Positions 1 through 64,000 of a DNA stretch of 64,000 bases are shown piece by piece. The notes beneath the pieces were generated by a model. The model saw only the letters and a program-made list of their open reading frames with translations. It was not told the DNA's origin and ran no database searches. Made by a program: the position numbers and the translations under genes. The DNA comes from a virus: positions 1 to 64,000 of the IMG/VR virus record IMGVR_UViG_3300020442_000509. One strand, written 5' to 3'. Each line of letters starts with the position of its first letter. Positions within the stretch are counted from its first letter, which is position 1.

Positions 1-3000
1 CCGTAGGACAGATGAGTTCCGTTCCAACCAAGGCTCTTACCGTCATTACCAAACTGGAGGTAACCAGCGTTGGAGTTCTGTCTACCTCTGATTGACAGGT
101 TGTTAGTGCCTGCTTTACCGAGGTTGATACCATTACCATCAGCAAGTTGAAGGATAGATTCACCAGTGTTGGTATATCTACCTTGATCGGCGTATACGTC
201 AGAAACGTTAATGTCGCCGCTTGCTGTTCTTCTTACAAGAGCATTGTTTGTGTTAGAAGAGCTCTGGATGTAACCATCAACATAGTGTGCGTCCAACTGA
301 GAGGAAGCACCGTCATTACCAGAGTGCCATACAGTGTTGCTGTTGACAGTGAAGGAGCTGAGTTTCAGATCCAGGACACCATCGCCATTGGAGGAAGAAC
401 CACCGCTGAACTCAAATCTGATGTCATAGTCGTTAGCAAGACCACCAGATCTGATATCGATCTGAGGAGTAGAAACAATACCTGCTCTACCCATCTCGAT
501 AGCAGCACCGTTAGCAGTGTTGCTGAAAGCGAAGACTTGGCTAGCACCTGTTGTCAACAGGTTAGAGGACGTTACAGTCCACTTGGTACCAGGGTTAGGA
601 CCGAAGACTCTGATGTCCTTGTTAGTGTTAGCACCAACGAAAGTAATCGTACCAGTAACCAGAGTATACAGAGCACCAGTTGTGGTGTCATTGACTTCCT
701 GAATACCACCTGGGTCAACAACGATAGTACCGATGTTGTTAGCAGCAGCGGCGTCAGAATACAGAGTGTATACACCACCAGCACTCAGGTTACCAACAGG
801 ATCAACGCCAGTAGCGCAGAAGAAGTCAGGAACATACAGAGTGTACTTCTCACCAGAGGAAACCAGGTAGAGGTTATCAGCAACATACTTGTTACGACCC
901 AACAGTTGTGGGAACGCAGTGTCACCAATTACACCATCAGTTCTCTGATCGTGGATGTTGTAACCCTGCTGATACCAGAGACCTTCTTTGTTATCAAGGA
1001 AGTCAGCGTTAGGACCAGGCAGAGTGCCACGGCGAGGCTCGTTCGGATCTGGAGGACCATCGTTCTCAGAAGTCCAGACCTTAGCCCACTGACCGTAGAC
1101 ATTACCGATGTCACTGTTACCACGGAGATAAAGGTTATCGGTAGCAGACCATGCCAACTGAGCAACAGAGTTGCCAGTGGTAGATCTACGGAAGGTCATG
1201 ATACCAGCAGCAGTACCGCCAGCGTCAGTAGGAATACCTGTTACACCGTTGCTTCTGAGTGCCAACTGGAGACCGACGTTAGCAGCACTAACGAGAGAAG
1301 CGTTAGCGGAACTAGGAGCAGTCGTCTCAGCGAATACCGTGTTGGCAAAGTCAGCGGTACCAGAGATAGAGATGTTGTAGGTGGTGTTTGCCAGACGCTG
1401 AGGATCAAGAATACCCTCAACAATGTTGGTAGCGTTCTGGTAGAAGGCACCTTCGTTACCGTCCAGTTTGTCAGCGTTCAGTTTAGAACCAGCACCCTGG
1501 TCGATGCTGACCTCACCATTGTCAGTAACAATGAAACCACCCTCAGTCTGGTCACCCAGAGCTTGCTCAGCAACGTTCTTACGGAACTTAGAAATACCAT
1601 AGTTACCGAAGACAGAACCGCCTGCTTGGAGTGTGGTAGGTGTCAGTTTGTTTGCTTTCTTAACGTCAATAGAAGCGTTGCCGAAGAATCTGGGCAGCGT
1701 ACCCTTGACAGCAGTTAGAGAAGCAGCGTTCTGTGGAACACCCAGTTCAGTAGGAACTGTGAGTGTAAAGTCAGAGTTGTATCCAGTACCAGCAACAACG
1801 ACCGAGACGCTAGTGATAGCACCCAGAGTTGTGGAAGATGTCAGTGTAGATACAGTCAGTTCGACAGGTTGCTGAACGGTACCACCGAACAAAGGACCAT
1901 CGAAGGTAAGAGTGTCACCGCCACTAAATCCAGAACCACCATCGAGAACAAGATCAACACTCAGTGTGCCGTTAGCATCAGAGAGGAATCTAATCTCTGC
2001 GCCAAGACCAGCACCATTGGTGTTGGAGGGTTGGACGTCAAATGTGGTGTTAGGAGTGTAGCTGGTTGGTGTTTGATTGAGGTTGCTAACGCTAGCAATG
2101 ATACCACCAGTTGTAACGTCTGCGACAGTATAGGTAGCACGGGCAACTCCAGCATCAGAGATAGGAACGTTACCACCCAGCATCGGAATACTCTGGTATG
2201 TACCGTTGGTATATCCAGAACCAGCATTGGTAATGGTGATGCTATCAATGTAGCTTGTGTCGGACAGTGGTGCCGAACCGACCATACAGTCGGCAGTAGA
2301 GAACTGAATCGACTGGATAGCAAACTGGTAAGAAGAGTCACCTCTAAGGAAGGTGAAGGAGTTAGCAGTACCAGTGTCAGCAAGACGCTCAGGGTCAATC
2401 GTACCAGCAACGATGTTAGAAGCATCGATGTTGGTGGAGGACAACTGTGTCCAGTTTTGAGCGTTGTTAGCAGAGGTGTTGACAACACGCTCGATGTCAA
2501 CAATTTTCTTTCTGTTGTAGTTACCAGATGTCAGCAGAGCGACAGTGGTAGTTACAGTATACTCGTTTGCGTTTACAGGAGTTACGTTGTAGAAACCACT
2601 GGGGGAAGAACCAGAGGTAAACTCCAGGAATACTGTATCACCTTGAGAGAATCCATGGTTGGACTCAGTAACAGTGATGTCAAGAGTATCGTGAGTGTAT
2701 GTACCAGTTGCTTCAGTTACGTTAGCAGCATCTCTGATGAAGTCAATGTTCTGGAACTTGATGTTGTTAGACAGGTCAAGTGCCAATCTTGCTTCAATAC
2801 GAGCAACGTTACCAGCAGCAGTTGCGTTGGTACCACCAGTAGGAGGTGCGGTGAAGGTAACAGTCGGTTGAGTGAAGTATCCGCTACCACGATTAGTGAT
2901 AGTGATTGTCGCAACCTGACCGTTGGTGATAGTACAAGTAGCAGTAGCAGTTGTACCAGATCCACCAGGAGCGCTGATCGTAATACCAGGTGCGGTTACG

Positions 3001-6000
3001 TAACCAGAACCAGCATCATCGATAATAATGTCTCTAACAACACCATCTTCATAGCTTGTGATCAGTGCCTGGGCACCAGTCTGAGAACCCTGTACCAGAT
3101 CACTGACGTTGAATACCAGACTGCTGTCTGGGGTGAACGTAGCGAACATGGTGTCAAGGTCATTCTCCAAGATGTAGGAGATGGCAGCACCCTCAGTACG
3201 CAGACTGTGAGTACCAGTACCTTGAGAAGTCAGGTTTCTTTCAGTGCCTGCCTGAGCATCAGCAAGTGATGTAGCAAGTTTGATATAGTCAGTGGTGTTA
3301 GCACCGATAGAGTGTGGGATGACATAGTAGTTCGCACCATCTGCCAAGTTACCAATGTTGGATGTACCTTGGAAGTAGGTCAGGATAGCGCCAGTGGCAA
3401 GACCATGACCAGGGATGGTGATAACGTTCGTGACAGTATCAACGCTAGAAGGTTGTACGGAGAACGTTGTAGATGTCGTCTCAATAGCGATGTCACCAGC
3501 GTTGGCATCTTCAATAGCAAGACGCTCAGCAGTAGAGGCGACAGAAGTAATATTAAACGGACGCAGAGCGGGGATCTGTTCAATGTTGATCTTACCGCTA
3601 GTAGTCAACTGAACCAGAGCAGAAGGAACAGCGTTCGTAGAGAACGGTTGGTTCAGGTAAGGTCCAAGTTTGTTGGTGATGTAGTCCTTAACAGCAGCCT
3701 GTGTAGGCAGCAAGGAGTCAGATGCGAAAGCACCACCCAGTTCATCGTTGTCAGAGAAACCAGTAATGGTGATAGAACCACCAACGATCTTAATAGAAGA
3801 CAGTTCGGAGATACTAACAGTACCAACGAAGCTGATACTACCAGTTCTGTTGAAGATGGTAACGAAGTCACCAACCTTGAAGTCACCGAATTCGTTAGTA
3901 CCAGAGGTGTAGACCTGACCGTATGCTTCCTCAACAGCTTCGTTAGCAGGAATACCAACACCACCGTTTTGAGGCAGTGCCATGTAGGTATCACCAGCAC
4001 CAACATATTCCCACGTGTGGGAGGAGGAGTTACAGACAGATGGTCTGTGGAATCTAATTCCTACATTGTTCAGAAGATCGAGGTTACCGTTCTGGAACGA
4101 TACGTTTGTATTATCAGACTCTCTGATAAGATCAAGACCCAGACCATCGTTTGTAGTAACGTTGGCAGTGACCTGTGTACCGATAGAACCAGACAGTTTT
4201 TCAACACCAAGGATGAAATACTCTTTGGTTGGATCAGTGTTTCTAAATCCGTCAAACTTAATGATGTAATCTTCAACAGGGAAGTTGGTAAGAGTTGTAC
4301 CACCAACCTCAATAATTTGACGACCAGTCTGAGCACCGTTGTTATCAGTTTGGTTGATGATCTGAGTAACAGTACCGATGTCAAACTCATAAGCATCTTT
4401 TCTAAATCCAGTTGCCTTCAGGGCGCGAGTACCGAAGTTAGAAGCAGAGTTGGTCAGTGAGGCATAACCACCAGACTGAACGATAACACCATCTCCACCG
4501 AAGATGACGAACACAGACACCAGCTGGGTATAACCATCGTTCAGGATGTTGTATCCAACACCACCACCGACAGAGATGATCGTGAAGGCGTTGGCAACCA
4601 TCGACTTACCCTGAGGTGGGAAGGTCGGGCGCTCAATACCATTAGCATCAGTGTAGACACCAGGTCTGGGAACGTTAGGTTGAGCAACCTTGGCACCATC
4701 GATCTCAGCACCAGAGGCACCCAGGAACGAAATCAATGATGCGTTCTGGATGTAAGGAGATGCTTCAATAACAGGCAGGTCAAGGTTATCCGAAAGCATC
4801 GGAACAATCTTGAGACCACTGTCATCTCTCAGCATCGAGCTGGGTTCAGTCAGAGTAACACCAGACAGAGAGGTTCCTGCTGTGCTTAGAGCATTGTCAA
4901 GGATACCAGCAAGAGAAGTCAGGGTTGTGACAGAAGCACCACACTCAGGGATGTTGCTATCAACTGTGGTAGAACCGTTAGAGAACGGTGCGATCTGAGA
5001 GAAGATCGGATTCTTGAGTTGGTTGCGGATACAGGCGATTGCCATGTCTCTCGCTTCAGTGTAGACAGCACGGGTCTGTGCTACCTCATTGTTAATATAA
5101 TTGATATTGCCAACGCCTTGGATATACTTGTTAGCAGCTTCGATGGTCTTAGAGTTACCACCATAGCGCATGTCAAACATCCAAGCACGCAGGACGTGCA
5201 TCACGTCATCAATACACTGCTGATCAGCATCAGGATATGTACGAACGACACCATTAAGATTACCTGGGGATCCAGTGGTACCAATAGCGCCAGTAACAAT
5301 ACCAGTAAGAGTGGTGATAGAAGAAGCAACGTCTGAACAACGGCTCGCATAGGAAACGGTTCGAGTAACACCAGAGAGTGATCCAGTGTCTACAGCAACC
5401 TCAACGATGTTCATCAACGTTGTGAGAGATGCGATTACGTTAGCACAGATAGGCAGACCTGTGTCTTGAGTGATCGTGAGATCTCTAAATTGTGTACGAT
5501 TTGTGTAACCACCAGTGGTTACAACTTCGTTCTGGAAACATTCGATAGCAATGTCTCTTGCCTGACGGAAGGCATAAATGGAGTGGTTCTCTTCACCTTG
5601 TACGTGGTTGCCACTGATATACAGTTGAGCGGCATCGTAGGTAAAGTCATTACCACCCATTGCCAAGTTCCAGGAAGCAACGGTGAGGACGTCGATGATG
5701 TCATCGATACAATCCTGGTCATCGCCAGTAGGAACACTAAATGTGGCAGGAGTAGTCTTGGTAACACCAGACAGAGTGTCATTGTCGATAGCGTCGGTTA
5801 CGATCAGCATCAAGCTATCGATCGCAGATTTGACGTTAGCGCAACCACCAGGATCTACCGTGATGGTATTATCAAATGTCTGAGTAAATTCGTGGGAACC
5901 CAGTTTAGTATGGGCAACGTTCGTGATGATCTTCTTAGCGATATCACGAGCATGGTTGATGATCAGGATAGACTTAGCTTCCTCACCATCCAGGTGGGGA

Positions 6001-9000
6001 GTGCCGACATACAGGGCAGCAGCGTCATAAACCTGGTTGTTGCTACCATGCTGGATGTTAAACGCAACAGCATTCAGGATATCCTTAACGTCATCAATAC
6101 AATCCTGAGGATTACCTGTAGGAGTTGTTAGGCTAGGATCAGCAGCAAGCTCTGCTTCATATGCCTCAGCAGCGATGAAGTCAACGTTAGCTTTCAGCAG
6201 ATCATGGGCATCCATGTGTCTGGAATCTACCACCTCAAATCCGAGGTTGGCATTCATTCTGCCGACAGCAATCTCAGCAATGAACTCTTTGTTCTTGTAG
6301 ATCAGGTTACGAGCATCACTGAATCTGTTACCAGGAGAGGCACCAGCAGAGTCAGGGGTGATCGTGAAGTCCTTGATCTGGGTCAGACCATGGGAACCTT
6401 GAATATTGATTGTCTGAAGACGCATTGCCTCAATGGCAAGGTCTCTTGCGTTGTTAAATGCTTCGACTGACTCGTCTTCTTCACCAACAACATGAGCACC
6501 CTCTACGTAGTAGCGAGCAGCATCGAATACTTGATCGTTACCACCATAAGCAAGGTTGTACGCCATTGCTTCCAGGAAGTCAACGACGTCATCAATACAG
6601 TTCTGAGAACCACCAGGTACGTTGAAACCAGAGTTATTAGCCAGCATTCTCTCGACTGCTTCATTAGCAATCAGGAGTTTGTTGGCAAGGATCATGGAAG
6701 AACCATCACCAGCTCTGTCTACAGGAGGTTCAGAGTTGGGTGTCTGCCAAGGAGCAGGAACAGTGACGGTTACTGTACCACTGTCTGTACTAGCAGCACT
6801 AAGCTTGACAGTGAGAGTACGGTGATCTGAGGTGTCATCAACCAGATAAGCACCGTCAGTTGTAGCACCAGAGAATACGAAACCGTAGGAAGACTTAGCA
6901 AATACAGCATGACCTCTAGGGAAGACCATGGTCATCAGCTTGCCAGAGCAGCTGTATGTACCAGTTCTTGTAAAGGTAGCAGATGTACCAGCGTTATTCT
7001 GCTGTTTGATCTTACCGTATGCTTCCTGACCAATCAGGTCAAGGTTATTATTGATAGTTTCAGCAGCGTCTCTCTGCTTAGCAGACTCTTGAATGTTAGC
7101 GCCAAACTCTACCTTTTCAAACGCATAAGGAGAGTTCCTCAGCGACATCAGAGCATAGTTTGTAGCAGAACAAACTTGCTGGTCACCAGAAGGATCGAAT
7201 GCTGTACCGAGTTTAGAGCAAGAACCTCTAACAATGAAGCTCAGTGAGTAACCATCAGCACGCTCAATACGATGAGTGATGTACTTACGACCATTGAAGT
7301 CGCCAAGGTTATCAAATGCTTGACAACTACCAGATCTAGTGGCAGAGTCAACTGCTCTCATTACGAAATAGATTTCGTTTGTAGAGGAGTTGTAACGAGC
7401 AACACCACCACCCAGTGTAGAAGTAGCAGAGGGAAGAGCGCTGTTAAAGTCAGATTGTGTTTGCGCCAGAGTACCATTAAGGAACTGGGCAATGTGGAAT
7501 GTCTTGGTAGCGTGATGAGAAGTGCTTTGGTCACCAAAGGTGAATCTCATACCGACACCTTTGCCATCTACAGGACCCAGTGTTGTCAACTTAGGCCAGA
7601 TGACATTCATCTTGCTCGGGTCAGTATTGGCGACCGTTACAGTGAGAGTGTCTCCAGATTGTGTGTAGGTAGCATTTGCGCTGGAACCGAAGTCCATTGC
7701 GCTGTAGGGCATACCATAGATGTGGACTTCCTGTCCAACCTCATAGTCATGACCCACAAAGTTGATGCCTTCAATAACTCTAGAGGCACCAGTTACATTG
7801 AATTGTACACCCAGATATGTTTGCTGAGTGCTGACTTCAGAAGTAACGTTCTGAATGTCAATAACATTGATAGCTTTCTCAAAGCGCTGATAACCTTTAC
7901 CATGAGAAGTCAGATCAATGGTAACAGGATCATCTTCACCAGAAATATTTTTATTAGTGGCGTCTGCCTGAGTAACAGACAGTTTGAAGAAGTTATCATC
8001 TATCTTATAGATGAAGTATAGACCATTGGTATTAAGACCACCAATGGAACCAGACTTAGAACCACGATAGTATACACCGTTACCAGTGAACAGACCGTGC
8101 TTAGGGAAATAGATCTGGTCATCGTCGATGAATACTCTAGATGTAAACAGAGTGTGTTCATCCCCAGTACCAGCATCACCAAGATCTCTGATACCAGTTT
8201 CAACCTGAATGTTCAGAGCATTAGCAGCTGTATCAAACAGTTTGATCGTGTTGTCGTCAACCTTACGTACATAATATACAGTATTATCTACCAGACCTTG
8301 TACAGCAGTGCCGCCCTCGTTTTTGACGTTGTAGCGGACCTTACAACCCGTGTACAGACGGTGTAGAGGGATGGTAATGGTATTAGCTGTACTGTTAACA
8401 ACAGTGGTTACATTACTACCATCAAAGCGGAGAGTCTCCGTCTCAGAATTAACTACGTGCTGATATCTCTGGTGCTTGATAACCTCAGTCTCAGGTCTCT
8501 GAGATTCACGGTCACCAACGTCAAGAGAGTCAGAAGGAGAAGCACCTGTCTTGACGATGTTAGCAAACGTATCAGCGTAGTACAGTCTCTCAGCGAGCTG
8601 GAACGTTGCCTGGTCGTCTGTCATCAGACAGATGATTGTACCAGAAGAATATGGAGCACCAGCAGGACCTGTGAAGGTTACTGCTTCAATGGTTGCTCTG
8701 GAGGAGGACGAACCACCCTCAATAGCATAACCTACAAGAAGTGTGGTGTTATCACCAGTGTGGTTCTCGAAGGTGATAGCAAAGATGTTTCTACCTTTGT
8801 TCTCAAGACCAGGTGAGAACTCGAAAGGAGCAATATCAGGTTCGTAGTAGAGACGCTGTTTGTCGTCAAATACGTAAGCGTACTTCCAAGTCCAGTCGGG
8901 AGTACCAGTGTTGTCAAGGTGGTCTCTGAATACAACGCCAGAAGCATACGTCTCGTTAGACGCCTTGATCATGTGGCGATCCTGGTTCAGAGGACGCAGG

Positions 9001-9944
9001 ATAACACGACGAAGGTTGTCACCGATCAGTGAGCAGTTGAAAGGCAGAGAGATCGGGTTGTCTTCAATATAGTCACCACCAGAACAGATGATGGACACGT
9101 ACTCGGGTACTTCAGTGTCCTGCTGGAGGGAGTAGGCAATCTGTGCTGCCTTTTTAATAGTACGAACAGGCTTAGCAGCGGAACGACCATCGTTGTTGTC
9201 GTCACCGATACCAGGAACCGAAGATACGTATACACGACCACCGTTATCGGCAGTAGCAACGTCATATACGAACTTGGTTGTAGCAATTCTATTGTTTTGT
9301 GTCTGACGTGGAGGGTTGTCAGCAGTAGGATAGTAGATCGTACCGAAGTCGGCAGCGGTAGGATCAGTTTCCTCAAAGTTAATCAGGTTAGGACCACGGA
9401 GATCCAGACCCTTGGTTACAAACTCGTTAGTAACATCCAGGTTTCTGATTTGCGCTGTATCAGAAATGATGGATCGAGTAGTTCTGATCTGACCTTCAAC
9501 GTCGAGGTCAAACTCAGGGTTGGTGTTGTTAATACCAACACGAATATTTCCAGTAGGACCTTTGTTGACAAAGATAGCATCATCTTCGTTGGCACCAGTA
9601 CCAACGGTGATCTCCATGTTCTCCGCAGCATTGATGCTGAGAGATCTTACCTTCCTATAGGATACGGCAGTGGCAGCTTCAATGAAGTTCTGACCTGTAC
9701 CAGTAATAGTAAAGGTATCATCATCAACTACAGTGATGAGATGTTCGCCAGCAGCGATCGTACGTTGGAGACTATCTTCACCAAACTGGAGGTAAAGTCT
9801 CTCATTATTGTTCAGTCTATGAGCGATAGACGTGACCGTGACGATACCGTTCGCCCTACCATAGGTAGCACTGGTCCAAGGACCAGTAGGTACGCGACCA
9901 GTAGCTTCAAAACGTTGTTGTGACGAACTCTGCCTAAGTGTCAT
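1..9944 (-). CDS. Giant tail/baseplate-associated virion protein, C-terminus beyond the left edge (more than 3314 aa)
   Basis: The frame runs from ATG at 9944 (GGAG nine bases upstream) to base 1 with no stop, so the gene is 3' truncated by the window. The start is MTLRQSSSQQRFEATG. A DUF1565-like entry to a right-handed beta-helix lies near residues 228-300 (GDDNNGRSAAKPVRTIKKA). Between about 6700 and 5000 come helical repeats carrying GEE-x(10)-ARDLA, preceded by blocks such as QNCIDDVVDFLEAMAYNLAYG. A module SLTNSASNFGTRALKATGF lies near 4460, and FLDNKEGLWYQ near 970 resembles T4-type fibre and collar segments. Phage proteins of this size are normally virion components, and the neighbours here are all tail genes. 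The exact position in the tail (fibre, collar or baseplate periphery) is inference. The start sits 15 bases after the stop of the 179 aa gene. Confidence 0.88.
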   Translation of the reverse strand, partial: MTLRQSSSQQRFEATGRVPTGPWTSATYGRANGIVTVTSIAHRLNNNERLYLQFGEDSLQRTIAAGEHLITVVDDDTFTITGTGQNFIEAATAVSYRKVRSLSINAAENMEITVGTGANEDDAIFVNKGPTGNIRVGINNTNPEFDLDVEGQIRTTRSIISDTAQIRNLDVTNEFVTKGLDLRGPNLINFEETDPTAADFGTIYYPTADNPPRQTQNNRIATTKFVYDVATADNGGRVYVSSVPGIGDDNNDGRSAAKPVRTIKKAAQIAYSLQQDTEVPEYVSIICSGGDYIEDNPISLPFNCSLIGDNLRRVILRPLNQDRHMIKASNETYASGVVFRDHLDNTGTPDWTWKYAYVFDDKQRLYYEPDIAPFEFSPGLENKGRNIFAITFENHTGDNTTLLVGYAIEGGSSSSRATIEAVTFTGPAGAPYSSGTIICLMTDDQATFQLAERLYYADTFANIVKTGASPSDSLDVGDRESQRPETEVIKHQRYQHVVNSETETLRFDGSNVTTVVNSTANTITIPLHRLYTGCKVRYNVKNEGGTAVQGLVDNTVYYVRKVDDNTIKLFDTAANALNIQVETGIRDLGDAGTGDEHTLFTSRVFIDDDQIYFPKHGLFTGNGVYYRGSKSGSIGGLNTNGLYFIYKIDDNFFKLSVTQADATNKNISGEDDPVTIDLTSHGKGYQRFEKAINVIDIQNVTSEVSTQQTYLGVQFNVTGASRVIEGINFVGHDYEVGQEVHIYGMPYSAMDFGSSANATYTQSGDTLTVTVANTDPSKMNVIWPKLTTLGPVDGKGVGMRFTFGDQSTSHHATKTFHIAQFLNGTLAQTQSDFNSALPSATSTLGGGVARYNSSTNEIYFVMRAVDSATRSGSCQAFDNLGDFNGRKYITHRIERADGYSLSFIVRGSCSKLGTAFDPSGDQQVCSATNYALMSLRNSPYAFEKVEFGANIQESAKQRDAAETINNNLDLIGQEAYGKIKQQNNAGTSATFTRTGTYSCSGKLMTMVFPRGHAVFAKSSYGFVFSGATTDGAYLVDDTSDHRTLTVKLSAASTDSGTVTVTVPAPWQTPNSEPPVDRAGDGSSMILANKLLIANEAVERMLANNSGFNVPGGSQNCIDDVVDFLEAMAYNLAYGGNDQVFDAARYYVEGAHVVGEEDESVEAFNNARDLAIEAMRLQTINIQGSHGLTQIKDFTITPDSAGASPGNRFSDARNLIYKNKEFIAEIAVGRMNANLGFEVVDSRHMDAHDLLKANVDFIAAEAYEAELAADPSLTTPTGNPQDCIDDVKDILNAVAFNIQHGSNNQVYDAAALYVGTPHLDGEEAKSILIINHARDIAKKIITNVAHTKLGSHEFTQTFDNTITVDPGGCANVKSAIDSLMLIVTDAIDNDTLSGVTKTTPATFSVPTGDDQDCIDDIIDVLTVASWNLAMGGNDFTYDAAQLYISGNHVQGEENHSIYAFRQARDIAIECFQNEVVTTGGYTNRTQFRDLTITQDTGLPICANVIASLTTLMNIVEVAVDTGSLSGVTRTVSYASRCSDVASSITTLTGIVTGAIGTTGSPGNLNGVVRTYPDADQQCIDDVMHVLRAWMFDMRYGGNSKTIEAANKYIQGVGNINYINNEVAQTRAVYTEARDMAIACIRNQLKNPIFSQIAPFSNGSTTVDSNIPECGASVTTLTSLAGILDNALSTAGTSLSGVTLTEPSSMLRDDSGLKIVPMLSDNLDLPVIEASPYIQNASLISFLGASGAEIDGAKVAQPNVPRPGVYTDANGIERPTFPPQGKSMVANAFTIISVGGGVGYNILNDGYTQLVSVFVIFGGDGVIVQSGGYASLTNSASNFGTRALKATGFRKDAYEFDIGTVTQIINQTDNNGAQTGRQIIEVGGTTLTNFPVEDYIIKFDGFRNTDPTKEYFILGVEKLSGSIGTQVTANVTTNDGLGLDLIRESDNTNVSFQNGNLDLLNNVGIRFHRPSVCNSSSHTWEYVGAGDTYMALPQNGGVGIPANEAVEEAYGQVYTSGTNEFGDFKVGDFVTIFNRTGSISFVGTVSISELSSIKIVGGSITITGFSDNDELGGAFASDSLLPTQAAVKDYITNKLGPYLNQPFSTNAVPSALVQLTTSGKINIEQIPALRPFNITSVASTAERLAIEDANAGDIAIETTSTTFSVQPSSVDTVTNVITIPGHGLATGAILTYFQGTSNIGNLADGANYYVIPHSIGANTTDYIKLATSLADAQAGTERNLTSQGTGTHSLRTEGAAISYILENDLDTMFATFTPDSSLVFNVSDLVQGSQTGAQALITSYEDGVVRDIIIDDAGSGYVTAPGITISAPGGSGTTATATCTITNGQVATITITNRGSGYFTQPTVTFTAPPTGGTNATAAGNVARIEARLALDLSNNIKFQNIDFIRDAANVTEATGTYTHDTLDITVTESNHGFSQGDTVFLEFTSGSSPSGFYNVTPVNANEYTVTTTVALLTSGNYNRKKIVDIERVVNTSANNAQNWTQLSSTNIDASNIVAGTIDPERLADTGTANSFTFLRGDSSYQFAIQSIQFSTADCMVGSAPLSDTSYIDSITITNAGSGYTNGTYQSIPMLGGNVPISDAGVARATYTVADVTTGGIIASVSNLNQTPTSYTPNTTFDVQPSNTNGAGLGAEIRFLSDANGTLSVDLVLDGGSGFSGGDTLTFDGPLFGGTVQQPVELTVSTLTSSTTLGAITSVSVVVAGTGYNSDFTLTVPTELGVPQNAASLTAVKGTLPRFFGNASIDVKKANKLTPTTLQAGGSVFGNYGISKFRKNVAEQALGDQTEGGFIVTDNGEVSIDQGAGSKLNADKLDGNEGAFYQNATNIVEGILDPQRLANTTYNISISGTADFANTVFAETTAPSSANASLVSAANVGLQLALRSNGVTGIPTDAGGTAAGIMTFRRSTTGNSVAQLAWSATDNLYLRGNSDIGNVYGQWAKVWTSENDGPPDPNEPRRGTLPGPNADFLDNKEGLWYQQGYNIHDQRTDGVIGDTAFPQLLGRNKYVADNLYLVSSGEKYTLYVPDFFCATGVDPVGNLSAGGVYTLYSDAAAANNIGTIVVDPGGIQEVNDTTTGALYTLVTGTITFVGANTNKDIRVFGPNPGTKWTVTSSNLLTTGASQVFAFSNTANGAAIEMGRAGIVSTPQIDIRSGGLANDYDIRFEFSGGSSSNGDGVLDLKLSSFTVNSNTVWHSGNDGASSQLDAHYVDGYIQSSSNTNNALVRRTASGDINVSDVYADQGRYTNTGESILQLADGNGINLGKAGTNNLSIRGRQNSNAGYLQFGNDGKSLGWNGTHLSY

Positions 9945-9959
9945 CTAAATGAACTCCGA

Positions 9960-10499
9960 TTATGCTGTTGCGACTTTAGTTACTTCAATGATGCCAACCC
10001 ACTTCACGGTAGATACGGTAGTGACCGTAGCTACATCAAAACTAAAATAAGCACTACCGCCGATCTGGAAGGCAACAGGTGTCACAGACCAGGTTTCAGT
10101 GCCAGGCAAATGCTCATGAATCACATTCTCATATTGAGCTTGAAGTGTGGGGACTCCGCTAGTGTCTACAGTCACAACTGCCTCAATCAATGAGGCAAGA
10201 ATATAGGTATTGTTAGTGGTCTCTTGACCGAATACTTTACCCTTAATAAAAGCAACGCTATTGTGCCCCAGGTCAGGGGAGTTAGTAGCGATGTTTGTAG
10301 AACCATCAAGGCTCAGACGAAGCTGCGTATCTGTGGGGGTTGTAGTACGCTTTGTGATCCAAAGATCAGAAGAAGCGTCTGTAAAATCATCGCTAGTCAT
10401 ATGAATAGACGCGATGTTTTTCAGCTCAAAGGAAGGGTTCAGAACTTCCTTTTTACCTACAGCAAAACCTCCAATAGATGAGAAATTTTTTACAGCCAT
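9960..10499 (-). CDS. Small virion structural protein, 179 aa
   Basis: Starts MAVKNFSSIGGFAVGKKEVL and is rich in Thr, Ser and Val with alternating beta-like segments, ending WVGIIEVTKVATA. No catalytic motif or membrane segment is visible. It lies between two giant structural genes. It has its own T4-late-like box (TATAAATA, minus-strand sense) just upstream, with GAGGT before the ATG, so it could be expressed independently of the gene before it. I recognise the type (small beta-rich cyanophage tail proteins) but not a named family, so a structural role is inferred from context. Confidence 0.8.
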   Translation of the reverse strand: MAVKNFSSIGGFAVGKKEVLNPSFELKNIASIHMTSDDFTDASSDLWITKRTTTPTDTQLRLSLDGSTNIATNSPDLGHNSVAFIKGKVFGQETTNNTYILASLIEAVVTVDTSGVPTLQAQYENVIHEHLPGTETWSVTPVAFQIGGSAYFSFDVATVTTVSTVKWVGIIEVTKVATA

Positions 10500-10519
10500 G
10501 ACTTGAGGTTACCTCTGGT

Positions 10520-10527
10520 TATTTATA
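10520..10527 (-). promoter_or_regulatory. T4-like late promoter for the 179 aa gene
   Basis: The minus strand reads TATAAATA, a perfect match to the T4 late promoter box, 20 bases before the ATG at 10499. The TAA inside the box is also the stop codon of the 2381 aa gene. T4 late promoters need only this element, read by the gp55/gp33 sigma-like system. That this phage uses the same system is inferred from its other T4 features. Confidence 0.6.
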
Positions 10528-13500
10528 CTTTGACCTTGGTAGTTGTGAATCTACCAGTGAATGATGTAGAACTCGTAGCATCAGTGCTCTTAGTCATTTG
10601 AATTTGAACACTGTTAGAAGCAACGTTAACAACAGCGTCCATCAGGTCGTTATCTGAAGTAATCGAGTTAGTAATGGTAGCGTGTGCGACAGTACCAGAA
10701 GCACCACATACTGTGGTAACTTCCATCATTTGTACTTTACCATCATCACTTTCAATCGTGATCAAAGTCTTAGCACCCTTATACTCATTCTTCTCAAACT
10801 GAGTAAAGGTAGCACCAGTTGTAAACGTTGTGAGTTGTCCACCCTCAACACGGCAGTCGTCAAGTTCAACGAAGTCTGCCGTGGAATCCATCACGGTCAG
10901 ATAGTTAGTAGCACCACCAACAGAGTAGTTTCTATTAACCTTGAACTGAGCTTGTGCTTGAGTGGAATCGAAGGACAAGAACTGCTTGTCCTGGTTCATG
11001 TTCAGGCGGAACTCGCTCTGAAGAACGCTGATCTTGGAGTGAGCAACGTCCGCATTATTTACTGTTCTGACGAAGAAGGTTACATCAGTGTTTGCCCCAC
11101 CACCCAGAAGGGAACCAGGAACAGTAATCTTTTCATCGATCTCATATACTGTACCAGCAGCATTGATTGCGATGGAACTAATGTTACCACTTGCGTCAGT
11201 AGTGATATCAACAGTAAGTCCGCTACCAGCAAACTCAGAAACAGTTGATGTAGCAGTAAAGGTTTGACTTGGATTGTAAGCAGCAGCAGTAGCAAGGAAG
11301 CTTCCAGCAGAAGCACCAAGTGTTCCATCGTCGAATGTGGCAACTTCACCAGCAATCAACTGATTCTTGAGGAACAGACCACCAGTGACTTCTACGTCTT
11401 TGGTCGCTCTAACCTTCAGCAAGGATACGCCCTTACGCTGAACGTCTAAGGTGTCCTGACCAAATGTACCATTGAGGAGAAGAGTTCCCTCAACGTCCAT
11501 AATCTTAGTGGACTTGAGAGTAAATCTGTCCTTATCAATGCTGAGGCTGTTGATACCAGAGTTGTAGAACTCGAAGGTATCTTCGTCAGATCCAGGAGTT
11601 ACCTCAGTAAGGATGTAGGTATCTTGGTCAACGTCACGAACACCACCCAGGGATACAAAGTCAATGCCATTGTAACCTTCAAACTGAGAGGTAGTTGTGT
11701 TGTATCTGATACCACCAACATAGAGATCTTCAGTGAAAGGTCTCTCGTTAGTTGTACCGACAGGAACAATGAAGGAACCTGTACCACTGATACGAACGTT
11801 TCTTCTAGGCTGAGGTGTCAGATCAATACCAGTACCACGTACATCAGTGATCGTGATTGTCTGAGCAGCATCTGTACCAATCGTTGCTGTAGAAAGAACG
11901 ATGGTATCACCAATTTTGTAGTCTCTACCAGCAGATGAGGCAGTGACTGTAATAGCAGTGATGGTACCGCTAGCAACGGTAACATCGAAAGTAGCACCAG
12001 TACCAACACCAGATGTAGTTTCTACAGCAACAGCAGTGTAGGAACCATCAGTGAACGAAGTAGCGGTACCAGAGGTATCAACTGTTACAATTTGACCGAA
12101 ACTGAGGGTAGCACCAGAGATGTTTAAGATCTCCGAGTCCTTGATTCTCAGACGGTTGTTGGTGTCAAGATGACCGATAAGATCAACTTCACCCAGATCC
12201 ATGTCGATGCTGAATACATCAACACCATCATTGATTCTGAATTTTCTATTCTGAGCACCGTTGACAATTACATCACCCTGTCCCTTAGGAGTGAGTTGGA
12301 TGTTGACGTCAGCGTCAGTACCAACACCAGAGATAACACCAGCAGTGCTGATCTGAAGACCAGAAGCGGCGGTAGAAACTTGGAGTGTTCCAGCAGCAGT
12401 ATCAACTGCCAGTGTAGGAGCAGTAGATCCTACAGAAGGAAGAACTTGGAAGTCACCACCAAACTTAGTAAGGGTGCTAGTAATAGCAAGCTTCTCAGAT
12501 GTATTGACACTCAGGCTAATTTCATCATTAGCAGGAGCGAAGAATCCAGTTCCAGATGCGTTAGCAAAATGGAGAGAAGGAGTTGCGACAGCACCATCGG
12601 CAAGACCGATAGTTGCGTTAGTCATCGCAACATCACCAACAGTCTGAGTAATGTCACCTTCAATGGTGAAGTTACCAGTCTGCTGTCTATCGCCAGTTAC
12701 TGTCTCAGCAGCAGCGATAGTAATAGTGTCTGCGGTAGCATCGTCACCAAGACTGATGTTACCTTTAATAGTAGCGTTACGCTCAACTGTCAGGTCGCGA
12801 CCAAAGGTTGCGTCACCATATTCAGCGTCGAGAGTGATTACTGGAGTACCGTCACCAATGGTAACTGAACCAGGCTCTAGGTTAGGTGTCTTGGAACCAG
12901 CAACGTTAAAGTTCTCACTGATGATTGATCCATCATGAGAGATCTCATAAACGTCTCTAGAGTTGATCGTAGCAACGTCCAGGAGGAACTTATCACCTGT
13001 AGTGTCGGGATCTACCTCAGGAACCAGTCTTTGTCCTACAGTATAACCAAAACCACCAAATCCAGATACGAGAGATGTAGCGGTAACAAAACCAACCTTG
13101 TTAACAGTGAACTGGAATCCAGAACCAGAACCACCAACGTTCTGTACATCAACACTAAGGACGTCACCTACGGTGTAAGGACCACCAGTAAGAGAGATGT
13201 CAGTTACAGAAGATAGTGTATTGTCTTGAGCACTCAGAGTGAAGACAAGTCCACTACCAGTGTTACCCAGATCAGAAGCAAGAGCGCTGACAGTATCACC
13301 AGCGAAGTAGTTTTGACCTTGAGCATTAGACAGAACAGCTGTAGCAACACCACCAGAAACGGTGACGTTAAGACTCAGACCGTCACCATAGTTACCAGCA
13401 GAACCAGATACAATGGTTAAAGAAGCACCCATGTTGGCGTGCTGAGTACAGATGTAATCTGCGGTCTCACCAGCAGTACCAGGGCGAACAATAATATCAG

Positions 13501-16500
13501 TAAAGGCACCAGCGTTACCAGGCGTTCCAACCTGAATAGCAACGATGTCTGTAGAAAGAGTACCACCATCTTCTCTACCAACTGTCAGTGGGTGACCGCT
13601 GTTGGAAGAATCAGATTGATCGAAGCGATAGGTGTTACCCTCAGTAAGAGTAAGAGCTTGCTGTGTATTACCATTGATGGTATACACATTGTCAGGAGGA
13701 GGTGTACCAGGGTTGCTGATAACTGCTACTGTGTAAGTAGCAGCAGGAACGTTATACGCGGCAATGCCATCGTATTGACCATCCTGATATCCAGAACCAC
13801 CGTTGGTGATAGTACCAACCCAACCAGGAACTGTAAAGGTAGCGTTAGCAACACTAGAAGGAGCAGTGCCACCAGATACAAAAGTAAAGTCTACACCCTG
13901 ATATGTACCAGGAGTATATCCAGAACCAGCGTTGGTGATTGAACCAGCGAGAGACTGAACATCAACAGACAGTCTAGCGTCTCCACCAGCACCACCTGTA
14001 AGTGTCAGAGTAGGAGCAGTAGAGTATGCCTCACCAGCACCAACTACGGTGATGGAAGAAATACTACCAGTTTTCTTATTAAGGACTGCCTCAAGCTGTC
14101 CTTCAGTTACGGGTGTACCACCCAGCAACTTAACAGTAGGTACAAAGTTATAACCAGCACCCTCATTAGTAACTGTAGCAGTTCCAATCGGGTAACCGAT
14201 TGTGGAAGTAATAGCACCACCTGAACCACTGGTGTCAGTCTGTGCGTTAGTAACAGTGACACTAGGAGCAGATGTGTAACCACTACCTCTAGAGTTGATG
14301 CTTACACTGAGGATTGGTCTACCGAAGTAGGGAGTCAGAGTAGCGTCAGTTGTTTGACCAGTATCAGACTGGTTGATCGTGGGTGACGCAGCAGCGTCAT
14401 AGTATGAACCACCACTTACACTAACTGCGGTGATAGCACCAGCAGAAACAGTTGCGGTAGCAGTTGCTGTCAGACCACGGATGTAATGAGATTCGCCAGA
14501 TCCTGAAGCGGATGCTGTCAGAGAAATCGGGGAACCGCCTTGAGAAGAAGCAAGCTGGAAAGATACACCAGAATTTGTATCATCTCTAACGACGTTAATT
14601 ACCCAGTAGGACTGAAGGTCAGTAAGACCAAGACCTGTATAGGTAGAACCCGAAGGAATATTGTAAACAACCTGAGTATCATTGCGGAACGGATGGTTCG
14701 CAAGAGTGATGGTAGCGCCAGCTACATCAGTCTCAGTGTTGAAAGTAAAGTCAGGGGGAGCATCAATGGTCAGAGTAGGAGCTGAACCATAATCAGCACC
14801 ACCATCGTCTACAGCGATTCTGACAATAGGACCATGCGACTCCAGGTTGGCAGTAGCGTCTGCGCTAGTACCAGAGTTTTGCGGAGCAGAGAAGGCAAGG
14901 GTCGGAGCAGTTTCGTAGTTCTGACCAGGGTTGCTGACAGTAACAGTCTTAAGACCACCGTTAGCAGTGTCAAGAGTTGTAGTGGCAGTTGCTACTACAG
15001 CAGGATTGGTATCAACATTGACAGTTGCGGTACCACCAGTGTACCCACTACCCTCAGCAAAGATGCTAGCAGTAGCAAGCTCGTCAGTAGAAACGAGGAT
15101 GTTGGTATCAGACTGGATACCATAAGCGTTGAAACCACCTCTACGTTGATCAGGACCGATCTTTACATCGATAGATCCAGGGATCGTAGACTGGAAGTTA
15201 CCTGTCTTGGCAGTGTCGAAGTAGATATTCTCGTCGAATACTACCTCACCGTTGAATACGGAGTCCTGGTTACCAGCAGGGTCAAAGATAATATCACCAC
15301 TTGTGGTGGAGATAGTGTTGCCTGAGAGACGAAGGTTGCCTGTCTCGATGTAGGCAGGGAAAATATTAGTAGTACCAGTAGCATCAGACAGCGTTAAGCT
15401 GGCAGCTTCCTGGGATGTGGAGGTAGAACTGAAGTTAACGTTGCCAGTTTCCTGGTCAACAACGAACACACCACCAACTCTGAAGTCACCCTTCTGGTCA
15501 GTAGAGGAGAAGAATACGCGACCACCGTTGGATTCTACAGTCTCATTAGACTGTACAGCAAGAGATGCGTCGTTAGTAAAGTCCTTACCAGCGCCAATAT
15601 AGGCGAAGTTGTGAGCAGTAAGAAGGAGTCTTACGCCGTTGCCATCAGCAACAACACCCTTGTTACCATAGATGTTAGCAGAACCAATAGATCTCAGTTC
15701 AGCACCAAACTGGTTGTAGTCAACCAGAGCAATACCTGTAGCAGAGTCACCACCATTAGAACGGATGTCCTTGATAGCAGATCCAGAATCGATGAAGATT
15801 GTGGCACCATCATTGGCATTGAAGTGGAGCAACAGAACTGTAAAGATGTCAGTTCCATACTCATTGAGCAGAGAAGCGTTAAAGGCACCAGTAAAACGAG
15901 CAGTACCCTTACTTACTCTGATCTCATCAAAGTGACCAGCATAGTTGTTAGCGCTGTTGTAATCAGCACCAATGACAACAGGCTTAGTAGAACCGTAGTC
16001 ATTGCTATCAGTGTAGGTGCCAACAACAGCACCATCCAAGAACAGTCTGGTAGTTCCAGCGTTACGAGCAACCGCAACATGCTGCCAGGTGTTCAGAGCG
16101 AGCGACCCACCAGTGATACGATCTGTACCGCCCTCAGCAAATCTGAGTTCAGTTCCAGAAGCATAGATTGTAGGAGCAGTATCACTTGCCCCCGTTCTGA
16201 AGTCCATCAGAACTTGAGTTCCTGTGACAGAAGTGGGGTAGCACCACCACTCAACACAGAAGTTAGCAGTACCGAAACCGAAGTCGGACTCGGTAGCGTA
16301 GTTTACACGGTCACCAGTACCGTCCAGCAACAGAGAACCTGTGCCAAACTTCTTGACGCTGTTGTCAACTTGTACGTCGAAAGAAGGAACAGCAGTCTTG
16401 CCGCCCTCAACAGTTTGAGTAAACTGACCTTCACCCTTACCTTGAAGGTAGATATAGGTGCCATCATTCGATGTGATGGAACCATAACCATCTGCCTTTT

Positions 16501-17668
16501 TATAGGTGATGTTACCACTGGTAGTACCAGAGGAACCATGGGTGAATGTAAATGTATTTGTAGTTACTGCTGTGACTTGGAAGAATCCGTCAGTAGCAGA
16601 ACCAGAGATAAAGTCTGCGTATACACGGTCGTTCTGTGCGAGACCGTGATTGTTGTTGGTTACAGTGACAGTAGAACCAGATCTAGCATAGGTACCAGAT
16701 CTAAACTGGTCTTCAAGCTGGTAGATCTCTTCTCCAGCAGCAAAGGTACCAGATACGCCAGACAGTTTCAGTCTGGATCTACCTGTACCAAAGGCACCAG
16801 TAGCACCCTGTACACCCTTGATACCTTCGTTAGCGAAGTATACAAAGGAGTTCAACCATTCAACACGAATACCGTTAGTCAGATACAGACCAACGGAGTT
16901 AGGTACAATGAATGTACACTCATTAAAGAGAATAGCAGCTTCGATACTGCTGCTTGCGGCAAGCGAACCATCCAGCTTAGCACCGCGTCCAGCGTCTCCA
17001 GCATCGAAACCATAAGGGTCACTAGCACTTGTAGTGCTACCCTTGTTTAATACAGTAATTCTTTCGAGGTATGCTGAGCGCTCAGAACTCCAGTTGTTGG
17101 CGCATGAGAAGGCATAACCCGTATCGTTGACACTATCATAGAACATGTCTTTGATAGTGAGGTCAGAAACAGTAACATCACCGTTAAGAATAAAACAGTC
17201 GTTACTGTTTGTACCACCCGTAGGGATGATAACAGTAGTTCTAAGATCAGAACCTCTTACGTGGACCCCATCAGGGATCGTCATTGGGAAGGCTTCCTGG
17301 TATTGACCAGCAGCCATCAAGATAAGGTCACCAGGTGTCGCTACACTCAGCGCTTTTGTAAGCGAGAGGAACGGTGTATCAGGGTGCTTACCATTGTCTC
17401 CACCACCAGTTAGTGTGGTTGAGTCCGAACCTGTAGAGGCGACAAAAAACGTGTTGCCAGGACCATTGGTAATGTCCGTAGCAAGCATGGACGTAGTAAC
17501 GCTGGCAGGATTGGGGTTGGCATTCGCCACCTCAACGATAGAACCACCGTTATTAACGTATAGTTTTTTGTCAGCTATGTTTAGCGCAACTTCGCGATCT
17601 TCTAAATTAGAAGTTGTCGGAGTTGCGTTCGGCGTCGCTGAGCTTTTGAGCTTGATCCTCGTTGCCAT
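10523..17668 (-). CDS. 2381 aa tail protein with beta-helix entry, LamG-like and cupredoxin-like domains
   Basis: Starts MATRIKLKSSATPN, a type of N-terminus shared with other cyanophage fibre proteins here. A DUF1565/beta-helix-like segment spans about residues 73-150 (GKHPDTPFLSLTKALSVA, then PDGVHVRGSDLRTTVIIP). A LamG or jelly-roll lectin-like domain spans about 430-595 (GTGSLLLDGTGD, WQHVAVARNAGTTRLFLDGA, HFDEIRVSKGTARF). Many repeats of the type NAGSGYTPGTY or GSGYTSAPSVTVTN follow. A cupredoxin-like domain near 1330-1420 has candidate ligands H1359, C1407, H1410 and M1413. The C-terminal third has repeated 'GDATVERNATIKGNI'-like shuffling segments. It probably forms a host-facing fibre or whisker-like part. 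The first 62 bases overlap the 68 aa coiled-coil gene, and the box TATAAATG overlaps its ATG. Confidence 0.88.
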   Translation of the reverse strand: MATRIKLKSSATPNATPTTSNLEDREVALNIADKKLYVNNGGSIVEVANANPNPASVTTSMLATDITNGPGNTFFVASTGSDSTTLTGGGDNGKHPDTPFLSLTKALSVATPGDLILMAAGQYQEAFPMTIPDGVHVRGSDLRTTVIIPTGGTNSNDCFILNGDVTVSDLTIKDMFYDSVNDTGYAFSCANNWSSERSAYLERITVLNKGSTTSASDPYGFDAGDAGRGAKLDGSLAASSSIEAAILFNECTFIVPNSVGLYLTNGIRVEWLNSFVYFANEGIKGVQGATGAFGTGRSRLKLSGVSGTFAAGEEIYQLEDQFRSGTYARSGSTVTVTNNNHGLAQNDRVYADFISGSATDGFFQVTAVTTNTFTFTHGSSGTTSGNITYKKADGYGSITSNDGTYIYLQGKGEGQFTQTVEGGKTAVPSFDVQVDNSVKKFGTGSLLLDGTGDRVNYATESDFGFGTANFCVEWWCYPTSVTGTQVLMDFRTGASDTAPTIYASGTELRFAEGGTDRITGGSLALNTWQHVAVARNAGTTRLFLDGAVVGTYTDSNDYGSTKPVVIGADYNSANNYAGHFDEIRVSKGTARFTGAFNASLLNEYGTDIFTVLLLHFNANDGATIFIDSGSAIKDIRSNGGDSATGIALVDYNQFGAELRSIGSANIYGNKGVVADGNGVRLLLTAHNFAYIGAGKDFTNDASLAVQSNETVESNGGRVFFSSTDQKGDFRVGGVFVVDQETGNVNFSSTSTSQEAASLTLSDATGTTNIFPAYIETGNLRLSGNTISTTSGDIIFDPAGNQDSVFNGEVVFDENIYFDTAKTGNFQSTIPGSIDVKIGPDQRRGGFNAYGIQSDTNILVSTDELATASIFAEGSGYTGGTATVNVDTNPAVVATATTTLDTANGGLKTVTVSNPGQNYETAPTLAFSAPQNSGTSADATANLESHGPIVRIAVDDGGADYGSAPTLTIDAPPDFTFNTETDVAGATITLANHPFRNDTQVVYNIPSGSTYTGLGLTDLQSYWVINVVRDDTNSGVSFQLASSQGGSPISLTASASGSGESHYIRGLTATATATVSAGAITAVSVSGGSYYDAAASPTINQSDTGQTTDATLTPYFGRPILSVSINSRGSGYTSAPSVTVTNAQTDTSGSGGAITSTIGYPIGTATVTNEGAGYNFVPTVKLLGGTPVTEGQLEAVLNKKTGSISSITVVGAGEAYSTAPTLTLTGGAGGDARLSVDVQSLAGSITNAGSGYTPGTYQGVDFTFVSGGTAPSSVANATFTVPGWVGTITNGGSGYQDGQYDGIAAYNVPAATYTVAVISNPGTPPPDNVYTINGNTQQALTLTEGNTYRFDQSDSSNSGHPLTVGREDGGTLSTDIVAIQVGTPGNAGAFTDIIVRPGTAGETADYICTQHANMGASLTIVSGSAGNYGDGLSLNVTVSGGVATAVLSNAQGQNYFAGDTVSALASDLGNTGSGLVFTLSAQDNTLSSVTDISLTGGPYTVGDVLSVDVQNVGGSGSGFQFTVNKVGFVTATSLVSGFGGFGYTVGQRLVPEVDPDTTGDKFLLDVATINSRDVYEISHDGSIISENFNVAGSKTPNLEPGSVTIGDGTPVITLDAEYGDATFGRDLTVERNATIKGNISLGDDATADTITIAAAETVTGDRQQTGNFTIEGDITQTVGDVAMTNATIGLADGAVATPSLHFANASGTGFFAPANDEISLSVNTSEKLAITSTLTKFGGDFQVLPSVGSTAPTLAVDTAAGTLQVSTAASGLQISTAGVISGVGTDADVNIQLTPKGQGDVIVNGAQNRKFRINDGVDVFSIDMDLGEVDLIGHLDTNNRLRIKDSEILNISGATLSFGQIVTVDTSGTATSFTDGSYTAVAVETTSGVGTGATFDVTVASGTITAITVTASSAGRDYKIGDTIVLSTATIGTDAAQTITITDVRGTGIDLTPQPRRNVRISGTGSFIVPVGTTNERPFTEDLYVGGIRYNTTTSQFEGYNGIDFVSLGGVRDVDQDTYILTEVTPGSDEDTFEFYNSGINSLSIDKDRFTLKSTKIMDVEGTLLLNGTFGQDTLDVQRKGVSLLKVRATKDVEVTGGLFLKNQLIAGEVATFDDGTLGASAGSFLATAAAYNPSQTFTATSTVSEFAGSGLTVDITTDASGNISSIAINAAGTVYEIDEKITVPGSLLGGGANTDVTFFVRTVNNADVAHSKISVLQSEFRLNMNQDKQFLSFDSTQAQAQFKVNRNYSVGGATNYLTVMDSTADFVELDDCRVEGGQLTTFTTGATFTQFEKNEYKGAKTLITIESDDGKVQMMEVTTVCGASGTVAHATITNSITSDNDLMDAVVNVASNSVQIQMTKSTDATSSTSFTGRFTTTKVKV

Positions 17669-17813
17669 TTATAGCATTCTCTGATGATTTTTCTTGGTTG
17701 ATACTATTTAACTGGTTCGTGAGATCCAGTAATCTCGCTTCAAGCATTACATTAGCAAGAGTCAACTCAGAAACTTTACGTTGTAATGTAGAAATAATGA
17801 CGTTTACATCCAT
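17607..17813 (-). CDS. Small coiled-coil protein, 68 aa
   Basis: Starts MDVNVIISTLQRKVSEL. Residues 5-40 have heptad-like Leu/Ile/Val spacing typical of a coiled coil, and the C-terminal 25 residues are polar, with Asn, Glu and Ser. It starts 11 bases after the stop of the 562 aa gene, and its last 62 bases overlap the start of the 2381 aa gene in another frame. A chaperone or trimerisation partner for the adjacent fibre gene is possible, but that is inference. The TTG-free ATG start is preceded by AT-rich sequence without a strong SD, so translation may be coupled to the upstream gene. Confidence 0.7.
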   Translation of the reverse strand: MDVNVIISTLQRKVSELTLANVMLEARLLDLTNQLNSINQEKSSENAINGNEDQAQKLSDAERNSDNF

Positions 17814-17823
17814 AATTTATTCA

Positions 17824-19512
17824 CTAAAAAGTTCCGCCATCGAGGACGTTAGACCAGACAGGAACGCCAGCGGCGGTAACAGTAAGGATCTGGAATGAAG
17901 TTGTAGCATCAGTACCAGTTCCAGGTGTTGCCATGTTAGCAGCGTCAGTTACCTGAAGGGCACCAGCAGCGTTACCATAAATGATACCGTACTGAGTAAA
18001 GGTAGAAGCACCAGTACCACCGTACTGAACTTCAAGGTCGGTATCGAGTTCCAGATCACCCAGAACAACAGTACCACGGTTTCCGTTTACACCAAAGACA
18101 GTGTTAGTGTCGGTAGCATCCTCAATGAATGTCCAAGCACCAAGTCCGTCAGCACCGCCTGAGCGGTCGAAACCAAAGAAACCAAATTTGGCAGCACTAC
18201 CAGTATGGTAGTGAACCTTAACACCACGATCAAGTGCGTCATTAGCACCTCGTGTGACCGAGAGTGTAGCACCCTCAGCAAGACCAGCTCCTGTGAGGTT
18301 AGCACTCAGTGTAAGAGTCTTAGTGCCAGTATTAATACTACTGATAGTTGTACCAGCAGCGACGATACCACTGACTTCAGCAACTACATCACCAGAAGCA
18401 AGACCATCGAGTTTGTCAACTACGACGTCTGCCTGACCAGAGGCAGCAGCGGATTCTACGTTGAGAACGGTAGTGGGGTCACCCAGTTCAATCGTCGGAT
18501 CGTTGACCGACATTGAAGCAGAGTTAACGGTTGTTGTTGTACCGTCAATCTGGAGATCACCTTTGATAACAACCAAACCTTCAGCATCACCACCAGCAGG
18601 GAAGGGGTCAATGATCATCTCAGTACCAGAGGTAGTAGAGATTACATTGCCATCCAACTTCAACTGGTCAATACTAAATTCACCAGTTTGAGATGTGGTA
18701 CCACTGATAGTGGTTGTACCATTAAAAGTTACTCCGTTTTCAAACGTAGTAGTGGAGTTAACCGTCAGAGTATCCGCAGCCGCATCACCAATGGTAGCAT
18801 CACCTTCGACGAGGAGTTCGCCAAGGGAAGCTTTGCCTCCAACACCGATACCTCCAACCACGGTGACAGCACCTGTGGTCGAGTTGGTGGAAGCAGTAGT
18901 ATCAGCGAATTTAACTTGGACGCCATCATCATATTGCTGGTCAGCACCAGCCCAACGAAGTTTGTCTAGGGTTGTCTCGTCATAATAGACGCGAGCATCG
19001 TTGCCTGTACCAAATTTCAGGGGGATGTCATCCTGAATCAGCAGGGCAGCGGCAGCATTGCCACCAGCAGGACGACGAATCTGAAGATCAGCAGCAGAAT
19101 CGTCCCATACAAGTTCGAGGTCACCAGTGGTGCCGAACTCAACTTCTTGACCATCCTGGAATACAACCTTGCCAGCACCGTTAGCGGATACTACGAGGTC
19201 AACGTCAGTGGTCGAAGTTGTGATTTCATTTGCGTTGATCTGTACGTCGTCAACGAAAAAGTTATCAAGCTTTGAGTTGCTGTCAACGACCAGGGCACTG
19301 TCAGCGGTCAGTACACCGTGGACTTGATCCAGCATATCGGTGAAATACTTACCACCGATGACTTGGGCAGCAGCATTGTTATCACCGACGAACAGACGAT
19401 CACCGAGGTTAGCCTGGGAACCAGTGCCAACAGTAATTGCCAGTTCACCGTAATTAATAGTACCAGGTGCCGCTGTACCCGTACTTCTTTTAATTAGGAT
19501 TTCCGATGCCAT
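17824..19512 (-). CDS. Tail-fibre-like structural protein, 562 aa
   Basis: Starts MASEILIKRSTGTAAPG, the same class of N-terminus as the 2381 aa protein (a short strand, then Thr/Ser/Pro). The body alternates short beta-segments of the type LELVWDDSAADLQIRR, VTVVGGIGVGGKASLGEL and GDATIGDAAADTLTVNS, which are common in phage fibre shafts. It ends WSNVLDGGTF. The closing GG-T/S-F is also found at the end of the adjacent 73 aa protein. It occupies the place after gp8 where T4 has gp9-gp12, but no sequence motif of those proteins is evident, so equivalence is not claimed. It is coupled to the 73 aa gene by TAATG. Confidence 0.82.
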   Translation of the reverse strand: MASEILIKRSTGTAAPGTINYGELAITVGTGSQANLGDRLFVGDNNAAAQVIGGKYFTDMLDQVHGVLTADSALVVDSNSKLDNFFVDDVQINANEITTSTTDVDLVVSANGAGKVVFQDGQEVEFGTTGDLELVWDDSAADLQIRRPAGGNAAAALLIQDDIPLKFGTGNDARVYYDETTLDKLRWAGADQQYDDGVQVKFADTTASTNSTTGAVTVVGGIGVGGKASLGELLVEGDATIGDAAADTLTVNSTTTFENGVTFNGTTTISGTTSQTGEFSIDQLKLDGNVISTTSGTEMIIDPFPAGGDAEGLVVIKGDLQIDGTTTTVNSASMSVNDPTIELGDPTTVLNVESAAASGQADVVVDKLDGLASGDVVAEVSGIVAAGTTISSINTGTKTLTLSANLTGAGLAEGATLSVTRGANDALDRGVKVHYHTGSAAKFGFFGFDRSGGADGLGAWTFIEDATDTNTVFGVNGNRGTVVLGDLELDTDLEVQYGGTGASTFTQYGIIYGNAAGALQVTDAANMATPGTGTDATTSFQILTVTAAGVPVWSNVLDGGTF

Positions 19513-19733
19513 TAGAAGCTACCCCCGTTGATAGTGATGTTATTGAGAATTGTGGTTGGAATAAACCTTGCGTTCGTTGCGTCATATACCAAGAGTCCAC
19601 CTTCCTGAAGACCACCTGAGGAAGTATCAGTCAAATCGACGTCAGCGAGAGAACCAATGGTTCCGCCACCGCCACCAGTTGCGACACGGGTGACTCTGGG
19701 AACTGATTGATCTCCAAATCTTAGTCTTGCCAT
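19512..19733 (-). CDS. Small structural protein, 73 aa
   Basis: Starts MARLRFGDQSVPRVTRVATG, followed by a five-glycine hinge, a segment GSLADVDLTDTSSGGLQEG and the end ITINGGSF. The pattern 'LADVDLT...LLVYD...N..F.P' is typical of short fibre-connecting segments in phage tail proteins. Both ends overlap neighbours through TAATG junctions (19733 and 19512), which suggests tightly coupled translation of the four genes from 20071 to 17824. Function unknown; a tail-assembly role is inferred. Confidence 0.75.
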   Translation of the reverse strand: MARLRFGDQSVPRVTRVATGGGGGTIGSLADVDLTDTSSGGLQEGGLLVYDATNARFIPTTILNNITINGGSF

Positions 19734-20071
19734 TAGAGTGTTACGCCCTCCAGAACACTTACAGTACCTTCAAGCACTCTAGTCTTAAGACCAGAAGATG
19801 CGGTAATAACTACATCATATACGTACCGACCAGACTTCATTGCTGTAGTCTGAGCAGCAGATAACGAAAGTTGAATCCTTCCAGCCGTAGCGGGAGTCAA
19901 AATAGCAGTAGTACAGGTAACAGAACTGCTACTTGTGTAGTGCTTTTTGATCTTACATGCCGCAGAGTAACCAGTCAGGTTGAACTCCGTGCCATTGTCG
20001 TTCTCAACAGAAAAGTCGATGACGAAATCGGCACCTTGATAGATCAATAGATTGGATACAGCAGATGCCAT
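19733..20071 (-). CDS. Small beta-rich structural protein, 112 aa
   Basis: Starts MASAVSNLLIYQGADFVIDF and reads as one immunoglobulin-like beta-sandwich: a strand DFVIDFSVEN, then SAACKIKKHYTSSS, GRIQLSLSAAQT, and SGRYVYDVVITASSG, ending TVSVLEGVTL. The layout resembles the N-terminal domain of BppU-type baseplate proteins, which also begin with a 'G-D-x-x-x-F-x-V' strand, but this is only a likeness by eye. It has its own late-promoter-like CATAAATA box upstream and is coupled downstream by TAATG. Confidence 0.75.
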   Translation of the reverse strand: MASAVSNLLIYQGADFVIDFSVENDNGTEFNLTGYSAACKIKKHYTSSSSVTCTTAILTPATAGRIQLSLSAAQTTAMKSGRYVYDVVITASSGLKTRVLEGTVSVLEGVTL

Positions 20072-20092
20072 GCTCTAAGGATTTCTCTTTAG

Positions 20093-20100
20093 TATTTATG
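20093..20100 (-). promoter_or_regulatory. Late-promoter-like box before the 112 aa gene
   Basis: The minus strand reads CATAAATA, seven of eight matches to TATAAATA, 21 bases before the ATG at 20071. The spacing is almost the same as at 10520 and 28632. It lies just after the end of the 98 aa gene, in the only gap of this stretch. Confidence 0.5.
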
Positions 20101-20106
20101 TCACCA

Positions 20107-20403
20107 TTATTTATCGTTCTTCTCAACTAGAAGCTTTACAAGTTCTTTTAGTTCACTGATCTCTGATTTGAGATCTTGGTTTTCAACTCTGCTGAGACGA
20201 GCTTGTTCACGCGCCTTAATATATGCCTCATAAGCAGCCTTGTCGGTGTTTATGATGGCATTACTATTAGGGTCTCTCCCGAGGTTGGGATGATCTTCTA
20301 CTTTAATTAATCCCTTCGAGTCTCTAGGATCGTCTTCTCCTTTGTCACGTCGAGCGAGAATTTCTCTTTCTCGCTCTAAAGCAATTTTTTCAAAATCTTC
20401 CAT
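20107..20403 (-). CDS. Small charged coiled-coil protein, 98 aa
   Basis: Starts MEDFEKIALEREREILARR. It is highly charged, with a Glu/Arg/Lys helix at residues 1-22, a polar middle (DDPRDSKGLIKVEDHPNLGR) and a second helix near 55-96 with leucine heptads (LSRVENQDLKSEISELKEL) ending LLVEKNDK. There are no membrane or catalytic motifs. It is joined to the 2229 aa gene by TAATG at 20403. Short coiled-coil proteins beside large tail genes often act in assembly, which is inference here. Confidence 0.75.
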   Translation of the reverse strand: MEDFEKIALEREREILARRDKGEDDPRDSKGLIKVEDHPNLGRDPNSNAIINTDKAAYEAYIKAREQARLSRVENQDLKSEISELKELVKLLVEKNDK

Positions 20404-23400
20404 TATGCCAGGGCGATGATTCTAAGATCCTTGACTCTGGGGATATAAGGTTGATTGTGGTTTCTGAGGACGATCTTGAGCTGGAATCCGTCGTATGCGG
20501 GAGCATCATTGACGGTGAACTCGTAATCACTGAATACAAAGGGATCATTCTGTGGAACCATGGCACCACTGTCAGGGCGACCATCGGTATTGAAATACTC
20601 AAAGTTCAGATCATCAGTATCGCCAGTGTAACCAGCAGGTACCAACTTATACATCAGGACAAGGTTAGAGAAGTCGAAGTTGTTTGCGGACAAAGCAACT
20701 TTGACACCTGTAGCAGAATTGTCCAGTCGAGCGAGTCGAGTAATGTATATAGCGGCATTCTCATCACCGATGCCCTGCGTGGGTGTGGCATTGTTGATAA
20801 GGTTTGCTGTAGTGGTGACACTCATTCTTTGAGTATCAACAACTGGGGACAGGTGAGATACGTCACTGAAGAAGTTCAGTTCCATCTCAAGTGACTTCCC
20901 ACCAGACATGTTGCTGATCTCATTCTGCTTAGAAGCGATCACCTTGGTAGACAGGAAGTAGTTGATATCGTTGAGAGTAACTTCTCTCCAAATGCTATCC
21001 TTCTGGAACGAAGTCTCAGGAGAGGTTCCGCTCGGGAAAGGACCACATGATGTGCCAGAGGTAGCTTTTGCTCTAGCAGCAATAGATGTACCAGGTTGAG
21101 TCTGAGTCTGAACAGCAGGTGTCAGAACGTCCCAAGGAATGTTCTGGGATACAGTAACATTTTCACCACCACCACTAATAGTCTTATGAGACTTGAAGTT
21201 GTTGATGAGGAGTCTGTACTTGTGGGGACTGTTCAGAGTGGTAAGACCGCCAAAGGTAGAAGTATGGTGTGTTCCATTGACTCTTGTGAGAGGGATACCG
21301 CCAAGGTTGTAGCACGATACAGGAGTACCAGCAGCGTGGGCAGTCCCAGTAGCGCCACCCGAGTTGGTAACGGGATCCCAGGCTCTCCCGCTGACAGTAC
21401 CAGCGTTATGACCCAGAATGTTAATAACCCAATTAGGAGATCCATTGTTGATGTATTCGTAGGCGATGATTTCATCACCGATCTTCACGAAGCCAGGATT
21501 AGTATCGGAGACTGCGGGAGCGGCATTACCAGGTCCAGTGTTGCTGGAAGTTAGAGATGCTGCCTGTGTGGAGTTACCACCGATACAACGATGGAACAAC
21601 GATGCGTCATCGACAACGATCTGAGAAGCAGTAGCAGTCAGAGCGTTTGCCGCCTTAATCTGGGTGTCGCCAATTTCGGAGACAACTCCATCTACAATCA
21701 CGTAGTTAGCAGAAGACTGCATCCCGTGGTTGTTGTGGAAGACGTCAATATAAGCCTGATCGTCTGTTAATGCCATAGCATTAGGCAGAAGATTGAGGAA
21801 ACCACCATTATTCTCTTCGAGAGTGGCGTTATTCAGTATCAGTTGCGACGGAGCAAGGGTTGTGGGGATGGTGAAGTCAGCTCTGTAGATCTTGAACATC
21901 AAGTCCTCAAACTGAGAAGGTGTCCAAGTAGAAGCGTTCTGTGACTTGAACAATACACCAATATAGGGTTGCTCAGAGATTTTCTCACCAGCGTGAGCAG
22001 CATCGATAGCATCCTCACCCAACAGGGAGATGAATACCTTGTACTGGTTAGAGTCAGAGGTTACGACGATAGCATGTTCTTGCTGATGACCGATATAAAC
22101 AGGAGAGTCAAATACGAATGTAGTTGGTACAGAAGCATCAGTAGAAGTTACAACATCTTCTGCTTGCTTGATAACCTTAGAGAAAGGAACAATAACCTGA
22201 GTAGGAGTACCATTCTCAACAGTTCTAATATCGATAGCAACAGGAATCTCAGCGTCCTTCTGCTGGAAGAACAGGTCAACCTTAGTCAGGTAGACACCAC
22301 CCTCAAGATCTTCATCCTGAATCAGGAAGGTTTGGGCAAGAGGGTCAGACCACAGAGTTCTGTTCTGGGTAAATCTTTGCTCTTCAACCTTAGCATTACG
22401 TACAGAGATGATTGTCTCTTGAGTAGTCTGGAGAATACCAGTAGCAGCGTATTCTGTCTGTGCGCTGGACTCAGACTCACCTTGTACAGTAGAGTCGTTA
22501 GAAGTATCAGACAGACGGAACAGACGTGTACCAGTCTTAAATTTAGGATTAGTCTTGACGCTAGGATCAGGAATAAAGAAGCTACCCTTCACGAAACCAG
22601 AAGCATCGGTGATGAGTCTTCTTTCCTTGACTTTTGCTTTAGCACCAGAGGACTCACCAACCAGAACCTCACCAGGAATCGGGTTACCAGAGTAAGCACC
22701 CAATGCTTGAGCAGCAAGGGCACCAGTATCAAGGTTGATCCAACCAAGGTTAGCGGTGTAGTCGGTGACAGAGGAAATATCAGCGTCAGTATAAGGGTTG
22801 TTCTTATGTTGATCGTTGGGTTCCAAGATACGAAGCTTACATCCAGAGGTCAGACCCTTGACAGTTTCACCCACCTGGAAAGGTGTGCTGTTTGTATCAC
22901 TGTCATCGTTAGGGTTTTTAGTAACCTCAAGAAGTTTAGGTGTAATATACTTGGCAACGTTTACGCCATCAAAGAAGGCATAGAAACGAGTCTTAGGCTT
23001 CATCTTCTGAGCAGCGAACTCAACGTTTCTAGAACGCATGTTCTGAATGTGCTCAACAGATACAACTCTGCTACCCAGAGACTGCTGTTCGATGACAGGA
23101 GTGATCTTATAACGGATACCAGTTCTTGTCTGATCAGTTCTAACTCTAGTGAAGTTCTGAGTACGAGTTCTACGACGCTTGCCCTTACCAGTCGTTACCT
23201 GACGGGAGAATCCAATACGACCAGACCATGTGGTCTGCCAGGAACCCCATTGAATAGGTGTAATACCGTTGTTGTTGGCATTCAGTCTTCTGCTGGTGGA
23301 AACAAAGTTACCCTCAACAGTAGGACCTTGAAGTGCGGAAAGAGACTTGGTGTCTACCCAGTCATCCGACTCAGGAACAAGTTTGATGTCACCAATAAAG

Positions 23401-26400
23401 GTAAACACGTTGAATGGGTTGACATTCTCCAGTGCCGAAGCATAAGGTTGGTCAACCAGAACTACGTCAGTGTATGGCAGGGTGATCAGATCACCAGTCT
23501 GCTGGATGTTTTGTGAGTTAGCACTAACTGTCAGAGGAAGGTTAGTGGTGTAGTGAGAGGGACGCAGATGTCCTTCTTCAAAGTCGAGAGAACAACGATA
23601 GTCTGGGTGGAATGTATCGCTAGTGCCCAGAGTAGCAAAGTTGTCAACAATGAAACCATTCTTAAATCTGTCCAGACCATTAGAGTCACGTACAGAGAAT
23701 GTAGCGGTCTCAGCTTCAAGCAAGGACAGTTGAGTGTAATACTCAAGAGTCTTGATACGATCCTCAAGGACTTGGATGTCTCTGAAGGTGTAACGCTTGT
23801 AGTTTGTCTGAGTGATGGTTACATCTTGTTCTACATCGAATACGTAGGGTTCGATGAAGATAGTGGACAGAAGCATCGCGTCTTCAATGTCCGTAGGTTG
23901 TACAGGGTTCTCAGAAGGTTCACCCTTAACAACTTGAATCTTATTGTCCTTATTAATGAATACTTTGTCAATTCTGCCGAGGTAATACTCGTAAGAAAGA
24001 ATAGTAGTGTCTGCCTGACCAGGAATACCTACCAGGTTACCAGTAAAGACTCTGTTATCAAAGTCTAGCTTGCCTGTCGATGAATGAGTGAACGGAGACG
24101 TCCTAGTGCCCGTGTTATTGAGCGCCGCAGGGACCATCGGTCTGAAGTCGAGGGCATTACGCAGACTGACTTCTCCGAACTCAGGAATCTCTTTGTAATC
24201 ATCTGAGTCGTAAGAATCGACGGTATAGAAACCGTCACCACCTGTCGTGACGAACCTATCAAAAATAACGAGCAGTTTATGTGTAGGAGCACTGTAGCCA
24301 GACTTCCGTACAAGGCGTGAGTAGTCGTAATACTGCTCTCTTTGTCCATTGTCAAGATCGTATGAGGTTGTAATGTTGGTGCTACCAGAAATAATAGTCT
24401 GGATCACAATGCGACAATCTGCTGTCTCCGTTGTTACCTTTTCGGTACCAGCAAAGACATTTTCATTGAGGTATACGTAGTATACTCTCTGACTGTCAAA
24501 GGAGACGATCTGTGCTTTAGCACCAGATTCCGTACCAGTAAGGATCTGATTGTTGGCAAAAGAACCAATCAGGTTAGTATACTGGAAGTTAGGAACGACA
24601 GGATCGTTACCATCCTTTGATTCGTATATAGCTTTGATGTCGAAGACATCTGGACAACCTAAAGAGATAATACTATCTTCGATTCTGGTTCCATAACCTC
24701 CAGTGACTTGAGTCAGACCATTAGCAGTGCCAAGAGCAGAGTCATCAATCTTGAGCACCTTCATGCGCTCAGTGGTCTTTGCCTTAGCAGCACGGTTGCT
24801 GGAGTATACAGTAGCAATAACAATACAACCGTTGACTGTAGAAGGAAGACCAGATACAGATACGGAAGCGGAGTTAGCGCCAGAAGAAGTAGTGAAGTTG
24901 GGGTGGGTATAGGTATTACCCAATACGCCAGATCCAGAAGATACGCTAGTTACAACGATTTGGAAATCATCAGCATCTTGAGGAGATCTGAATACCAGGT
25001 TAGACCCAGCAGACAGTGAGAAAGCACCACTGCTAATCTCAGACGAAGGAATTACATAAGACTTACGGAAATAACCCAGAGGAATGACCGAAGAACCCTG
25101 ACTGTTAGTAGAGGTAGACTTAACAGCTGCCTTAGCAATAGGTGTAAGCAGAGATCTCTTCTGAGCAAACTTGATCTCTGGACGGATTAGCGTCATCGCA
25201 CCGTCAATAGATCCATTGGTAAGGTTATTGCTGGTGATTCTAGCAACAGTGAATACAGTATTGCTAGTTACAGCAGTAACACGAACTCTATGAGAAGCAC
25301 CATTGTTGGAGAATGCTACAACATCACCAACTCTCAACTGAGCAGTGAAGTTAGACAGAGTAGCAGTAACTGTACCAGTAGCAGAACCAGATACACCACT
25401 GAGAACAGGAGCGTTAGCAGAGATGCCAGCTTGAACATCAAGAACGATGTTAGCAGTCATCTGACCAGAGATGGCAAATGACTTAGCATCAGTAAATTGA
25501 TAAGCAGTAACACTACTAACAGTTTGAATGTTAGAAGTTCCGTTCTCGTAGCGAAGTGCTTCACCAGAAACGAAAGTACCAGTTACCTGCTCCAGAGTTA
25601 CAGTAGAACTAGATCCACTGGTGCGAACAAAACCAGCAGCACCAGAAGTTTGACCAAAAATCTTAGTACCAGCAGTCCAACTAACAGAACTGCCAACACC
25701 CAGATTGACATACATGTTCAAGTCTGCTACAGCGACTCTGTAACGTGCGGTAGCGGAGTCTCTAGTACCAGAATCGTAAGAGAATCCAAATACTCTTGCT
25801 CTACCAATAACAGAACCAGGAGAGGTGCCATTAGTAGCAACAACTCTATCTCTCAGTTCAACTGTTTCATAGAGTTCGGGACCACCCCAGAGATTGTCAA
25901 TCAGAACATAGTTACCAAAGTCAGAAGTAAATGACTGACTGTCAGCAGCAGTAAATGTTCTAGGCTTGAGGATATCCTTAAAGGTATTACCTAGTTTCTC
26001 AGTTCTGTAACCAGAAACATATGCAGTACCAGGAGAAACCTGAACTGCCAACTTACTTTCAGAAGGATCGGCACCATCTTGTGTCTTCTGTCCTTCTTCA
26101 AATACGCCGTTGTTGAAAGAATCGTTGAGGTTTTCTCTAACATCAATAGAGAATCTCTTGACATAGTAGTCACCAGATTCTTCTTTAGTTCTGTTTGCCA
26201 GAATGTCATTGATGAATCCGAGATCACTACGCTCGACTTTCTTCTCAAGTTTACCAACATTGGTACGAAGAAGTTCGATGAAGTCAGCAGAGTTAGGATC
26301 TGCGATGTCCTTCTTAACAAGAGTCAGGTTGATCTTGAATCTGTCAGCACCAGGAGCGGAGAAGTTGGTGCTACCAATAGCATTATCGTAGAGAGTGGCA

Positions 26401-27092
26401 TCCTCATCAGCAGTGATGATACGCTCTTCTACCTTGAGACCGACCTTATATGTCGGATTGTTAGTATATTGATCGAGAACAATCGTCTGCTCTGCTACAG
26501 GTACAAAGTAACCACGTACAAAATAGACACCTTTACCGATGTTGGCAGTAGAACCAATAGCAGTAGAGTTGCTGTTCAGCAGCTGAGCAAGAGGGGTACC
26601 AGCAACAATAGTTGTGGAACCATAGGTAATATCGCTTTCACAAGTCAGAACCTCACCAGCATTGAATACGCTAGTGGTATTGTCAGACGCTTTGTTCAGG
26701 TAAGTAACGTAGAACGAAACGTATCCACGAGTAGATTCAGTAGAGCTGATAGAGAAGTTAACTCTAGCACGGATGTTGGAAGTGGCACCCTTCACAACTA
26801 AACCGTTCAGAGCATTTCTGTACAGTTCAACAGGCAGGTTAAGATAGTTATTCTGTACGAGTACAACTGGATAATTAGCATTCAGCGTGATACCACCAGG
26901 CACCACCATACTGCCTTCCTTGTAAACCCCTTGACCGAATGAGTCGATCTGGTTTTGTAGGAGGGACTGAAGCGTCGTAAGTTCTCTGGCTTGTACAGGA
27001 TAGCCAGGTTTGAACAGAACCTTTAGAAAACCCTTATCTTCGTCGAAATCGTCGAAGTATGGGGAAATATTAAGGTTGGTATTCTGTGCCAT
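20403..27092 (-). CDS. DUF4815-family tail/baseplate structural protein, 2229 aa
   Basis: The N-terminus carries the hallmark of this cyanophage and phage structural family: NISPYFDDFDEDKGF, then VLFKPGYPVQARELTTLQS and LLQNQIDSFGQGVYKEGS (about residues 8-65). A long mixed region follows, with a basic patch GKGKRRRTRTQNFTRVRTDQ near residue 1300 and FYAFFDGVNVAKYI after it. The C-terminal 250 residues are beta-rich and end PRVKDLRIIALA. Its place directly after gp8 matches cyanophage gene order as I know it. It is presumably a large peripheral baseplate or fibre-anchoring protein. It is coupled to gp8 by TAATG at 27092. Confidence 0.88.
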   Translation of the reverse strand: MAQNTNLNISPYFDDFDEDKGFLKVLFKPGYPVQARELTTLQSLLQNQIDSFGQGVYKEGSMVVPGGITLNANYPVVLVQNNYLNLPVELYRNALNGLVVKGATSNIRARVNFSISSTESTRGYVSFYVTYLNKASDNTTSVFNAGEVLTCESDITYGSTTIVAGTPLAQLLNSNSTAIGSTANIGKGVYFVRGYFVPVAEQTIVLDQYTNNPTYKVGLKVEERIITADEDATLYDNAIGSTNFSAPGADRFKINLTLVKKDIADPNSADFIELLRTNVGKLEKKVERSDLGFINDILANRTKEESGDYYVKRFSIDVRENLNDSFNNGVFEEGQKTQDGADPSESKLAVQVSPGTAYVSGYRTEKLGNTFKDILKPRTFTAADSQSFTSDFGNYVLIDNLWGGPELYETVELRDRVVATNGTSPGSVIGRARVFGFSYDSGTRDSATARYRVAVADLNMYVNLGVGSSVSWTAGTKIFGQTSGAAGFVRTSGSSSTVTLEQVTGTFVSGEALRYENGTSNIQTVSSVTAYQFTDAKSFAISGQMTANIVLDVQAGISANAPVLSGVSGSATGTVTATLSNFTAQLRVGDVVAFSNNGASHRVRVTAVTSNTVFTVARITSNNLTNGSIDGAMTLIRPEIKFAQKRSLLTPIAKAAVKSTSTNSQGSSVIPLGYFRKSYVIPSSEISSGAFSLSAGSNLVFRSPQDADDFQIVVTSVSSGSGVLGNTYTHPNFTTSSGANSASVSVSGLPSTVNGCIVIATVYSSNRAAKAKTTERMKVLKIDDSALGTANGLTQVTGGYGTRIEDSIISLGCPDVFDIKAIYESKDGNDPVVPNFQYTNLIGSFANNQILTGTESGAKAQIVSFDSQRVYYVYLNENVFAGTEKVTTETADCRIVIQTIISGSTNITTSYDLDNGQREQYYDYSRLVRKSGYSAPTHKLLVIFDRFVTTGGDGFYTVDSYDSDDYKEIPEFGEVSLRNALDFRPMVPAALNNTGTRTSPFTHSSTGKLDFDNRVFTGNLVGIPGQADTTILSYEYYLGRIDKVFINKDNKIQVVKGEPSENPVQPTDIEDAMLLSTIFIEPYVFDVEQDVTITQTNYKRYTFRDIQVLEDRIKTLEYYTQLSLLEAETATFSVRDSNGLDRFKNGFIVDNFATLGTSDTFHPDYRCSLDFEEGHLRPSHYTTNLPLTVSANSQNIQQTGDLITLPYTDVVLVDQPYASALENVNPFNVFTFIGDIKLVPESDDWVDTKSLSALQGPTVEGNFVSTSRRLNANNNGITPIQWGSWQTTWSGRIGFSRQVTTGKGKRRRTRTQNFTRVRTDQTRTGIRYKITPVIEQQSLGSRVVSVEHIQNMRSRNVEFAAQKMKPKTRFYAFFDGVNVAKYITPKLLEVTKNPNDDSDTNSTPFQVGETVKGLTSGCKLRILEPNDQHKNNPYTDADISSVTDYTANLGWINLDTGALAAQALGAYSGNPIPGEVLVGESSGAKAKVKERRLITDASGFVKGSFFIPDPSVKTNPKFKTGTRLFRLSDTSNDSTVQGESESSAQTEYAATGILQTTQETIISVRNAKVEEQRFTQNRTLWSDPLAQTFLIQDEDLEGGVYLTKVDLFFQQKDAEIPVAIDIRTVENGTPTQVIVPFSKVIKQAEDVVTSTDASVPTTFVFDSPVYIGHQQEHAIVVTSDSNQYKVFISLLGEDAIDAAHAGEKISEQPYIGVLFKSQNASTWTPSQFEDLMFKIYRADFTIPTTLAPSQLILNNATLEENNGGFLNLLPNAMALTDDQAYIDVFHNNHGMQSSANYVIVDGVVSEIGDTQIKAANALTATASQIVVDDASLFHRCIGGNSTQAASLTSSNTGPGNAAPAVSDTNPGFVKIGDEIIAYEYINNGSPNWVINILGHNAGTVSGRAWDPVTNSGGATGTAHAAGTPVSCYNLGGIPLTRVNGTHHTSTFGGLTTLNSPHKYRLLINNFKSHKTISGGGENVTVSQNIPWDVLTPAVQTQTQPGTSIAARAKATSGTSCGPFPSGTSPETSFQKDSIWREVTLNDINYFLSTKVIASKQNEISNMSGGKSLEMELNFFSDVSHLSPVVDTQRMSVTTTANLINNATPTQGIGDENAAIYITRLARLDNSATGVKVALSANNFDFSNLVLMYKLVPAGYTGDTDDLNFEYFNTDGRPDSGAMVPQNDPFVFSDYEFTVNDAPAYDGFQLKIVLRNHNQPYIPRVKDLRIIALA

Positions 27093-28612
27093 TAGAATTC
27101 AATTACTACTTTTAGCTCTTCGTTCTGATCTGCCGATCTAGTGATCGGGTTCCTATTGTCTATGTAGAGGATTTCTCCAGAGTTGATTTGAACTTCTCCG
27201 TTAGCATATCCTGCGATGAAAGACAGACCCAATTCGTATACCGAAACGCCAATAGTGATTTGGCTCACAGGCACAGATGCCGTACCGAATGTGGAGTCAG
27301 GGGTGGCAGTAACTAGATCAGAAGAAGTGATCTGGTTGTTCCCACTGAATGCGATGATGTTACCAGAGGTAACGCCATCAACAGAATCTTGATAATACTT
27401 GAGCACCTTAGTAGTGCTGTCATAGGATACCACAAACCCTTTCGCGTTTGTAGTTGCCTGGGTGATTGTAGTCCCAGGGTTGAATGTACCACTAGGGGTA
27501 CCAGTTCCAGACTGAGGGAAGATCAGCGCCTTAACACCAGATCTTGTATTCTGGTCAGATACTGATGTGGTGTTGAAATCGAAAGGATTCAGCACCAGAC
27601 CCACTCTACGGAAAGTCAGGTCAGTCGGGAAGTCGATGAACGCTGTAGAAGTTTCAAGTTTAGAAGCGAACATCAAACGATATGCGCCAAGTTCTCTGAT
27701 CGAATCTTTACCGTGACCACCATTAGGAGGTACGATAACGTCAAGAGAAGCATTAGCACCAGTACCGATGTTAGGGATCAGACCCACATCAATACTAGCA
27801 AAGCTGTAATTGGATCCAGACTGAGTAACAGTAACATTACTAACAGAACCAGACACAACAGTGACGGAGCAGTAAGCTTGGGTTCCTCCATTGATCTCCC
27901 AATCTCCACGAATAGGTACGTTGGTGAATGTACCGTTGTTATAACCAGCACCAGCATTCTCGATAACAATGGTATCGATAGAACCAGTTCCAGCAGCAGC
28001 GGTCACCAGAGCATTGTCAAGGACGGGGATGAACTCTGAGGTAACGAACTTCAGAATGTTATCAGCGTCAATAGTGTACATGTACTTCCAACGATACTTA
28101 TAGTCGGAAGAATCATTAGTCTCAATAACAGTAGTAGAGGTACCAGTCGGTTCGACCAGGGAAGGACGACCTCTAGGGAACTCAGGACTCTGACCATTAT
28201 ACAAGCACTTGTATACGTTGAAGTCAGAGTTCATGACGTAGAAGTTCGAGTCATACAGGCGGGTCGCCCCATTTGCTGTAGTCTTCGAGGAAGAGTAATC
28301 AGGTTTGTACATGGAGTATGTACGACCTGTACCACCTGTAGTTTCAGTAGGGTCGATCCAATCGACTCTAGGAATCACCAAAGCAGTGTCGCTGATGTCA
28401 ACACGCTTAAACGAAACCGCATCACTATAGGTCGTTCTAGCATAAGAGAACGAATCAATAGGTTCATTGGTAGGCGGAGTATCAGAAGTACCCCATGACT
28501 TAGGTCTACCTACAAACAAATATACCTTGTTCGCATCAGAACCTACGCTAGCGAGGGTGTTTCGGAACGCCTCGGCAGCATAGATCCTAAATTTGTCGGT
28601 TACGAGTGCCAT
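27092..28612 (-). CDS. 8: Baseplate wedge protein gp8
   Basis: The N-terminus MALVTDKFRIYAAEAFRN matches the T4 gp8 pattern (TSKFR...), followed by NKVYLFVGRPKSWG, then VIPRVDWIDP, FNVYKCLYNG and YRWKYMYTID in the same order as in T4 gp8 (FGRSEPW, VIPRRDW, VYRCL, VWEYLFEI). In T4, gp8 is a dimeric wedge component linking gp10/gp7 to gp6 in the baseplate. At 506 aa it is longer than T4 gp8 (about 334 aa). The extra length is a GAGYNNGTFTNVPIRG-type insertion in the middle and a C-terminal extension. A perfect TATAAATA late box lies 20 bases upstream. Confidence 0.88.
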   Translation of the reverse strand: MALVTDKFRIYAAEAFRNTLASVGSDANKVYLFVGRPKSWGTSDTPPTNEPIDSFSYARTTYSDAVSFKRVDISDTALVIPRVDWIDPTETTGGTGRTYSMYKPDYSSSKTTANGATRLYDSNFYVMNSDFNVYKCLYNGQSPEFPRGRPSLVEPTGTSTTVIETNDSSDYKYRWKYMYTIDADNILKFVTSEFIPVLDNALVTAAAGTGSIDTIVIENAGAGYNNGTFTNVPIRGDWEINGGTQAYCSVTVVSGSVSNVTVTQSGSNYSFASIDVGLIPNIGTGANASLDVIVPPNGGHGKDSIRELGAYRLMFASKLETSTAFIDFPTDLTFRRVGLVLNPFDFNTTSVSDQNTRSGVKALIFPQSGTGTPSGTFNPGTTITQATTNAKGFVVSYDSTTKVLKYYQDSVDGVTSGNIIAFSGNNQITSSDLVTATPDSTFGTASVPVSQITIGVSVYELGLSFIAGYANGEVQINSGEILYIDNRNPITRSADQNEELKVVIEF

Positions 28613-28631
28613 CAGACAAAGCTTTTAAGTG

Positions 28632-28639
28632 TATTTATA
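28632..28639 (-). promoter_or_regulatory. T4-like late promoter for gp8
   Basis: The minus strand reads TATAAATA, identical to the T4 late consensus, 19 bases before the gp8 ATG at 28612 and in the 71-base gap after the 4435 aa gene. The same box at nearly the same spacing precedes the 179 aa gene. Confidence 0.65.
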
Positions 28640-28683
28640 CTTGACAAAAGGAGGTTAGTCCAGTAGACTAACAGTGTAGCGGT

Positions 28684-31600
28684 TCAGAGAGACAAGCTAT
28701 AGACTCTTATAGTAGGAAGAATCTGAATAGATTGTCCAGTCTCATTAAGGGCTACAGGGGAAGTGAACTGAAGTGTGTTAGATCCAGTCTTAGTAACCCT
28801 GTAAGTGCCATCTAGTGCTTCACTAGCAAACTGGGCATTACCAAAGGAAGTGAAACGGAAGTAACGCTCCATTCCTGTTTCAAGATAGTGTGCGCCGCCC
28901 ATATTAACATTGACGACGAATCCATTAGCGTCATAGGTTCCATTCTCAATGCTGATAGCATGACCAACACCTGGGGAAGGACCTGTGCGCTTGTTACCTC
29001 TACCATTAGTAGTAACGGTAAAGACATTACTGTTGTAATCTACAGTGCTGTAAAGGATTCTTTCTGTAGACCATACAGAAGCAGAACTGTTCCAGTATGG
29101 AATAAGAAGTTCTCCTTGGTTGGGGAATCCTTGACCATTATTGAAATAAGCATTCTCTACAGAAATGGACGTGTCCGTAGAGTTGATGCTTGCTGTCAGC
29201 TGTGTAGTGTACAGGAAGTTGCTGTTTGAGAGAACTCTGTTTCTCTGTGTTCTTTCCAGACTTACTGGGTGGAAAGGTTGTACAGCAGGTGCTGAAGCAT
29301 AATTAGAACCACCCTGGAGATTGATAACGTCGATTACTCTACCGCTACCAGCCTCAATTACTGTTTCAGCGAAAGCGCCCGAACCGCCACCGCCGTTAAA
29401 CAGCAGCACAGGAGGAACTTCATAGTTAGAACCAGCGTCAGTGATAATGACATCAATAACTTTTCCGTTGACTACGACAGCAGTAAATGCTGCTACATTA
29501 GGTCTCAACCCTGTATACTCATATGTATCCAAGGAAGTGGAGGAAGCAATTTGAGCAAGAGTTCTTTCGTCACCTTCTGACTTGATCTTGAGCGTATCGC
29601 CAGGATCCAGAGCGTTATATGTGTCTTCTGTAACAATGTCAAGGTTAGAACCTGTGTAGATGAAGATCTGACAGGTGCTACCTGCGCGAGGTGGTTCAGC
29701 AAACTCAAGGATAGAACCATTCAGGATGTAAGAAACTTCAGGTTCCTGGTAGATACCATTCAAGAAGATAATCAAGTTGTTGGCAGGAATGACATCAGTG
29801 GAGTCAGATTCCAGCGAGAACGGTTGCTCGTTCTTCTTAAGTACGAAAGATTTACGAGTATTGTCAAAGAATGGTTCGAGGGTATCCATGCCCTGTGTCT
29901 GACCGACATAGAAGCAGTAGAAGTCCATATTACCCAAAGGAGCTTCCGTAAAGGTAATCGTACTAGGAGATCCTGTGTAAGAATAAGATGTACCCAGTTC
30001 CTGAATAGTAGAGTTCAAGAACAGGAAGAATCTATCGTTAGCAGGGAGGGTGTATCCAGAACCGCCGACTTTAGCAGCAAACTGAGTTTGTACACCATCG
30101 AATGTGACAGTTCCAACTTCGACTTGGAAGGAGTTCTTGACAGTACCACCGACAGTAGAAGGGTCAACACCAAGCATATCCGTGTTGAGGTAACCAGATC
30201 CACCATTCTGTAGTGTTACGCTTGTTACAGCACCTGTGAGGCGGGCGATAGCGCCGCTTGCGGCAGTAGATGGATTACCACCACTGATAGCAAGTGTTGG
30301 TACAGAACCGTAGTTTACGCCAGTCTTTTGTACCTCCAGTGCCTCAAGATGCTTACCGATGATGGCAGAAGCAGTACATGTTTGAGTGATGGTATCAGCA
30401 GGGTTAGCGATAATCTCAACAACTACATCTTCATAACCAAAACCACCGTAAGTTACAGTGACGCCAGTTACTGCGCCCCCTGATACAGCAGCGGTAGCAG
30501 TGGCATTGAAACCGCTATTAGACTTAATAACAACAGTAGGCGGGTTAGTATACCCAGCACCAGCTTGTGTGATACCGATAGATTTAATGAAACCCTCTCT
30601 ACTAAGTACAGCAGTGATGTCGCCATCCGTTGTAGGGGAACCACCAGAAATGGTGATAGTCGGGGCACTCTCATAACCGTCTCCACATTGACCAACAGTT
30701 CTTGTATACGAGTTGAAGTTACCCTGACCGATTACGGCATATGCCAGATCCATCAGTGTGTCGATAGCAGAAACTACGTTGGTACATCCACCACTTACAG
30801 TGGTGATAGAAGGATCCTTATACTGACTACGTGATGTCAGGTTATAGTCTGGGTATGTCTCAAATGTCTCGTTATTGATTGCTTTGAGAACCATTGCTCT
30901 TGCTTCTTCCAGTACATACTGGGTTTCAGCTTCTTCACCCTGTACGTGTCCACCATTGAAGTACATGTCGAGGGTTTCCCACAGAATGTGGTTACCACCG
31001 AATGCGGTGTTGACACCAACGCTTCTAAGAATATCGATAGTATCAGACTTACACTGATCATCACCAATTCCAGGTGAGAGGAAAGGAGTAGGAGCAGTTC
31101 TCGTGAATGTGCTAAGAGAATCAGTATCGATTGCTACCTCAATGATATTCATGAGGGTATCGATGGCAGATTCTACGTTAGTACAACCACCACCAACACT
31201 GGTAATGCCAGAGTCGGTTACTTGTGTAATACCGTGAGAACCACGGATAGTTACAGAGGTGTTATTGATTACTTGCTTAGCAATCTTGGTTGCTTCTCTG
31301 TAAACATACTTGGCATGGATTTCTTCTCCATCCAAGTGAACAGTATTGACGTAGTAAGCAGCAGCATCATAGATCTCACTGTTACTACCAAACTTAGTAT
31401 TGATAGCAAGAGCTGTCATGACGTCTTTGACATCATCAATACAGTTGACATTGCCACCAGGTACAGTAAACGCAGCAGGCTCAGTTCTTACTGCGTGATT
31501 CATCAGATCAGTATTGATACCAGTCTCAATGATATCAATCAGAGTGGTCATAGCAGAGATGACATTCGTACATCCACCAGTGACAGTGGTAATTCCACTA

Positions 31601-34600
31601 TCGATGGTTTGCGTGAATCCATGAGAACCACCAATCGTGATTGTCTGATTATTGATCGCCTGGGTCATCAAAGATTCCATCTGGGCGATAGTGGCAAGAG
31701 TTTCTTGCTCTTCACCGTCGATACGAGTTGTACCTACGTAATAGGTGTCTGTAATATCGTATACTTCATTATTAGCACCATGAAGGATGTTGAACGAGAT
31801 CTTGTCGATCAAATCCAACATATCACTTACATAAGCGGCATTGTTACCACCGAAGTTAGGATAGTCAACTGTAGTCATCAAATGGACAGCTTCGTTTGCC
31901 AGAAGTTGTCTATTTGCCTGGAGGGTATTGTAAGCATCAAAGTGTCTGCTGCTCTGAACCTCAAATGGGATGTCGAGCATCATGCGCTCAACAGACTCGT
32001 TAGCAATCAAGTTAGTGTTGCCAGTTATCAAAGTGGCAGCATCAGCAAATCTGTTTGCTACTGGTGTACCAAAACGGTTCATCAGACCAACCGCAATATC
32101 AGCAATGATAGATGCGTTGTTGTTGATCAGAACTCTTGCGTCACCGAAGCGGTCAGCGCTGACATGACTTGCGGTGTCAAGAACATCTGTAATAACAATA
32201 TCAGCAGTAGCACCTGTACCAGTGTTACCACGCTTATTGACAAGATTGACACCATTGTAGGTTCCAGCTGTATATCCACTACCCTGGTAGATACCGTCTG
32301 TGGTATTCAGAGATGAGATAACATCACCGAAGATGTCAAGCTGGAAGTTACTAGAGATATCGGAACGTTTGAAGAAGATAATGTTACCAACAGAGTTCTC
32401 TAGAGGTGCCTCAGTAAATGTAATCGTGCTTCCAGAAACACTGTAGGAGACAGGGTTTTGGACGATTCCATTGATGGTAACCATCAACTGATTCTTATTA
32501 GTAGGTGTGACAGCAGCACCTCTGTATCTCATCTGGAAATCAGTGGTCTCGCCGTCAAACTTCACTCTCAGAGTGTGCTCACTAGCAGTGGACACTCCAG
32601 TAAGTGGCACTGCTGTACCACCAACAGCATTAGCTTTTGTGCTAGCAAGTTTGATCTGATTGTCATTAACGCGAATAACGTAGTAATCAGTTCCAGCGTC
32701 CAGACCAGCAATAGGTGTAGACTCAGCAATCTCAGGATAATAACCAGGGTTACGCTCAGGGATGCTAGAAGGATTATCGATACCACCCCAGACAATCTGA
32801 GAAAGGGTATCAATAGTTGACTTGACATCAGCACATCCACCGAGATCTACAGTAATAGTGATGTCTGTGAATGGAAGCTGGTTGACAATCGCTTGCTTAG
32901 CGAGATCTCTAGCATACTGGATGGCATAGATGGTCTCTGCTTCTTCACCGCCAACGTGATAAACGTTGTTGACAGGTTCAGTTCTAGTAACCGCAGAAAG
33001 TGTTCCGCTGTTGATTGCGGTTGTCATGATATTGACCAGAGTAGTCAAAGAAGAAACTACGTTCTGGCAGGAGTAGATATAACCACCAGTCTTTTCAGTT
33101 CTTGATACGTTCTGATGATTGATAGGATCAGTGATTGCGTTAGTAACAATCGCCATCAAAGTAGTGATAGCATTTACCTGATCAGCACACTTGACATAGT
33201 TTGGTTGATCGGGAGGTGCGGTGTCGTCAGTAATCGTCAGATCTTTGACCTGACCAACCATGTCAGAAACATCCTTGTTCTGAATTACCAGAATAGCGAT
33301 GTCTCTTGCTTGCTCGAACATGTATTCAAGCTCGCCTTCTTCTCCCTGTGCGTAACTACCAGTTACATAGAAGTTAGCACCATCCCAGGTATCATCGTTA
33401 CCACCGCCAGAAACGTTGGCAGCAATATCTTCTACAGTCTCAACAACTTTAGACTCGTAACTAGACTGAGACTGAGCAAAAGTATGTGAGGGATATTGAT
33501 TGACCATTCTGGTGTATGCTGTAGCAGCAATCTGATTCTTATTAGAATTCAGAAGGTTCATAGCATCAGCAGAACGATCGCTGACATATCCAGCTGGATC
33601 GGCAGTAATTGTCAGATCTTTGACCTGAGTTCTAGCAGTATAGTTTGTTGGGATATCATAGTTCTGGAGAGCATATGTACAATACGTCAAAGCGTATCCC
33701 ATCATCTCCGCAGATTGGGTATCTGCTCCAGCAAGTTGGATGGTGTTAGCGATATAGTCTCTACCTTGATCCCAAGACTCGCTATTTCCACCATATGCCA
33801 TGTTATAAGCAAGAGCTTCAATAACATCAACCAAATCATCAATAGCGACTTGGTTGCCACCAGGAATAGCAAATGCCTGGTTAGAAGTTTGTGCCAGCAT
33901 AGCACCAACTGCTTCTTCAGCAATCAGTTGCTTGTTTTGGAGGATCAGGTTACGGGCATCACCGAAACGAGTACCAACCAATCCAACACCACCGATGTAA
34001 GTGTCTACAGCATCCCAGGAGAATGCGTTACCACCAAAGCGGAGGTCATTACACCAGGCAACGACAATCAGTCTCAGGTCACGAGCACAGGTCGATCTGT
34101 CATAATCAGGGGTAGTACCATCAGTCAGCGTAGGATATTGTGTCTCCAGAGCTTGAACAGTTTGATCAATGATGTAATCAATGTTGCCAAGGATCAGGTT
34201 TCTAGCATCCTGGAATCTATCAGCAGGAGCAGCGTATTTTACTTTCTGACCAGTGATGAATCCATGGTTTGTAAGATTAAGAGCATCGTTAGCAACATCA
34301 ACAACGTTGCTGTCAGAACCATCTAAGGTAACAGTTCTATCTTCAATCTTGTCAAATTTCTCAACGATAGCAGTAAGAATCTTTCTAACGTCCAGAAGTT
34401 GCTTACCACTGACCAAAACGTTCGTAGGAACGGCAGCAGTATAATCTGGTTTGCCCAGAACAAAGTTTTCAATCTTAGAAAGCTTACCTACGTTAGAAGC
34501 AGAAGGTTTCGGTGTAAAGAATGTCGTTCCATTGAATGACTGATTCTCATCACCAAATCTCTCTTCATACCAGGTGTTAGGATCTGGGTTTGATGGGTTG

Positions 34601-37600
34601 TTGAAAGATCTACGACGATATCTCTTGAAGGCAGATTGGGATACAACTTGGTTACCAAATACTTTGAAACCAGCAGGGTGAGCAGAACTCTTGATCTGAT
34701 TCTTCCACTGTCTAATATTAATAGGAGAATCAATAACGTAAGAGAACTCCTGATACTTGTCAGAGTCGTAAATACGCTGTTCATTAAGATCAAGGATACC
34801 AGTGGTTCTCTTGAACTCAGCAGTAGCAGTAGCGATAGGAGATACTTTGAATGTAGCAAGTGCTCTCTCAAAGTCATGGATCTCACCAAACGCTTTGGTC
34901 TGTAGACCGAAGACAGGTTGACCCTTGGCAAACTCACCCTGAGATGCTTCTACAGAGAGAATTCTACCCTTAGGATCCCAATACTTAACTTCACCGATAG
35001 CAGAGAACGAATCAGTAGATGTACCTTGATACAGTTTCTCGCCAACCGAGAATGTACCAGGAATCATGGTAACAGTAATCTGATCACCAAGATCTGTGGT
35101 CTCTAGTACAAATGTTGAGGTTCCATTGCTACCCAGGGTGGCAGGACCAGTAAATGTGACAAAGATATTGTCAACAGCGTTTGTGTTGGTTGTAGCAAGT
35201 CTAATTTGGTTACTACCCAGACCATTTTGAATACTAGCAGCAATAGCATAGTAAACAATGTCAGGTTGGAGAGGTGTAGGCAGATTACCATCAAGCTCTC
35301 TCAGAACAACCTTAGTTCCAGTAGGAATCTTTGTATTGTATGGGAAGTTCAGTGTGCTGTTAGATGTCAGTCCAACAAAGGAGTGAGTGATCTTTGCCTG
35401 TACAGCAGGAGTAGAAGAATAACCCTTACCTGGGTTAATAACTTCAATAGCTTGGATAACTTCGTTATCAATGATGGGTTTCAAGACAGCACCAGAACCA
35501 CCACCACCGATTAGTTCGATAGTAGGAGTGGTAACGAAAGAATTTCCACCATTAGTGACTGTGAAGAAATCCACAATCTGAGTTCTCGTGAGCTGGAGGT
35601 TGTATGTTGTATTAACCTCGGGTTTGAGGGTACGGTCATGAGAATAGTTGTATGTAATATTGTCACCACCAAGACCGATGATGGTTCCAAGGTTCTCAGA
35701 CTTGAGAAGTACAGATCCACCTTCACCAGTGCCTTGCTGAATAGAGATGATTGGTGCGTTCTGGAACTTACTACCAGCATTCTCGATGACGATTTGAGAT
35801 ACAGTCTCATCAACGATTTCTGCTCTCAATACAGCATTGAGACCAGTACCACCAGAGATTTTTACATCAGGAGCTGAGAGGTAACCAGATCCAGCGTTAG
35901 TGAGATTGATAGCATCGATAGATGCGTTGATTGTAGTAGAAGTAATCGCAGGACGTACAGGAACGATTGATGTAATGGTTACAGTAAAGTCATCTGTGCC
36001 ATCTCCACCACCAGTGATCTGAGCACCTGAAATCGTAATGATATCACCAAGAGCATATGTAGTGCCACCATTGGTTACGGTAACACTAGATACATCCAAA
36101 GTAGAAGCGTCGATAACAACAGTAAACTCAACATCAGTACCTCCAGTAGGAGCAACAGACTTTTGTGTTACATTGTTGTATGTGCCAGCTACAAAATTGG
36201 CAGAGGAGTTCTGACTTGTGATACTAACTGTTCCAACACCACCATAGTATGGATCATCGATGTAGATGAGTGGTGCCTTTCTGTAGTTGCTACCACCACT
36301 GTTAATAGCGATGTTAGAGATTGTGCCCAGTTCAGGACCAGTAGCAGGGACAATAGCAGCAACAGCAGCTTGCTGTCCGCTTACAGCGGTAATAGTTGCT
36401 TGGTTAGGACCAGTGAATACTTTGTTGCGAAGAGCATTTGCCGCATTGAACATGATGAAACCACGAGTGGTAGCACCAGTCAGATTGTTACGAAGAGGTT
36501 CTACTCTTAGCGTAGAGGTATTAGCATTCCAAGAAATCACTTTACCGCGAGCAGAGTCTCCACCAAGAACTCGCTCAGAGGTAACAATGTCACCTCTAGA
36601 GAATGTACCAAATACTTGATCAAGTGTCAGGTCAACGAAATCAGGCATCGAGCAGATAACCTGAGGTAGTTGAGCAGGATTGTAACCAGTTCCATTCTCA
36701 AGAATAGCAACATCCTCTAGGAAACCAGAGATAGTTGCTGTAGCTTCCGCACCAGCACCAGATCTTTCAATGCCAGTGAACTGAGGCAGAGTAGAATAGT
36801 TTCTACCAGAGTCACCAATATTGATAGAAGCAATACCACCACTAGGATAGATTGAACTTGTAGAGTATGAAACTTCTGCGCTAGCACCATAAGCACAGTC
36901 AGGTTCTCTAGGGAGAATGAATGAGATATCGTTCTGAGTGACACTGGTAACAGTATTACTACCGATATAAGGATCTTGTATGACAGAGAGGTAGTTGCCC
37001 TGAACAGTTCCGTTGATATCGAAGTAGAACAGTGTTCCAGGGATATCTTTGACTTCTACAGTGATTGAACGCTGTTGACCAGTTACAGTGTCATTAGTAG
37101 TGTCAACAATGTTCTTGTAGGTGAAGATGTTAGTATTCTCAGCGTCAAAGGTAAACTCAAGTCTCTTTCCATCATTAGAAGTATCTTCAGTCTTAAACTT
37201 GTACTTGTGACCGTTGATCAGATCGAGTTTGGGTTCTCTGTTATAGACTTGCGTAGAAGTGATAACACCAGTGCTGACAATATTCTGTACAGCTTTTTCA
37301 AATTGGAATCTTCTACCAGTAGATGTGCCTGTGACAGTATGCGTACCGTCATAGTCAGCAGGAGTTGTGCCAGAAACAACTACAACATCACCAGTAGTAA
37401 GTTGGTGAGCAGCAGTCCCTCTGAGCGTAAATTCTTGAATAATCTTGTTTGGAGTGATATAGAAACCACTACCATTACCAATATCACTATTTGTAGCAGT
37501 TAGTTGTTCTCCAACTACGTAACCACTACCAGGATTTGTGACAGTAACTTCGCTAACTTCACCGCTAGAGTTGACAACGATAGTAAACAGAGCACCCTCA

Positions 37601-40600
37601 CCTGATGATACACCAGAGTTGAACAGGGGTACGTTAGTGTAGGTACCTTCAGTATATCCAGATCCAGCAAAGAGTGTCCAATCATTTTGACTGATTTTAC
37701 CAGTCTTCAGTACGACACCAATATCCATTTGGAATCCAGTTCCAGTTCCACCAATCTGAGAGGCGGAAGCGGTCAGAACATCTCCATCTTTATAGTTCTT
37801 TCCTTGACTTACGATAGTTACACCAGTAACTTCGTTACCACTTACAATGATATTAGCAGTCGCAGCAGTACCACTACCACCAGACAGTGCTACACCATTA
37901 TATGTTCCATTGGTATAGTTCTCACCAGCAGTGATGGTTAGGTTTGCCTGGAGAACTCGACCAGGACTACTTACAATGAAGCTACTGACATCATAGTATT
38001 TGAAGTGATACTTGTTGTCAATGATCTTGACGTCAATATCTCTTTGGTTCTCATTGTTGCCAATGAAAACATCAACAAACTCTTCAGGTTTGATATAGTG
38101 GGTGTCTGCTGCTCCGATAGTCGCAGTAATTACATCAGTGTCAGGATTTACGGCGAAGTTTAGGGTATTGACATCTACGCCAGTAATTCTAGAGATACGC
38201 GCAGAAATACCACTACCACCAGTAGACTCTTCTGTGAATACCAGTCTGTCATTTACCTTATATCCTCTACCAGCACCTTCAATCAGGTATTGGTTGACAC
38301 CTTCACTAAAATATCTGTTAGTAGCAGATACAAACAGAGAATCTGTAGATCCACCACGGATGGATGGGAAGTAATCGTAGTATCCGATACCAACGTCTAC
38401 AAAACCAATGAAGTTACCACCAGTGTCCTGTTCTAGGACGATAGGTGTTGTAGCGTCTTCCAGAGCAAGAATATAATTAACGGGGTCCCCCAGATCCTTA
38501 CGTCTGACAACAGCGCCATCAGTGAATACGTACGGAGCCTTGTATCGAACCGCGTCCTCGCTGAATCTTGATTGAAGTCCATTTCCGTTCCAGTTGATAT
38601 TGTCCGCTTGACTGTAGAAGTCAGGTCCAATAAAGTATGGGAACTTGGGATTACCTGTGGTACCATCTAGAGTACAGAAATAAGCGTATACACCTTCGGG
38701 ATACTCAGGTGTGACGCAGAAGCGTCCATTGTACTTATCAAGGTCGCCAAGACCCTCTACGTACTCAAAGTCTTCAATATATGTACCCATGGTGTCAGTG
38801 AGACCTGTTACCAGAGAATCACGACCAGAACGGATTCTATAGCTCGAAGTCATCTGCTTGAGCTGGTTGAATGGGTTTCTGTTCTGTTTATCTACGTAAG
38901 CATAAGGTCCATAGATGGGATGTCCATCATATGCCCAACCGAGGATAGGAGAGTGTCTCGTGGGGTTGAGTTCTCCATATGAATCATTTACGTTGTCACC
39001 CAGCAAGAATCTAAGAATCTTGGGGTTGTACATATATCCATACTCACCACCATAGATTGAGAAGTTAGCGCCTGTCATAGAGACGCCATTGCCTTCATCA
39101 GCAATTTTGGGGGAAGTATAGCTTAGGGGGTCAACTCCAAGTTCATCAGCAGTCGCTGCCTTGTTAATAGTAAGTTGAGGCAGTTCTACTTGGAATCTAG
39201 CGCCAGCACCAGGATATACGATGTCTACAAAGGTTTTACCTGATGTATAACCAGCACCACCATTAGTTACATTAATAGAGGTAACTTGCTGAGAACTACT
39301 ATCAATCTGAGCAAACGCAACAGCACCAACGCCATCACCTGTAATTACAACGTCAGGAGGTCCATAGTAGTTGGTACCACCGTAAGTCAGGATAATAGAA
39401 ACGATTCTACCGTTGACAATACTAGGATAAGCAACAGCGCCGCTACCAGAGATAAGAGTAATGTTCGGGCGTTCATCATACCTAGTACCAGCATTAGTGA
39501 TAGTAATTCCATCTTCAGTCAAACCACCACGGACAACTGCCTGAGCAGTTGCTCCAGTTCCGCCACCACCAGTAATTGTTACTGTAGGAACACTATCGTA
39601 TCCACTACCTTCAGCAGTGACTGTAATTGACGTAACTCTACCAGAAGTGATCGTTGCTGTCGCAGCAGCTTGAATAGTGGGGTTACCACCTGAAATAGCA
39701 ACAGTAGGAGCGGTAGTATAGTCTTGACCGCCGTTAGTAACGTTAACTGAGAATACTCGACCAGAAACACTAACTGTCGCCTGTGCTGAGACGCCTTCAA
39801 AGTCCCAGAGACACTGACCATCCTGTACAGCATTTCCGCTGCTGTGAGTGGGTTCTGTGCCCCTCTGAGCGCTCTTACCGCTTCCTAGGTTCTTATATCT
39901 TTGTCCAGAGCTATTACGGACTCTTTGACCCAAGAAGTAGTTTGTATCTGGTTTCCAGAGCGGTTCAAACTCAACGATAGGTGGATTAGTAATATCGTAA
40001 CCATCACCTGCGTCAACAACAGAAATACTCTTAACACCACCAAATAACTTAGTGTCTTCAGACTTATATGAGAAAAACGGGACGCCATTAGTACCGATAC
40101 CGATTTGACCGACTGGAGTCGCCTGTTTTGTCGATTTGGTCTTGGTAGTGCGAGGAATACGCTTCAGATAGCGTTGGTTGCCAGGATCAAGGTCATCAGC
40201 ACCAAATGGACCAATTTTGTGACCTGGGATGCCAGGAGACGCAACAATACAGTGATCATCCGTTCTGTATGTGTTTTGAACGTCAGAAGGCGTCTGTTGG
40301 ACTTTTAGGCGAATTGATGTGTCGTCAGAAGTCGCTTTTGCGAATTCACGAGTAATAAGGAACTGTTGTCCACTAACACCTTGATTTGGAGTTACTGGAA
40401 TCTGGATATCGAAGACTTTGGCGGAGCTAACACCAACAACAGCAAATTCGGAGTTGTAGACGTCTTCTGGTGCGTTTAGAATGCGAATCGTGTCAGCACG
40501 CTTCAATCCATGGTTTTCAGTTGTAGTTACGGTCGCAATAACTCTACCTTGAGCGTCTGGAGACGAAAGAGTCAGTTGGGAACCAGTAAGTAGCTTTTTA

Positions 40601-41991
40601 GTGTTGTAAATGAAGGATGGCCAGATAGATTCGTTAGAATCAAATCCAGGAGCGGCAGGAGTCGTAACTTTCGAGTCCTGAATGTAATACTTACCACCAT
40701 CGGTTAGTTCAATGCCTCTGGTGCCACCAAACACCTTCAGAGTGATCTTACTACCATCTCTGTTGGAATATCCGAAGATCTCGAAGGCAGAGATGACTTC
40801 AGAACCAGCAATGTGACTTGATACTGTAGTATTGTCTCTAGCGCGAGTACAACCTAAGAATTGGTTGACAGTTTTGTCTGTATAGGTAAGAACCTCAGAA
40901 CCAATACGGATTTTGCCATCTAACTCAGGCCAACCGAGTGTAGAGTCAACAGTGACGATATCTTCGTCTAATCTGTCGCCAATGTCTTCTGACAGAGTTG
41001 TTTTGTATGGTGTGGCAAATGTACCTTGACCATTTTCAGTATCTACGTCCAATTCGTAGATTTTGCCGTCTTCAGTGAAAACCTCGACAACAGTTTTGAC
41101 GTAAATGCGTGCGTCGTTAACTAGAGGGTCTGTAGGGTCGTTTGCCTGGTACAGAACCTGTCCAGTAAGCTCTACAGGGTTACCATCTAGAGCGTCAGCT
41201 CTAATAACCTCTCTGACACTGTAGAATGCGTCAGATGGTTTGAAAATTCTATCTTTAGGATATCTTACTTCAGATTCGATGCCATACAGCACTCTCATCA
41301 GATATTGGAAAGATCTGGAGGTACCTTTAGCGGCATAGAAGTCTTTCAGTCTTTTTGTGACCGAAGACTGTTTGATTCTACTGTCAAACGCAGTTGGGAA
41401 TGCTTCTGCGAACTGATCGCGGAATCTGCCGAGCATAAACAGCGGCAGAAGGTTATTCAGGTTGACACACTCATCCCCAAAGGAATGAGCAGCTGCTACA
41501 GAGTCAGAAAACGTATATTCGCCCAAAGTGCCAATTTTGGTCGTAGCATGGAAGCCTCTGACGCAATGTTGGAGTTGGGTTGAGTTTTTTGACTTATAAT
41601 AGATGATCTCATCGTTGATCATCGCCAGACCTTCCTTCGGGAAGTCTCTGGTGTTCACAACGTCGATAGTTGTCGCATCAATCGCTACAGCAGACGATAC
41701 AGTCGTCTTTTCGACCAGATCGTTCAGTTTGTCAATATTATAGTAGTCATCAAAGTTGTTGACGACATCCATGGGTCCACCACGGAGTTCAGCAGACTTA
41801 AAGTACAGTTTGAGGAACTCTACAAAGTCTGGGTAGTCTTCTCTGACGAATTGAGGTAGTTGCTCCTCAATCCTTTCTGAAATTTTAGTTCTACTCTCGG
41901 GAGAGACGCTAGAATCTGTTGGGTCTACTGCCACCTGGGTAGGTGGAGTTACCCAAGAGGATATTCTCCAAGAAGACTGCTCAATCGGCAT
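28684..41991 (-). CDS. 4435 aa giant baseplate-associated protein with YHYH domain and helical repeats
   Basis: Starts MPIEQSSWRISSWVTPP. The first 300 residues (ISERIEEQLPQFVREDYPDF, then AAKGTSRSFQYLMRVLYG) are of the kind seen in cyanophage proteins placed between gp6 and gp8. This is the slot of T4 gp7, but homology to gp7 cannot be shown here. Beta-repeats of the type GSGYDSVPTVTITGGGG fill about residues 680-960 and recur later. A YHYH-type domain lies near 990-1120 (GWAYDGHPIYGPYAY and EGVYAYFCTLDG). Residues about 2600-3700 hold helical repeats with GEE-x(9-11)-ARD-x-A. It is joined to gp6 with six bases between stop and ATG, without its own clear promoter. The gene takes up 13.3 kb, a fifth of the window. 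Confidence 0.88.
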   Translation of the reverse strand: MPIEQSSWRISSWVTPPTQVAVDPTDSSVSPESRTKISERIEEQLPQFVREDYPDFVEFLKLYFKSAELRGGPMDVVNNFDDYYNIDKLNDLVEKTTVSSAVAIDATTIDVVNTRDFPKEGLAMINDEIIYYKSKNSTQLQHCVRGFHATTKIGTLGEYTFSDSVAAAHSFGDECVNLNNLLPLFMLGRFRDQFAEAFPTAFDSRIKQSSVTKRLKDFYAAKGTSRSFQYLMRVLYGIESEVRYPKDRIFKPSDAFYSVREVIRADALDGNPVELTGQVLYQANDPTDPLVNDARIYVKTVVEVFTEDGKIYELDVDTENGQGTFATPYKTTLSEDIGDRLDEDIVTVDSTLGWPELDGKIRIGSEVLTYTDKTVNQFLGCTRARDNTTVSSHIAGSEVISAFEIFGYSNRDGSKITLKVFGGTRGIELTDGGKYYIQDSKVTTPAAPGFDSNESIWPSFIYNTKKLLTGSQLTLSSPDAQGRVIATVTTTENHGLKRADTIRILNAPEDVYNSEFAVVGVSSAKVFDIQIPVTPNQGVSGQQFLITREFAKATSDDTSIRLKVQQTPSDVQNTYRTDDHCIVASPGIPGHKIGPFGADDLDPGNQRYLKRIPRTTKTKSTKQATPVGQIGIGTNGVPFFSYKSEDTKLFGGVKSISVVDAGDGYDITNPPIVEFEPLWKPDTNYFLGQRVRNSSGQRYKNLGSGKSAQRGTEPTHSSGNAVQDGQCLWDFEGVSAQATVSVSGRVFSVNVTNGGQDYTTAPTVAISGGNPTIQAAATATITSGRVTSITVTAEGSGYDSVPTVTITGGGGTGATAQAVVRGGLTEDGITITNAGTRYDERPNITLISGSGAVAYPSIVNGRIVSIILTYGGTNYYGPPDVVITGDGVGAVAFAQIDSSSQQVTSINVTNGGAGYTSGKTFVDIVYPGAGARFQVELPQLTINKAATADELGVDPLSYTSPKIADEGNGVSMTGANFSIYGGEYGYMYNPKILRFLLGDNVNDSYGELNPTRHSPILGWAYDGHPIYGPYAYVDKQNRNPFNQLKQMTSSYRIRSGRDSLVTGLTDTMGTYIEDFEYVEGLGDLDKYNGRFCVTPEYPEGVYAYFCTLDGTTGNPKFPYFIGPDFYSQADNINWNGNGLQSRFSEDAVRYKAPYVFTDGAVVRRKDLGDPVNYILALEDATTPIVLEQDTGGNFIGFVDVGIGYYDYFPSIRGGSTDSLFVSATNRYFSEGVNQYLIEGAGRGYKVNDRLVFTEESTGGSGISARISRITGVDVNTLNFAVNPDTDVITATIGAADTHYIKPEEFVDVFIGNNENQRDIDVKIIDNKYHFKYYDVSSFIVSSPGRVLQANLTITAGENYTNGTYNGVALSGGSGTAATANIIVSGNEVTGVTIVSQGKNYKDGDVLTASASQIGGTGTGFQMDIGVVLKTGKISQNDWTLFAGSGYTEGTYTNVPLFNSGVSSGEGALFTIVVNSSGEVSEVTVTNPGSGYVVGEQLTATNSDIGNGSGFYITPNKIIQEFTLRGTAAHQLTTGDVVVVSGTTPADYDGTHTVTGTSTGRRFQFEKAVQNIVSTGVITSTQVYNREPKLDLINGHKYKFKTEDTSNDGKRLEFTFDAENTNIFTYKNIVDTTNDTVTGQQRSITVEVKDIPGTLFYFDINGTVQGNYLSVIQDPYIGSNTVTSVTQNDISFILPREPDCAYGASAEVSYSTSSIYPSGGIASINIGDSGRNYSTLPQFTGIERSGAGAEATATISGFLEDVAILENGTGYNPAQLPQVICSMPDFVDLTLDQVFGTFSRGDIVTSERVLGGDSARGKVISWNANTSTLRVEPLRNNLTGATTRGFIMFNAANALRNKVFTGPNQATITAVSGQQAAVAAIVPATGPELGTISNIAINSGGSNYRKAPLIYIDDPYYGGVGTVSITSQNSSANFVAGTYNNVTQKSVAPTGGTDVEFTVVIDASTLDVSSVTVTNGGTTYALGDIITISGAQITGGGDGTDDFTVTITSIVPVRPAITSTTINASIDAINLTNAGSGYLSAPDVKISGGTGLNAVLRAEIVDETVSQIVIENAGSKFQNAPIISIQQGTGEGGSVLLKSENLGTIIGLGGDNITYNYSHDRTLKPEVNTTYNLQLTRTQIVDFFTVTNGGNSFVTTPTIELIGGGGSGAVLKPIIDNEVIQAIEVINPGKGYSSTPAVQAKITHSFVGLTSNSTLNFPYNTKIPTGTKVVLRELDGNLPTPLQPDIVYYAIAASIQNGLGSNQIRLATTNTNAVDNIFVTFTGPATLGSNGTSTFVLETTDLGDQITVTMIPGTFSVGEKLYQGTSTDSFSAIGEVKYWDPKGRILSVEASQGEFAKGQPVFGLQTKAFGEIHDFERALATFKVSPIATATAEFKRTTGILDLNEQRIYDSDKYQEFSYVIDSPINIRQWKNQIKSSAHPAGFKVFGNQVVSQSAFKRYRRRSFNNPSNPDPNTWYEERFGDENQSFNGTTFFTPKPSASNVGKLSKIENFVLGKPDYTAAVPTNVLVSGKQLLDVRKILTAIVEKFDKIEDRTVTLDGSDSNVVDVANDALNLTNHGFITGQKVKYAAPADRFQDARNLILGNIDYIIDQTVQALETQYPTLTDGTTPDYDRSTCARDLRLIVVAWCNDLRFGGNAFSWDAVDTYIGGVGLVGTRFGDARNLILQNKQLIAEEAVGAMLAQTSNQAFAIPGGNQVAIDDLVDVIEALAYNMAYGGNSESWDQGRDYIANTIQLAGADTQSAEMMGYALTYCTYALQNYDIPTNYTARTQVKDLTITADPAGYVSDRSADAMNLLNSNKNQIAATAYTRMVNQYPSHTFAQSQSSYESKVVETVEDIAANVSGGGNDDTWDGANFYVTGSYAQGEEGELEYMFEQARDIAILVIQNKDVSDMVGQVKDLTITDDTAPPDQPNYVKCADQVNAITTLMAIVTNAITDPINHQNVSRTEKTGGYIYSCQNVVSSLTTLVNIMTTAINSGTLSAVTRTEPVNNVYHVGGEEAETIYAIQYARDLAKQAIVNQLPFTDITITVDLGGCADVKSTIDTLSQIVWGGIDNPSSIPERNPGYYPEIAESTPIAGLDAGTDYYVIRVNDNQIKLASTKANAVGGTAVPLTGVSTASEHTLRVKFDGETTDFQMRYRGAAVTPTNKNQLMVTINGIVQNPVSYSVSGSTITFTEAPLENSVGNIIFFKRSDISSNFQLDIFGDVISSLNTTDGIYQGSGYTAGTYNGVNLVNKRGNTGTGATADIVITDVLDTASHVSADRFGDARVLINNNASIIADIAVGLMNRFGTPVANRFADAATLITGNTNLIANESVERMMLDIPFEVQSSRHFDAYNTLQANRQLLANEAVHLMTTVDYPNFGGNNAAYVSDMLDLIDKISFNILHGANNEVYDITDTYYVGTTRIDGEEQETLATIAQMESLMTQAINNQTITIGGSHGFTQTIDSGITTVTGGCTNVISAMTTLIDIIETGINTDLMNHAVRTEPAAFTVPGGNVNCIDDVKDVMTALAINTKFGSNSEIYDAAAYYVNTVHLDGEEIHAKYVYREATKIAKQVINNTSVTIRGSHGITQVTDSGITSVGGGCTNVESAIDTLMNIIEVAIDTDSLSTFTRTAPTPFLSPGIGDDQCKSDTIDILRSVGVNTAFGGNHILWETLDMYFNGGHVQGEEAETQYVLEEARAMVLKAINNETFETYPDYNLTSRSQYKDPSITTVSGGCTNVVSAIDTLMDLAYAVIGQGNFNSYTRTVGQCGDGYESAPTITISGGSPTTDGDITAVLSREGFIKSIGITQAGAGYTNPPTVVIKSNSGFNATATAAVSGGAVTGVTVTYGGFGYEDVVVEIIANPADTITQTCTASAIIGKHLEALEVQKTGVNYGSVPTLAISGGNPSTAASGAIARLTGAVTSVTLQNGGSGYLNTDMLGVDPSTVGGTVKNSFQVEVGTVTFDGVQTQFAAKVGGSGYTLPANDRFFLFLNSTIQELGTSYSYTGSPSTITFTEAPLGNMDFYCFYVGQTQGMDTLEPFFDNTRKSFVLKKNEQPFSLESDSTDVIPANNLIIFLNGIYQEPEVSYILNGSILEFAEPPRAGSTCQIFIYTGSNLDIVTEDTYNALDPGDTLKIKSEGDERTLAQIASSTSLDTYEYTGLRPNVAAFTAVVVNGKVIDVIITDAGSNYEVPPVLLFNGGGGSGAFAETVIEAGSGRVIDVINLQGGSNYASAPAVQPFHPVSLERTQRNRVLSNSNFLYTTQLTASINSTDTSISVENAYFNNGQGFPNQGELLIPYWNSSASVWSTERILYSTVDYNSNVFTVTTNGRGNKRTGPSPGVGHAISIENGTYDANGFVVNVNMGGAHYLETGMERYFRFTSFGNAQFASEALDGTYRVTKTGSNTLQFTSPVALNETGQSIQILPTIRVYSLSL

Positions 41992-41997
41992 TTTTTA

Positions 41998-43863
41998 TCA
42001 ACTATAGCTTGATTCGGGGACAACACCAGTACCAGCAACGTTAGCACCGCTGCTGATCTCATCATCAATAACATTGACCACTAGGTTATCTATACCTATT
42101 GTCAGATAGGTCTCTCTGAGTGAAACCAGATCGTTAGATTCTGGAATTACAGAGAATTGAAGTGTATTGGTAATTGATCCAGGAACTTCGTCAATAATGA
42201 CGTCGTTAACAGTTACTTCACCTTCCACATAATCTACAGTACCCCAATTACCGTTAATATACTGTCTTGTACCATCTGTGTTGATGTAGAAGAGGCGAAT
42301 ATTGCCAACTCCATCATCATTGAGGTAGTATGTGAAATTACCGCCGTCAGCACGCTTAAAACCGTTTGTAATAAGCGAAGGGGAGTCTCCAGCACCTTCT
42401 ACCTGGGCATTGATACGATTACCAAAACAAATCTTGTAATTGAAGCGTTGATTCAACGTAACGTTGACATTCTTACGCATCCGTATTCTGGTAATGTTCG
42501 ATGTGATGGATTTCTCCGCATCATCGATCACTTTTTGGAATTTCGAGAATTTGAACTTACCACCAAACTTGTTAAACTCGTTAGTTGCGTTCAAAGCGTT
42601 TAGCTGAGCGTAAACTACTTGCTTAATCTCTTCCTGAGAACGTTTAGTGATGTTGGGGTTGAAATATACGAAAGTTACCAAGTCAATGTACAATACAGAC
42701 GGATCCATGATCTTGGGTTCGACTGCTCCGACAGAATAACTGCGAAGTTTCTTCAAAACTGCGTCTTTTTCGGAAATAGACAGTCTGTCCGCATTTTTGG
42801 GTTTGATGACAACCATTACCTTGCCATATTCAGGCGGTGATGCCTCTTCTCCGCCAAATGCGACGATAGATTGTACATTAGGGTAGATTTGAGGAATAAT
42901 TGCCTCATAATCTTTTGTAGTTACCGCTCTACCGAAACTAGAGTAGAATTTGGGAGCAGTATACTTAATAGAACTGGTAGATTCTGGATCTGCGCCACCA
43001 TCAGGCTTAGTTTTCAGCGTGACAGTGATTCCAGAGGTGATTGGGTTGTTAGCAGAGTCCTTAGCAGTTCCTGCAAACGTAAATTGGTCCAATCCGTTTG
43101 CTAGTGGACCAGCGGAGGTTGTATAAGTTGCTTCAATCACATCTCCGTTAAAAAGAGCTTCACCAATAACACCATCACCGAAAATAAGTTCGGGTCTGCG
43201 GTATTCTGACTCTTCTAGGAAGAATGTTTTACTACTTGAGTTCAAAGCAGTGATATCATCACCTTTTAGATACGCATCAGTCACGGTTCCGCGTGTTACT
43301 TCAATAGAAAGCGTAGAAGTATCAGCAGATACGTTAGAAAGGATGAATCTTTGGCGCTCATTGACTTCTTTGACGAAAGTATCCGTCAAAAATACGCCTT
43401 CGTAGCAAACTACGTCGGTAAAAGTCGCTTTTCCGTCCAAGGTGTTGACGGAAGCGATCAAATCTTTCGGAATTGAGAAAATAAATGTGTTTTTCTGCTC
43501 TCCTTGGAAGCTTAGAAGCACTCCTTTGTTGATTTGGACCGTTGCGGGGTACGGATACGCGGTTTGAACAACAATATCAACCTTTGCTTGCGCGGATCTA
43601 GCGCTTCTCGGCGTGTAACCGATCAATTTTGCCAATTTTACGACATTTTCGCGCATTACAGCGCTGTCTAGGAAGTTTTCGTTCGCTAGAAGGTTCGCAT
43701 TGACGGAAGAATAGTAAGTATTATACGCAAGAACGTCCAAAAGGACCGAAAGTGACGACCCTTCAAAGTCATAGTCACTAAATTGGTCCTGACCGCGCAA
43801 ATACGCCATCAGTTGGGCTTTGATCTCGTTAAATTCTAACGAGTTAATCTGGGTAAGAGCCAT
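41998..43863 (-). CDS. 6: Baseplate wedge protein gp6
   Basis: Starts MALTQINSLEFNEIKAQLM. The segment FSDYDFEGSSLSVLLDVLAYNTYYS (residues about 28-52, shown in part) with NANLLANENFLDSAVMRENV, KLIGYTP and ARSAQAKVDI is the typical gp6/J-like wedge start, including the D-x-x-x-EGS-x-L-S-x-L-x-D-x-L-A-Y-N motif. The length of 621 aa is close to T4 gp6 (660 aa). In T4, gp6 dimers form the inner ring of the baseplate together with gp25 and gp53. It directly follows gp25 with a TAATG overlap and an AGGAG SD, the standard T4-like order. Confidence 0.93.
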   Translation of the reverse strand: MALTQINSLEFNEIKAQLMAYLRGQDQFSDYDFEGSSLSVLLDVLAYNTYYSSVNANLLANENFLDSAVMRENVVKLAKLIGYTPRSARSAQAKVDIVVQTAYPYPATVQINKGVLLSFQGEQKNTFIFSIPKDLIASVNTLDGKATFTDVVCYEGVFLTDTFVKEVNERQRFILSNVSADTSTLSIEVTRGTVTDAYLKGDDITALNSSSKTFFLEESEYRRPELIFGDGVIGEALFNGDVIEATYTTSAGPLANGLDQFTFAGTAKDSANNPITSGITVTLKTKPDGGADPESTSSIKYTAPKFYSSFGRAVTTKDYEAIIPQIYPNVQSIVAFGGEEASPPEYGKVMVVIKPKNADRLSISEKDAVLKKLRSYSVGAVEPKIMDPSVLYIDLVTFVYFNPNITKRSQEEIKQVVYAQLNALNATNEFNKFGGKFKFSKFQKVIDDAEKSITSNITRIRMRKNVNVTLNQRFNYKICFGNRINAQVEGAGDSPSLITNGFKRADGGNFTYYLNDDGVGNIRLFYINTDGTRQYINGNWGTVDYVEGEVTVNDVIIDEVPGSITNTLQFSVIPESNDLVSLRETYLTIGIDNLVVNVIDDEISSGANVAGTGVVPESSYS

Positions 43864-44252
43864 TATCTCCTAAAGATGACGTCTATTTGATCAATAACAT
43901 TGGGAAGACCGACCATGAGGTATCTAATTGTGATACCCAGTTCATTCATGTCTTCATTGAAAGCTGCTTCTACGTCGTAACACACTACTCGTGGTTCGTA
44001 GTTATTCACACAGTTCTGGATTTGAGCCTCAATGGCACCAGAATTACCTGCTTCATACAGTTCAAACAACATGGCAAGCGTGTTTCCACCAAAATTTGGC
44101 AAGAACGGTTTCTCATAGAAGTTGTATCGAACGATGTTCTTTACCGCTTCTTTGATTGCGTTCTCGTTAGTAAGGGTGTTAACGTCCTTCGTGATGGGAT
44201 TCTTACGAAAAGATAGGTCAAAATCCCTAAACGATTGACTTGTTGCTGCCAT
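43863..44252 (-). CDS. 25: Baseplate wedge protein gp25
   Basis: 129 aa, against 132 aa in T4. The core motif KPFLPNFGGN at residues 48-57 and the conserved EPR triplet at 86-88 (YEPRVV) identify the gp25/TssE-like family, which links the baseplate wedge to the sheath initiation site. Starts MAATSQSFRDFDLSFRKNP and ends IDQIDVIFRR. Its stop overlaps the gp6 start. The 50 aa gene ends 20 bases upstream, so the two are probably on one message. Confidence 0.94.
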   Translation of the reverse strand: MAATSQSFRDFDLSFRKNPITKDVNTLTNENAIKEAVKNIVRYNFYEKPFLPNFGGNTLAMLFELYEAGNSGAIEAQIQNCVNNYEPRVVCYDVEAAFNEDMNELGITIRYLMVGLPNVIDQIDVIFRR

Positions 44253-44272
44253 GTGACAATGTTCGACCTAAT

Positions 44273-44425
44273 CTATTTAGACGCTTTTTTAGAAACTCCT
44301 TTGTTTTCAACTTTTTCGTCTCTTTTTTCAATTCTACGCAGGTATCTGTCGCTGCGAGGATCTGTAATCAAGGTCATTCCTGACTCGATAAACTCCTTTC
44401 CAAGGTCTGTTCTGTGATTTCCCAT
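44273..44425 (-). CDS. Small basic protein, 50 aa
   Basis: Starts MGNHRTDLGKEFIESGMTL and ends NKGVSKKASK. It is rich in Lys, Arg and Glu, with a helix near residues 21-42. The start is well supported by AGGAGGT seven bases upstream. This SD lies in an inverted repeat (44433-44470), so its availability may be controlled. The gene sits between the PAAR/47 aa genes and gp25 and is probably co-transcribed with gp25. No family recognised. Confidence 0.75.
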   Translation of the reverse strand: MGNHRTDLGKEFIESGMTLITDPRSDRYLRRIEKRDEKVENKGVSKKASK

Positions 44426-44432
44426 AAAAAAT

Positions 44433-44470
44433 ACCTCCTAAAAAGTCCACGACAGAACTTTTAGGGAGGT
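44433..44470 (-). promoter_or_regulatory. Inverted repeat covering the SD of the 50 aa gene
   Basis: Arms at 44433-44446 and 44457-44470 pair as two 6-bp blocks split by two mismatches, with a ten-base loop. On the minus strand the 3' arm contains the AGGAGGT SD and is followed by ATTTTTT directly before the ATG. It could act as an SD-hiding hairpin or as an attenuator-like terminator before gp25. A late-like box (AATAAATA) lies near 44486-44494. Confidence 0.45.
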
Positions 44471-44496
44471 TTCCATCTCCATATCGCTATTTATTA

Positions 44497-44640
44497 TCAG
44501 CGACCTTGCCCGCGATACTTCTTTTTCGCGTTGTTACGAGACGTCGCAGCGTATTTTGTGTTCTTCGAGCTGCCTTGACGAGTGGATTTGGGTTGAGACT
44601 CGATGTAGGAACCTCCAGTGAGGCTGGTTTTGCGTGCCAT
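44497..44640 (-). CDS. Small basic conserved-type protein, 47 aa
   Basis: Starts MARKTSLTGGSYIESQPK and ends NNAKKKYRGQGR. It is very basic (many Lys and Arg) and rich in Ser, Thr and Gly, without hydrophobic core segments, so it probably binds nucleic acid or is a disordered structural peptide. The start at 44640 is the only ATG, and the stop is followed by TAATAAATAG. I recall similar 45-50 aa basic proteins beside baseplate genes in cyanophages but no assigned function. Confidence 0.72.
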   Translation of the reverse strand: MARKTSLTGGSYIESQPKSTRQGSSKNTKYAATSRNNAKKKYRGQGR

Positions 44641-44678
44641 TTGATAAATCTGGGCGTTTACGAGATAATTATAGCACG

Positions 44679-44993
44679 TTAGTCGCCAATGTACACCCTT
44701 TTAGCACCTGCTGACAGTCCATGGTTGCCCGTTGCGTCGCCACAACCGTGATCTGAACCCAATCTACCGCACTTAATACCGTTTACAAAGACAGTATTGG
44801 ACCCATTGACGATATTTCTGCTGCTTGTAGGGTGTACAGTGGTTCCACAACTGTGAGCAGCGTATCTATCGCCCACTCTAGCGACCTTCATACCGCCCGC
44901 ATAGACGTTTGGAGACCCCTCAATACAAGCTGTCGGGGGGAAACACCCATGACCAGTGGAAAAACCACCTAATACTGCTGGAGTTGTTGCCAT
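44679..44993 (-). CDS. PAAR-domain tail spike tip protein
   Basis: 104 aa, close to T4 gp5.4 (97 aa). It has the PAAR layout: GGFSTGHGCFPPTACIEGS, then NVYAGGMKVARVGD, HSCGTTVHPT, NTVFVNGIKCGRLGS and DHGCGDAT, ending RVYIGD. Candidate zinc ligands are H15, H47, C49 and H54. PAAR proteins cap the gp5 needle at the centre of the baseplate and sharpen it for piercing the outer membrane. It is coupled to the 215 aa gene by TAATG at 44993. Confidence 0.93.
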   Translation of the reverse strand: MATTPAVLGGFSTGHGCFPPTACIEGSPNVYAGGMKVARVGDRYAAHSCGTTVHPTSSRNIVNGSNTVFVNGIKCGRLGSDHGCGDATGNHGLSAGAKRVYIGD

Positions 44994-45640
44994 TACGTGC
45001 CGTATCTAATCTTGTTTGCCATAATATCCTGCATCTTGTCGCGTCCTAGGTCCCAGTTATTCAGAATCGTTTGATTGATATTGAATACTTGGGTAAATGG
45101 AACGCCAGCACAGAGCAGGTTCACTGTATATGTATATGTCACAACCCTCTGTGACCTGAAGTCAGGCTTATATCTGATCAGAGTGTCACAAGGATTCGGG
45201 ATCTCGTCCTCAAACTGCCCACCAGAGGCATATGGTTCCTGTACACTATCCTTGGTAACGTTGTATATACGCCCCGCAGGATCGCTCATAGTGGACTGTA
45301 ACTCGATGATGGGTATATGGGCAGCATCACCTGTTGTATCGTCCCTGTACTCCCATTCACGCTGATCAAAGTACGTCTCATTGAACGTCCCATTGATGGA
45401 CAATACTGGACTATTACTAATAGTCGCTGTAGGAATATACGTCAAGCTGCCTACAGGAAAACCTGGGCATAACCCAGGTGCTATCCCAGTCGCCAATGAA
45501 GGCGTTACTGCGGTCATTGAAACCGACACGAATGTTTCAACGGTCGTGCCAGCACAGATCGTCGGTATAATAGTAATAGCATCACTGAATGCTACTCCTA
45601 TCGTAGCGTCGTTGAATGATGATTTTGATAACGTTGCCAT
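44993..45640 (-). CDS. Unknown tail/baseplate-associated protein, 215 aa
   Basis: Starts MATLSKSSFNDATIGVAF. The N-terminal 80 residues are rich in Thr, Ala, Pro and Val with beta character. The C-terminal half has QEPYASGGQFEDEIPNPCD, YTYTVNLLCAGVPFTQVF and the end MQDIMANKIRYGT. No motif of T4 gp53 or gp5 is visible, although the place before PAAR and gp25 suggests a baseplate part. A perfect 11-bp inverted repeat overlaps its SD (AAGG) and its ATG, with a late-like box at the outer edge of the 5' arm. This suggests control of translation by promoter choice. Confidence 0.82.
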   Translation of the reverse strand: MATLSKSSFNDATIGVAFSDAITIIPTICAGTTVETFVSVSMTAVTPSLATGIAPGLCPGFPVGSLTYIPTATISNSPVLSINGTFNETYFDQREWEYRDDTTGDAAHIPIIELQSTMSDPAGRIYNVTKDSVQEPYASGGQFEDEIPNPCDTLIRYKPDFRSQRVVTYTYTVNLLCAGVPFTQVFNINQTILNNWDLGRDKMQDIMANKIRYGT

Positions 45641-45694
45641 ACCTTAGAGGAGGACGCGGGTTTTACGCGATTTTTTTACTCTAAGGTATTTAAC
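45639..45694 (-). promoter_or_regulatory. Late-promoter-like box plus SD-hiding hairpin before the 215 aa gene
   Basis: A perfect 11-bp inverted repeat has arms 45639-45649 and 45679-45689. On the minus-strand RNA the 3' arm is CUCUAAGGUAU, holding the AAGG SD and the first two bases of the AUG. The 5' arm is the end of the 54 aa gene. A GTTAAATA box at 45687-45694 partly overlaps the outer edge of the 5' arm, so a transcript started from it would begin within that arm and could not form the full hairpin. A small CGCG hairpin sits in the loop. Confidence 0.55.
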
Positions 45695-45840
45695 CGCTTT
45701 TCGTGGTCTAAAACGACATCTACGAGTTTCTCGTATTCCTCAGAGCCTGGACGCCGCATGAGCAACTTCATATCATTCAGACGTTGCTCTAATGCTTCTA
45801 CCTGGGACTTCAAGAGAAGGATCATGTCGCGGTCTGTCAT
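45676..45840 (-). CDS. Small helical protein, 54 aa
   Basis: Starts MTDRDMILLLKSQVEALEQR and ends LDHEKRLNTLE. It is almost wholly helical with leucine/valine heptads (LLLKSQVEALEQRLNDMKLL), so it is probably a short coiled coil. The start overlaps the stop of the 68 aa gene as ATGA. Its last codons (ACC TTA GAG) form one arm of the hairpin that can hide the SD of the next gene, so translation to the end of this gene could itself affect that hairpin. Confidence 0.7.
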   Translation of the reverse strand: MTDRDMILLLKSQVEALEQRLNDMKLLMRRPGSEEYEKLVDVVLDHEKRLNTLE

Positions 45841-46043
45841 TGCTTTTCCATGTACTTACAATTTTCGCTGCGGATATCGTACACAAGACGATAAGTGTCA
45901 GTGTGTACGTAATACTCGTCAATTTCTTTTCCATCGGATGATTGGAAGCCATAACCTCTCACGGTTTCACGTTTGCCGTCAATGTAGAACATCTTGTCGT
46001 CATTGTGAAGATACGAGTGGTAACGTTCATCCAGGTTGATCAT
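45837..46043 (-). CDS. Unknown small protein, 68 aa
   Basis: Starts MINLDERYHSYLHNDDKMF and contains YIDGKRETVRGYGFQSSDGK and YYVHTDTYRLVYDIR, ending CKYMEKQ. It is acidic and rich in Tyr and Asp, and looks like a small beta-rich fold. Both ends overlap neighbours by ATGA (46040-46043 and 45837-45840), which places it in one operon with the phosphopantetheinyl-transferase-like gene upstream. No carrier-protein D-S-L motif is present, so it does not look like the substrate of that enzyme. Confidence 0.7.
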   Translation of the reverse strand: MINLDERYHSYLHNDDKMFYIDGKRETVRGYGFQSSDGKEIDEYYVHTDTYRLVYDIRSENCKYMEKQ

Positions 46044-46504
46044 AGTGCTACTGCTCCAGCAAGATTGTCGGGAAGTCCCTCAAGAGTAATTATACCCATT
46101 CCCTTCGGGATCGCAATGCCAAGACGCCCTCCGATACCTTTCTTAGCCTTCTTCCAGTACGCTTCTTTCCTCACCCATTCCTGGTAGAAAGTGTCGGGAT
46201 CATCGGTAATCTCGGAGATATCAAAGTAACGCCTCGAAAGTTTCCCAACGGGGCGTTCTCGCTTGTATTCAATATCAACCCCAATCCTCTTGGAGCTTAC
46301 CGCAACGGCGAGGTAGTTCTCGCTATCGGATTTACTCCAATGGACGTGGGCGGGCGTGAAGCAATCCAAGCGCCCTTCCAACCAATCGGCAATACACAGG
46401 CGGATAATCTCGGAGTGACTCTCCTTGGGGTTTTCAAAAAGATATACTCGGAATTTTTTCTCGGAAAAAATTTTTAGAATAGGGATCCTACGTTTTTCAA
46501 ACAT
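46040..46504 (-). CDS. Short 4'-phosphopantetheinyl-transferase-like protein (Sfp superfamily)
   Basis: 154 aa, shorter than Sfp-type enzymes (about 220-230 aa) but longer than one AcpS subunit. Superfamily signatures are in order: VHWSKSDSENYLAVAV at about 54-69 (place of the usual S-H-S loop), RIGVDIEYKRERP with D77 and E79, and FYQEWVRKEAYWKKAKKGIGG with W110, K113, E114 and K118. In the family, the D, the E of GVDIE and the E of W-x-x-KE-A bind Mg, and the enzyme moves phosphopantetheine from CoA to a Ser of a carrier protein. The His of S-H-S is replaced by Lys58, so CoA binding may differ or activity may be lost. No carrier protein is seen in the window. A TATAAA box lies about 30 bases upstream. 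Confidence 0.75.
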   Translation of the reverse strand: MFEKRRIPILKIFSEKKFRVYLFENPKESHSEIIRLCIADWLEGRLDCFTPAHVHWSKSDSENYLAVAVSSKRIGVDIEYKRERPVGKLSRRYFDISEITDDPDTFYQEWVRKEAYWKKAKKGIGGRLGIAIPKGMGIITLEGLPDNLAGAVAL

Positions 46505-46532
46505 CGGTTTAACTCGGACGCGAGAGCAAGAC

Positions 46533-46538
46533 TTTATA
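46533..46538 (-). promoter_or_regulatory. Promoter-like TATAAA box before the phosphopantetheinyl-transferase-like gene
   Basis: The minus strand reads GCTATAAAGT about 29 bases before the ATG at 46504. It fits either a host -10 box or a weak T4 late box. It directly follows the GC-rich hairpin 46564-46603, so it would restart transcription after that structure. Confidence 0.35.
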
Positions 46539-46563
46539 GCTTATGTGAGCGGGTCCCATTTAG

Positions 46564-46603
46564 CTAAGGGGGGCAGGGGGCGCAAGCCCCCCTAGTGCCT
46601 TAG
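46564..46603 (-). terminator. GC-rich stem-loop after the 71 aa gene
   Basis: An outer 6-bp stem CTAAGG/CCTTAG (46564-46569 and 46598-46603) encloses a 6-bp GC stem (46576-46581 and 46586-46591) with a tetraloop (TTGC on the minus strand). The outer stem includes the TAA stop of the 71 aa gene. There is no clear U-run, so this may be an RNA-stabilising or pausing element and not a full terminator. Confidence 0.4.
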
Positions 46604-46815
46604 TGGCGGTCAGCAATGGCGTTGGTGTTAGCATCGGAGCGACACCAGCGGTAAGGGTCAGCCTTGGGGTTATTAGGCACTGCCCAGATCATGCATTCTT
46701 CGCCCCATGCCTTAGCGAGTCGGTAGGCGTGGTGAATATCCACTGCCCAGTCGCAACCGTGAGGGTCAAAGTTGGACCATGTGGAGGGTTGGACGGCGAA
46801 GGTGTGGGTGAGCAT
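46600..46815 (-). CDS. Unknown small protein, 71 aa
   Basis: Starts MLTHTFAVQPSTWSNFDPHG and contains DWAVDIHHAYRLAKAWGEEC and NPKADPYRWCRSDANTNA, ending IADRH. It is rich in Trp, His and Cys for its size. The start is supported by AGAGAGAC upstream and a TATAAT box 22 bases before the ATG. No family recognised. Placed in the cluster of individually promoted small genes. Confidence 0.68.
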   Translation of the reverse strand: MLTHTFAVQPSTWSNFDPHGCDWAVDIHHAYRLAKAWGEECMIWAVPNNPKADPYRWCRSDANTNAIADRH

Positions 46816-46837
46816 GTCTCTCTGTGTTGTTGAACTA

Positions 46838-46843
46838 ATTATA
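46838..46843 (-). promoter_or_regulatory. Sigma-70-like -10 box for the 71 aa gene
   Basis: TATAAT on the minus strand, 22 bases before the ATG at 46815, in the 41-base gap after the previous gene. No convincing -35 was found. It belongs to a series of such boxes upstream of small genes in 46800-57100. Confidence 0.5.
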
Positions 46844-46856
46844 GACGCTGCAGCGA

Positions 46857-47048
46857 TCAGTCGCGATCACTAATGTTCCAGATGCCCCACTGTCCACCAG
46901 CTGGTTCTAGCCCCTGACGGATACGCTCACGGCGGGCAGTCTCCTGAGCCATGTCCCGCTTGATGCTCTCCATGGCGGCGAAGATGGCGGGGTCAGTCTC
47001 GCCTTTCTTGATGATGAACCCGTCGCGTACCTCGTAACGGTCCTGCAT
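46857..47048 (-). CDS. Unknown small protein, 63 aa
   Basis: Begins MQDRYEVRDGFIIKKGETDP, with a charged helix AAMESIKRDMAQETARRERI and the end QWGIWNISDRD. An ATG six codons upstream (47066) is also in frame, but it lies only six bases after a TACAAT box and would need a leaderless message, so I prefer 47048. The family 'short phage protein with helical middle' is not named. Function unknown. Confidence 0.65.
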   Translation of the reverse strand: MQDRYEVRDGFIIKKGETDPAIFAAMESIKRDMAQETARRERIRQGLEPAGGQWGIWNISDRD

Positions 47049-47072
47049 GTTCTTGGGAAGTGTCATGGGTCT

Positions 47073-47078
47073 ATTGTA
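47073..47078 (-). promoter_or_regulatory. Sigma-70-like -10 box for the 63 aa gene
   Basis: TACAAT on the minus strand, 24 bases before the preferred start at 47048 and 6 before the alternative ATG at 47066. It lies just after the hairpin on the stop codon of the preceding gene. Confidence 0.45.
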
Positions 47079-47090
47079 CCATAGAACGGG

Positions 47091-47108
47091 GTACGCCCTC
47101 AGGCGTAC
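47091..47108 (-). terminator. Hairpin with the stop codon of the 108 aa gene in its loop
   Basis: A perfect 7-bp stem GTACGCC/GGCGTAC has a four-base loop TGAG on the minus strand. The TGA in the loop is the stop codon of the 108 aa gene. No U-run follows, so termination would be weak. It may protect the 3' end. Confidence 0.45.
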
Positions 47109-47425
47109 TCGCAGAAGGTGTAACCGTTCACGAAGTCATGGGTGACCTTGTTGTCACGGATGTACCAGGCGAAGTCACGCTGGAAGACGCCATCGGTGAA
47201 GGCGTTGCAGAACTCGTTGATGATGGCATTCAGGCGGGACTTGGTGGTGTTGCTCTGCCAACCGCCATCAAAGATGGTAACGAAGTCGTCGCCAACCTTG
47301 GCGATCAGGTTACCGTGGAGACGAACCTCAGAGATGCCGTTGTCAGTGGTAACAGTCGTGTTGCTGCTGCTCCAGTTCTTGTTTGCCTTGATGGCGGCGT
47401 TCATGTTGGATTCGATCTTACGCAT
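47099..47425 (-). CDS. Unknown protein, 108 aa
   Basis: Preferred start MRKIESNMNAAIKANKNW at 47425. A longer frame reaches 47512, but its extra residues lie across a TATAAT box and a shared leader cassette, so the short form is better supported. Contains SEVRLHGNLIAKVGDDFVTI, FDGGWQSNTTKSRLNAIINE and GVFQRDFAWYIRDNKVTHDF, a compact alpha/beta pattern. I recognise the type from cyanophages but not a function. Confidence 0.72.
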   Translation of the reverse strand: MRKIESNMNAAIKANKNWSSSNTTVTTDNGISEVRLHGNLIAKVGDDFVTIFDGGWQSNTTKSRLNAIINEFCNAFTDGVFQRDFAWYIRDNKVTHDFVNGYTFCEYA

Positions 47426-47441
47426 GTGAGTTGAGAAGTGG

Positions 47442-47465
47442 TTTGTTTGGTATGTACCTATTATA
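47442..47465 (-). promoter_or_regulatory. Promoter-leader cassette A, copy 1
   Basis: On the minus strand a TATAAT box is followed by AGGTACATACCAAACAAA, 36 bases in all from box to ATG at 47425. Copy 2 at 48390-48413 has the same arrangement with AGGTGTATACCAAACAAA. The segment GGTNNATACC is an imperfect palindrome. Confidence 0.55.
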
Positions 47466-47474
47466 ACCACAGGG

Positions 47475-47585
47475 TCAGACGACCTGCAGGTTGTTGTGTG
47501 CCACTTTGGCAACTGGTTTGGTTCGGAAGATCACGACCTTCCTTCCCATGGTACGATCGAGCACGCGGTTGATCAGTCGGAGCAT
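47475..47585 (-). CDS. Small basic protein, 36 aa
   Basis: MLRLINRVLDRTMGRKVVIF and then RTKPVAKVAHNNLQVV. Very basic, with a hydrophobic start. The ATG lies inside the last codons of the 65 aa gene (overlap 13 bases), so translation would be coupled. The stop lies in a hairpin with CAGGTC and GACCCTG arms, just before the leader cassette of the next gene. The clean overlap and compact composition support a real gene, but it is short. Confidence 0.55.
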   Translation of the reverse strand: MLRLINRVLDRTMGRKVVIFRTKPVAKVAHNNLQVV

Positions 47586-47770
47586 TCGGCTTTGATGTGG
47601 GAGACGTTAAAACCAGTATACACGGAAACGGCAGCTTTGAGCGCTTCCAGATCATCAGCTGTCCACTCTCGGTCAGCCGCTTCGCGGTATAACTTTTGTT
47701 GCTCTATAATAGGGCATTCAAAGTCATCATCCTCAAAATCTAGGTTGAGTTCAGTGATAGTGTACTTCAT
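47573..47770 (-). CDS. Small acidic protein, 65 aa
   Basis: Starts MKYTITELNLDFEDDDFECP and ends YTGFNVSHIKAECSD. It is strongly acidic in the first 20 residues, followed by a helical part EQQKLYREAADREWTADDLE. The start overlaps the stop of the 66 aa gene as ATGA. Acidic small proteins of this kind are common in the hyperplastic regions of T4-like phages, often as host-takeover proteins, but no specific role can be assigned. Confidence 0.7.
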   Translation of the reverse strand: MKYTITELNLDFEDDDFECPIIEQQKLYREAADREWTADDLEALKAAVSVYTGFNVSHIKAECSD

Positions 47771-47967
47771 GAATTGGTCTTCTCTAAGTGTGTCCAGAGC
47801 GTGTTATCTTCACCGAACATCTGTTCATAAAGGTCGGGTGAATGCTCTTGGTCGTATTTAGAATTGACCGCCATGATTTCGGTTTCGATCCATGCCAGCT
47901 CTAGACGTTTTGCGTCTAGTTGTTTTCTCAACTCGTAGAGTTTTTGGTTGCGTTCGGTGATAGTCAT
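47767..47967 (-). CDS. Small helical protein, 66 aa
   Basis: Starts MTITERNQKLYELRKQLDAK. Residues 5-35 form a probable coiled coil (RLELAWIETEIMAVNSKYDQ), followed by SPDLYEQMFGEDNTLWTHLE. Both ends overlap neighbours by ATGA, so it is the middle gene of the run 48155-47475. Function unknown. Confidence 0.7.
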   Translation of the reverse strand: MTITERNQKLYELRKQLDAKRLELAWIETEIMAVNSKYDQEHSPDLYEQMFGEDNTLWTHLEKTNS

Positions 47968-48155
47968 TGGTCAGCAAACATGGCGAAGTGTGCATCAACG
48001 ACGAGATCGATGACCTCATCGGTTGCGGAAATGTTCCACTGTTCACATACCCAGTCAACACACATTTCGACGGGTAGCATAGTCTCAAACATGAAGTTTT
48101 CGAGACCGAAGAGAATGTGTTGCTTGAGAGTCGGATCCATGGGTTCGTTGTTCAT
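47964..48155 (-). CDS. Small acidic protein, 63 aa
   Basis: Starts MNNEPMDPTLKQHILFGLEN and contains FETMLPVEMCVDWVCEQWNI and TDEVIDLVVDAHFAMFADQ, an all-helical pattern. A second in-frame ATG at residue 6 could be the start, because the TAATAT box lies only six bases before the first. First gene of a four-gene coupled run. No family recognised. Confidence 0.68.
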   Translation of the reverse strand: MNNEPMDPTLKQHILFGLENFMFETMLPVEMCVDWVCEQWNISATDEVIDLVVDAHFAMFADQ

Positions 48156-48161
48156 GCCTCT

Positions 48162-48186
48162 ATATTACACGGGGACGCGCCCCTGT
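48162..48186 (-). promoter_or_regulatory. Hairpin followed by TAATAT box before the 63 aa gene at 48155
   Basis: On the minus strand, GGGG-CGCGT-CCCC (48171-48183) flanked by ACA/TGT is followed by GTGTAATATAG. The hairpin begins right after the TGA of the upstream gene. The box GTGTAATATAG is identical to that in leader cassette A copy 2. Confidence 0.45.
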
Positions 48187-48377
48187 CAGAAGGGGTTGGT
48201 CCAGTTGTCGCGCTGTCTCTGTGAGATCTCCTCGCAACGTGAGAGCATATCCACGAAGTTGTTCCAGTCCTCGCGCTTCGCGATCGTGTCACCACGGAGG
48301 GCAGGGTTCTGCATGGTTGCTACTTTCCAGTTGTAACGGAACTGCTCTAGGACCTGTGCCTTAGTGTAGTGACGCAT
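48186..48377 (-). CDS. Unknown small protein, 63 aa
   Basis: Starts MRHYTKAQVLEQFRYNWKVA and contains ALRGDTIAKREDWNNFVDML, ending RQRDNWTNPF. It is rich in Trp, Arg and Asn and mostly helical. A strong SD (AAAGGAG) lies about nine bases before the ATG, in a leader that is copy 2 of cassette A. The N-x-W-x-x-F pattern reminds me of short proteins shared by cyanophages and picocyanobacteria, but no function is known to me. Confidence 0.7.
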   Translation of the reverse strand: MRHYTKAQVLEQFRYNWKVATMQNPALRGDTIAKREDWNNFVDMLSRCEEISQRQRDNWTNPF

Positions 48378-48389
48378 TCGGTGAACTCC

Positions 48390-48413
48390 TTTGTTTGGTA
48401 TACACCTATATTA
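48390..48413 (-). promoter_or_regulatory. Promoter-leader cassette A, copy 2
   Basis: The minus strand reads GTGTAATATAGGTGTATACC followed by AAACAAAGGAG, the SD of the 63 aa gene. It differs from copy 1 (47442-47465) at only a few bases up to the SD. The TAA of the box is the stop codon of the reading frame upstream (48411-48530). Confidence 0.5.
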
Positions 48414-48530
48414 CACGCCAGCAGCACCTTGCCAACCACCTAGTGGACGGTTCTTCAAAGTGTCCACTATCGGTTGACGGCGGGCGGCTGAATCGTTAAT
48501 GATACCGTCAGTCGATATCTGACGGCACAA
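48411..48530 (-). CDS. Short frame after the 62 aa gene: separate gene or +1-shifted extension
   Basis: After the stop of the 62 aa gene the +1 frame reads GIINDSAARRQPIVDTLKNR then PLGGWQGAAGV and stops at 48411. The text is strongly protein-like. It has no ATG. The best separate start is a TTG at 48530 with GGAGGG about 11 bases upstream, giving 39 aa. A +1 slip at the TGA-C of the 62 aa gene would also join it (…SDID-DGIINDS…). A sequencing error is a third option. Coordinates use the TTG start. Confidence 0.4.
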   Translation of the reverse strand: MCRQISTDGIINDSAARRQPIVDTLKNRPLGGWQGAAGV

Positions 48531-48696
48531 AGTAACACAAACCCTCCAGCACGAACTTGTTAGCAAGTCCGATAAGTTGAGGGTGATTGTTCACTTGATC
48601 TGTGTCCAACAGATATTGAATCAAATCAACCTCATCAGTTACTGATGCTAACTGGAGGGACAGGTTAACATCATTCTTCTGTGGTGTAGTCATCAT
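48508..48696 (-). CDS. Unknown small protein, 62 aa
   Basis: Starts MMTTPQKNDVNLSLQLASVT and contains DEVDLIQYLLDTDQVNNHPQ, ending LEGLCYFVPSDID. Acidic and helical. The start overlaps the end of the 61 aa gene by 26 bases in another frame and has no clear SD, so coupling is likely. The stop TGA is followed by C, a weak termination context, and the next frame continues with protein-like sequence. Confidence 0.62.
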   Translation of the reverse strand: MMTTPQKNDVNLSLQLASVTDEVDLIQYLLDTDQVNNHPQLIGLANKFVLEGLCYFVPSDID

Positions 48697-48856
48697 CTAC
48701 GTAGAGTGAATTGTTGCCAGATTTGATGCGCTTAGAGTTAGAAATCTGATCAAGATATCCACTGGATTCTAGATCACTTTGCTCGAAGTATTCTCTCTTC
48801 TTCTGAGAGAAACTACCTGCACGATTCCTACCTCTATTATTCCAAGTCTTAGCCAT
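48671..48856 (-). CDS. Small polar protein, 61 aa
   Basis: Starts MAKTWNNRGRNRAGSFSQKK and ends GNNSLYVDDDYTTEE. The N-terminus is basic and the C-terminus acidic, with few hydrophobic residues, so it is probably disordered or a nucleic-acid-binding adaptor. An AGAGAGAC SD and a TACAAT box about 30 bases upstream support the start. Function unknown. Confidence 0.66.
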   Translation of the reverse strand: MAKTWNNRGRNRAGSFSQKKREYFEQSDLESSGYLDQISNSKRIKSGNNSLYVDDDYTTEE

Positions 48857-48883
48857 TTGTCTCTCTTTTTGTCTAACTCAAAG

Positions 48884-48889
48884 ATTGTA
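48884..48889 (-). promoter_or_regulatory. Sigma-70-like -10 box for the 61 aa gene
   Basis: TACAAT on the minus strand in the 48-base gap between the 92 aa and 61 aa genes. The leader between it and the ATG holds an AGAGAGAC SD. Confidence 0.42.
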
Positions 48890-48904
48890 CAATAATTTAG
48901 ACTT

Positions 48905-49183
48905 TCACTTCATTTGAGTCAATTTCCCATCTTTTACAAGATTGTTGAAATAACGACCAAGTGACAAATGTTGTTCTTTTACGAACTTTTCGAGCTCACT
49001 CACAAGTTCTGACAGATTTCCAGTAAAAGTATAATCATATACTTTTTCCTGAGAACTGAACATAACTGACACTTTCTCTGCACTTACAGTAATACTGTCA
49101 ATAGCTGTGGAAATGTCCTTTGTGTCAAAACTCACAGGTTCTGTCAGTTTTTTTGCTTTTGAAGACTTTCGACGAGTTGCCAA
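48905..49183 (-). CDS. Unknown protein, 92 aa, TTG start; KTSC-like by eye
   Basis: Starts at TTG (read as Met) with AAAGGAAC eight bases before it and a TATAAT box further upstream. The sequence is MATRRKSSKAKKLTEPVSFD, then SVMFSSQEKVYDYTFTGNLS and LGRYFNNLVKDGKLTQMK. The second half (a strand with Y-x-Y, then a helix, then S-x-G-x-Y-F-N) resembles the KTSC domain, a small domain of unknown function found beside nucleases and ligases. That match is by eye only. The N-terminal 12 residues are a basic tail. Confidence 0.65.
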   Translation of the reverse strand: MATRRKSSKAKKLTEPVSFDTKDISTAIDSITVSAEKVSVMFSSQEKVYDYTFTGNLSELVSELEKFVKEQHLSLGRYFNNLVKDGKLTQMK

Positions 49184-49210
49184 GGTTTTGTTCCTTTTGT
49201 TTACTCTTAA

Positions 49211-49216
49211 ATTATA
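49211..49216 (-). promoter_or_regulatory. Sigma-70-like -10 box for the 92 aa gene
   Basis: TATAAT on the minus strand, followed by TTAAGAGTAAACAAAAGGAAC leading to the TTG start at 49183. The gap 49184-49297 holds this promoter and nothing else I can name. Confidence 0.45.
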
Positions 49217-49297
49217 CGGCAGATCTCGGCGGTTTGGGGCAAAAGTGGACAGTTCTCAGAGTGTCACCGAGGCGCTTGACAGTCGGTGGGATGCACG

Positions 49298-49372
49298 CTA
49301 AGACCGCAAAGGTGTCTCAGGAGTATCCTCACAGCTACTGTCAAGCTCACGCAAACCTATTTTTTTAACCAT
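49298..49372 (-). CDS. Possible very small peptide, 24 aa
   Basis: MVKKIGLRELDSSCEDTPET then PLRS, starting 11 bases after the stop of the 219 aa gene with AAAAGAA before the ATG. It fills most of the otherwise empty gap 49217-49383. Short, and supported only by position and composition. Confidence 0.25.
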   Translation of the reverse strand: MVKKIGLRELDSSCEDTPETPLRS

Positions 49373-49383
49373 TTCTTTTTGTA

Positions 49384-50043
49384 TCAGTTTTCCACAACGT
49401 TTTCCACAATGGGTGCGGAAACTGTGGAATACACATCCAAAACTAGAGAGAATCGTGGTACACTACCATCGTTCCATACCCTGTGTTTCTTCTTACTTCT
49501 AAAGATCATGAAGTCATTTTCCTTGAAGTATCTACGTAGTGCGCGTTTCTCTGTCTCCATAACATCTAAGTACGCACCACCATCTGTCTTGACATTCCAG
49601 AACACACGATGCTGTATTGTCTGTTCATCTGGATCATCATCCCAATGCCAATCTAGTCCATACTCTGGATCTAGTCTTGTGAATCCACAGTAATGAGTAT
49701 GACCAATGAACTCCAGTATCTTACATGTCTTAGGCATCTGTACACTGTTAGGTGTATACCTTTGTCCATTGTATATGAGTGGAGCTAGATGCCATCCTCT
49801 GTCATTAGTTGTTGATGCCTCAGCATACTCTTTCGCTAGTATAGGATACCCTTGTCCATTCTTCTTGATGTACTTGTCTTGATAGTCAGAGAAGTCCTTA
49901 TACTCTAGTTGAGCATTGTCGAACTCCTCTCTGATGACATCTTGGAATTTGGGTAATACTAGCAGTCTCTTTGTTAGTTGTTCAGGCTTAAGGAATGAGC
50001 GCTCTGTTAGTTGTACCATACTGTGAATAGAGTTTAGCGTCAC
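49384..50043 (-). CDS. Fe(II)/2-oxoglutarate oxygenase, aspartyl/asparaginyl beta-hydroxylase-like
   Basis: 219 aa. The cupin core shows GLDWHWDDDPDE with H133-x-D135, then HRVFWNVKTDGGAYLDVME, YFKENDFMIFRSKKKHRVWN with H187, and VPRFSLVLDV with R197. In the AspH-like family, H-x-D plus the distal H bind iron, and the Arg about ten residues after the distal H binds 2-oxoglutarate. The spacing here fits. The target is unknown; in cyanophages such oxygenases are common and mostly uncharacterised. The start region overlaps the 65 aa gene by 56 bases. A second ATG at residue 9 reduces this to 32. Confidence 0.75.
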   Translation of the reverse strand: MTLNSIHSMVQLTERSFLKPEQLTKRLLVLPKFQDVIREEFDNAQLEYKDFSDYQDKYIKKNGQGYPILAKEYAEASTTNDRGWHLAPLIYNGQRYTPNSVQMPKTCKILEFIGHTHYCGFTRLDPEYGLDWHWDDDPDEQTIQHRVFWNVKTDGGAYLDVMETEKRALRRYFKENDFMIFRSKKKHRVWNDGSVPRFSLVLDVYSTVSAPIVENVVEN

Positions 50044-50185
50044 TTACTGCTTGTTGTTCACTCCTGAATGGACCATACATTTGATTCACATCTTCATATG
50101 ACCAGTAGATCCCTTTTCTCTTTTGTGTGGTCTTGATTGTAATGTCCTTGTCCAGAACATTGATGATGCTCGTGTGGTTCTTCAT
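49988..50185 (-). CDS. Unknown small protein, 65 aa
   Basis: Starts MKNHTSIINVLDKDITIKTT and contains WSYEDVNQMYGPFRSEQQAV and SDAKLYSQYGTTNRALIP. The pattern 'M-GPF-x-S-x-x-x-A-x-x-D-A' is frequent in small phage proteins of unknown function. It overlaps the oxygenase gene at its 3' end. A TTAAATAG box 19 bases upstream may be a weak late promoter and overlaps the stop of the 44 aa frame. Confidence 0.62.
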   Translation of the reverse strand: MKNHTSIINVLDKDITIKTTQKRKGIYWSYEDVNQMYGPFRSEQQAVSDAKLYSQYGTTNRALIP

Positions 50186-50204
50186 AGCAGTGATTGGGAA
50201 CGAA

Positions 50205-50339
50205 CTATTTAACTGTGATGTAAGAGCTGATGTACTTAGGATCGGCGTCCTTTACGTGGTTTTCGTAGTGACTCGCATCCTCGATAGACAGAAATGGTAT
50301 CTCGCAGGTAGATACCTTTGTCTTCTTCTGTCTCTTCAT
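50205..50339 (-). CDS. Small protein, 44 aa, overlapping the 49 aa gene out of frame
   Basis: MKRQKKTKVSTCEIPFLSIE then DASHYENHVKDADPKYISSY and ITVK. The last 30 residues look like a folded protein tail. It overlaps the 49 aa gene by 104 bases in a different frame. Either both are real overlapping genes or one is the true frame and the other a shadow, or a frameshift joins them. No SD is clear. Confidence 0.45.
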   Translation of the reverse strand: MKRQKKTKVSTCEIPFLSIEDASHYENHVKDADPKYISSYITVK

Positions 50340-50385
50340 AATAACGACAAATTTCATCGTATAGTGATTGATTGTAAGACATCAT
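50236..50385 (-). CDS. Small protein, 49 aa
   Basis: MMSYNQSLYDEICRYYEETE then EDKGIYLRDTISVYRGCESL and RKPRKGRRS. The start overlaps the stop of the upstream 63 aa gene as ATGA, which supports coupled translation. The C-terminus is very basic, and this part lies over the 44 aa frame. The N-terminal half is convincing, but the C-terminal half could be out of frame if there is an indel. Confidence 0.5.
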   Translation of the reverse strand: MMSYNQSLYDEICRYYEETEEDKGIYLRDTISVYRGCESLRKPRKGRRS

Positions 50386-50573
50386 TGTTCAAGTGGGATA
50401 ACCTTGTCCCAGTCATATACAGGTACAACGACTCGTACTTGACGGGATTTGGGGATTGTGCGTGATGACACACACAATGATAGTGATTGGGCGCAGATAA
50501 AGGCAATGTACCCTCTGTCGCCCTTGTATTCTACCTCTTCGTCAATAGAGAAAGGTAGAGTGTTAGAATCCAT
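50382..50573 (-). CDS. Unknown small protein, 63 aa
   Basis: Starts MDSNTLPFSIDEEVEYKGDR and contains GYIAFICAQSLSLCVSSRTI, ending YDWDKVIPLEQ. It looks like a small SH3-like or KOW-like beta-barrel (DEEVEYKGDRGYIAFI). The ATG overlaps the TAA of the 78 aa gene as TAATG, better supported than a TTG two codons earlier. Function unknown. Confidence 0.65.
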   Translation of the reverse strand: MDSNTLPFSIDEEVEYKGDRGYIAFICAQSLSLCVSSRTIPKSRQVRVVVPVYDWDKVIPLEQ

Positions 50574-50809
50574 TAGCAATAAACAGGAGAATAGTCTTTG
50601 CCAGTGTACTCATTGAGGTTGAAGTCACTGACTGTAGCACCATTGGCGATGTATCCTTCTACATCATACTTCATGCCGATACGGTCACGAGTGGAGAAGG
50701 AAGTCAGCTCAGTGTCACATCCTTTGTGCCAGATCACACGCTTGACGAACCGCTTGCCAGTGCCAACAGGATAGAAGTCGATCTGTGTGGCGGAGGTGTG
50801 GAGACGCAT
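50573..50809 (-). CDS. Unknown small protein, 78 aa
   Basis: Starts MRLHTSATQIDFYPVGTGKR and contains FVKRVIWHKGCDTELTSFST, ending YTGKDYSPVYC. Beta-rich, with a C-terminal Cys. AAAGGACACA before the ATG is a good SD, and the message would start from promoter cassette B copy 1 (50820-50839). No family recognised. Confidence 0.66.
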   Translation of the reverse strand: MRLHTSATQIDFYPVGTGKRFVKRVIWHKGCDTELTSFSTRDRIGMKYDVEGYIANGATVSDFNLNEYTGKDYSPVYC

Positions 50810-50819
50810 TGTGTCCTTT

Positions 50820-50839
50820 GCTGATGAACATATTATAGG
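50820..50839 (-). promoter_or_regulatory. Promoter-leader cassette B, copy 1
   Basis: The minus strand reads CCTATAATATGTTCATCAGC, holding a TATAAT box. Copy 2 at 51253-51272 is identical except for one base (TATACT). Each copy stands just before the SD of a small gene. Confidence 0.55.
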
Positions 50840-50851
50840 GTACAGATGGGG

Positions 50852-51049
50852 TCAGAGAACCCGTACTGTGACACCTGTTGTACCGTCACCCATCAACTGG
50901 CGTTCTAGCAGCTGTGAGTGTAGGGTACGTGCCTCTTGTTCATCCAGCACCTCATAGCAGATCTTGCCTTCTTCGGGTGTTGTAGCACTGATGCGATAGA
51001 TCATAGTCCAGGAGCCGTGTGATTCAGGTGAGAAGAATTGTCCGATCAT
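50852..51049 (-). CDS. Unknown small protein, 65 aa
   Basis: Starts MIGQFFSPESHGSWTMIYRI and contains SATTPEEGKICYEVLDEQEA, ending GDGTTGVTVRVL. The start overlaps the stop of the upstream gene as ATGA. From residue 16 it resembles the upstream 64 aa protein in layout (M-x-Y-R-I-S then a loop, strand and long helix), so the two may be distant paralogues. Function unknown. Confidence 0.62.
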   Translation of the reverse strand: MIGQFFSPESHGSWTMIYRISATTPEEGKICYEVLDEQEARTLHSQLLERQLMGDGTTGVTVRVL

Positions 51050-51240
51050 ACCCGCTCAATGGTGTAACGGCGGATCTGAGACTCGTACTGTTTCCAGTCT
51101 GCCAGCACCTCATTGGTGATACGCTCCATCTGACGCTCAGCACCCTTGACAGTCTTACATGCTCGCACCTTACGGGTGTACACGATGGGATGCTGGGGAG
51201 CGTCCTTGGTGTCGATGCTGATGCGGTAGACGGTGGACAT
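51046..51240 (-). CDS. Unknown small protein, 64 aa
   Basis: MSTVYRISIDTKDAPQHPIV then RKVRACKTVKGAERQMERIT and the end YESQIRRYTIERV. A strand-loop-strand-helix-strand layout. A longer frame reaches 51354, but the extra residues lie across promoter cassette B copy 2, so the start at 51240 is preferred. Basic overall. Coupled to the next gene by ATGA. Confidence 0.64.
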   Translation of the reverse strand: MSTVYRISIDTKDAPQHPIVYTRKVRACKTVKGAERQMERITNEVLADWKQYESQIRRYTIERV

Positions 51241-51252
51241 GACGGGTGCCTC

Positions 51253-51272
51253 GCTGATGAACATAGTATAGG
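51253..51272 (-). promoter_or_regulatory. Promoter-leader cassette B, copy 2
   Basis: CCTATACTATGTTCATCAGC on the minus strand, 19 of 20 bases identical to copy 1 at 50820-50839. It is followed by GAGGCACCCGTC and the ATG at 51240. Confidence 0.55.
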
Positions 51273-51275
51273 CTA

Positions 51276-51449
51276 TCAGCAGTGCCCAGCACGTGATGCT
51301 AGACAGTCTGTCAACTGTCTCACAATGTCCCCATCCTTCACTTGGTGTTGCCATGCTAGCTGGCGTGTCATGCGGGCATCAGTGCCCCACAACACATCGA
51401 TCAAGAACTTGATCTGATTCTCAGTTAGATTAACGTCAACCGAACGCAT
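51276..51449 (-). CDS. Unknown small protein, 57 aa
   Basis: MRSVDVNLTENQIKFLIDVL then WGTDARMTRQLAWQHQVKDG and the end TDCLASRAGHC. Helical. The ATG lies inside the end of the oxygenase gene (overlap 14 bases), with GGAGGTGAC about five bases upstream, a strong SD. It is too short for many gene finders, but the SD and overlap make it convincing. Confidence 0.65.
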   Translation of the reverse strand: MRSVDVNLTENQIKFLIDVLWGTDARMTRQLAWQHQVKDGDIVRQLTDCLASRAGHC

Positions 51450-52131
51450 CTAAGTCACCTCCAGGTCTTGTAGTTTGTTTACCCATCATACCCTGATGAT
51501 ATGGTTTTTGTCCAGTGTTTATCTTCGCATCACCATGATTGTGCTTTGTCATCCATCCCAGTGGCGTGTTGTCCAAGTCTACGGTGACATTGAACGATGC
51601 TACCGTACGCTTGACATCACTCAGGTTAGGTTGAGTATAGTGGAGCACAAATGATGGGAACAGGATAAGATCACCTTCCTTCACCTCTGGCATGTAACAC
51701 AGTTGCATACCTGTGATGAAATGATTGAATGGTGAGACAAATACTGTGCTGGTGTGAACACTAGGATCATACTCAATGTAGAGCACAGCACTCCATCCAC
51801 CATGACCATGAGTATGGATTGGATGGTACATCTTATTGTACGCTCGTTCAAACCATGTACGCACAATTACAGGATCACAGCCTAGATCTCGCGCAAACTG
51901 TCGCATCTCATCCTTCACCAGACCACGCACAGTCTCCAGATACTTTGACTGTGGATTGTACAGGTCTAGTTGTTCATCAGGTGTCTTCTCATAACTGTAG
52001 TCAGAGTACACACATTCTTCACCTAGCTCGAGCACTTGCTGCTCCAGTAGATCAAGAAATCCTTTCTTCTTTTGTTCCCAGTTGGAGAGAGAATACTTCA
52101 CAACTGGGATGCTGAACATAGTTTCAATCAT
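51436..52131 (-). CDS. 2OG-Fe(II) oxygenase-like protein, 231 aa
   Basis: Preferred start MIETMFSIPVVKYSLSNWEQ (GAGGGG upstream). An in-frame extension to 52218 overlaps the helicase gene and is not needed. The family pattern is clear: WFERAYNKMYHPIHTHGHGG, SAVLYIEYDPSVHTSTVFVS, VKEGDLILFPSFVLHYTQPN and KRTVASFNVTV. Distal His is H164 and the likely 2OG-binding Arg is R175. The proximal site reads H106-x-H108, not H-x-D, so the iron ligands are not the textbook set. I know such proteins as common cyanophage 'putative 2OG-Fe(II) oxygenases' of unknown substrate. Confidence 0.76.
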   Translation of the reverse strand: MIETMFSIPVVKYSLSNWEQKKKGFLDLLEQQVLELGEECVYSDYSYEKTPDEQLDLYNPQSKYLETVRGLVKDEMRQFARDLGCDPVIVRTWFERAYNKMYHPIHTHGHGGWSAVLYIEYDPSVHTSTVFVSPFNHFITGMQLCYMPEVKEGDLILFPSFVLHYTQPNLSDVKRTVASFNVTVDLDNTPLGWMTKHNHGDAKINTGQKPYHQGMMGKQTTRPGGDLDAFG

Positions 52132-52165
52132 GCTCTGAGACCCCTCTAGAATCGCCTGTAACGTG

Positions 52166-53404
52166 TCAGACCCAGCTGGTTGCTGGCATACCCTTGGTGA
52201 ACACACAATCGACCACACGCTGGAGTCGGTTGCTGATCTGACGCCCTGTGTTCTGATAGACAGGGACAGTCACGAAACCTGTGGGTTTGATGTAATTAGC
52301 ATAGCATGTCGGGCGGAGCGCACCACTGCTGATACGTTGCGCGTCCTGACGATCAAGGCGGATCACACGACCAATAGTCTGCGCCATCTCGATCACAGGA
52401 AGCTGACGCAGCAGGATCACGTGCGTCAGACCAGGGACATTGATACCCTCACTGAGGATAGAATAGTGGAACAACACGAAATTCTTGTTCGGATCAAGAC
52501 CCCAGGCGTGGAGAGTGTTGAAGAACTCGTCACGTGTTACCTTCTTACCGTCAATAATAGCACCATCCTTGGATGTAATGCTCATGACACTATAACCACG
52601 CTCGTAGAGATCCGCGAGCACAAGACTGTTAGCGAACATGTGCTTAATGATACGCGCACTAGGAGCAGCAACCAACACTTTCTGAGCAACATTGTCATCG
52701 AGACTGTCAACAACAGTGGTCACAGTGTTAGCATCAGTCAGTGCTACTGTCTCTTTCTTGCGCTCATAGGGCAGTTCAGTCACCTTGACAGTGGGAGGGA
52801 TGATAGAACCACACTCGATAAGCTCCTGAGCAGCAACAGTGATCAGGTTGTTACCATAGATCTGAGCATTGTTCATGCCACGCTTACCATTCTTGGCAAA
52901 CTTAGGTGTGGCAGTGAAGAAGAATGCGCGGTCAGCATCAACAGCAGCAAGAGCAACAACAGGGAAGAAGTTGCGTTGTACACTGTTGTGCGCTTCGTCA
53001 CAGTACAGAGCGTTGATCTTGATACCAGCGTCAACAATACGGTGGAGAGAGTTGTATGTGCTGAAGATAATCACATGCTCATTGACATGGTGACACATAC
53101 GAGTGAACAGATTGATGCGATCAGACTTGGTAGTCTTGAAGTGCTTAGTCTCACCACTGTGAACATGGAGGACATTGGCATTCTTGACCTGCTCCATGAA
53201 CTCTTCACAGAGTTGAATGGCAAGCATGATGCGGGGAGCAACAACAACAATAGTCTGTGGCTCTGTAGCAGTGTCAAGGTGGTTGATCACATCGTTGATC
53301 ATACACAGAGTCTTGCCACCACCAGTGGGGATGTACACGGTGCCACGCTCGTTAGAGCGGAGGGCATCGACTGTGCGTTGCTGGTGGGGGCGGAGGGAAT
53401 ACAT
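52166..53404 (-). CDS. SF2 DNA/RNA helicase, DEAH type, 412 aa
   Basis: Motif I PTGGGKT at 26-32, motif II DEAH at 136-139, motif III TATP at 164-167 and motif VI QTIGRVIR at 342-349 are all intact. The Q-tip-like start MYSLRPHQQRTVDAL is typical of SF2 helicases of the type III restriction/UvsW-like group. T4 UvsW unwinds branched DNA and acts in recombination-dependent replication. Whether this is the UvsW counterpart or an additional helicase cannot be told from this window. The start at 53404 is preferred because the earlier ATG at 53434 lies on the -10 box. A terminator and promoter directly upstream make this a new transcription unit. Confidence 0.85.
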   Translation of the reverse strand: MYSLRPHQQRTVDALRSNERGTVYIPTGGGKTLCMINDVINHLDTATEPQTIVVVAPRIMLAIQLCEEFMEQVKNANVLHVHSGETKHFKTTKSDRINLFTRMCHHVNEHVIIFSTYNSLHRIVDAGIKINALYCDEAHNSVQRNFFPVVALAAVDADRAFFFTATPKFAKNGKRGMNNAQIYGNNLITVAAQELIECGSIIPPTVKVTELPYERKKETVALTDANTVTTVVDSLDDNVAQKVLVAAPSARIIKHMFANSLVLADLYERGYSVMSITSKDGAIIDGKKVTRDEFFNTLHAWGLDPNKNFVLFHYSILSEGINVPGLTHVILLRQLPVIEMAQTIGRVIRLDRQDAQRISSGALRPTCYANYIKPTGFVTVPVYQNTGRQISNRLQRVVDCVFTKGMPATSWV

Positions 53405-53425
53405 GCTGTCGTCGTCAATAGAGAT

Positions 53426-53431
53426 ATTATA
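53426..53431 (-). promoter_or_regulatory. Sigma-70-like -10 box for the helicase gene
   Basis: TATAAT on the minus strand, 21 bases before the ATG at 53404 and directly after the terminator 53437-53462. It decides the helicase start, because the in-frame ATG at 53434 overlaps the box. Confidence 0.55.
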
Positions 53432-53436
53432 CACAT

Positions 53437-53462
53437 AAAAAAAGCGCCCATGAAGGGCGCTT
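53437..53462 (-). terminator. Rho-independent terminator after the 335 aa gene
   Basis: On the minus strand an 8-bp perfect stem AAGCGCCC/GGGCGCTT (53442-53449 and 53455-53462) with a five-base loop is followed by a T-run of seven that includes the end of the stem. This is the strongest terminator in the window and separates the accessory island from the helicase unit. Confidence 0.85.
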
Positions 53463-53464
53463 GG

Positions 53465-53483
53465 GACAGTTCAGGCAACTGTC
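53465..53483 (-). terminator. Second hairpin at the stop codon of the 335 aa gene
   Basis: A perfect 7-bp stem GACAGTT/AACTGTC with a five-base loop (GCCTG on the minus strand). It begins inside the TGA stop codon and ends three bases before the terminator stem. No U-run of its own. Confidence 0.5.
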
Positions 53484-54489
53484 ACACCAAGTGGTCTGGG
53501 TCTTCCACGTGGAGGATCTGGGGTTTGAACCCCGCCAGGTCCATGAACTTGAAAGTCGGTCCCACTTTCATACGAACTTGGAAGGCAGCTTCAAAGTTAT
53601 CGTTGATCAGATCAACATCCTTGTTGGAAGCTTCACGTACCTTGACTGCTTGGTTAGCAGGAACGTTCTCCAAGTATCCTACACCCTTTGGTCTAAAACC
53701 CTGACCATATACAGCGAGGTGTTCATAGACAGACCGCTTGATATAGGTTTTGTCACGTCTGCTGCCATTGTAACCAACAAATACAGTGTTGCTGTCCTTG
53801 TAGACATTCTTCTCTGCCCATGCGACAGTCTCTTTCTTTGTGGTGGATTCCATAGTCTCACCAGCATCAGTCGCATCCAATGCTTCTTGACAAATCTCCT
53901 TGACAGAAGCGTCAGCAAAGCTGTGGGGGATCTCAGACATCCATCCTTCCAACCACTTCCTCGTGGGATATACACCACCGTGAGATACTCGGTACTCTTG
54001 GATTCGTGTCTTTGCCTTCTCGATGAAGTCTTTACGAGTGTGTCGTTTTTGAGGCAAGTGATCATTGGCACCTAGACCAATCTCATCCCGCACGTCTTGC
54101 TTAGTGAACCCAGGTTTGGGTACTGCGATGTTAAATACCCACTTATCAAAAGCCAGTTCAGTGAGTGCTTCACCGCGAGTGAATCCATCGAGCTGCTCAC
54201 CATCATCAAAGATGTATGGGGGCTGCTGTTGTGTAGACATGCCATGAGCATTGACAGAAGACTTAATATCGTCTTTGTGCTTCTTGTCAGTTCCTGTAGC
54301 ACGAGCAGTGTTAGCAACCTGCCCCTTCTTATTTGTAGTTTTGAGAGAGTCAAGCTTACGTACTTCTCGCCGCTCGACAATAAAGGATCTTCCTGTGGGG
54401 AGTGGCAACTCCTTAAGCATTTCAACAGTCGGAGGACTGTCACGTGTCACTCGAATGAAGGTCTGAGTGAAGTTTGATTTGTTGTTCAT
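53482..54489 (-). CDS. ParB-like protein, 335 aa
   Basis: Starts MNNKSNFTQTFIRVTRDSPP with AAGGAC eight bases upstream. Residues 73-105 (DDIKSSVNAHGM, then PPYIFDDGEQLDGFTR) follow the ParB N-terminal pattern 'l-x-x-S-I-x-x-x-G-x-x-x-P-x-x-x-D-x-x-L-x-D-G-x-x-R'. The rest (KKRHTRKDFIEKAKTRIQEY-like helices; EGWMSEIPHSFADASVKEI) is not recognised. ParB-like domains in phages occur in nucleases, CTP-dependent clamps and partners of methyltransferases or DndB-type systems. Here it stands downstream of a nuclease/methyltransferase pair and before a strong terminator. The assignment is by eye and the function is unknown. Confidence 0.55.
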   Translation of the reverse strand: MNNKSNFTQTFIRVTRDSPPTVEMLKELPLPTGRSFIVERREVRKLDSLKTTNKKGQVANTARATGTDKKHKDDIKSSVNAHGMSTQQQPPYIFDDGEQLDGFTRGEALTELAFDKWVFNIAVPKPGFTKQDVRDEIGLGANDHLPQKRHTRKDFIEKAKTRIQEYRVSHGGVYPTRKWLEGWMSEIPHSFADASVKEICQEALDATDAGETMESTTKKETVAWAEKNVYKDSNTVFVGYNGSRRDKTYIKRSVYEHLAVYGQGFRPKGVGYLENVPANQAVKVREASNKDVDLINDNFEAAFQVRMKVGPTFKFMDLAGFKPQILHVEDPDHLV

Positions 54490-54609
54490 AGTATAATGTC
54501 CTTAAGGCATGGACGTACGCCGTTGTAGTTTAGGTGGGGAAATCGGATAGCAACACGGCTTGATCTCCCCGTCTGGATTGTGTGATTGTTGGATTGGGTC
54601 TCCCCTTTC

Positions 54610-55044
54610 CTATACTACCAGGTTCAAGTCCCTGATAGCCCTGGCAGCAATGCGACCCTCCAGAAAGTGCGCTGCTTGCTCCCAAGGTTGATCAGCATAG
54701 CATGTATCGCTTGGAACGTGCTTACGTGCCCAGTAGTTTTTGTTGTACTTCGTGACATGCTCACGATGTACTCGCTGCTGGACGTGGATCAACTCATGTA
54801 CAAGTGTAGTGATGAAGTCGATTGTTGTCAAGCGGTTGTGGATGTTGATCTCGAATGCCCGTGGACGTGAAACGCTGTCCACAATACAGCAGGTGCCATA
54901 GTCACCTTCACGTAACATACCACGGGCAATAAAGTCGATACTGATCTTATGCTTGCCGATGTAGGTTTTGGCAAACCAATCAGTGATCTGTCTCGTCAAA
55001 TTACGTCGCCCATTAGCTCCTTTGAAATAATATGCGACAGTCAT
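54610..55044 (-). CDS. Zinc metallopeptidase-like protein, HELIH motif, 144 aa
   Basis: Preferred start MTVAYYFKGANGRRNLTRQ at 55044, five bases after the previous stop; a GTG at 55071 would overlap that gene. The zincin motif LVHELIHVQQ has H83-E84-x-x-H87, and a later PWEQAAH offers E122 as third ligand. The pattern resembles SprT-like and other small phage peptidases. Substrate unknown: removal of DNA-protein crosslinks (SprT-like) or cleavage of a host factor are both possible. The gap 54490-54609 downstream holds only the SD of the next gene and no other feature I can see. Confidence 0.68.
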   Translation of the reverse strand: MTVAYYFKGANGRRNLTRQITDWFAKTYIGKHKISIDFIARGMLREGDYGTCCIVDSVSRPRAFEINIHNRLTTIDFITTLVHELIHVQQRVHREHVTKYNKNYWARKHVPSDTCYADQPWEQAAHFLEGRIAARAIRDLNLVV

Positions 55045-55048
55045 GATG

Positions 55049-55210
55049 TTAGAGAAGAGTGAGACGGACACGATAGTCTTCTAGACGACGGATCAGATCA
55101 GAGTGACTGACGCCGACTAGCTCCACCTGCTCAGACTTGGCAATCTTCCAACCGTCAGTTGAACGAAGGAGTTTGAGGAGGTGATCGACTTCTTGAAGCG
55201 TAAGGGTCAT
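55049..55210 (-). CDS. Small helical protein, 53 aa
   Basis: MTLTLQEVDHLLKLLRSTDG then WKIAKSEQVELVGVSHSDLI and the end RRLEDYRVRLTLL. It reads as helix-turn-helix-like segments with regular leucines. A TATAAT box 14 bases upstream overlaps the stop codon of the methyltransferase. Together with the peptidase it may form a two-gene unit. No family recognised. Confidence 0.64.
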   Translation of the reverse strand: MTLTLQEVDHLLKLLRSTDGWKIAKSEQVELVGVSHSDLIRRLEDYRVRLTLL

Positions 55211-55224
55211 TTGCTTACCTGTAA

Positions 55225-55230
55225 ATTATA
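55225..55230 (-). promoter_or_regulatory. Sigma-70-like -10 box overlapping the methyltransferase stop codon
   Basis: GTGTATAATTTAC on the minus strand. The TAA of the box is the stop codon of the methyltransferase. It lies 14 bases before the ATG at 55210 and would drive the 53 aa and peptidase genes. Confidence 0.5.
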
Positions 55231-56104
55231 CACCTGGCAGGGCGGTGACCATCACTGTATCGTCCACTTTGACGTCCGCACACCGCTGGTTCGCAATGTT
55301 ACAGTAGTCCTCAGACAGATCGATGCCAATGAAGTCTCGCTCAGTGTTGAGCGCAGCAACTCCTGTGGTGCCAGAACCACAGAAGGGATCTAATACAAGT
55401 CCTCCGTGAGGAGAATATACCTTAATTAGGTATTCCATCAACGCAATAGGTTTGACGGTTGGATGATTATTGTTCTCACCCTTTTCTTTTCTAGTGGCTC
55501 GTGGAGCATAGAAATACTTTTGATGTGCCTCATTAACCTCGCCAATGATGTTGCTAGGATAGCGACCATCAGGATTAGCGTCAACAGTACCATACTCAGA
55601 CTGTGTGCCAGTAGTTTTACCATCCTTACCAAATGTACGGCGCTTGGCACCACCTGCTACCCAACCTGTAGGAGGTTTGCCCTCCCATGGGACACGAGTG
55701 GTGTCAACGTCAATGATACCACAACCCCACTTGTCAAAGTTAGATTGTAATGTACCTTCGTAAGGTTTCTGTGCTACCACGATAGGTTCATGAGCAGGCT
55801 TCAACCTGTTGTGCTTAGGCATCTTGGTGGTAGTCATCCACATGATCTGATCCTGAATGAGGAACCCAGCATCCTCTACTGCTACTGCCAGACGATGATA
55901 CAGAGCAGGTGAACAGAATGCCAGACAGAATGCTCCAGGGCGGAGCACTCTATAGATCTCTTGCCAATACTCTACACTGGGGACGCTGTGATCCCAGTGT
56001 TCCATACCCATACCATAGGGTGGATCAGTAATACAAGAGTGAAAGGAATTGTCATCGTATGCTTGAAGTTCATCAAGACAGTTCCCAGTTGTGATTGAGT
56101 ACAT
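55226..56104 (-). CDS. DNA N6-adenine or N4-cytosine methyltransferase, beta class, 292 aa
   Basis: Preferred start MYSITTGNCLDELQAYDDNS at 56104. Motif IV SCITDPPYG (DPPY at 27-30) comes before motif X/I, where HPTVKPIALMEYLIKVYS is followed by GGLVLDPFCGSGTTGVAA (DPFCGSGTT from 239) and FIGIDLSEDY. This IV-to-I order defines the beta class. The middle part (about 100-200; GWVAGGAKRRTFGKDGKTTG) is the probable target-recognition region. It overlaps the nuclease-like gene by 32 bases, the usual layout of a type II restriction-modification pair. It would protect phage DNA from a matching nuclease, its own or a host one. The target site cannot be read from sequence. Confidence 0.88.
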   Translation of the reverse strand: MYSITTGNCLDELQAYDDNSFHSCITDPPYGMGMEHWDHSVPSVEYWQEIYRVLRPGAFCLAFCSPALYHRLAVAVEDAGFLIQDQIMWMTTTKMPKHNRLKPAHEPIVVAQKPYEGTLQSNFDKWGCGIIDVDTTRVPWEGKPPTGWVAGGAKRRTFGKDGKTTGTQSEYGTVDANPDGRYPSNIIGEVNEAHQKYFYAPRATRKEKGENNNHPTVKPIALMEYLIKVYSPHGGLVLDPFCGSGTTGVAALNTERDFIGIDLSEDYCNIANQRCADVKVDDTVMVTALPGV

Positions 56105-56621
56105 TTGACTCGCAGCGATTACGTTGAGCATGGGTGAAGTAGTCTTTTTTGTCCTTACCACCTGATTGAGTATACATGGCACGCATGTAGAAGTCAAAAC
56201 CTCTATCATCCTCCTGCCACTCTTCATCAAGTTGGTATGTCTTGACCACAGCATTGAGATCTTCTACGAGACGCTCATACTGTGCTCTCTTCTTCTCACT
56301 GACTACATCATCAGCAAAGAACAGTGTGGTTTCATTGTACTTAGCAGAGCTGAAGATGTACACTGAACCTTTGTGTGGCAGTCCACCATTGTAGGTAGGA
56401 TATGCCTGCTTAGATGACTTACACTCTAGGTCAATCCACTTATCAGGTTTGACCATGACACTGAAGTCAGGGAAGTTTTGTGGACCATTGGGTTGGTATT
56501 TGTACTTGATACCATGCTTCTCAAGTAGGTCCTTGACTTGTAGCTCGTGCTCAGAGTTGTCCTGAGAGTTTGGTTTGTAAGGGAGTGATAGGCACTCCCT
56601 GAAGAATGATTGGATGGACAT
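56073..56621 (-). CDS. PD-(D/E)XK nuclease, type II restriction-endonuclease-like, 182 aa
   Basis: Preferred start MSIQSFFRECLSLPYKPNSQ at 56621, 11 bases after the previous stop. The core reads NFPDFSVMVKPDKWIDLECK with P51-D52 and E66-x-K68, followed by SSKQAYPTYNGGLPHKGSVY. The run 'ECKSSK...P-x-Y-N-x-G-x-P...YIFSSAK' is typical of type II restriction enzymes, whose loop after the E-x-K holds conserved Asn and Pro. Directly upstream of, and overlapping, a methyltransferase gene, it could be the R partner. Other options are a VRR-like repair nuclease or a nuclease that breaks host DNA. All catalytic residues appear intact. Confidence 0.72.
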   Translation of the reverse strand: MSIQSFFRECLSLPYKPNSQDNSEHELQVKDLLEKHGIKYKYQPNGPQNFPDFSVMVKPDKWIDLECKSSKQAYPTYNGGLPHKGSVYIFSSAKYNETTLFFADDVVSEKKRAQYERLVEDLNAVVKTYQLDEEWQEDDRGFDFYMRAMYTQSGGKDKKDYFTHAQRNRCESNVLNHNWELS

Positions 56622-56632
56622 TGAACGGAGTT

Positions 56633-57070
56633 TCACTTGTAGAGGTAACCTCCAGACCAGTCGCAACGTGCTTTGAGCATCTCGTAGTTGTCCTTGCTGA
56701 CCAAATTATAGCGCACTCCCTTGGCAGGTGCCTTCCAGGATGCTGCTTTGTACACATCTCCTGACTTCTTGTCCACGAAGGCGTGGACAGAGCGCTGACT
56801 CTCGTCTTCCATGACGATCTTGTGATACTTGCGACCAGACTCGATCACGAAGCGCATGGGGAAGTCACCGACCATGTACGCATCGATCTGCTTCTGATAG
56901 TAGTCAGAGGATCCAGGGTTGAGGGCACGACCCTGGTTGAAGGACCTGAGGGAGTAGGTACGATACTGCTCACGCAGTGCGACACACAGACCTTCAACGC
57001 GCTCAAGAATCAGTTGCTGTTGCTCCAGCACTGCTGGTTGCTTCTCTTTGAATTCGGTGAAGGTGGTCAT
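56633..57070 (-). CDS. Unknown conserved-type protein, 145 aa
   Basis: Preferred start MTTFTEFKEKQPAVLEQQQL at 57070, because an earlier in-frame ATG (57112) lies across a TATACT box. A helical N-terminus of about 40 residues is followed by QIDAYMVGDFPMRFVIESGR, KYHKIVMEDESQRSVHAFVD, KSGDVYKAASWKAPAKGVRY and the end CDWSGGYLYK. The 'DVYKAASWKAPAKGVRYNL' segment is one I know from many phage and cyanobacterial hypothetical proteins. Function unknown. First gene of the accessory island. Confidence 0.75.
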   Translation of the reverse strand: MTTFTEFKEKQPAVLEQQQLILERVEGLCVALREQYRTYSLRSFNQGRALNPGSSDYYQKQIDAYMVGDFPMRFVIESGRKYHKIVMEDESQRSVHAFVDKKSGDVYKAASWKAPAKGVRYNLVSKDNYEMLKARCDWSGGYLYK

Positions 57071-57094
57071 GAGGTGTCCTGTGTTGATACATGT

Positions 57095-57100
57095 AGTATA
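57095..57100 (-). promoter_or_regulatory. Sigma-70-like -10 box at the head of the accessory island
   Basis: TATACT on the minus strand 24 bases before the ATG at 57070, with GGACACCTC as SD region. It follows the hairpin 57134-57149, so the island 57070-53465 appears to be a separate transcription unit from the tail-fibre module. Confidence 0.5.
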
Positions 57101-57133
57101 ACGTGTGGACACAGCAGTTCACCACCCAGTGTG

Positions 57134-57149
57134 CCAGTTATTCAACTGG
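57134..57149 (-). terminator. Hairpin after the 104 aa gene
   Basis: A perfect 6-bp stem CCAGTT/AACTGG with loop GAAT, directly after the TGA at 57151-57153. There is no U-run. It lies between the tail-fibre module and the promoter of the accessory island, so it may mark the end of the first unit. Confidence 0.4.
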
Positions 57150-57150
57150 T

Positions 57151-57465
57151 TCAGAAGTCCCACTCGGGTTCGTCTTCGTCTTCTTCACCGAACCACTGTT
57201 GATAGAAGTCTTCATCCTCTTGATCAAAGTATCTGTAGTTGTGGTTCAGAACTTTGTGACCTGACAGACTACACAATGTGATTGTACTGTCACCATCATT
57301 CATACAATAACCACGCATAAACCACTCAGTCAGTGGATGATCAGGTTCATGTTCTATGAGGATACCAAGAAGCTCCTCATATTTGTCACGTTCAAGATAC
57401 TTGAAGTGATTCCAAGGCTTACCTACGTGGTCTTGCCAGTATTCTTCCTCTCTATAATCTAGCAT
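57151..57465 (-). CDS. Unknown acidic protein, 104 aa
   Basis: Starts MLDYREEEYWQDHVGKPWNH and contains LIEHEPDHPLTEWFMRGYCM, ending with a very acidic tail (FDQEDEDFYQQWFGEEDEDE). Aromatic and acidic residues dominate, which is seen in DNA mimics and in small phage inhibitors, but this is only a compositional hint. The start overlaps the stop of the 233 aa gene by seven bases. Function unknown. Confidence 0.72.
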   Translation of the reverse strand: MLDYREEEYWQDHVGKPWNHFKYLERDKYEELLGILIEHEPDHPLTEWFMRGYCMNDGDSTITLCSLSGHKVLNHNYRYFDQEDEDFYQQWFGEEDEDEPEWDF

Positions 57466-58160
57466 TTGGGACGACGCTCCACGAGAGTAATATTTTTATT
57501 GACCCAGAACTTACAGTAATCTATCAGGCAGTCTTGTATATCGACGTCTGATAACCAATACTGTACAACGTATCCTGGTTCTTTTAACTTCAGTATACCA
57601 GGCTTTGTGATCCTAAATGGAGTGCCTGGGGTAACTTCTTGTCCATTATAGTACATATATTGTGTAGGCACAACCACGTCGATCTCATCACTCTCAGGTA
57701 CGATAGTAATCTGATCAACAACACGTAGCACCTTACGTCTATAGTATCCCAGTTCTTCATCACCAGGATCTGGACCCACACAAATACAACTGGCATTGTC
57801 AGTCAAGGCAGTCAACCTTGTCATGCCAGCAATCTTAAAGTTTAGATATGTGCCAGGCTTATACACCAGAGCATGAGGAACACCAGCGGTTTCACTCATC
57901 CAGATGCCCTCAGTGAATAACAGGCAGCGATTGTGTAGATAAAACTTTTCCAGATAAGCACGAGCAGGCTTATCATTCTCATGACCAGTGAGGTTATACT
58001 CAGTGAGCATAGCCTCAACAGCATCCATTGGAATAGGGATTACTTTGTTCTCAGGGTCATCCCCGATGAACTTAAATCCCTTCTTTTGATTACGATAGTA
58101 TAATGTAGTGAGTTTATTTCCAAAGTCTTGGATTGAACTCGGTTCATTCAGTTGGGGCAT
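57459..58160 (-). CDS. Unknown protein, 233 aa, paralogue of the 247 aa gene
   Basis: Starts MPQLNEPSSIQDFGNKLTTL. The central part FYLHNRCLLFTEGIWMSETA, then VPHALVYKPGTYLNFKIAGM, TRLTALTDNASCICVGPDPG matches the same places in the 247 aa protein (HHRSVVFTSTWKSDSINQPF, HSILYKAGAMTTFKMPHVTR, LTSLEKDGSSMCVGPKDGTQ). The C-terminus ends NKNITLVERRPKC. It overlaps the 247 aa gene by 17 bases. A role with the nearby fibre or adhesin is inferred only from position. Confidence 0.76.
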   Translation of the reverse strand: MPQLNEPSSIQDFGNKLTTLYYRNQKKGFKFIGDDPENKVIPIPMDAVEAMLTEYNLTGHENDKPARAYLEKFYLHNRCLLFTEGIWMSETAGVPHALVYKPGTYLNFKIAGMTRLTALTDNASCICVGPDPGDEELGYYRRKVLRVVDQITIVPESDEIDVVVPTQYMYYNGQEVTPGTPFRITKPGILKLKEPGYVVQYWLSDVDIQDCLIDYCKFWVNKNITLVERRPKC

Positions 58161-58887
58161 TACGAGGGATTATGCTAATAAGACCGTCTTCAAATTGCTG
58201 TAACCACTCACGACATACTCTCAGTACATCCACAGGGTTAGGTGTAAATTCTAGCATGTACATTGGTTTTGTCAATGTAATCTTCTGATAACCATCAACA
58301 GTACACTTAAATGCGAAGTGTTGCTTCATCATGGTGCCTTGGATGAGACAATCCTCTGTAGGTACCAGAATACTACCCACCGCCTTCGGTTTGAAGTTGG
58401 TGTCATTATCGAGTTTATGGAGGAATCTATCATATTGTGTGCCATCCTTGGGACCTACACACATACTACTACCATCTTTCTCAAGTGATGTAAGACGTGT
58501 TACATGTGGCATCTTAAATGTAGTCATAGCACCTGCTTTGTACAGGATACTATGAAATGGTTGATTGATAGAGTCACTCTTCCATGTGCTAGTAAACACC
58601 ACACTTCTGTGATGAATACAAGCATCAGTCATACCATGTTTTCTGATTAATTCTTCTTGCTGAGCTACAAGTCCCTTTGGATTCTTTTTAACCCAGTCAG
58701 ATAGTACATCAACACCATCACTTACCAGTGGTGGTTTGATCTCTTCGATGTCAGGATCATTCCCAAAGATCTTCTTACCTTCACGAGCACCAGTACAGCT
58801 CAGTACATCAAATCCATGCTGCTCGATAAGTTTGCCGAATCCATATTCAGCAATAGCATATGTTTTATTCTCTGAAGGATCCCACAT
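58144..58887 (-). CDS. Unknown protein, 247 aa, paralogue of the 233 aa gene
   Basis: Starts MWDPSENKTYAIAEYGFGKL. It shares with the 233 aa protein the H-x-R, S-x-L-Y-K-A-G, R-L-T-x-L and C-V-G-P motifs and a C-terminal strand-rich half (SILVPTEDCLIQGTMMKQHF, ITLTKPMYMLEFTPNPVDVL). No catalytic motif is obvious, although the conserved H and C residues might bind a metal. It is joined to the 161 aa gene by TAATG at 58887. Confidence 0.76.
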   Translation of the reverse strand: MWDPSENKTYAIAEYGFGKLIEQHGFDVLSCTGAREGKKIFGNDPDIEEIKPPLVSDGVDVLSDWVKKNPKGLVAQQEELIRKHGMTDACIHHRSVVFTSTWKSDSINQPFHSILYKAGAMTTFKMPHVTRLTSLEKDGSSMCVGPKDGTQYDRFLHKLDNDTNFKPKAVGSILVPTEDCLIQGTMMKQHFAFKCTVDGYQKITLTKPMYMLEFTPNPVDVLRVCREWLQQFEDGLISIIPRNAPTE

Positions 58888-59372
58888 TACGCATCACTCT
58901 CACTCTCTTCAAGTTCTGCCAGTTCTTTAGTTAAGTTCTCAAACTGGAAATCAAAGTCATCTTCATGGAAGATGGTAGTAATAGATGTTTGTGTCAGGAG
59001 TGGATCAAAATGGTTAGCACCCATTTTATGCATCTCACACTCATGAAGTTCCATCTCACTAGCAGTAACTGTCTGCTCTTGATTGAGCATAGCAGACGCC
59101 GCGGCCAGTTGTTGACTTACGTCAGATTCTTGTTGACGTTGGTTACGTACGATCTCAAATACATCTCTTGCGATCTGTAGACGCAGAGGTTCGTCGTTTG
59201 TGTAGTTCCAAGCGTCCAGGATTTGATCCTTAGGATCTTCTCTTAATTCATCAGCGTGGATGTCCACGTGAATTTGACCCAGTTCAGAATCAACAGAAAT
59301 GATTGTGAATGAGACATGATCAGCTGCCAATACAGCGAACTGAGGTTCTTGTTTTACTTCGGATTGTGCCAT
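58887..59372 (-). CDS. Unknown acidic protein, 161 aa, downstream of the tip adhesin
   Basis: Starts MAQSEVKQEPQFAVLAADHV. The first 50 residues are beta-like (SFTIISVDSELGQIHVDIHA), the middle is helical (ARDVFEIVRNQRQQESDVSQ) and the end is very acidic (FDFQFENLTKELAELEESES). It is coupled to the adhesin gene by TAATG. In T-even phages the gene beside the long fibre encodes an assembly factor or adhesin. By position this could be a fibre chaperone, but no sequence match to gp38 or gp57A is visible. Confidence 0.7.
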   Translation of the reverse strand: MAQSEVKQEPQFAVLAADHVSFTIISVDSELGQIHVDIHADELREDPKDQILDAWNYTNDEPLRLQIARDVFEIVRNQRQQESDVSQQLAAASAMLNQEQTVTASEMELHECEMHKMGANHFDPLLTQTSITTIFHEDDFDFQFENLTKELAELEESESDA

Positions 59373-60292
59373 TAGTTGATAGATCTCCCTCTACGGTCGC
59401 CAGTTGCTATCCATGAATATATGTAGCTGTTGCCATCGATATATGCTCCATTCTGACCGTTGCCGCCGCTGTTACCACCAGATCCACTGTTTCCAGGGTC
59501 TCCACCGCGTCCACCGCCATTAGAGCCACATCCTTGACCACCGCCACCATTGCCGCCACTGTTGTAGCTGCCATTGGAAGCACGGTTACCACCTGATCCA
59601 GCAGGGATACCGCCGCCTCCGCCACCGCCGCCACCACTGGCAGGGTTGTAGTTGTTACCTTGTCCTTGTCTGTAGCAGTTCTTACCACATCTGTAGTTGT
59701 AGTAATAGGTACCAACGCAGGTTCCGTTGTTACCACCGCGACCTCCGCCGCCACCGCCCCAGATCTGTCCGCTGTTCTGTACCCACATCCCTGTGCGGGA
59801 GTACAGTGCTGTGCCGCCAGCCTGAGCACCATTGCCAACGTTTCCACCGTTGCCACCTTTACCAGCGATGCGAGCACCAGAGTTAACTCTGACGTAGATA
59901 GCAGAACCAGAGGGGAAGCTGCCAATATACACACCAGGGTTGCCACCTTGTTTGCCAGTAACAGTAATCAGACCACGAATTCTATCGCTGCTGTTGTATG
60001 TTCTACCTAGTGAGGGTGAGCTGTAACCACTGGTAGACAACCATGTGCCTAGATTAAATGTACTTGTACGTGTGCCATTAAGAACAACAGAGAATGTGAA
60101 TACATTCTCAGCATCAAATACCTTACGCCATGTACCAGAGTGTTTGATATATGCCTGTTTGACAGTTCTCCATGAACCACCATTCTTAACAGACAGTCTG
60201 TCAACATATCTCCAGGATCCACCATCTTTTACATGATGATGGAATCCTTTACCAAGATAATTGGCAACATCAGTTGGATACGGAATGCCCAT
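59372..60292 (-). CDS. Polyglycine-rich receptor-binding tip adhesin, gp38-like, 306 aa
   Basis: Three Trp repeats of the form 'K-x-G-G-S-W-R-x-V' lie at residues 22-58 (VKDGGSWRYVDRL, VKNGGSWRTVKQA, IKHSGTWRKVFDA), a common phage fibre motif. A beta-domain follows at 64-140. From about 141 to 283 the chain is glycine-rich, with several long Gly stretches (IWGGGGGGRGG, ASGGGGGGGGGIPAG, GGNGGGGQGCGSNGGGRGGD) and Cys at 192, 202 and 206. In T2-type gp38 and Salmonella phage S16, such stretches pack as a polyglycine-II helix sandwich whose loops bind the receptor. The same fold is inferred here. It follows the large fibre gene by 16 bases. Confidence 0.78.
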   Translation of the reverse strand: MGIPYPTDVANYLGKGFHHHVKDGGSWRYVDRLSVKNGGSWRTVKQAYIKHSGTWRKVFDAENVFTFSVVLNGTRTSTFNLGTWLSTSGYSSPSLGRTYNSSDRIRGLITVTGKQGGNPGVYIGSFPSGSAIYVRVNSGARIAGKGGNGGNVGNGAQAGGTALYSRTGMWVQNSGQIWGGGGGGRGGNNGTCVGTYYYNYRCGKNCYRQGQGNNYNPASGGGGGGGGGIPAGSGGNRASNGSYNSGGNGGGGQGCGSNGGGRGGDPGNSGSGGNSGGNGQNGAYIDGNSYIYSWIATGDRRGRSIN

Positions 60293-60307
60293 AATTTATA
60301 TCTCCTA

Positions 60308-63300
60308 TCAGTATCTATACCATACATCACCATTGCTTCCACCAGATGGACCGTTGGTAGAAATGGTGCGCTTACCATAAGCATTAGAGCTAGAACCGAT
60401 AGTCAATGTGAGAGCACCAGTGCTAGCATTCAAACTAATAGATGTACCAGAGTTAGATACTGCCAGTGATCTTACACCAGTGTTGGCGATTGTAATGCTG
60501 TTAGCAGCATTTGTGACGCTGATTCCGTCACCAGCAGTAACAGTAGAAAGGGCGAAACCGCTCGAACTACCGATAAGAAGTTGACCATTAGAAATAGAGG
60601 AGGTATTAATACCAGTACCACCATAAGCACGATTGATGATCGTACCCTGCCATGTACCAGTAGAGATAGTACCTACTGTATTCAAAGATGACGCACTTGT
60701 CAAGTTGCCCAGTGTGTCAATGGCAGACTCAATAGTTGCCTCAGTTGTAGCATCCAGAGCATCAATTCTCTGGAGTGTGGTAGTGCCACTGCCATTGTCA
60801 GACAGTACCTGTTGACCAGCAACAGAGATCTGACCACCCTCAACATCAAGATCACCACCAACATCAAGGTTGTTTCTGATATCTGTGGTACCAGTTGTAG
60901 CACCCAGGTTCAGTGTGGTAGCAGCGCCAGCAATATTAACTGTGGTTGCGTTGCTATTGAGGAGGTTAGATGTACCCGACGGAGTGATAATACTACCAGT
61001 GATTGTAACATCGCCACTGAAGGTAGCGTTGTCAGAAACACTAAGTGTGCTGCCGAGTGTAGTAGCACCGTTGTTAACATTCAGCGTACCAGTGTTCTGG
61101 ATGTCAAGACCCAGACCATTCTTAAGCTGAAGATCACCAGTAGCATCGGAACCACCAGAACCACCAGAAATATTAATGTTACCAGTATCAGTCAGACCGA
61201 ACTTGACCCACTCAGCACCAGTCCAATACCATCCAAGGTATTGACCACGTACAGGAATCTCACGCAGTTTCCAGTCACCATCATTAGCAGATGCTGAACC
61301 AGGTGATGTAGCAACAACGTCAATGTTCTTACTAGACTCACCAGTAATACCGATGGTAACATCAGCAGCAGTCAGTCTATCATTAACTGTAGTCTCACCC
61401 TGAACAAGGAACTTACCTTTGAATTCAGTTGTAAGAGTGTTAGATTCAACTGTGATCTTGTCTCTAACAATGATCTCGTCGAATGTAGGACGCAAGTTAG
61501 CAGTCTCACCAACAACACTCAGTACAGGTGTGTCAAGTGATTCTTCTTCACCAGTAACAGAACTGATTCTGGTGTTACCAATAAACAGGTCACCATTAGA
61601 GTTCAGACCAGAGTAGAATGCGATACCACCTTCTTCTTTCTGTGACTGTGCCAGCAGAACTTCTTCTTCTGTAAGAACTCTATTCTGTACAGAGGGAAGA
61701 CCTGTGGAGTAGTTACCAGGACCGAAACCAACGTATTCAAACGTATGGTTACCAGATCTCAGGATAGAAGGACGACGCAGTTCTAGATCAGTACCACCTG
61801 AAGCATTCAGGGGAATCATTCTAGTGGTGAGGTTCAGCTCTTCAGCGTCAGCATCTCTTGCTTCAAGTGTGATGTAGTTAGCAGTTGCTGGATCAGCGGT
61901 AGAATAGTTTGTATAGTTATTCTTTTGCTCAAGAATCCAGTCACCAATAACTTCCTTAGTGACAGATCTTTCAGGGGCAGCATTACCAGAACCATCAGTT
62001 GTAGTAACCAAACCGATAGTAACATTGGATGCCACAGATGTAGCAACCAGAGGATCTTCAGTTGGGTTATCCTTATCCAGTGTAGGATACAGGTTGTTGA
62101 TGTTCTGAGAGAATGAGAATCCAGTCAGGTTAGAATCAGATGGTGTAACTCTACCATTCAATACAGTCAGGTAGTAGATACCATTCTGAGCACCAGCTTT
62201 CAGTTCTTGTACTTTCTGGATGTCATAGATGTAGTATACACCTGTATATGACTGACCAGTAGGTACGTTTCTCTGCTGGAGAATGTAACCGTTGATAGGA
62301 TCTCTAGACAGAACTGAGGAGTCAACAACATAACGCAGACGATAGGTTCTATCTCTAGAAGATCTATTGTCAGCAATACGCTTCATGAACGCAGCACCCG
62401 TAAAGAGTGATGTTGCGTAGAAATTATCAGCACCAAGGTGATAGTGAACACCTGTGGTTGCGTTAGAAGAAGAAGCAGCAGTGACTCTTACATACCATGT
62501 GCCAAGTTGATCATCAAATTGGAGTGGGTGATTAGGATCACCAGGTACATAACCCTCAGCAGTAATGTTAGTGAATGCCGAAGCAGCAGGTGATGTAGTG
62601 TTATCAGGTGTAACTGATGCTTGATATGTCTGTGGTACAGAACTCTGACCAGCAGAGTTAATCAAGGATACGTACAATACCTCATTGATTCTAGCACCCA
62701 AGTTGAAACCTTGGAGCTTAAATGGTGGTTTGGTTGCCTCAGAATTGTAACCATACAGGTACAATCTAGTGTTAACAGCACCAATCCATGCCCATGTAAC
62801 ACCACCATCAGATCTTGCTAGAGGTGCTGTTGTCCATGTAGGAGCAGTGCTACCTGTGGTGCCACCAGCAACAGTATAATATGCGTTGCCTTGATATACA
62901 CAGGAGGATCCAGCAGCAAAGTTAGTGGAGGATGTCCATGTTTGGTTCTGTTGATCACTGTTAGCTTTGATCTTCTGTACATCGAGAGCGATGTAACCAA
63001 CAGGGATCTCATCAATAGTACCAGCAAATACGGTGGTACCTGATACTGTAGCACCACGATAACCACGGTTCAGTGTCAGTGTACCATCAGTAGCAACAGA
63101 CTCTACCAGGTAAGATTCTGAGCTATCAATAGTAACAATACGGATATACTGATTGGCAGTAATACCGTGACTACTATTAAGTGGTGATGGTGTTACAGTT
63201 CTACTGTTGAGTGTAGCATTAAATGTATATCCTGCTACTGCTTCATACGAACGTGCTAGTTTCTTCGGTGGGATAACATGTGTTACCTTACCCGCCTTGT

Positions 63301-64000
63301 CCTGAGTAAATGGAAGGGTCTTAAATCCTTTCGCTCTCAGTGAACATGAACCGAAGTTAGAGTTCGAGTTGGTAATAGATTGGTCACCACCGTTGAGAGC
63401 AACGAAGTGATCCGCAAAACCCACAGCGAACACAGACACCGCCTGAATGACAGCATCATTAGAACACTTAACGTGGAAGTTTCTATACGTAGGCTTGTAG
63501 ATCGAGTCACCATCAGTGTGGTTACCAGCGATATACGTAGAACCATCCCACTTAATGAACGCAGAGTCGTCCTTCTGGAGTGATACACCAGTGAACTGTG
63601 CCACAACCATCGACTTGAAACCAGTCGATTTAGCACCATCAGCGTGCATACCACATGTTCCCCATGTGGATCTCAGCGAGATGTTAAAGATGTAAGGAGA
63701 AGCAGAGTCAACGTTGTCAATCTCTACCTTAACAGTAGATCCAGTAGCAACAGGGTTGTTAGCAGGAGCTGCTGATGTTGGGTCCTTAATTACATATCTG
63801 AAGGTAGTAGTTGTAGGTACCTCAGTAATATAATATGAACCGTTGAATCTATCTGCTACGTTACCAGTAACACCCTCAATCTGTACAGGTGTACCGTTGG
63901 AGAAACCGTGAGGTGTGGTAGTAGTAACTTCAGCAGTCGTAGTATAAACACCTTGGTTCACAAAGTCAGTCACAATCGTGGAGACTGTGATAGGACCAGA
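60308..64000 (-). CDS. Tail-fibre protein, N-terminus beyond the right edge (more than 1230 aa)
   Basis: The frame is open to base 64000; a GTG at 63973 is only the first start-like codon and not the real start. An N-terminal visible part has the module SITNSNSNFGSCSLRAKGFK near 63340, also seen in the left giant protein. The middle has DGGVTWAWIGAVNTRLYLYG and YYIYDIQKVQELKAGAQNGI. The C-terminal 250 residues are fibre-shaft-like (TATFSGDVTITGSI-type strands; YGGTGINTSSISNGQLLIGS) and end SGGSNGDVWYRY. The next gene is the glycine-rich adhesin, so this is most likely the distal half of a long fibre that carries it. Neighbouring text upstream was not available. Confidence 0.85.
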   Translation of the reverse strand, partial: SGPITVSTIVTDFVNQGVYTTTAEVTTTTPHGFSNGTPVQIEGVTGNVADRFNGSYYITEVPTTTTFRYVIKDPTSAAPANNPVATGSTVKVEIDNVDSASPYIFNISLRSTWGTCGMHADGAKSTGFKSMVVAQFTGVSLQKDDSAFIKWDGSTYIAGNHTDGDSIYKPTYRNFHVKCSNDAVIQAVSVFAVGFADHFVALNGGDQSITNSNSNFGSCSLRAKGFKTLPFTQDKAGKVTHVIPPKKLARSYEAVAGYTFNATLNSRTVTPSPLNSSHGITANQYIRIVTIDSSESYLVESVATDGTLTLNRGYRGATVSGTTVFAGTIDEIPVGYIALDVQKIKANSDQQNQTWTSSTNFAAGSSCVYQGNAYYTVAGGTTGSTAPTWTTAPLARSDGGVTWAWIGAVNTRLYLYGYNSEATKPPFKLQGFNLGARINEVLYVSLINSAGQSSVPQTYQASVTPDNTTSPAASAFTNITAEGYVPGDPNHPLQFDDQLGTWYVRVTAASSSNATTGVHYHLGADNFYATSLFTGAAFMKRIADNRSSRDRTYRLRYVVDSSVLSRDPINGYILQQRNVPTGQSYTGVYYIYDIQKVQELKAGAQNGIYYLTVLNGRVTPSDSNLTGFSFSQNINNLYPTLDKDNPTEDPLVATSVASNVTIGLVTTTDGSGNAAPERSVTKEVIGDWILEQKNNYTNYSTADPATANYITLEARDADAEELNLTTRMIPLNASGGTDLELRRPSILRSGNHTFEYVGFGPGNYSTGLPSVQNRVLTEEEVLLAQSQKEEGGIAFYSGLNSNGDLFIGNTRISSVTGEEESLDTPVLSVVGETANLRPTFDEIIVRDKITVESNTLTTEFKGKFLVQGETTVNDRLTAADVTIGITGESSKNIDVVATSPGSASANDGDWKLREIPVRGQYLGWYWTGAEWVKFGLTDTGNINISGGSGGSDATGDLQLKNGLGLDIQNTGTLNVNNGATTLGSTLSVSDNATFSGDVTITGSIITPSGTSNLLNSNATTVNIAGAATTLNLGATTGTTDIRNNLDVGGDLDVEGGQISVAGQQVLSDNGSGTTTLQRIDALDATTEATIESAIDTLGNLTSASSLNTVGTISTGTWQGTIINRAYGGTGINTSSISNGQLLIGSSSGFALSTVTAGDGISVTNAANSITIANTGVRSLAVSNSGTSISLNASTGALTLTIGSSSNAYGKRTISTNGPSGGSNGDVWYRY

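Follow-up and report, generated by a model that had tools for sequence, protein, structure and literature searches.

The DNA analysed here (the window: positions 1 to 64,000 of the IMG/VR virus record IMGVR_UViG_3300020442_000509) comes from a marine cyanobacterial virus and carries a gene for a member of the 4'-phosphopantetheinyl transferase (PPTase) superfamily (Sfp/AcpS), which, from its sequence and modelled structure, we read as a compact enzyme, probably of Sfp type and of an already known kind. The enzyme's substrate is probably the phage's own acyl carrier protein (ACP), used perhaps in spike or virion assembly. In relatives of this phage, the ACP gene lies behind a gp5-like spike gene, and this linkage, outside the window, is the unusual element of the system.

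A compact predicted transferase, probably of Sfp type, with an intact active site

The open reading frame on the minus strand starts with ATG at 46504, ends with a stop at 46040 and encodes 154 aa, confirming the small size given in an earlier sequence-only reading; translation of the plus strand of 46040-46504 is interrupted by stops. The gene and its diagnostic residues are as follows:

46040..46504, minus strand: compact predicted 4'-phosphopantetheinyl transferase, probably Sfp-type, 154 aa, phrog_23098 / T4-GC500 family (assigned by PF01648, profile match to Sfp and fold)
46268..46282, minus strand: motif G75-V-D77-I-E79, the Mg2+ and CoA diphosphate site in Sfp (aligns with Sfp GIDIE; G75, D77, I78 and E79 invariant)
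46151..46177, minus strand: motif W110-x-x-K113-E114-A-Y-x-K118 (W110, K113, E114, A115, Y116 and K118 invariant)
46331..46333, minus strand: K58, Lys replacing the His of the SHS motif (invariant in the family)

PF01648 is the sole Pfam family listed for the protein at E up to 1. The match (E 6.5e-5, 23.4 bits) falls just under the 25-bit gathering score, which is exceeded by the relatives G001 (29.2 bits) and G020 (33.5 bits); all 24 aligned relatives match the family, the best at 2.7e-9. The phrog_23098 profile finds the window protein at 7e-29, and within this family (T4-GC500) the window gene shares with PHM1_077 the gene order PPTase, 54-aa gene, PAAR, gp25, gp6. A profile of the PPTase family in turn recovers Sfp at 3.4e-8. 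For the AlphaFold model (pLDDT 80.8, pTM 0.77), the top 19 Foldseek matches are all PPTases, and the model aligns with Sfp (Z 11.8 over 131 residues) and with AcpS (Z 9.9, rmsd 1.9, over 80 residues). The superfamily membership put forward in the sequence-only reading is thus upheld by both of the comparisons it had proposed, the profile search and the fold.

AcpS enzymes are about 120 aa long, consist of one half-domain and work as trimers. The second half of the window PPTase superposes on one AcpS subunit (1f80, 1f7l), but the model holds both half-domains in one chain; at 154 aa the protein exceeds the single half-domain of about 120 aa that defines the AcpS subtype, and its extra N-terminal half, which is short, aligns to Sfp from residue 1. 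With Bacillus subtilis Sfp (1qr0, 4mrt) it shares the fold, the GIDIE and W-x-x-K-E motifs and the catalytic residues; Sfp differs in its length of 225 aa, in having the SHS His where all members of the phage family have Lys58, and in acting on peptidyl carrier proteins.

Residue invariance was scored in an alignment of 24 PPTase-family members (A2). D77, E79, W110, K113, E114 and K118 are invariant, as is K58, which in the window protein lies within W56-S-K58-S; the motif marks and the His-to-Lys replacement had been read correctly from the sequence. The equivalent of K58 is His in 32 of the 38 scored bacterial homologues. G020, which lies outside this alignment, keeps W-T-A-K-E-A-K-I-K and W-N-K-S. 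The data do not establish the further idea that the enzyme is reduced or has taken on another role, since every catalytic residue is kept; Lys58 could bind the CoA phosphate in place of His. A median dN/dS of 0.20 over 266 pairs indicates that the gene is under purifying selection. The protein has the features of a compact PPTase whose active site is intact, and we predict that it transfers phosphopantetheine.

Relatives were found at 54 IMG/VR loci and in the Prochlorococcus phages P-HM1, P-HM2 and MED4-213, those of P-HM1 and P-HM2 being annotated as 4'-P-pantetheinyl transferase. The window protein is 99% identical to that of locus L001 and 83% identical to that of the 200-kb contig G001. 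The family was reported in 2010 as a phage ACP synthetase ('ACPS', T4-GC500, PHM1_077 / PHM2_076) in P-HM1 and P-HM2, alongside the ACP T4-GC457 (Sullivan et al, 2010; PMC3037559). The earlier view of the gene as unusual for a cyanophage thus holds in that it is uncommon among them, but it is not a first. The P-HM1 and P-HM2 proteins resemble that of the window in family (phrog_23098), place upstream of PAAR-gp25-gp6-gp7 and catalytic residues, and have an ACP on the same genome; they differ in being about 40% identical and in having other small genes between PPTase and PAAR, and the window contig does not cover the ACP region. Both the family and the finding of PPTase and ACP genes in a single genome have thus been published before, and the window adds a divergent member.

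Position upstream of the baseplate genes

The PPTase gene lies a short way upstream of PAAR-gp25-gp6-gp7 in a run of genes on one strand, in agreement with the operon setting noted earlier. Two small genes follow it, coupled by overlaps of 4 bases as had also been observed:

45837..46043, minus strand: 68-aa gene, phrog_6312, function not assigned; it overlaps the end of the PPTase gene by 4 bases
45676..45840, minus strand: 54-aa gene, homologue of PHM1_079 (T4-GC501); its start overlaps the stop of the 68-aa gene by 4 bases
44993..45640, minus strand: 215-aa protein; by synteny it takes the place of a gene annotated 'toxin' in P-HM1
44679..44993, minus strand: PAAR-motif protein, spike-tip type (PF05488, 4.1e-9)
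43863..44252, minus strand: gp25 baseplate wedge protein (PF04965, 2e-10)
41998..43863, minus strand: gp6 baseplate wedge protein, 61% identical to P-HM1 gp6 over 620 aa
60308..63973, minus strand: tail-fibre-like protein whose ORF runs past the window end; synteny anchor from the window to the ACP-ward region in G001 and P-HM1

Two small proteins are encoded between the PAAR and gp25 genes, and a homologue of the 54-aa gene is found after the PPTase gene in most relatives. A scan for late promoters upstream of the PPTase gene gave nothing convincing. The name 'toxin' for the P-HM1 gene in the position of the 215-aa protein is without visible support, its product having no significant Pfam match, and the window protein (44993-45640) likewise gave no match to Pfam. 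The gp7 position (28684-41991) is occupied by an ORF of 4,435 aa, similar in length to P-HM1 gp7 and far longer than T4 gp7.

Among relatives with enough flanking DNA, gp25/gp6 lie downstream of the PPTase gene in 36 of 46 loci. The other loci, about ten and all of one clade, are without gp25/gp6 downstream. We read two of them (L068 1573-4188 and L080 1051-3711), in which a PPTase of this clade (about 138-148 aa) lies downstream of ORFs that we identify, by ORF reading, as nrdA and nrdB, and not upstream of PAAR-gp25.

A carrier-protein gene of related phages linked to the tail-spike gene

A PF00550 search identified an ACP in P-HM1, P-HM2 (PHM2_029), MED4-213 and G001, all of which bear the PPTase, and none in S-CAM4, a cyanophage without this PPTase. 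Contig G020 likewise has both genes, so that ACP and PPTase occur together in 5/5 genomes that cover both sites; P-HM1, P-HM2 and MED4-213 belong to one genus, and their shared gene content is not independent. Fourteen PPTase contigs without ACP were left out of this count as fragments, as was G021: this partial contig has no PPTase next to PAAR, but nrdA/nrdB mark another place where the gene occurs. In the samples 3300040808 and 3300004369, PPTase and ACP lie on separate contigs. Among 50,697 phage records, near-full-length matches to this ACP were confined to the three PPTase-carrying phages, other matches being partial. Short ACPs (about 80-90 aa) of phiMAM1 and Motura are not beside annotated baseplate genes, so that the spike cassette is not the general setting of phage ACPs.

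No carrier protein is visible in the window, from which the sequence-only reading had concluded that a host carrier was the likely target. This conclusion does not hold up well: the far end of the window contig (69,801 bases) aligns to G001 at a point some 2.3 kb before the ACP, and every genome covering both sites has both genes. A host carrier as main target is less likely given the phage ACP in relatives. The carrier with D-S-L that the same reading proposed to look for is thus found in relatives; no ACP was seen in the window's own contig, and in this phage its region would, by synteny, lie beyond the contig end. L297 (IMGVR_UViG_3300032193_000463), a contig from the same sample as L001, breaks off inside the spike gene; it may represent some of the sequence of this phage that the window contig lacks.

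By TIGR00517 (75.5 and 72.5 bits against a cut-off of 70.45), the phage ACP is a fatty-acid-type carrier. Its C terminus extends past the core shared with such ACPs, and the DSL serine is kept in 80/80 ACP loci; a single-sequence model (pLDDT 43) was too low for use. Strict dependence of ACP and PPTase on each other is ruled out by the 189-kb contig G019 (189,106 bp), which has the spike-cassette ACP (L208, 5001-5426) and no PF01648 match; its GVDI match falls in a tail-fibre-like protein. Host enzymes can therefore presumably serve the ACP, phages of this type may rely on the host PPTase, and the phage PPTase would be an optional helper.

The linkage of ACP and spike was scanned from both sides, using the best 80 matches for each and thus the nearer part of each family. 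Starting from ACP, a gp5-like spike gene lies upstream in 75/75 loci whose upstream DNA exceeds 1.2 kb; starting from the spike, ACP lies downstream in 62/62 loci with enough DNA, the other 18 ending within 1 kb of the spike. The usual order is gp5 hub, spike, the two small genes GC456 and GC29, ACP, and ACP mostly follows the spike by about 470 bases. No phage of the collection other than P-HM1, P-HM2 and MED4-213 has GC456, and other cyanophages are absent among the spike matches listed. An extended fatty-acid-type ACP after a gp5-like beta-helix spike gene thus characterizes a cyanomyovirus group (L143 3494-5498 and 79 further ACP loci) and is wider than the PPTase finding.

We propose that the window PPTase would move the phosphopantetheine arm of CoA onto the DSL serine of the ACP of the same phage. 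This ACP would be a fixed member of the tail-spike cassette, with its gene expected just past the contig end, and the holo- or acyl-ACP would then serve spike or virion assembly. This last step is put forward tentatively. It is conceivable, if somewhat doubtful, that the ACP, once loaded by the phage PPTase, is dedicated to assembling the cell-puncturing spike or is itself built into it, delivering fatty acids to the gp5-like beta-helix, for instance. To our knowledge, T4 itself encodes neither an ACP nor a PPTase. The beta-helix of T4 gp5 binds fatty acids (PMC4576200), and the P-HM1 spike (PHM1_024), two genes before ACP, weakly matches Gp5_trimer_C (E 7e-4, below the cut-off). Binding of fatty acids by the cyanophage spike is hypothetical. 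Together with the ACP-spike link, the T4 precedent favours the role in assembly. Searches for phage proteins that might use acyl-ACP detected neither HlyC (PF02794) nor a ketoacyl synthase (PF00109); for Acetyltransf_5 (PF13444), P-HM1 gave a single match, below threshold. This outcome weighs against the proposal, as does the presence of ACP without PPTase in G019. Our literature search retrieved no paper giving a function to the PPTase-ACP pair.

Alternative roles and significance

Sfp-type PPTases are often promiscuous, and the phage carrier resembles those of fatty-acid synthesis, so the gene could instead be an auxiliary metabolic gene: its product would act mainly on host AcpP, or both ACPs would feed host fatty-acid synthesis, and lipid production would shift in infection, as the sequence-only reading suggested. 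The clade that adjoins nrdA/nrdB, a metabolic neighbourhood, speaks for such a role and, lying away from the baseplate genes, also counts against assembly. We nevertheless regard host metabolism as an unlikely destination: the phage ACP is present with the PPTase wherever both sites are covered, it is tied to the spike gene and not to metabolic genes, and 36 of the 46 PPTase loci with enough DNA lie upstream of gp25/gp6.

The dedicated loading enzyme and the extended C terminus of the ACP would also suit a decoy role, in which the pair sequesters host CoA or host fatty-acid enzymes and so halts host lipid synthesis, but this would leave the strict link to the spike gene unexplained, and we consider it very improbable. 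Hardly more probable is a protein that keeps the PPTase fold with its activity lost or changed, for example as an ACP-binding scaffold. Its length (154 aa versus about 225 in Sfp), short N-terminal half, PF01648 score just below the cut-off and invariant K58, at a position with His in 32/38 bacterial homologues, could be read in this way; against this, the Mg2+ and base residues are all invariant in 24 members, the median dN/dS is 0.20, relatives exceed the PF01648 cut-off, and binding of the CoA phosphate by the Lys is still conceivable.

Genes for ACPs and PPTases in phages are commonly classed as auxiliary metabolic genes; the reciprocal link between ACP and spike (75/75 and 62/62) points to particle assembly instead, and may bear on the fatty acids in the T4 gp5 spike, whose presence is unexplained. 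Since P-HM1, P-HM2 and MED4-213 are isolated phages growing on a cultured host, the idea is directly testable. If true, it would give carrier-protein chemistry a role in building the virus particle.

What the first reader, a model, noticed from the sequence alone, without database searches (positions are those of the whole stretch)
55226..56621. Overlapping restriction-type nuclease and beta-class methyltransferase genes
A 182 aa PD-(D/E)XK protein (P51-D52, E66-x-K68 and a Y-N-x-G-x-P loop) overlaps by 32 bases a complete DPPY/DPFCGSGTT methyltransferase. Phages often carry lone methyltransferases; a complete type II-like pair in a lytic T4-like phage is unusual. It could destroy host or rival-phage DNA, or act as a selfish addiction element in the virion-gene region.
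Basis: partly seen in the sequence, partly recalled or inferred. Interest (0 to 1): 0.72.

Follow-up and report, generated by a model that had tools for sequence, protein, structure and literature searches.

The report
Phage-carried restriction-modification gene pair
This virus of (probably) cyanobacteria carries a DNA-cutting enzyme overlapping a DNA-methylating enzyme, a pair found together in over a hundred related virus fragments and in some bacteria, so it is very likely a working restriction-modification system that a lytic virus turns against unprotected DNA.

Summary
In detail: a 182-aa PD-(D/E)XK nuclease (56073-56621, -) overlaps by 32 nt a complete 292-aa beta-class DNA methyltransferase (55226-56104, -). 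The pair is real and conserved. Of 57 viral loci found with the methyltransferase, 55 carry a nuclease of this family; the other two are uninformative. Where the nuclease lacks an adjacent methyltransferase, every contig long enough to show it carries one 9.5-14.5 kb upstream. E26, D52, E66 and K68 are invariant in 127-128 of 128 distinct nucleases; dN/dS is about 0.11 (nuclease) and 0.15 (methyltransferase). An AlphaFold model gives a PD-(D/E)XK fold nearest EcoRV, I-Ssp6803I and Hjc/RecU, at middling scores. Elsewhere the same nuclease family sits beside five other kinds of methyltransferase, in Brachyspira, Campylobacterota, Mycoplasmopsis and other phages. Best explanation: a type II-like restriction-modification cassette whose nuclease cuts unmethylated host or rival DNA while the methyltransferase protects phage DNA. 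Pairing is well supported; shared target, cleavage and role are inferred. The nuclease family is missing from Pfam, NCBIfam and PADLOC and is an unknown-function PHROG. Virus-borne R-M is known (chloroviruses, marseilleviruses), so this is a new variant of a known kind, recurrent in T4-like phages.

The parts
56073..56621 (-). PD-(D/E)XK nuclease, 182 aa (putative restriction endonuclease)
55226..56104 (-). beta-class DNA methyltransferase, 292 aa (start placed by homology; in-frame ATG also at 56131)
56073..56104 (-). 32-nt overlap of the two genes (possible translational coupling; 23 nt in S-SKS1)
56463..56471 (-). P51-D52-F53 catalytic motif
   Evidence: P51 and D52 invariant in 128/128 distinct homologues
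56418..56426 (-). E66-C-K68 catalytic motif
   Evidence: E66 and K68 invariant in 128/128
56544..56546 (-). E26, helix glutamate of the nuclease core
   Evidence: E in 127/128, gap in one
56376..56393 (-). Y-N-G-G-L-P loop (N78 and P82 invariant)
56015..56026 (-). DPPY (motif IV) of the methyltransferase
55364..55390 (-). DPFCGSGTT (motif I, SAM binding), after motif IV = beta order

Best explanation
A type II-like restriction-modification cassette carried by a lytic T4-like phage, probably of picocyanobacteria. The methyltransferase methylates a short site on replicating phage DNA (N6-adenine or N4-cytosine, by family). The PD-(D/E)XK nuclease cuts the same site where it is unmethylated, that is in the host chromosome (supplying nucleotides and shutting the host down) and/or in competing phage and plasmid DNA. 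Shown here: both genes intact, catalytic residues invariant, purifying selection, near-obligate co-occurrence, and exchange of methyltransferase partners around one nuclease family. Inferred: nuclease activity, shared target, protection by methylation, and the biological target.
For: 54 of 57 viral loci fetched with the methyltransferase have the nuclease by BLAST; L162 has a divergent one (HMM 5.5e-9); L182 starts 5 bp upstream and L199 is a fragmentary hit. 'Solo' nuclease contigs with at least 9.5 kb upstream sequence (G001, G002, G003, G009, G010) all carry the methyltransferase 9.5-14.5 kb upstream; those without a hit are cut under 8 kb. Catalytic residues invariant in 127-128 of 128. 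dN/dS 0.11 and 0.15; distances of the two proteins correlate, Mantel rho 0.76, 0 of 500 permutations. AF2 model pLDDT 85.6, pTM 0.81; EcoRV tops Foldseek and the VIA list holds EcoRV, I-Ssp6803I and Hjc at Z about 7. Bacterial homologues whose neighbourhoods were read (Brachyspira, Nautiliaceae, Spirochaetia, Arcobacteraceae, M. cynos) sit next to a DNA methyltransferase of varied class, except the shorter L103; so do an H. pylori phage and jumbo phages. Partner swaps within phages: L138/L140 carry another beta methyltransferase, L143/L144 a TSPPY enzyme.
Against: No recognition site could be derived; the window is not depleted of a site in a way that tracks the pair. Foldseek E-values are weak (best 0.014) and Z about 7 is middling. 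The distance correlation is partly shared phage ancestry. One bacterial relative (L103) has no recognisable methyltransferase in the stretch read. No methylation or cleavage data exist.
Confidence: 0.82

Rival explanations
1. Two independent functions: the methyltransferase is an orphan anti-restriction enzyme and the nuclease a separate host-DNA degrading or recombination (Hjc/RecU-like) enzyme with no shared target.
For: Orphan phage methyltransferases are common (1682 phage records match P0002); the model resembles Holliday-junction resolvases about as well as EcoRV.
Against: Reciprocal co-occurrence even at 10 kb distance; in bacteria the same nuclease family lies beside DNA methyltransferases of several classes, which an unrelated repair nuclease would not be expected to do.
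Confidence: 0.1
2. Selfish addiction cassette: kept because loss of the methyltransferase lets residual nuclease kill the genome, with no benefit to the phage.
For: Mobile behaviour: many partners and hosts, and an extra gene inserted between the two genes in about 18 of 80 loci.
Against: A lytic phage has no segregating daughter lineage in which residual nuclease could kill losers; retention across divergent phages under strong purifying selection fits a benefit as well. Not separable from the best explanation by sequence.
Confidence: 0.12
3. Modification-dependent nuclease that cuts DNA methylated by other systems (type IV or IIM-like), with the methyltransferase unrelated.
For: VIA list includes the methylation-dependent enzymes NhoI and Eco15I at Z about 6.
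Against: It would endanger the phage's own methylated DNA if targets overlap; near-obligate pairing is the usual sign of protection, not activation.
Confidence: 0.04

Closest known systems
Type II restriction-modification systems (EcoRV-like PD-(D/E)XK orthodox enzymes)
   Same: Separate small nuclease and methyltransferase genes, adjacent and overlapping; PD...ExK core; predicted fold nearest EcoRV.
   Different: No detectable sequence match to any solved restriction enzyme and no family model in Pfam, NCBIfam or PADLOC; carried by lytic phages; specificity unknown.
Virus-borne R-M of chloroviruses and marseilleviruses (CviAI, mel_015/mel_016; PMC7253447)
   Same: Complete nuclease plus methyltransferase pair in a virus, conserved and under purifying selection; proposed roles are host-DNA recycling (chloroviruses) and virus exclusion (marseilleviruses).
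   Different: The marseillevirus and CviAI systems target GATC and belong to eukaryotic viruses; this one is in T4-like phages. Homology of the nuclease to CviAI was not tested here.
R-M-like conflict systems in jumbo phages (PMC7824862)
   Same: Same idea: a phage modification enzyme protects its DNA while a linked REase-fold domain attacks host or superinfecting DNA.
   Different: The examples described there are Mom-REase fusions; this is a two-gene methyltransferase plus nuclease pair.
PHROG 18119
   Same: P0001 matches it end to end at 5e-82.
   Different: PHROGs lists no function; the present data suggest one.

Membership tests
Type II restriction-modification | Separate nuclease and DNA methyltransferase genes, closely linked | tested here: met
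   32-nt overlap in the window; linkage in 55 of 57 loci, other two uninformative
Type II restriction-modification | Nuclease with intact catalytic core | tested here: met
   E26, D52, E66, K68 invariant; PD-(D/E)XK fold predicted
Type II restriction-modification | No ATP-dependent translocase or specificity subunit needed | tested here: met
   Neither protein has such a domain. A helicase ORF at 52166-53434 lies nearby but none is annotated beside the S-SKS1 or ACG-2014j pair
Type II restriction-modification | Nuclease and methyltransferase share a recognition site; methylation blocks cleavage | not testable with these tools
   Needs biochemistry; motif-avoidance analysis gave no site
Beta-class N6_N4 DNA methyltransferase (PF01555) | Match above cut-off with motif IV before motif I | tested here: met
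   142 bits against cut-off 26.7; DPPY residues 36-39, DPFCGSGTT residues 248-256 of P0002
PHROG 18119 | Full-length profile match | tested here: met
   5e-82 over profile positions 2-177 of 177
EcoRV-like restriction endonuclease fold | Structural similarity well above unrelated folds | tested here: inconclusive
   Foldseek E 0.014, prob 0.93; VIA Z about 7, tied with I-Ssp6803I and Hjc
Chlorovirus CviAI / marseillevirus REase family | Sequence homology to CviAI or mel_015 | not tested
   Sequences not at hand; resemblance is by function only

The most novel reading that the evidence does not exclude
One nuclease family with a fixed recognition sequence serves as the cutting half of a modular R-M cassette that accepts at least six kinds of methyltransferase, predicted to place m6A, m4C or m5C in the same site, and T4-like phages use it as an offensive weapon against host and rival phage DNA.
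Probability: 0.35. Interest if true: 0.72.

Novelty: new variant of a known kind. Interest (0 to 1): 0.58.

Why it matters
Phage methyltransferases are usually read as passive anti-restriction shields. Here a large group of them comes with a previously unlabelled nuclease, which would turn the shield into half of a weapon and offer a concrete mechanism for host-genome destruction or phage-phage exclusion in abundant aquatic viruses. It is directly testable: S-SKS1 (has the pair) and S-PM2 (no nuclease match) are both recorded on Synechococcus WH7803. It also points to a nuclease family in Brachyspira, Mycoplasmopsis and Campylobacterota that the family libraries searched here leave unnamed.

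Tried and rejected
(1) Recognition site from motif avoidance: TGCA is strongly depleted in the window (18/295) and in G018, but not in pair-carrying G019 (0.60) or S-SKS1 (0.68), so it is not a simple mark of the pair; CCGG and GGCC depletion is shared with pair-less cyanophages; GATC is depleted in bacterial carriers but little in the phages. No target assigned. (2) H. pylori literature as a route to the site of the NPPFG methyltransferase: the passages read did not link this gene to a motif. (3) 'Solo nuclease' lineages looked like evidence against R-M until the methyltransferase was found 9.5-14.5 kb upstream. (4) L162 looked like a solo methyltransferase until a divergent family nuclease was found upstream. 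(5) Sequence search of the PDB with a single sequence and a profile found no relative. (6) Pfam hits to sea anemone cytotoxin, PC-esterase and others for the nuclease are below cut-off and were ignored. (7) The top VIA row, Rep15, is tied with nuclease folds at Z under 8 and is not taken as meaningful.

Full report
Observation. On the minus strand the window encodes a 182-aa protein at 56073-56621 and, overlapping its 3' end, a DNA methyltransferase ending at 55226. The motifs reported are all present.

Identity of the parts. The methyltransferase is a beta-class enzyme: Pfam N6_N4_Mtase at 142 bits, DPPY before DPFCGSGTT. The nuclease has no curated family: nothing significant in Pfam, NCBIfam or PADLOC, no sequence relative in the PDB even with a profile, and only PHROG 18119 'unknown function' at 5e-82. 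An AlphaFold2 model from 17 window and locus sequences has pLDDT 85.6 and pTM 0.81. Its nearest solved structures are PD-(D/E)XK enzymes, EcoRV first by Foldseek (E 0.014), with EcoRV, I-Ssp6803I, Hjc and RecU tied near Z 7 by VIA-align. That is middling and supports the fold class, not membership of a particular restriction enzyme family.

Conservation. In 128 distinct homologues D52, E66 and K68 are invariant and E26 is present in all but one gapped row; P51, P75, N78, P82 and Y88 are also invariant. Among pairs of loci with nucleases 70-97% alike, median dN/dS is 0.11 for the nuclease and 0.15 for the methyltransferase. Both genes are therefore maintained for function. The nuclease diverges faster: pairs of loci whose nucleases are 30-40% identical still have methyltransferases 64% identical on average, as expected for restriction enzymes and their methyltransferases (general knowledge).

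Linkage. A scan of IMG/VR with a nuclease profile found 142 encoding stretches. Of 83 loci examined, 63 have the same methyltransferase in the flank, either overlapping or with one extra gene between. A nuclease clade without it nearby was followed up: all five long-enough contigs carry a PF01555 methyltransferase 9.5-14.5 kb upstream (distances by arithmetic), while the negative contigs end less than 8 kb upstream of the nuclease. In reverse, 54 of 57 loci fetched with the methyltransferase show the nuclease by BLAST; a 55th, L162, has a divergent family member; the remaining two cannot tell. Pairwise distances of the two proteins correlate (Mantel rho 0.76, 0 of 500 permutations as high), though shared phage ancestry contributes.

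Partner exchange. The nuclease family is not tied to one methyltransferase. Besides the window type there are: a different beta enzyme (about 32% identical to the window's) in T4-like L138 and L140; a TSPPY enzyme in L143 and L144; a 298-aa-type NPPFG enzyme in an H. pylori phage, Nautiliaceae, a Spirochaetia MAG, M. cynos and the jumbo phages Kaldavass and XbC2; a roughly 407-aa NPPY enzyme in the three Brachyspira loci read; and a C5 enzyme in Arcobacteraceae. In a tree of 56 nucleases the L138/L140 pair falls inside the set paired with window-type enzymes (fork support 89/97), with 63% nuclease identity to L192, which keeps the window-type methyltransferase; this implies a partner swap with the nuclease retained. 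The deep forks involve long branches and are unsure. The simplest reading is that the nuclease keeps its target and any methyltransferase that protects that target will do; this is inference.

Mechanism and role. The best-supported explanation is a type II-like restriction-modification cassette: the methyltransferase marks phage DNA and the nuclease cuts unmarked DNA. In a lytic phage the unmarked DNA is the host chromosome or a co-infecting genome. Precedents exist for both: chloroviruses degrade host DNA, and marseilleviruses, whose infection left host DNA intact, are proposed to exclude rivals (PMC7253447); phage-encoded R-M used against rivals is also discussed for jumbo phages (PMC7824862). 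Nothing in the sequence decides between them. An addiction role cannot be excluded but is less natural for a lytic phage.

Target site. Palindrome avoidance was examined in the window, two pair-carrying genomes of 194-200 kb, other carriers, and three pair-less cyanophages. TGCA is strikingly rare in the window and G018 but ordinary in other pair carriers, so it is not assigned to the pair. No site is proposed.

Context. The record is a 69.8-kb IMG/VR fragment whose structural genes resemble Prochlorococcus and Synechococcus T4-like phages at about 74-76% DNA identity over short stretches; no psbA-type gene was found in it, so the cyanobacterial host is likely but not shown. The pair lies among small unknown genes and a 2OG-Fe(II) oxygenase near tail-fibre genes.

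Verdict. A real, recurrent, probably active phage R-M pair with a nuclease family that the libraries searched leave unnamed: a new variant of a known kind, of moderate to good interest because it is widespread and testable with existing isolates.

Noticed in passing
window 1-64000: TGCA occurs 18 times against 295 expected, CCGG 0 of 63 and GGCC 4 of 56. TGCA avoidance is shared by G018 but not by G019, S-SKS1, P-HM1, S-PM2 or Syn9, so it is lineage-specific; its cause (possibly a host restriction system) is unknown.
   Followed up: partly
L002:5631-6584, L003:4503-5900, L043:5544-6968, L162:8811-10001: In about 18 of 80 loci an extra gene of roughly 320-470 aa sits between nuclease and methyltransferase. 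The types are hardly alike; two (L043, L056) show a sub-threshold match to the DpnI_C winged-helix domain and some look ParB-like by eye. It may be a third component of the cassette.
   Followed up: partly
L089-L098, L101: Brachyspira contigs of several species carry the nuclease; in the three loci read (B. hampsonii, B. alvinipulli, B. pilosicoli) it is followed by an NPPY-type methyltransferase, an R-M-like pair whose nuclease is left unnamed by the family libraries searched.
   Followed up: partly
L090-L102, L146: GATC is depleted (observed/expected 0.25-0.42) in the bacterial loci carrying this nuclease family; with no matched controls it cannot be tied to the nuclease.
   Followed up: partly
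window 54610-55071 (-): 153-aa protein with a VHELIHVQQ stretch (HExxH, SprT-like metallopeptidase appearance); PHROG 10499, unknown function.
   Followed up: no
window 57459-58160 and 58144-58887 (-): Two neighbouring genes that overlap slightly and both match PHROG 16242: a tandem duplication of an unknown phage gene.
   Followed up: no
window 49384-50043 and 51436-52218 (-): 51436-52218 is a 2OG-Fe(II) oxygenase of PHROG 81 near the pair; 49384-50043 looks like another by eye, not tested. A 2OG-Fe(II) oxygenase is also annotated about 3.7 kb from the nuclease in S-CAM4 and ACG-2014j.
   Followed up: no
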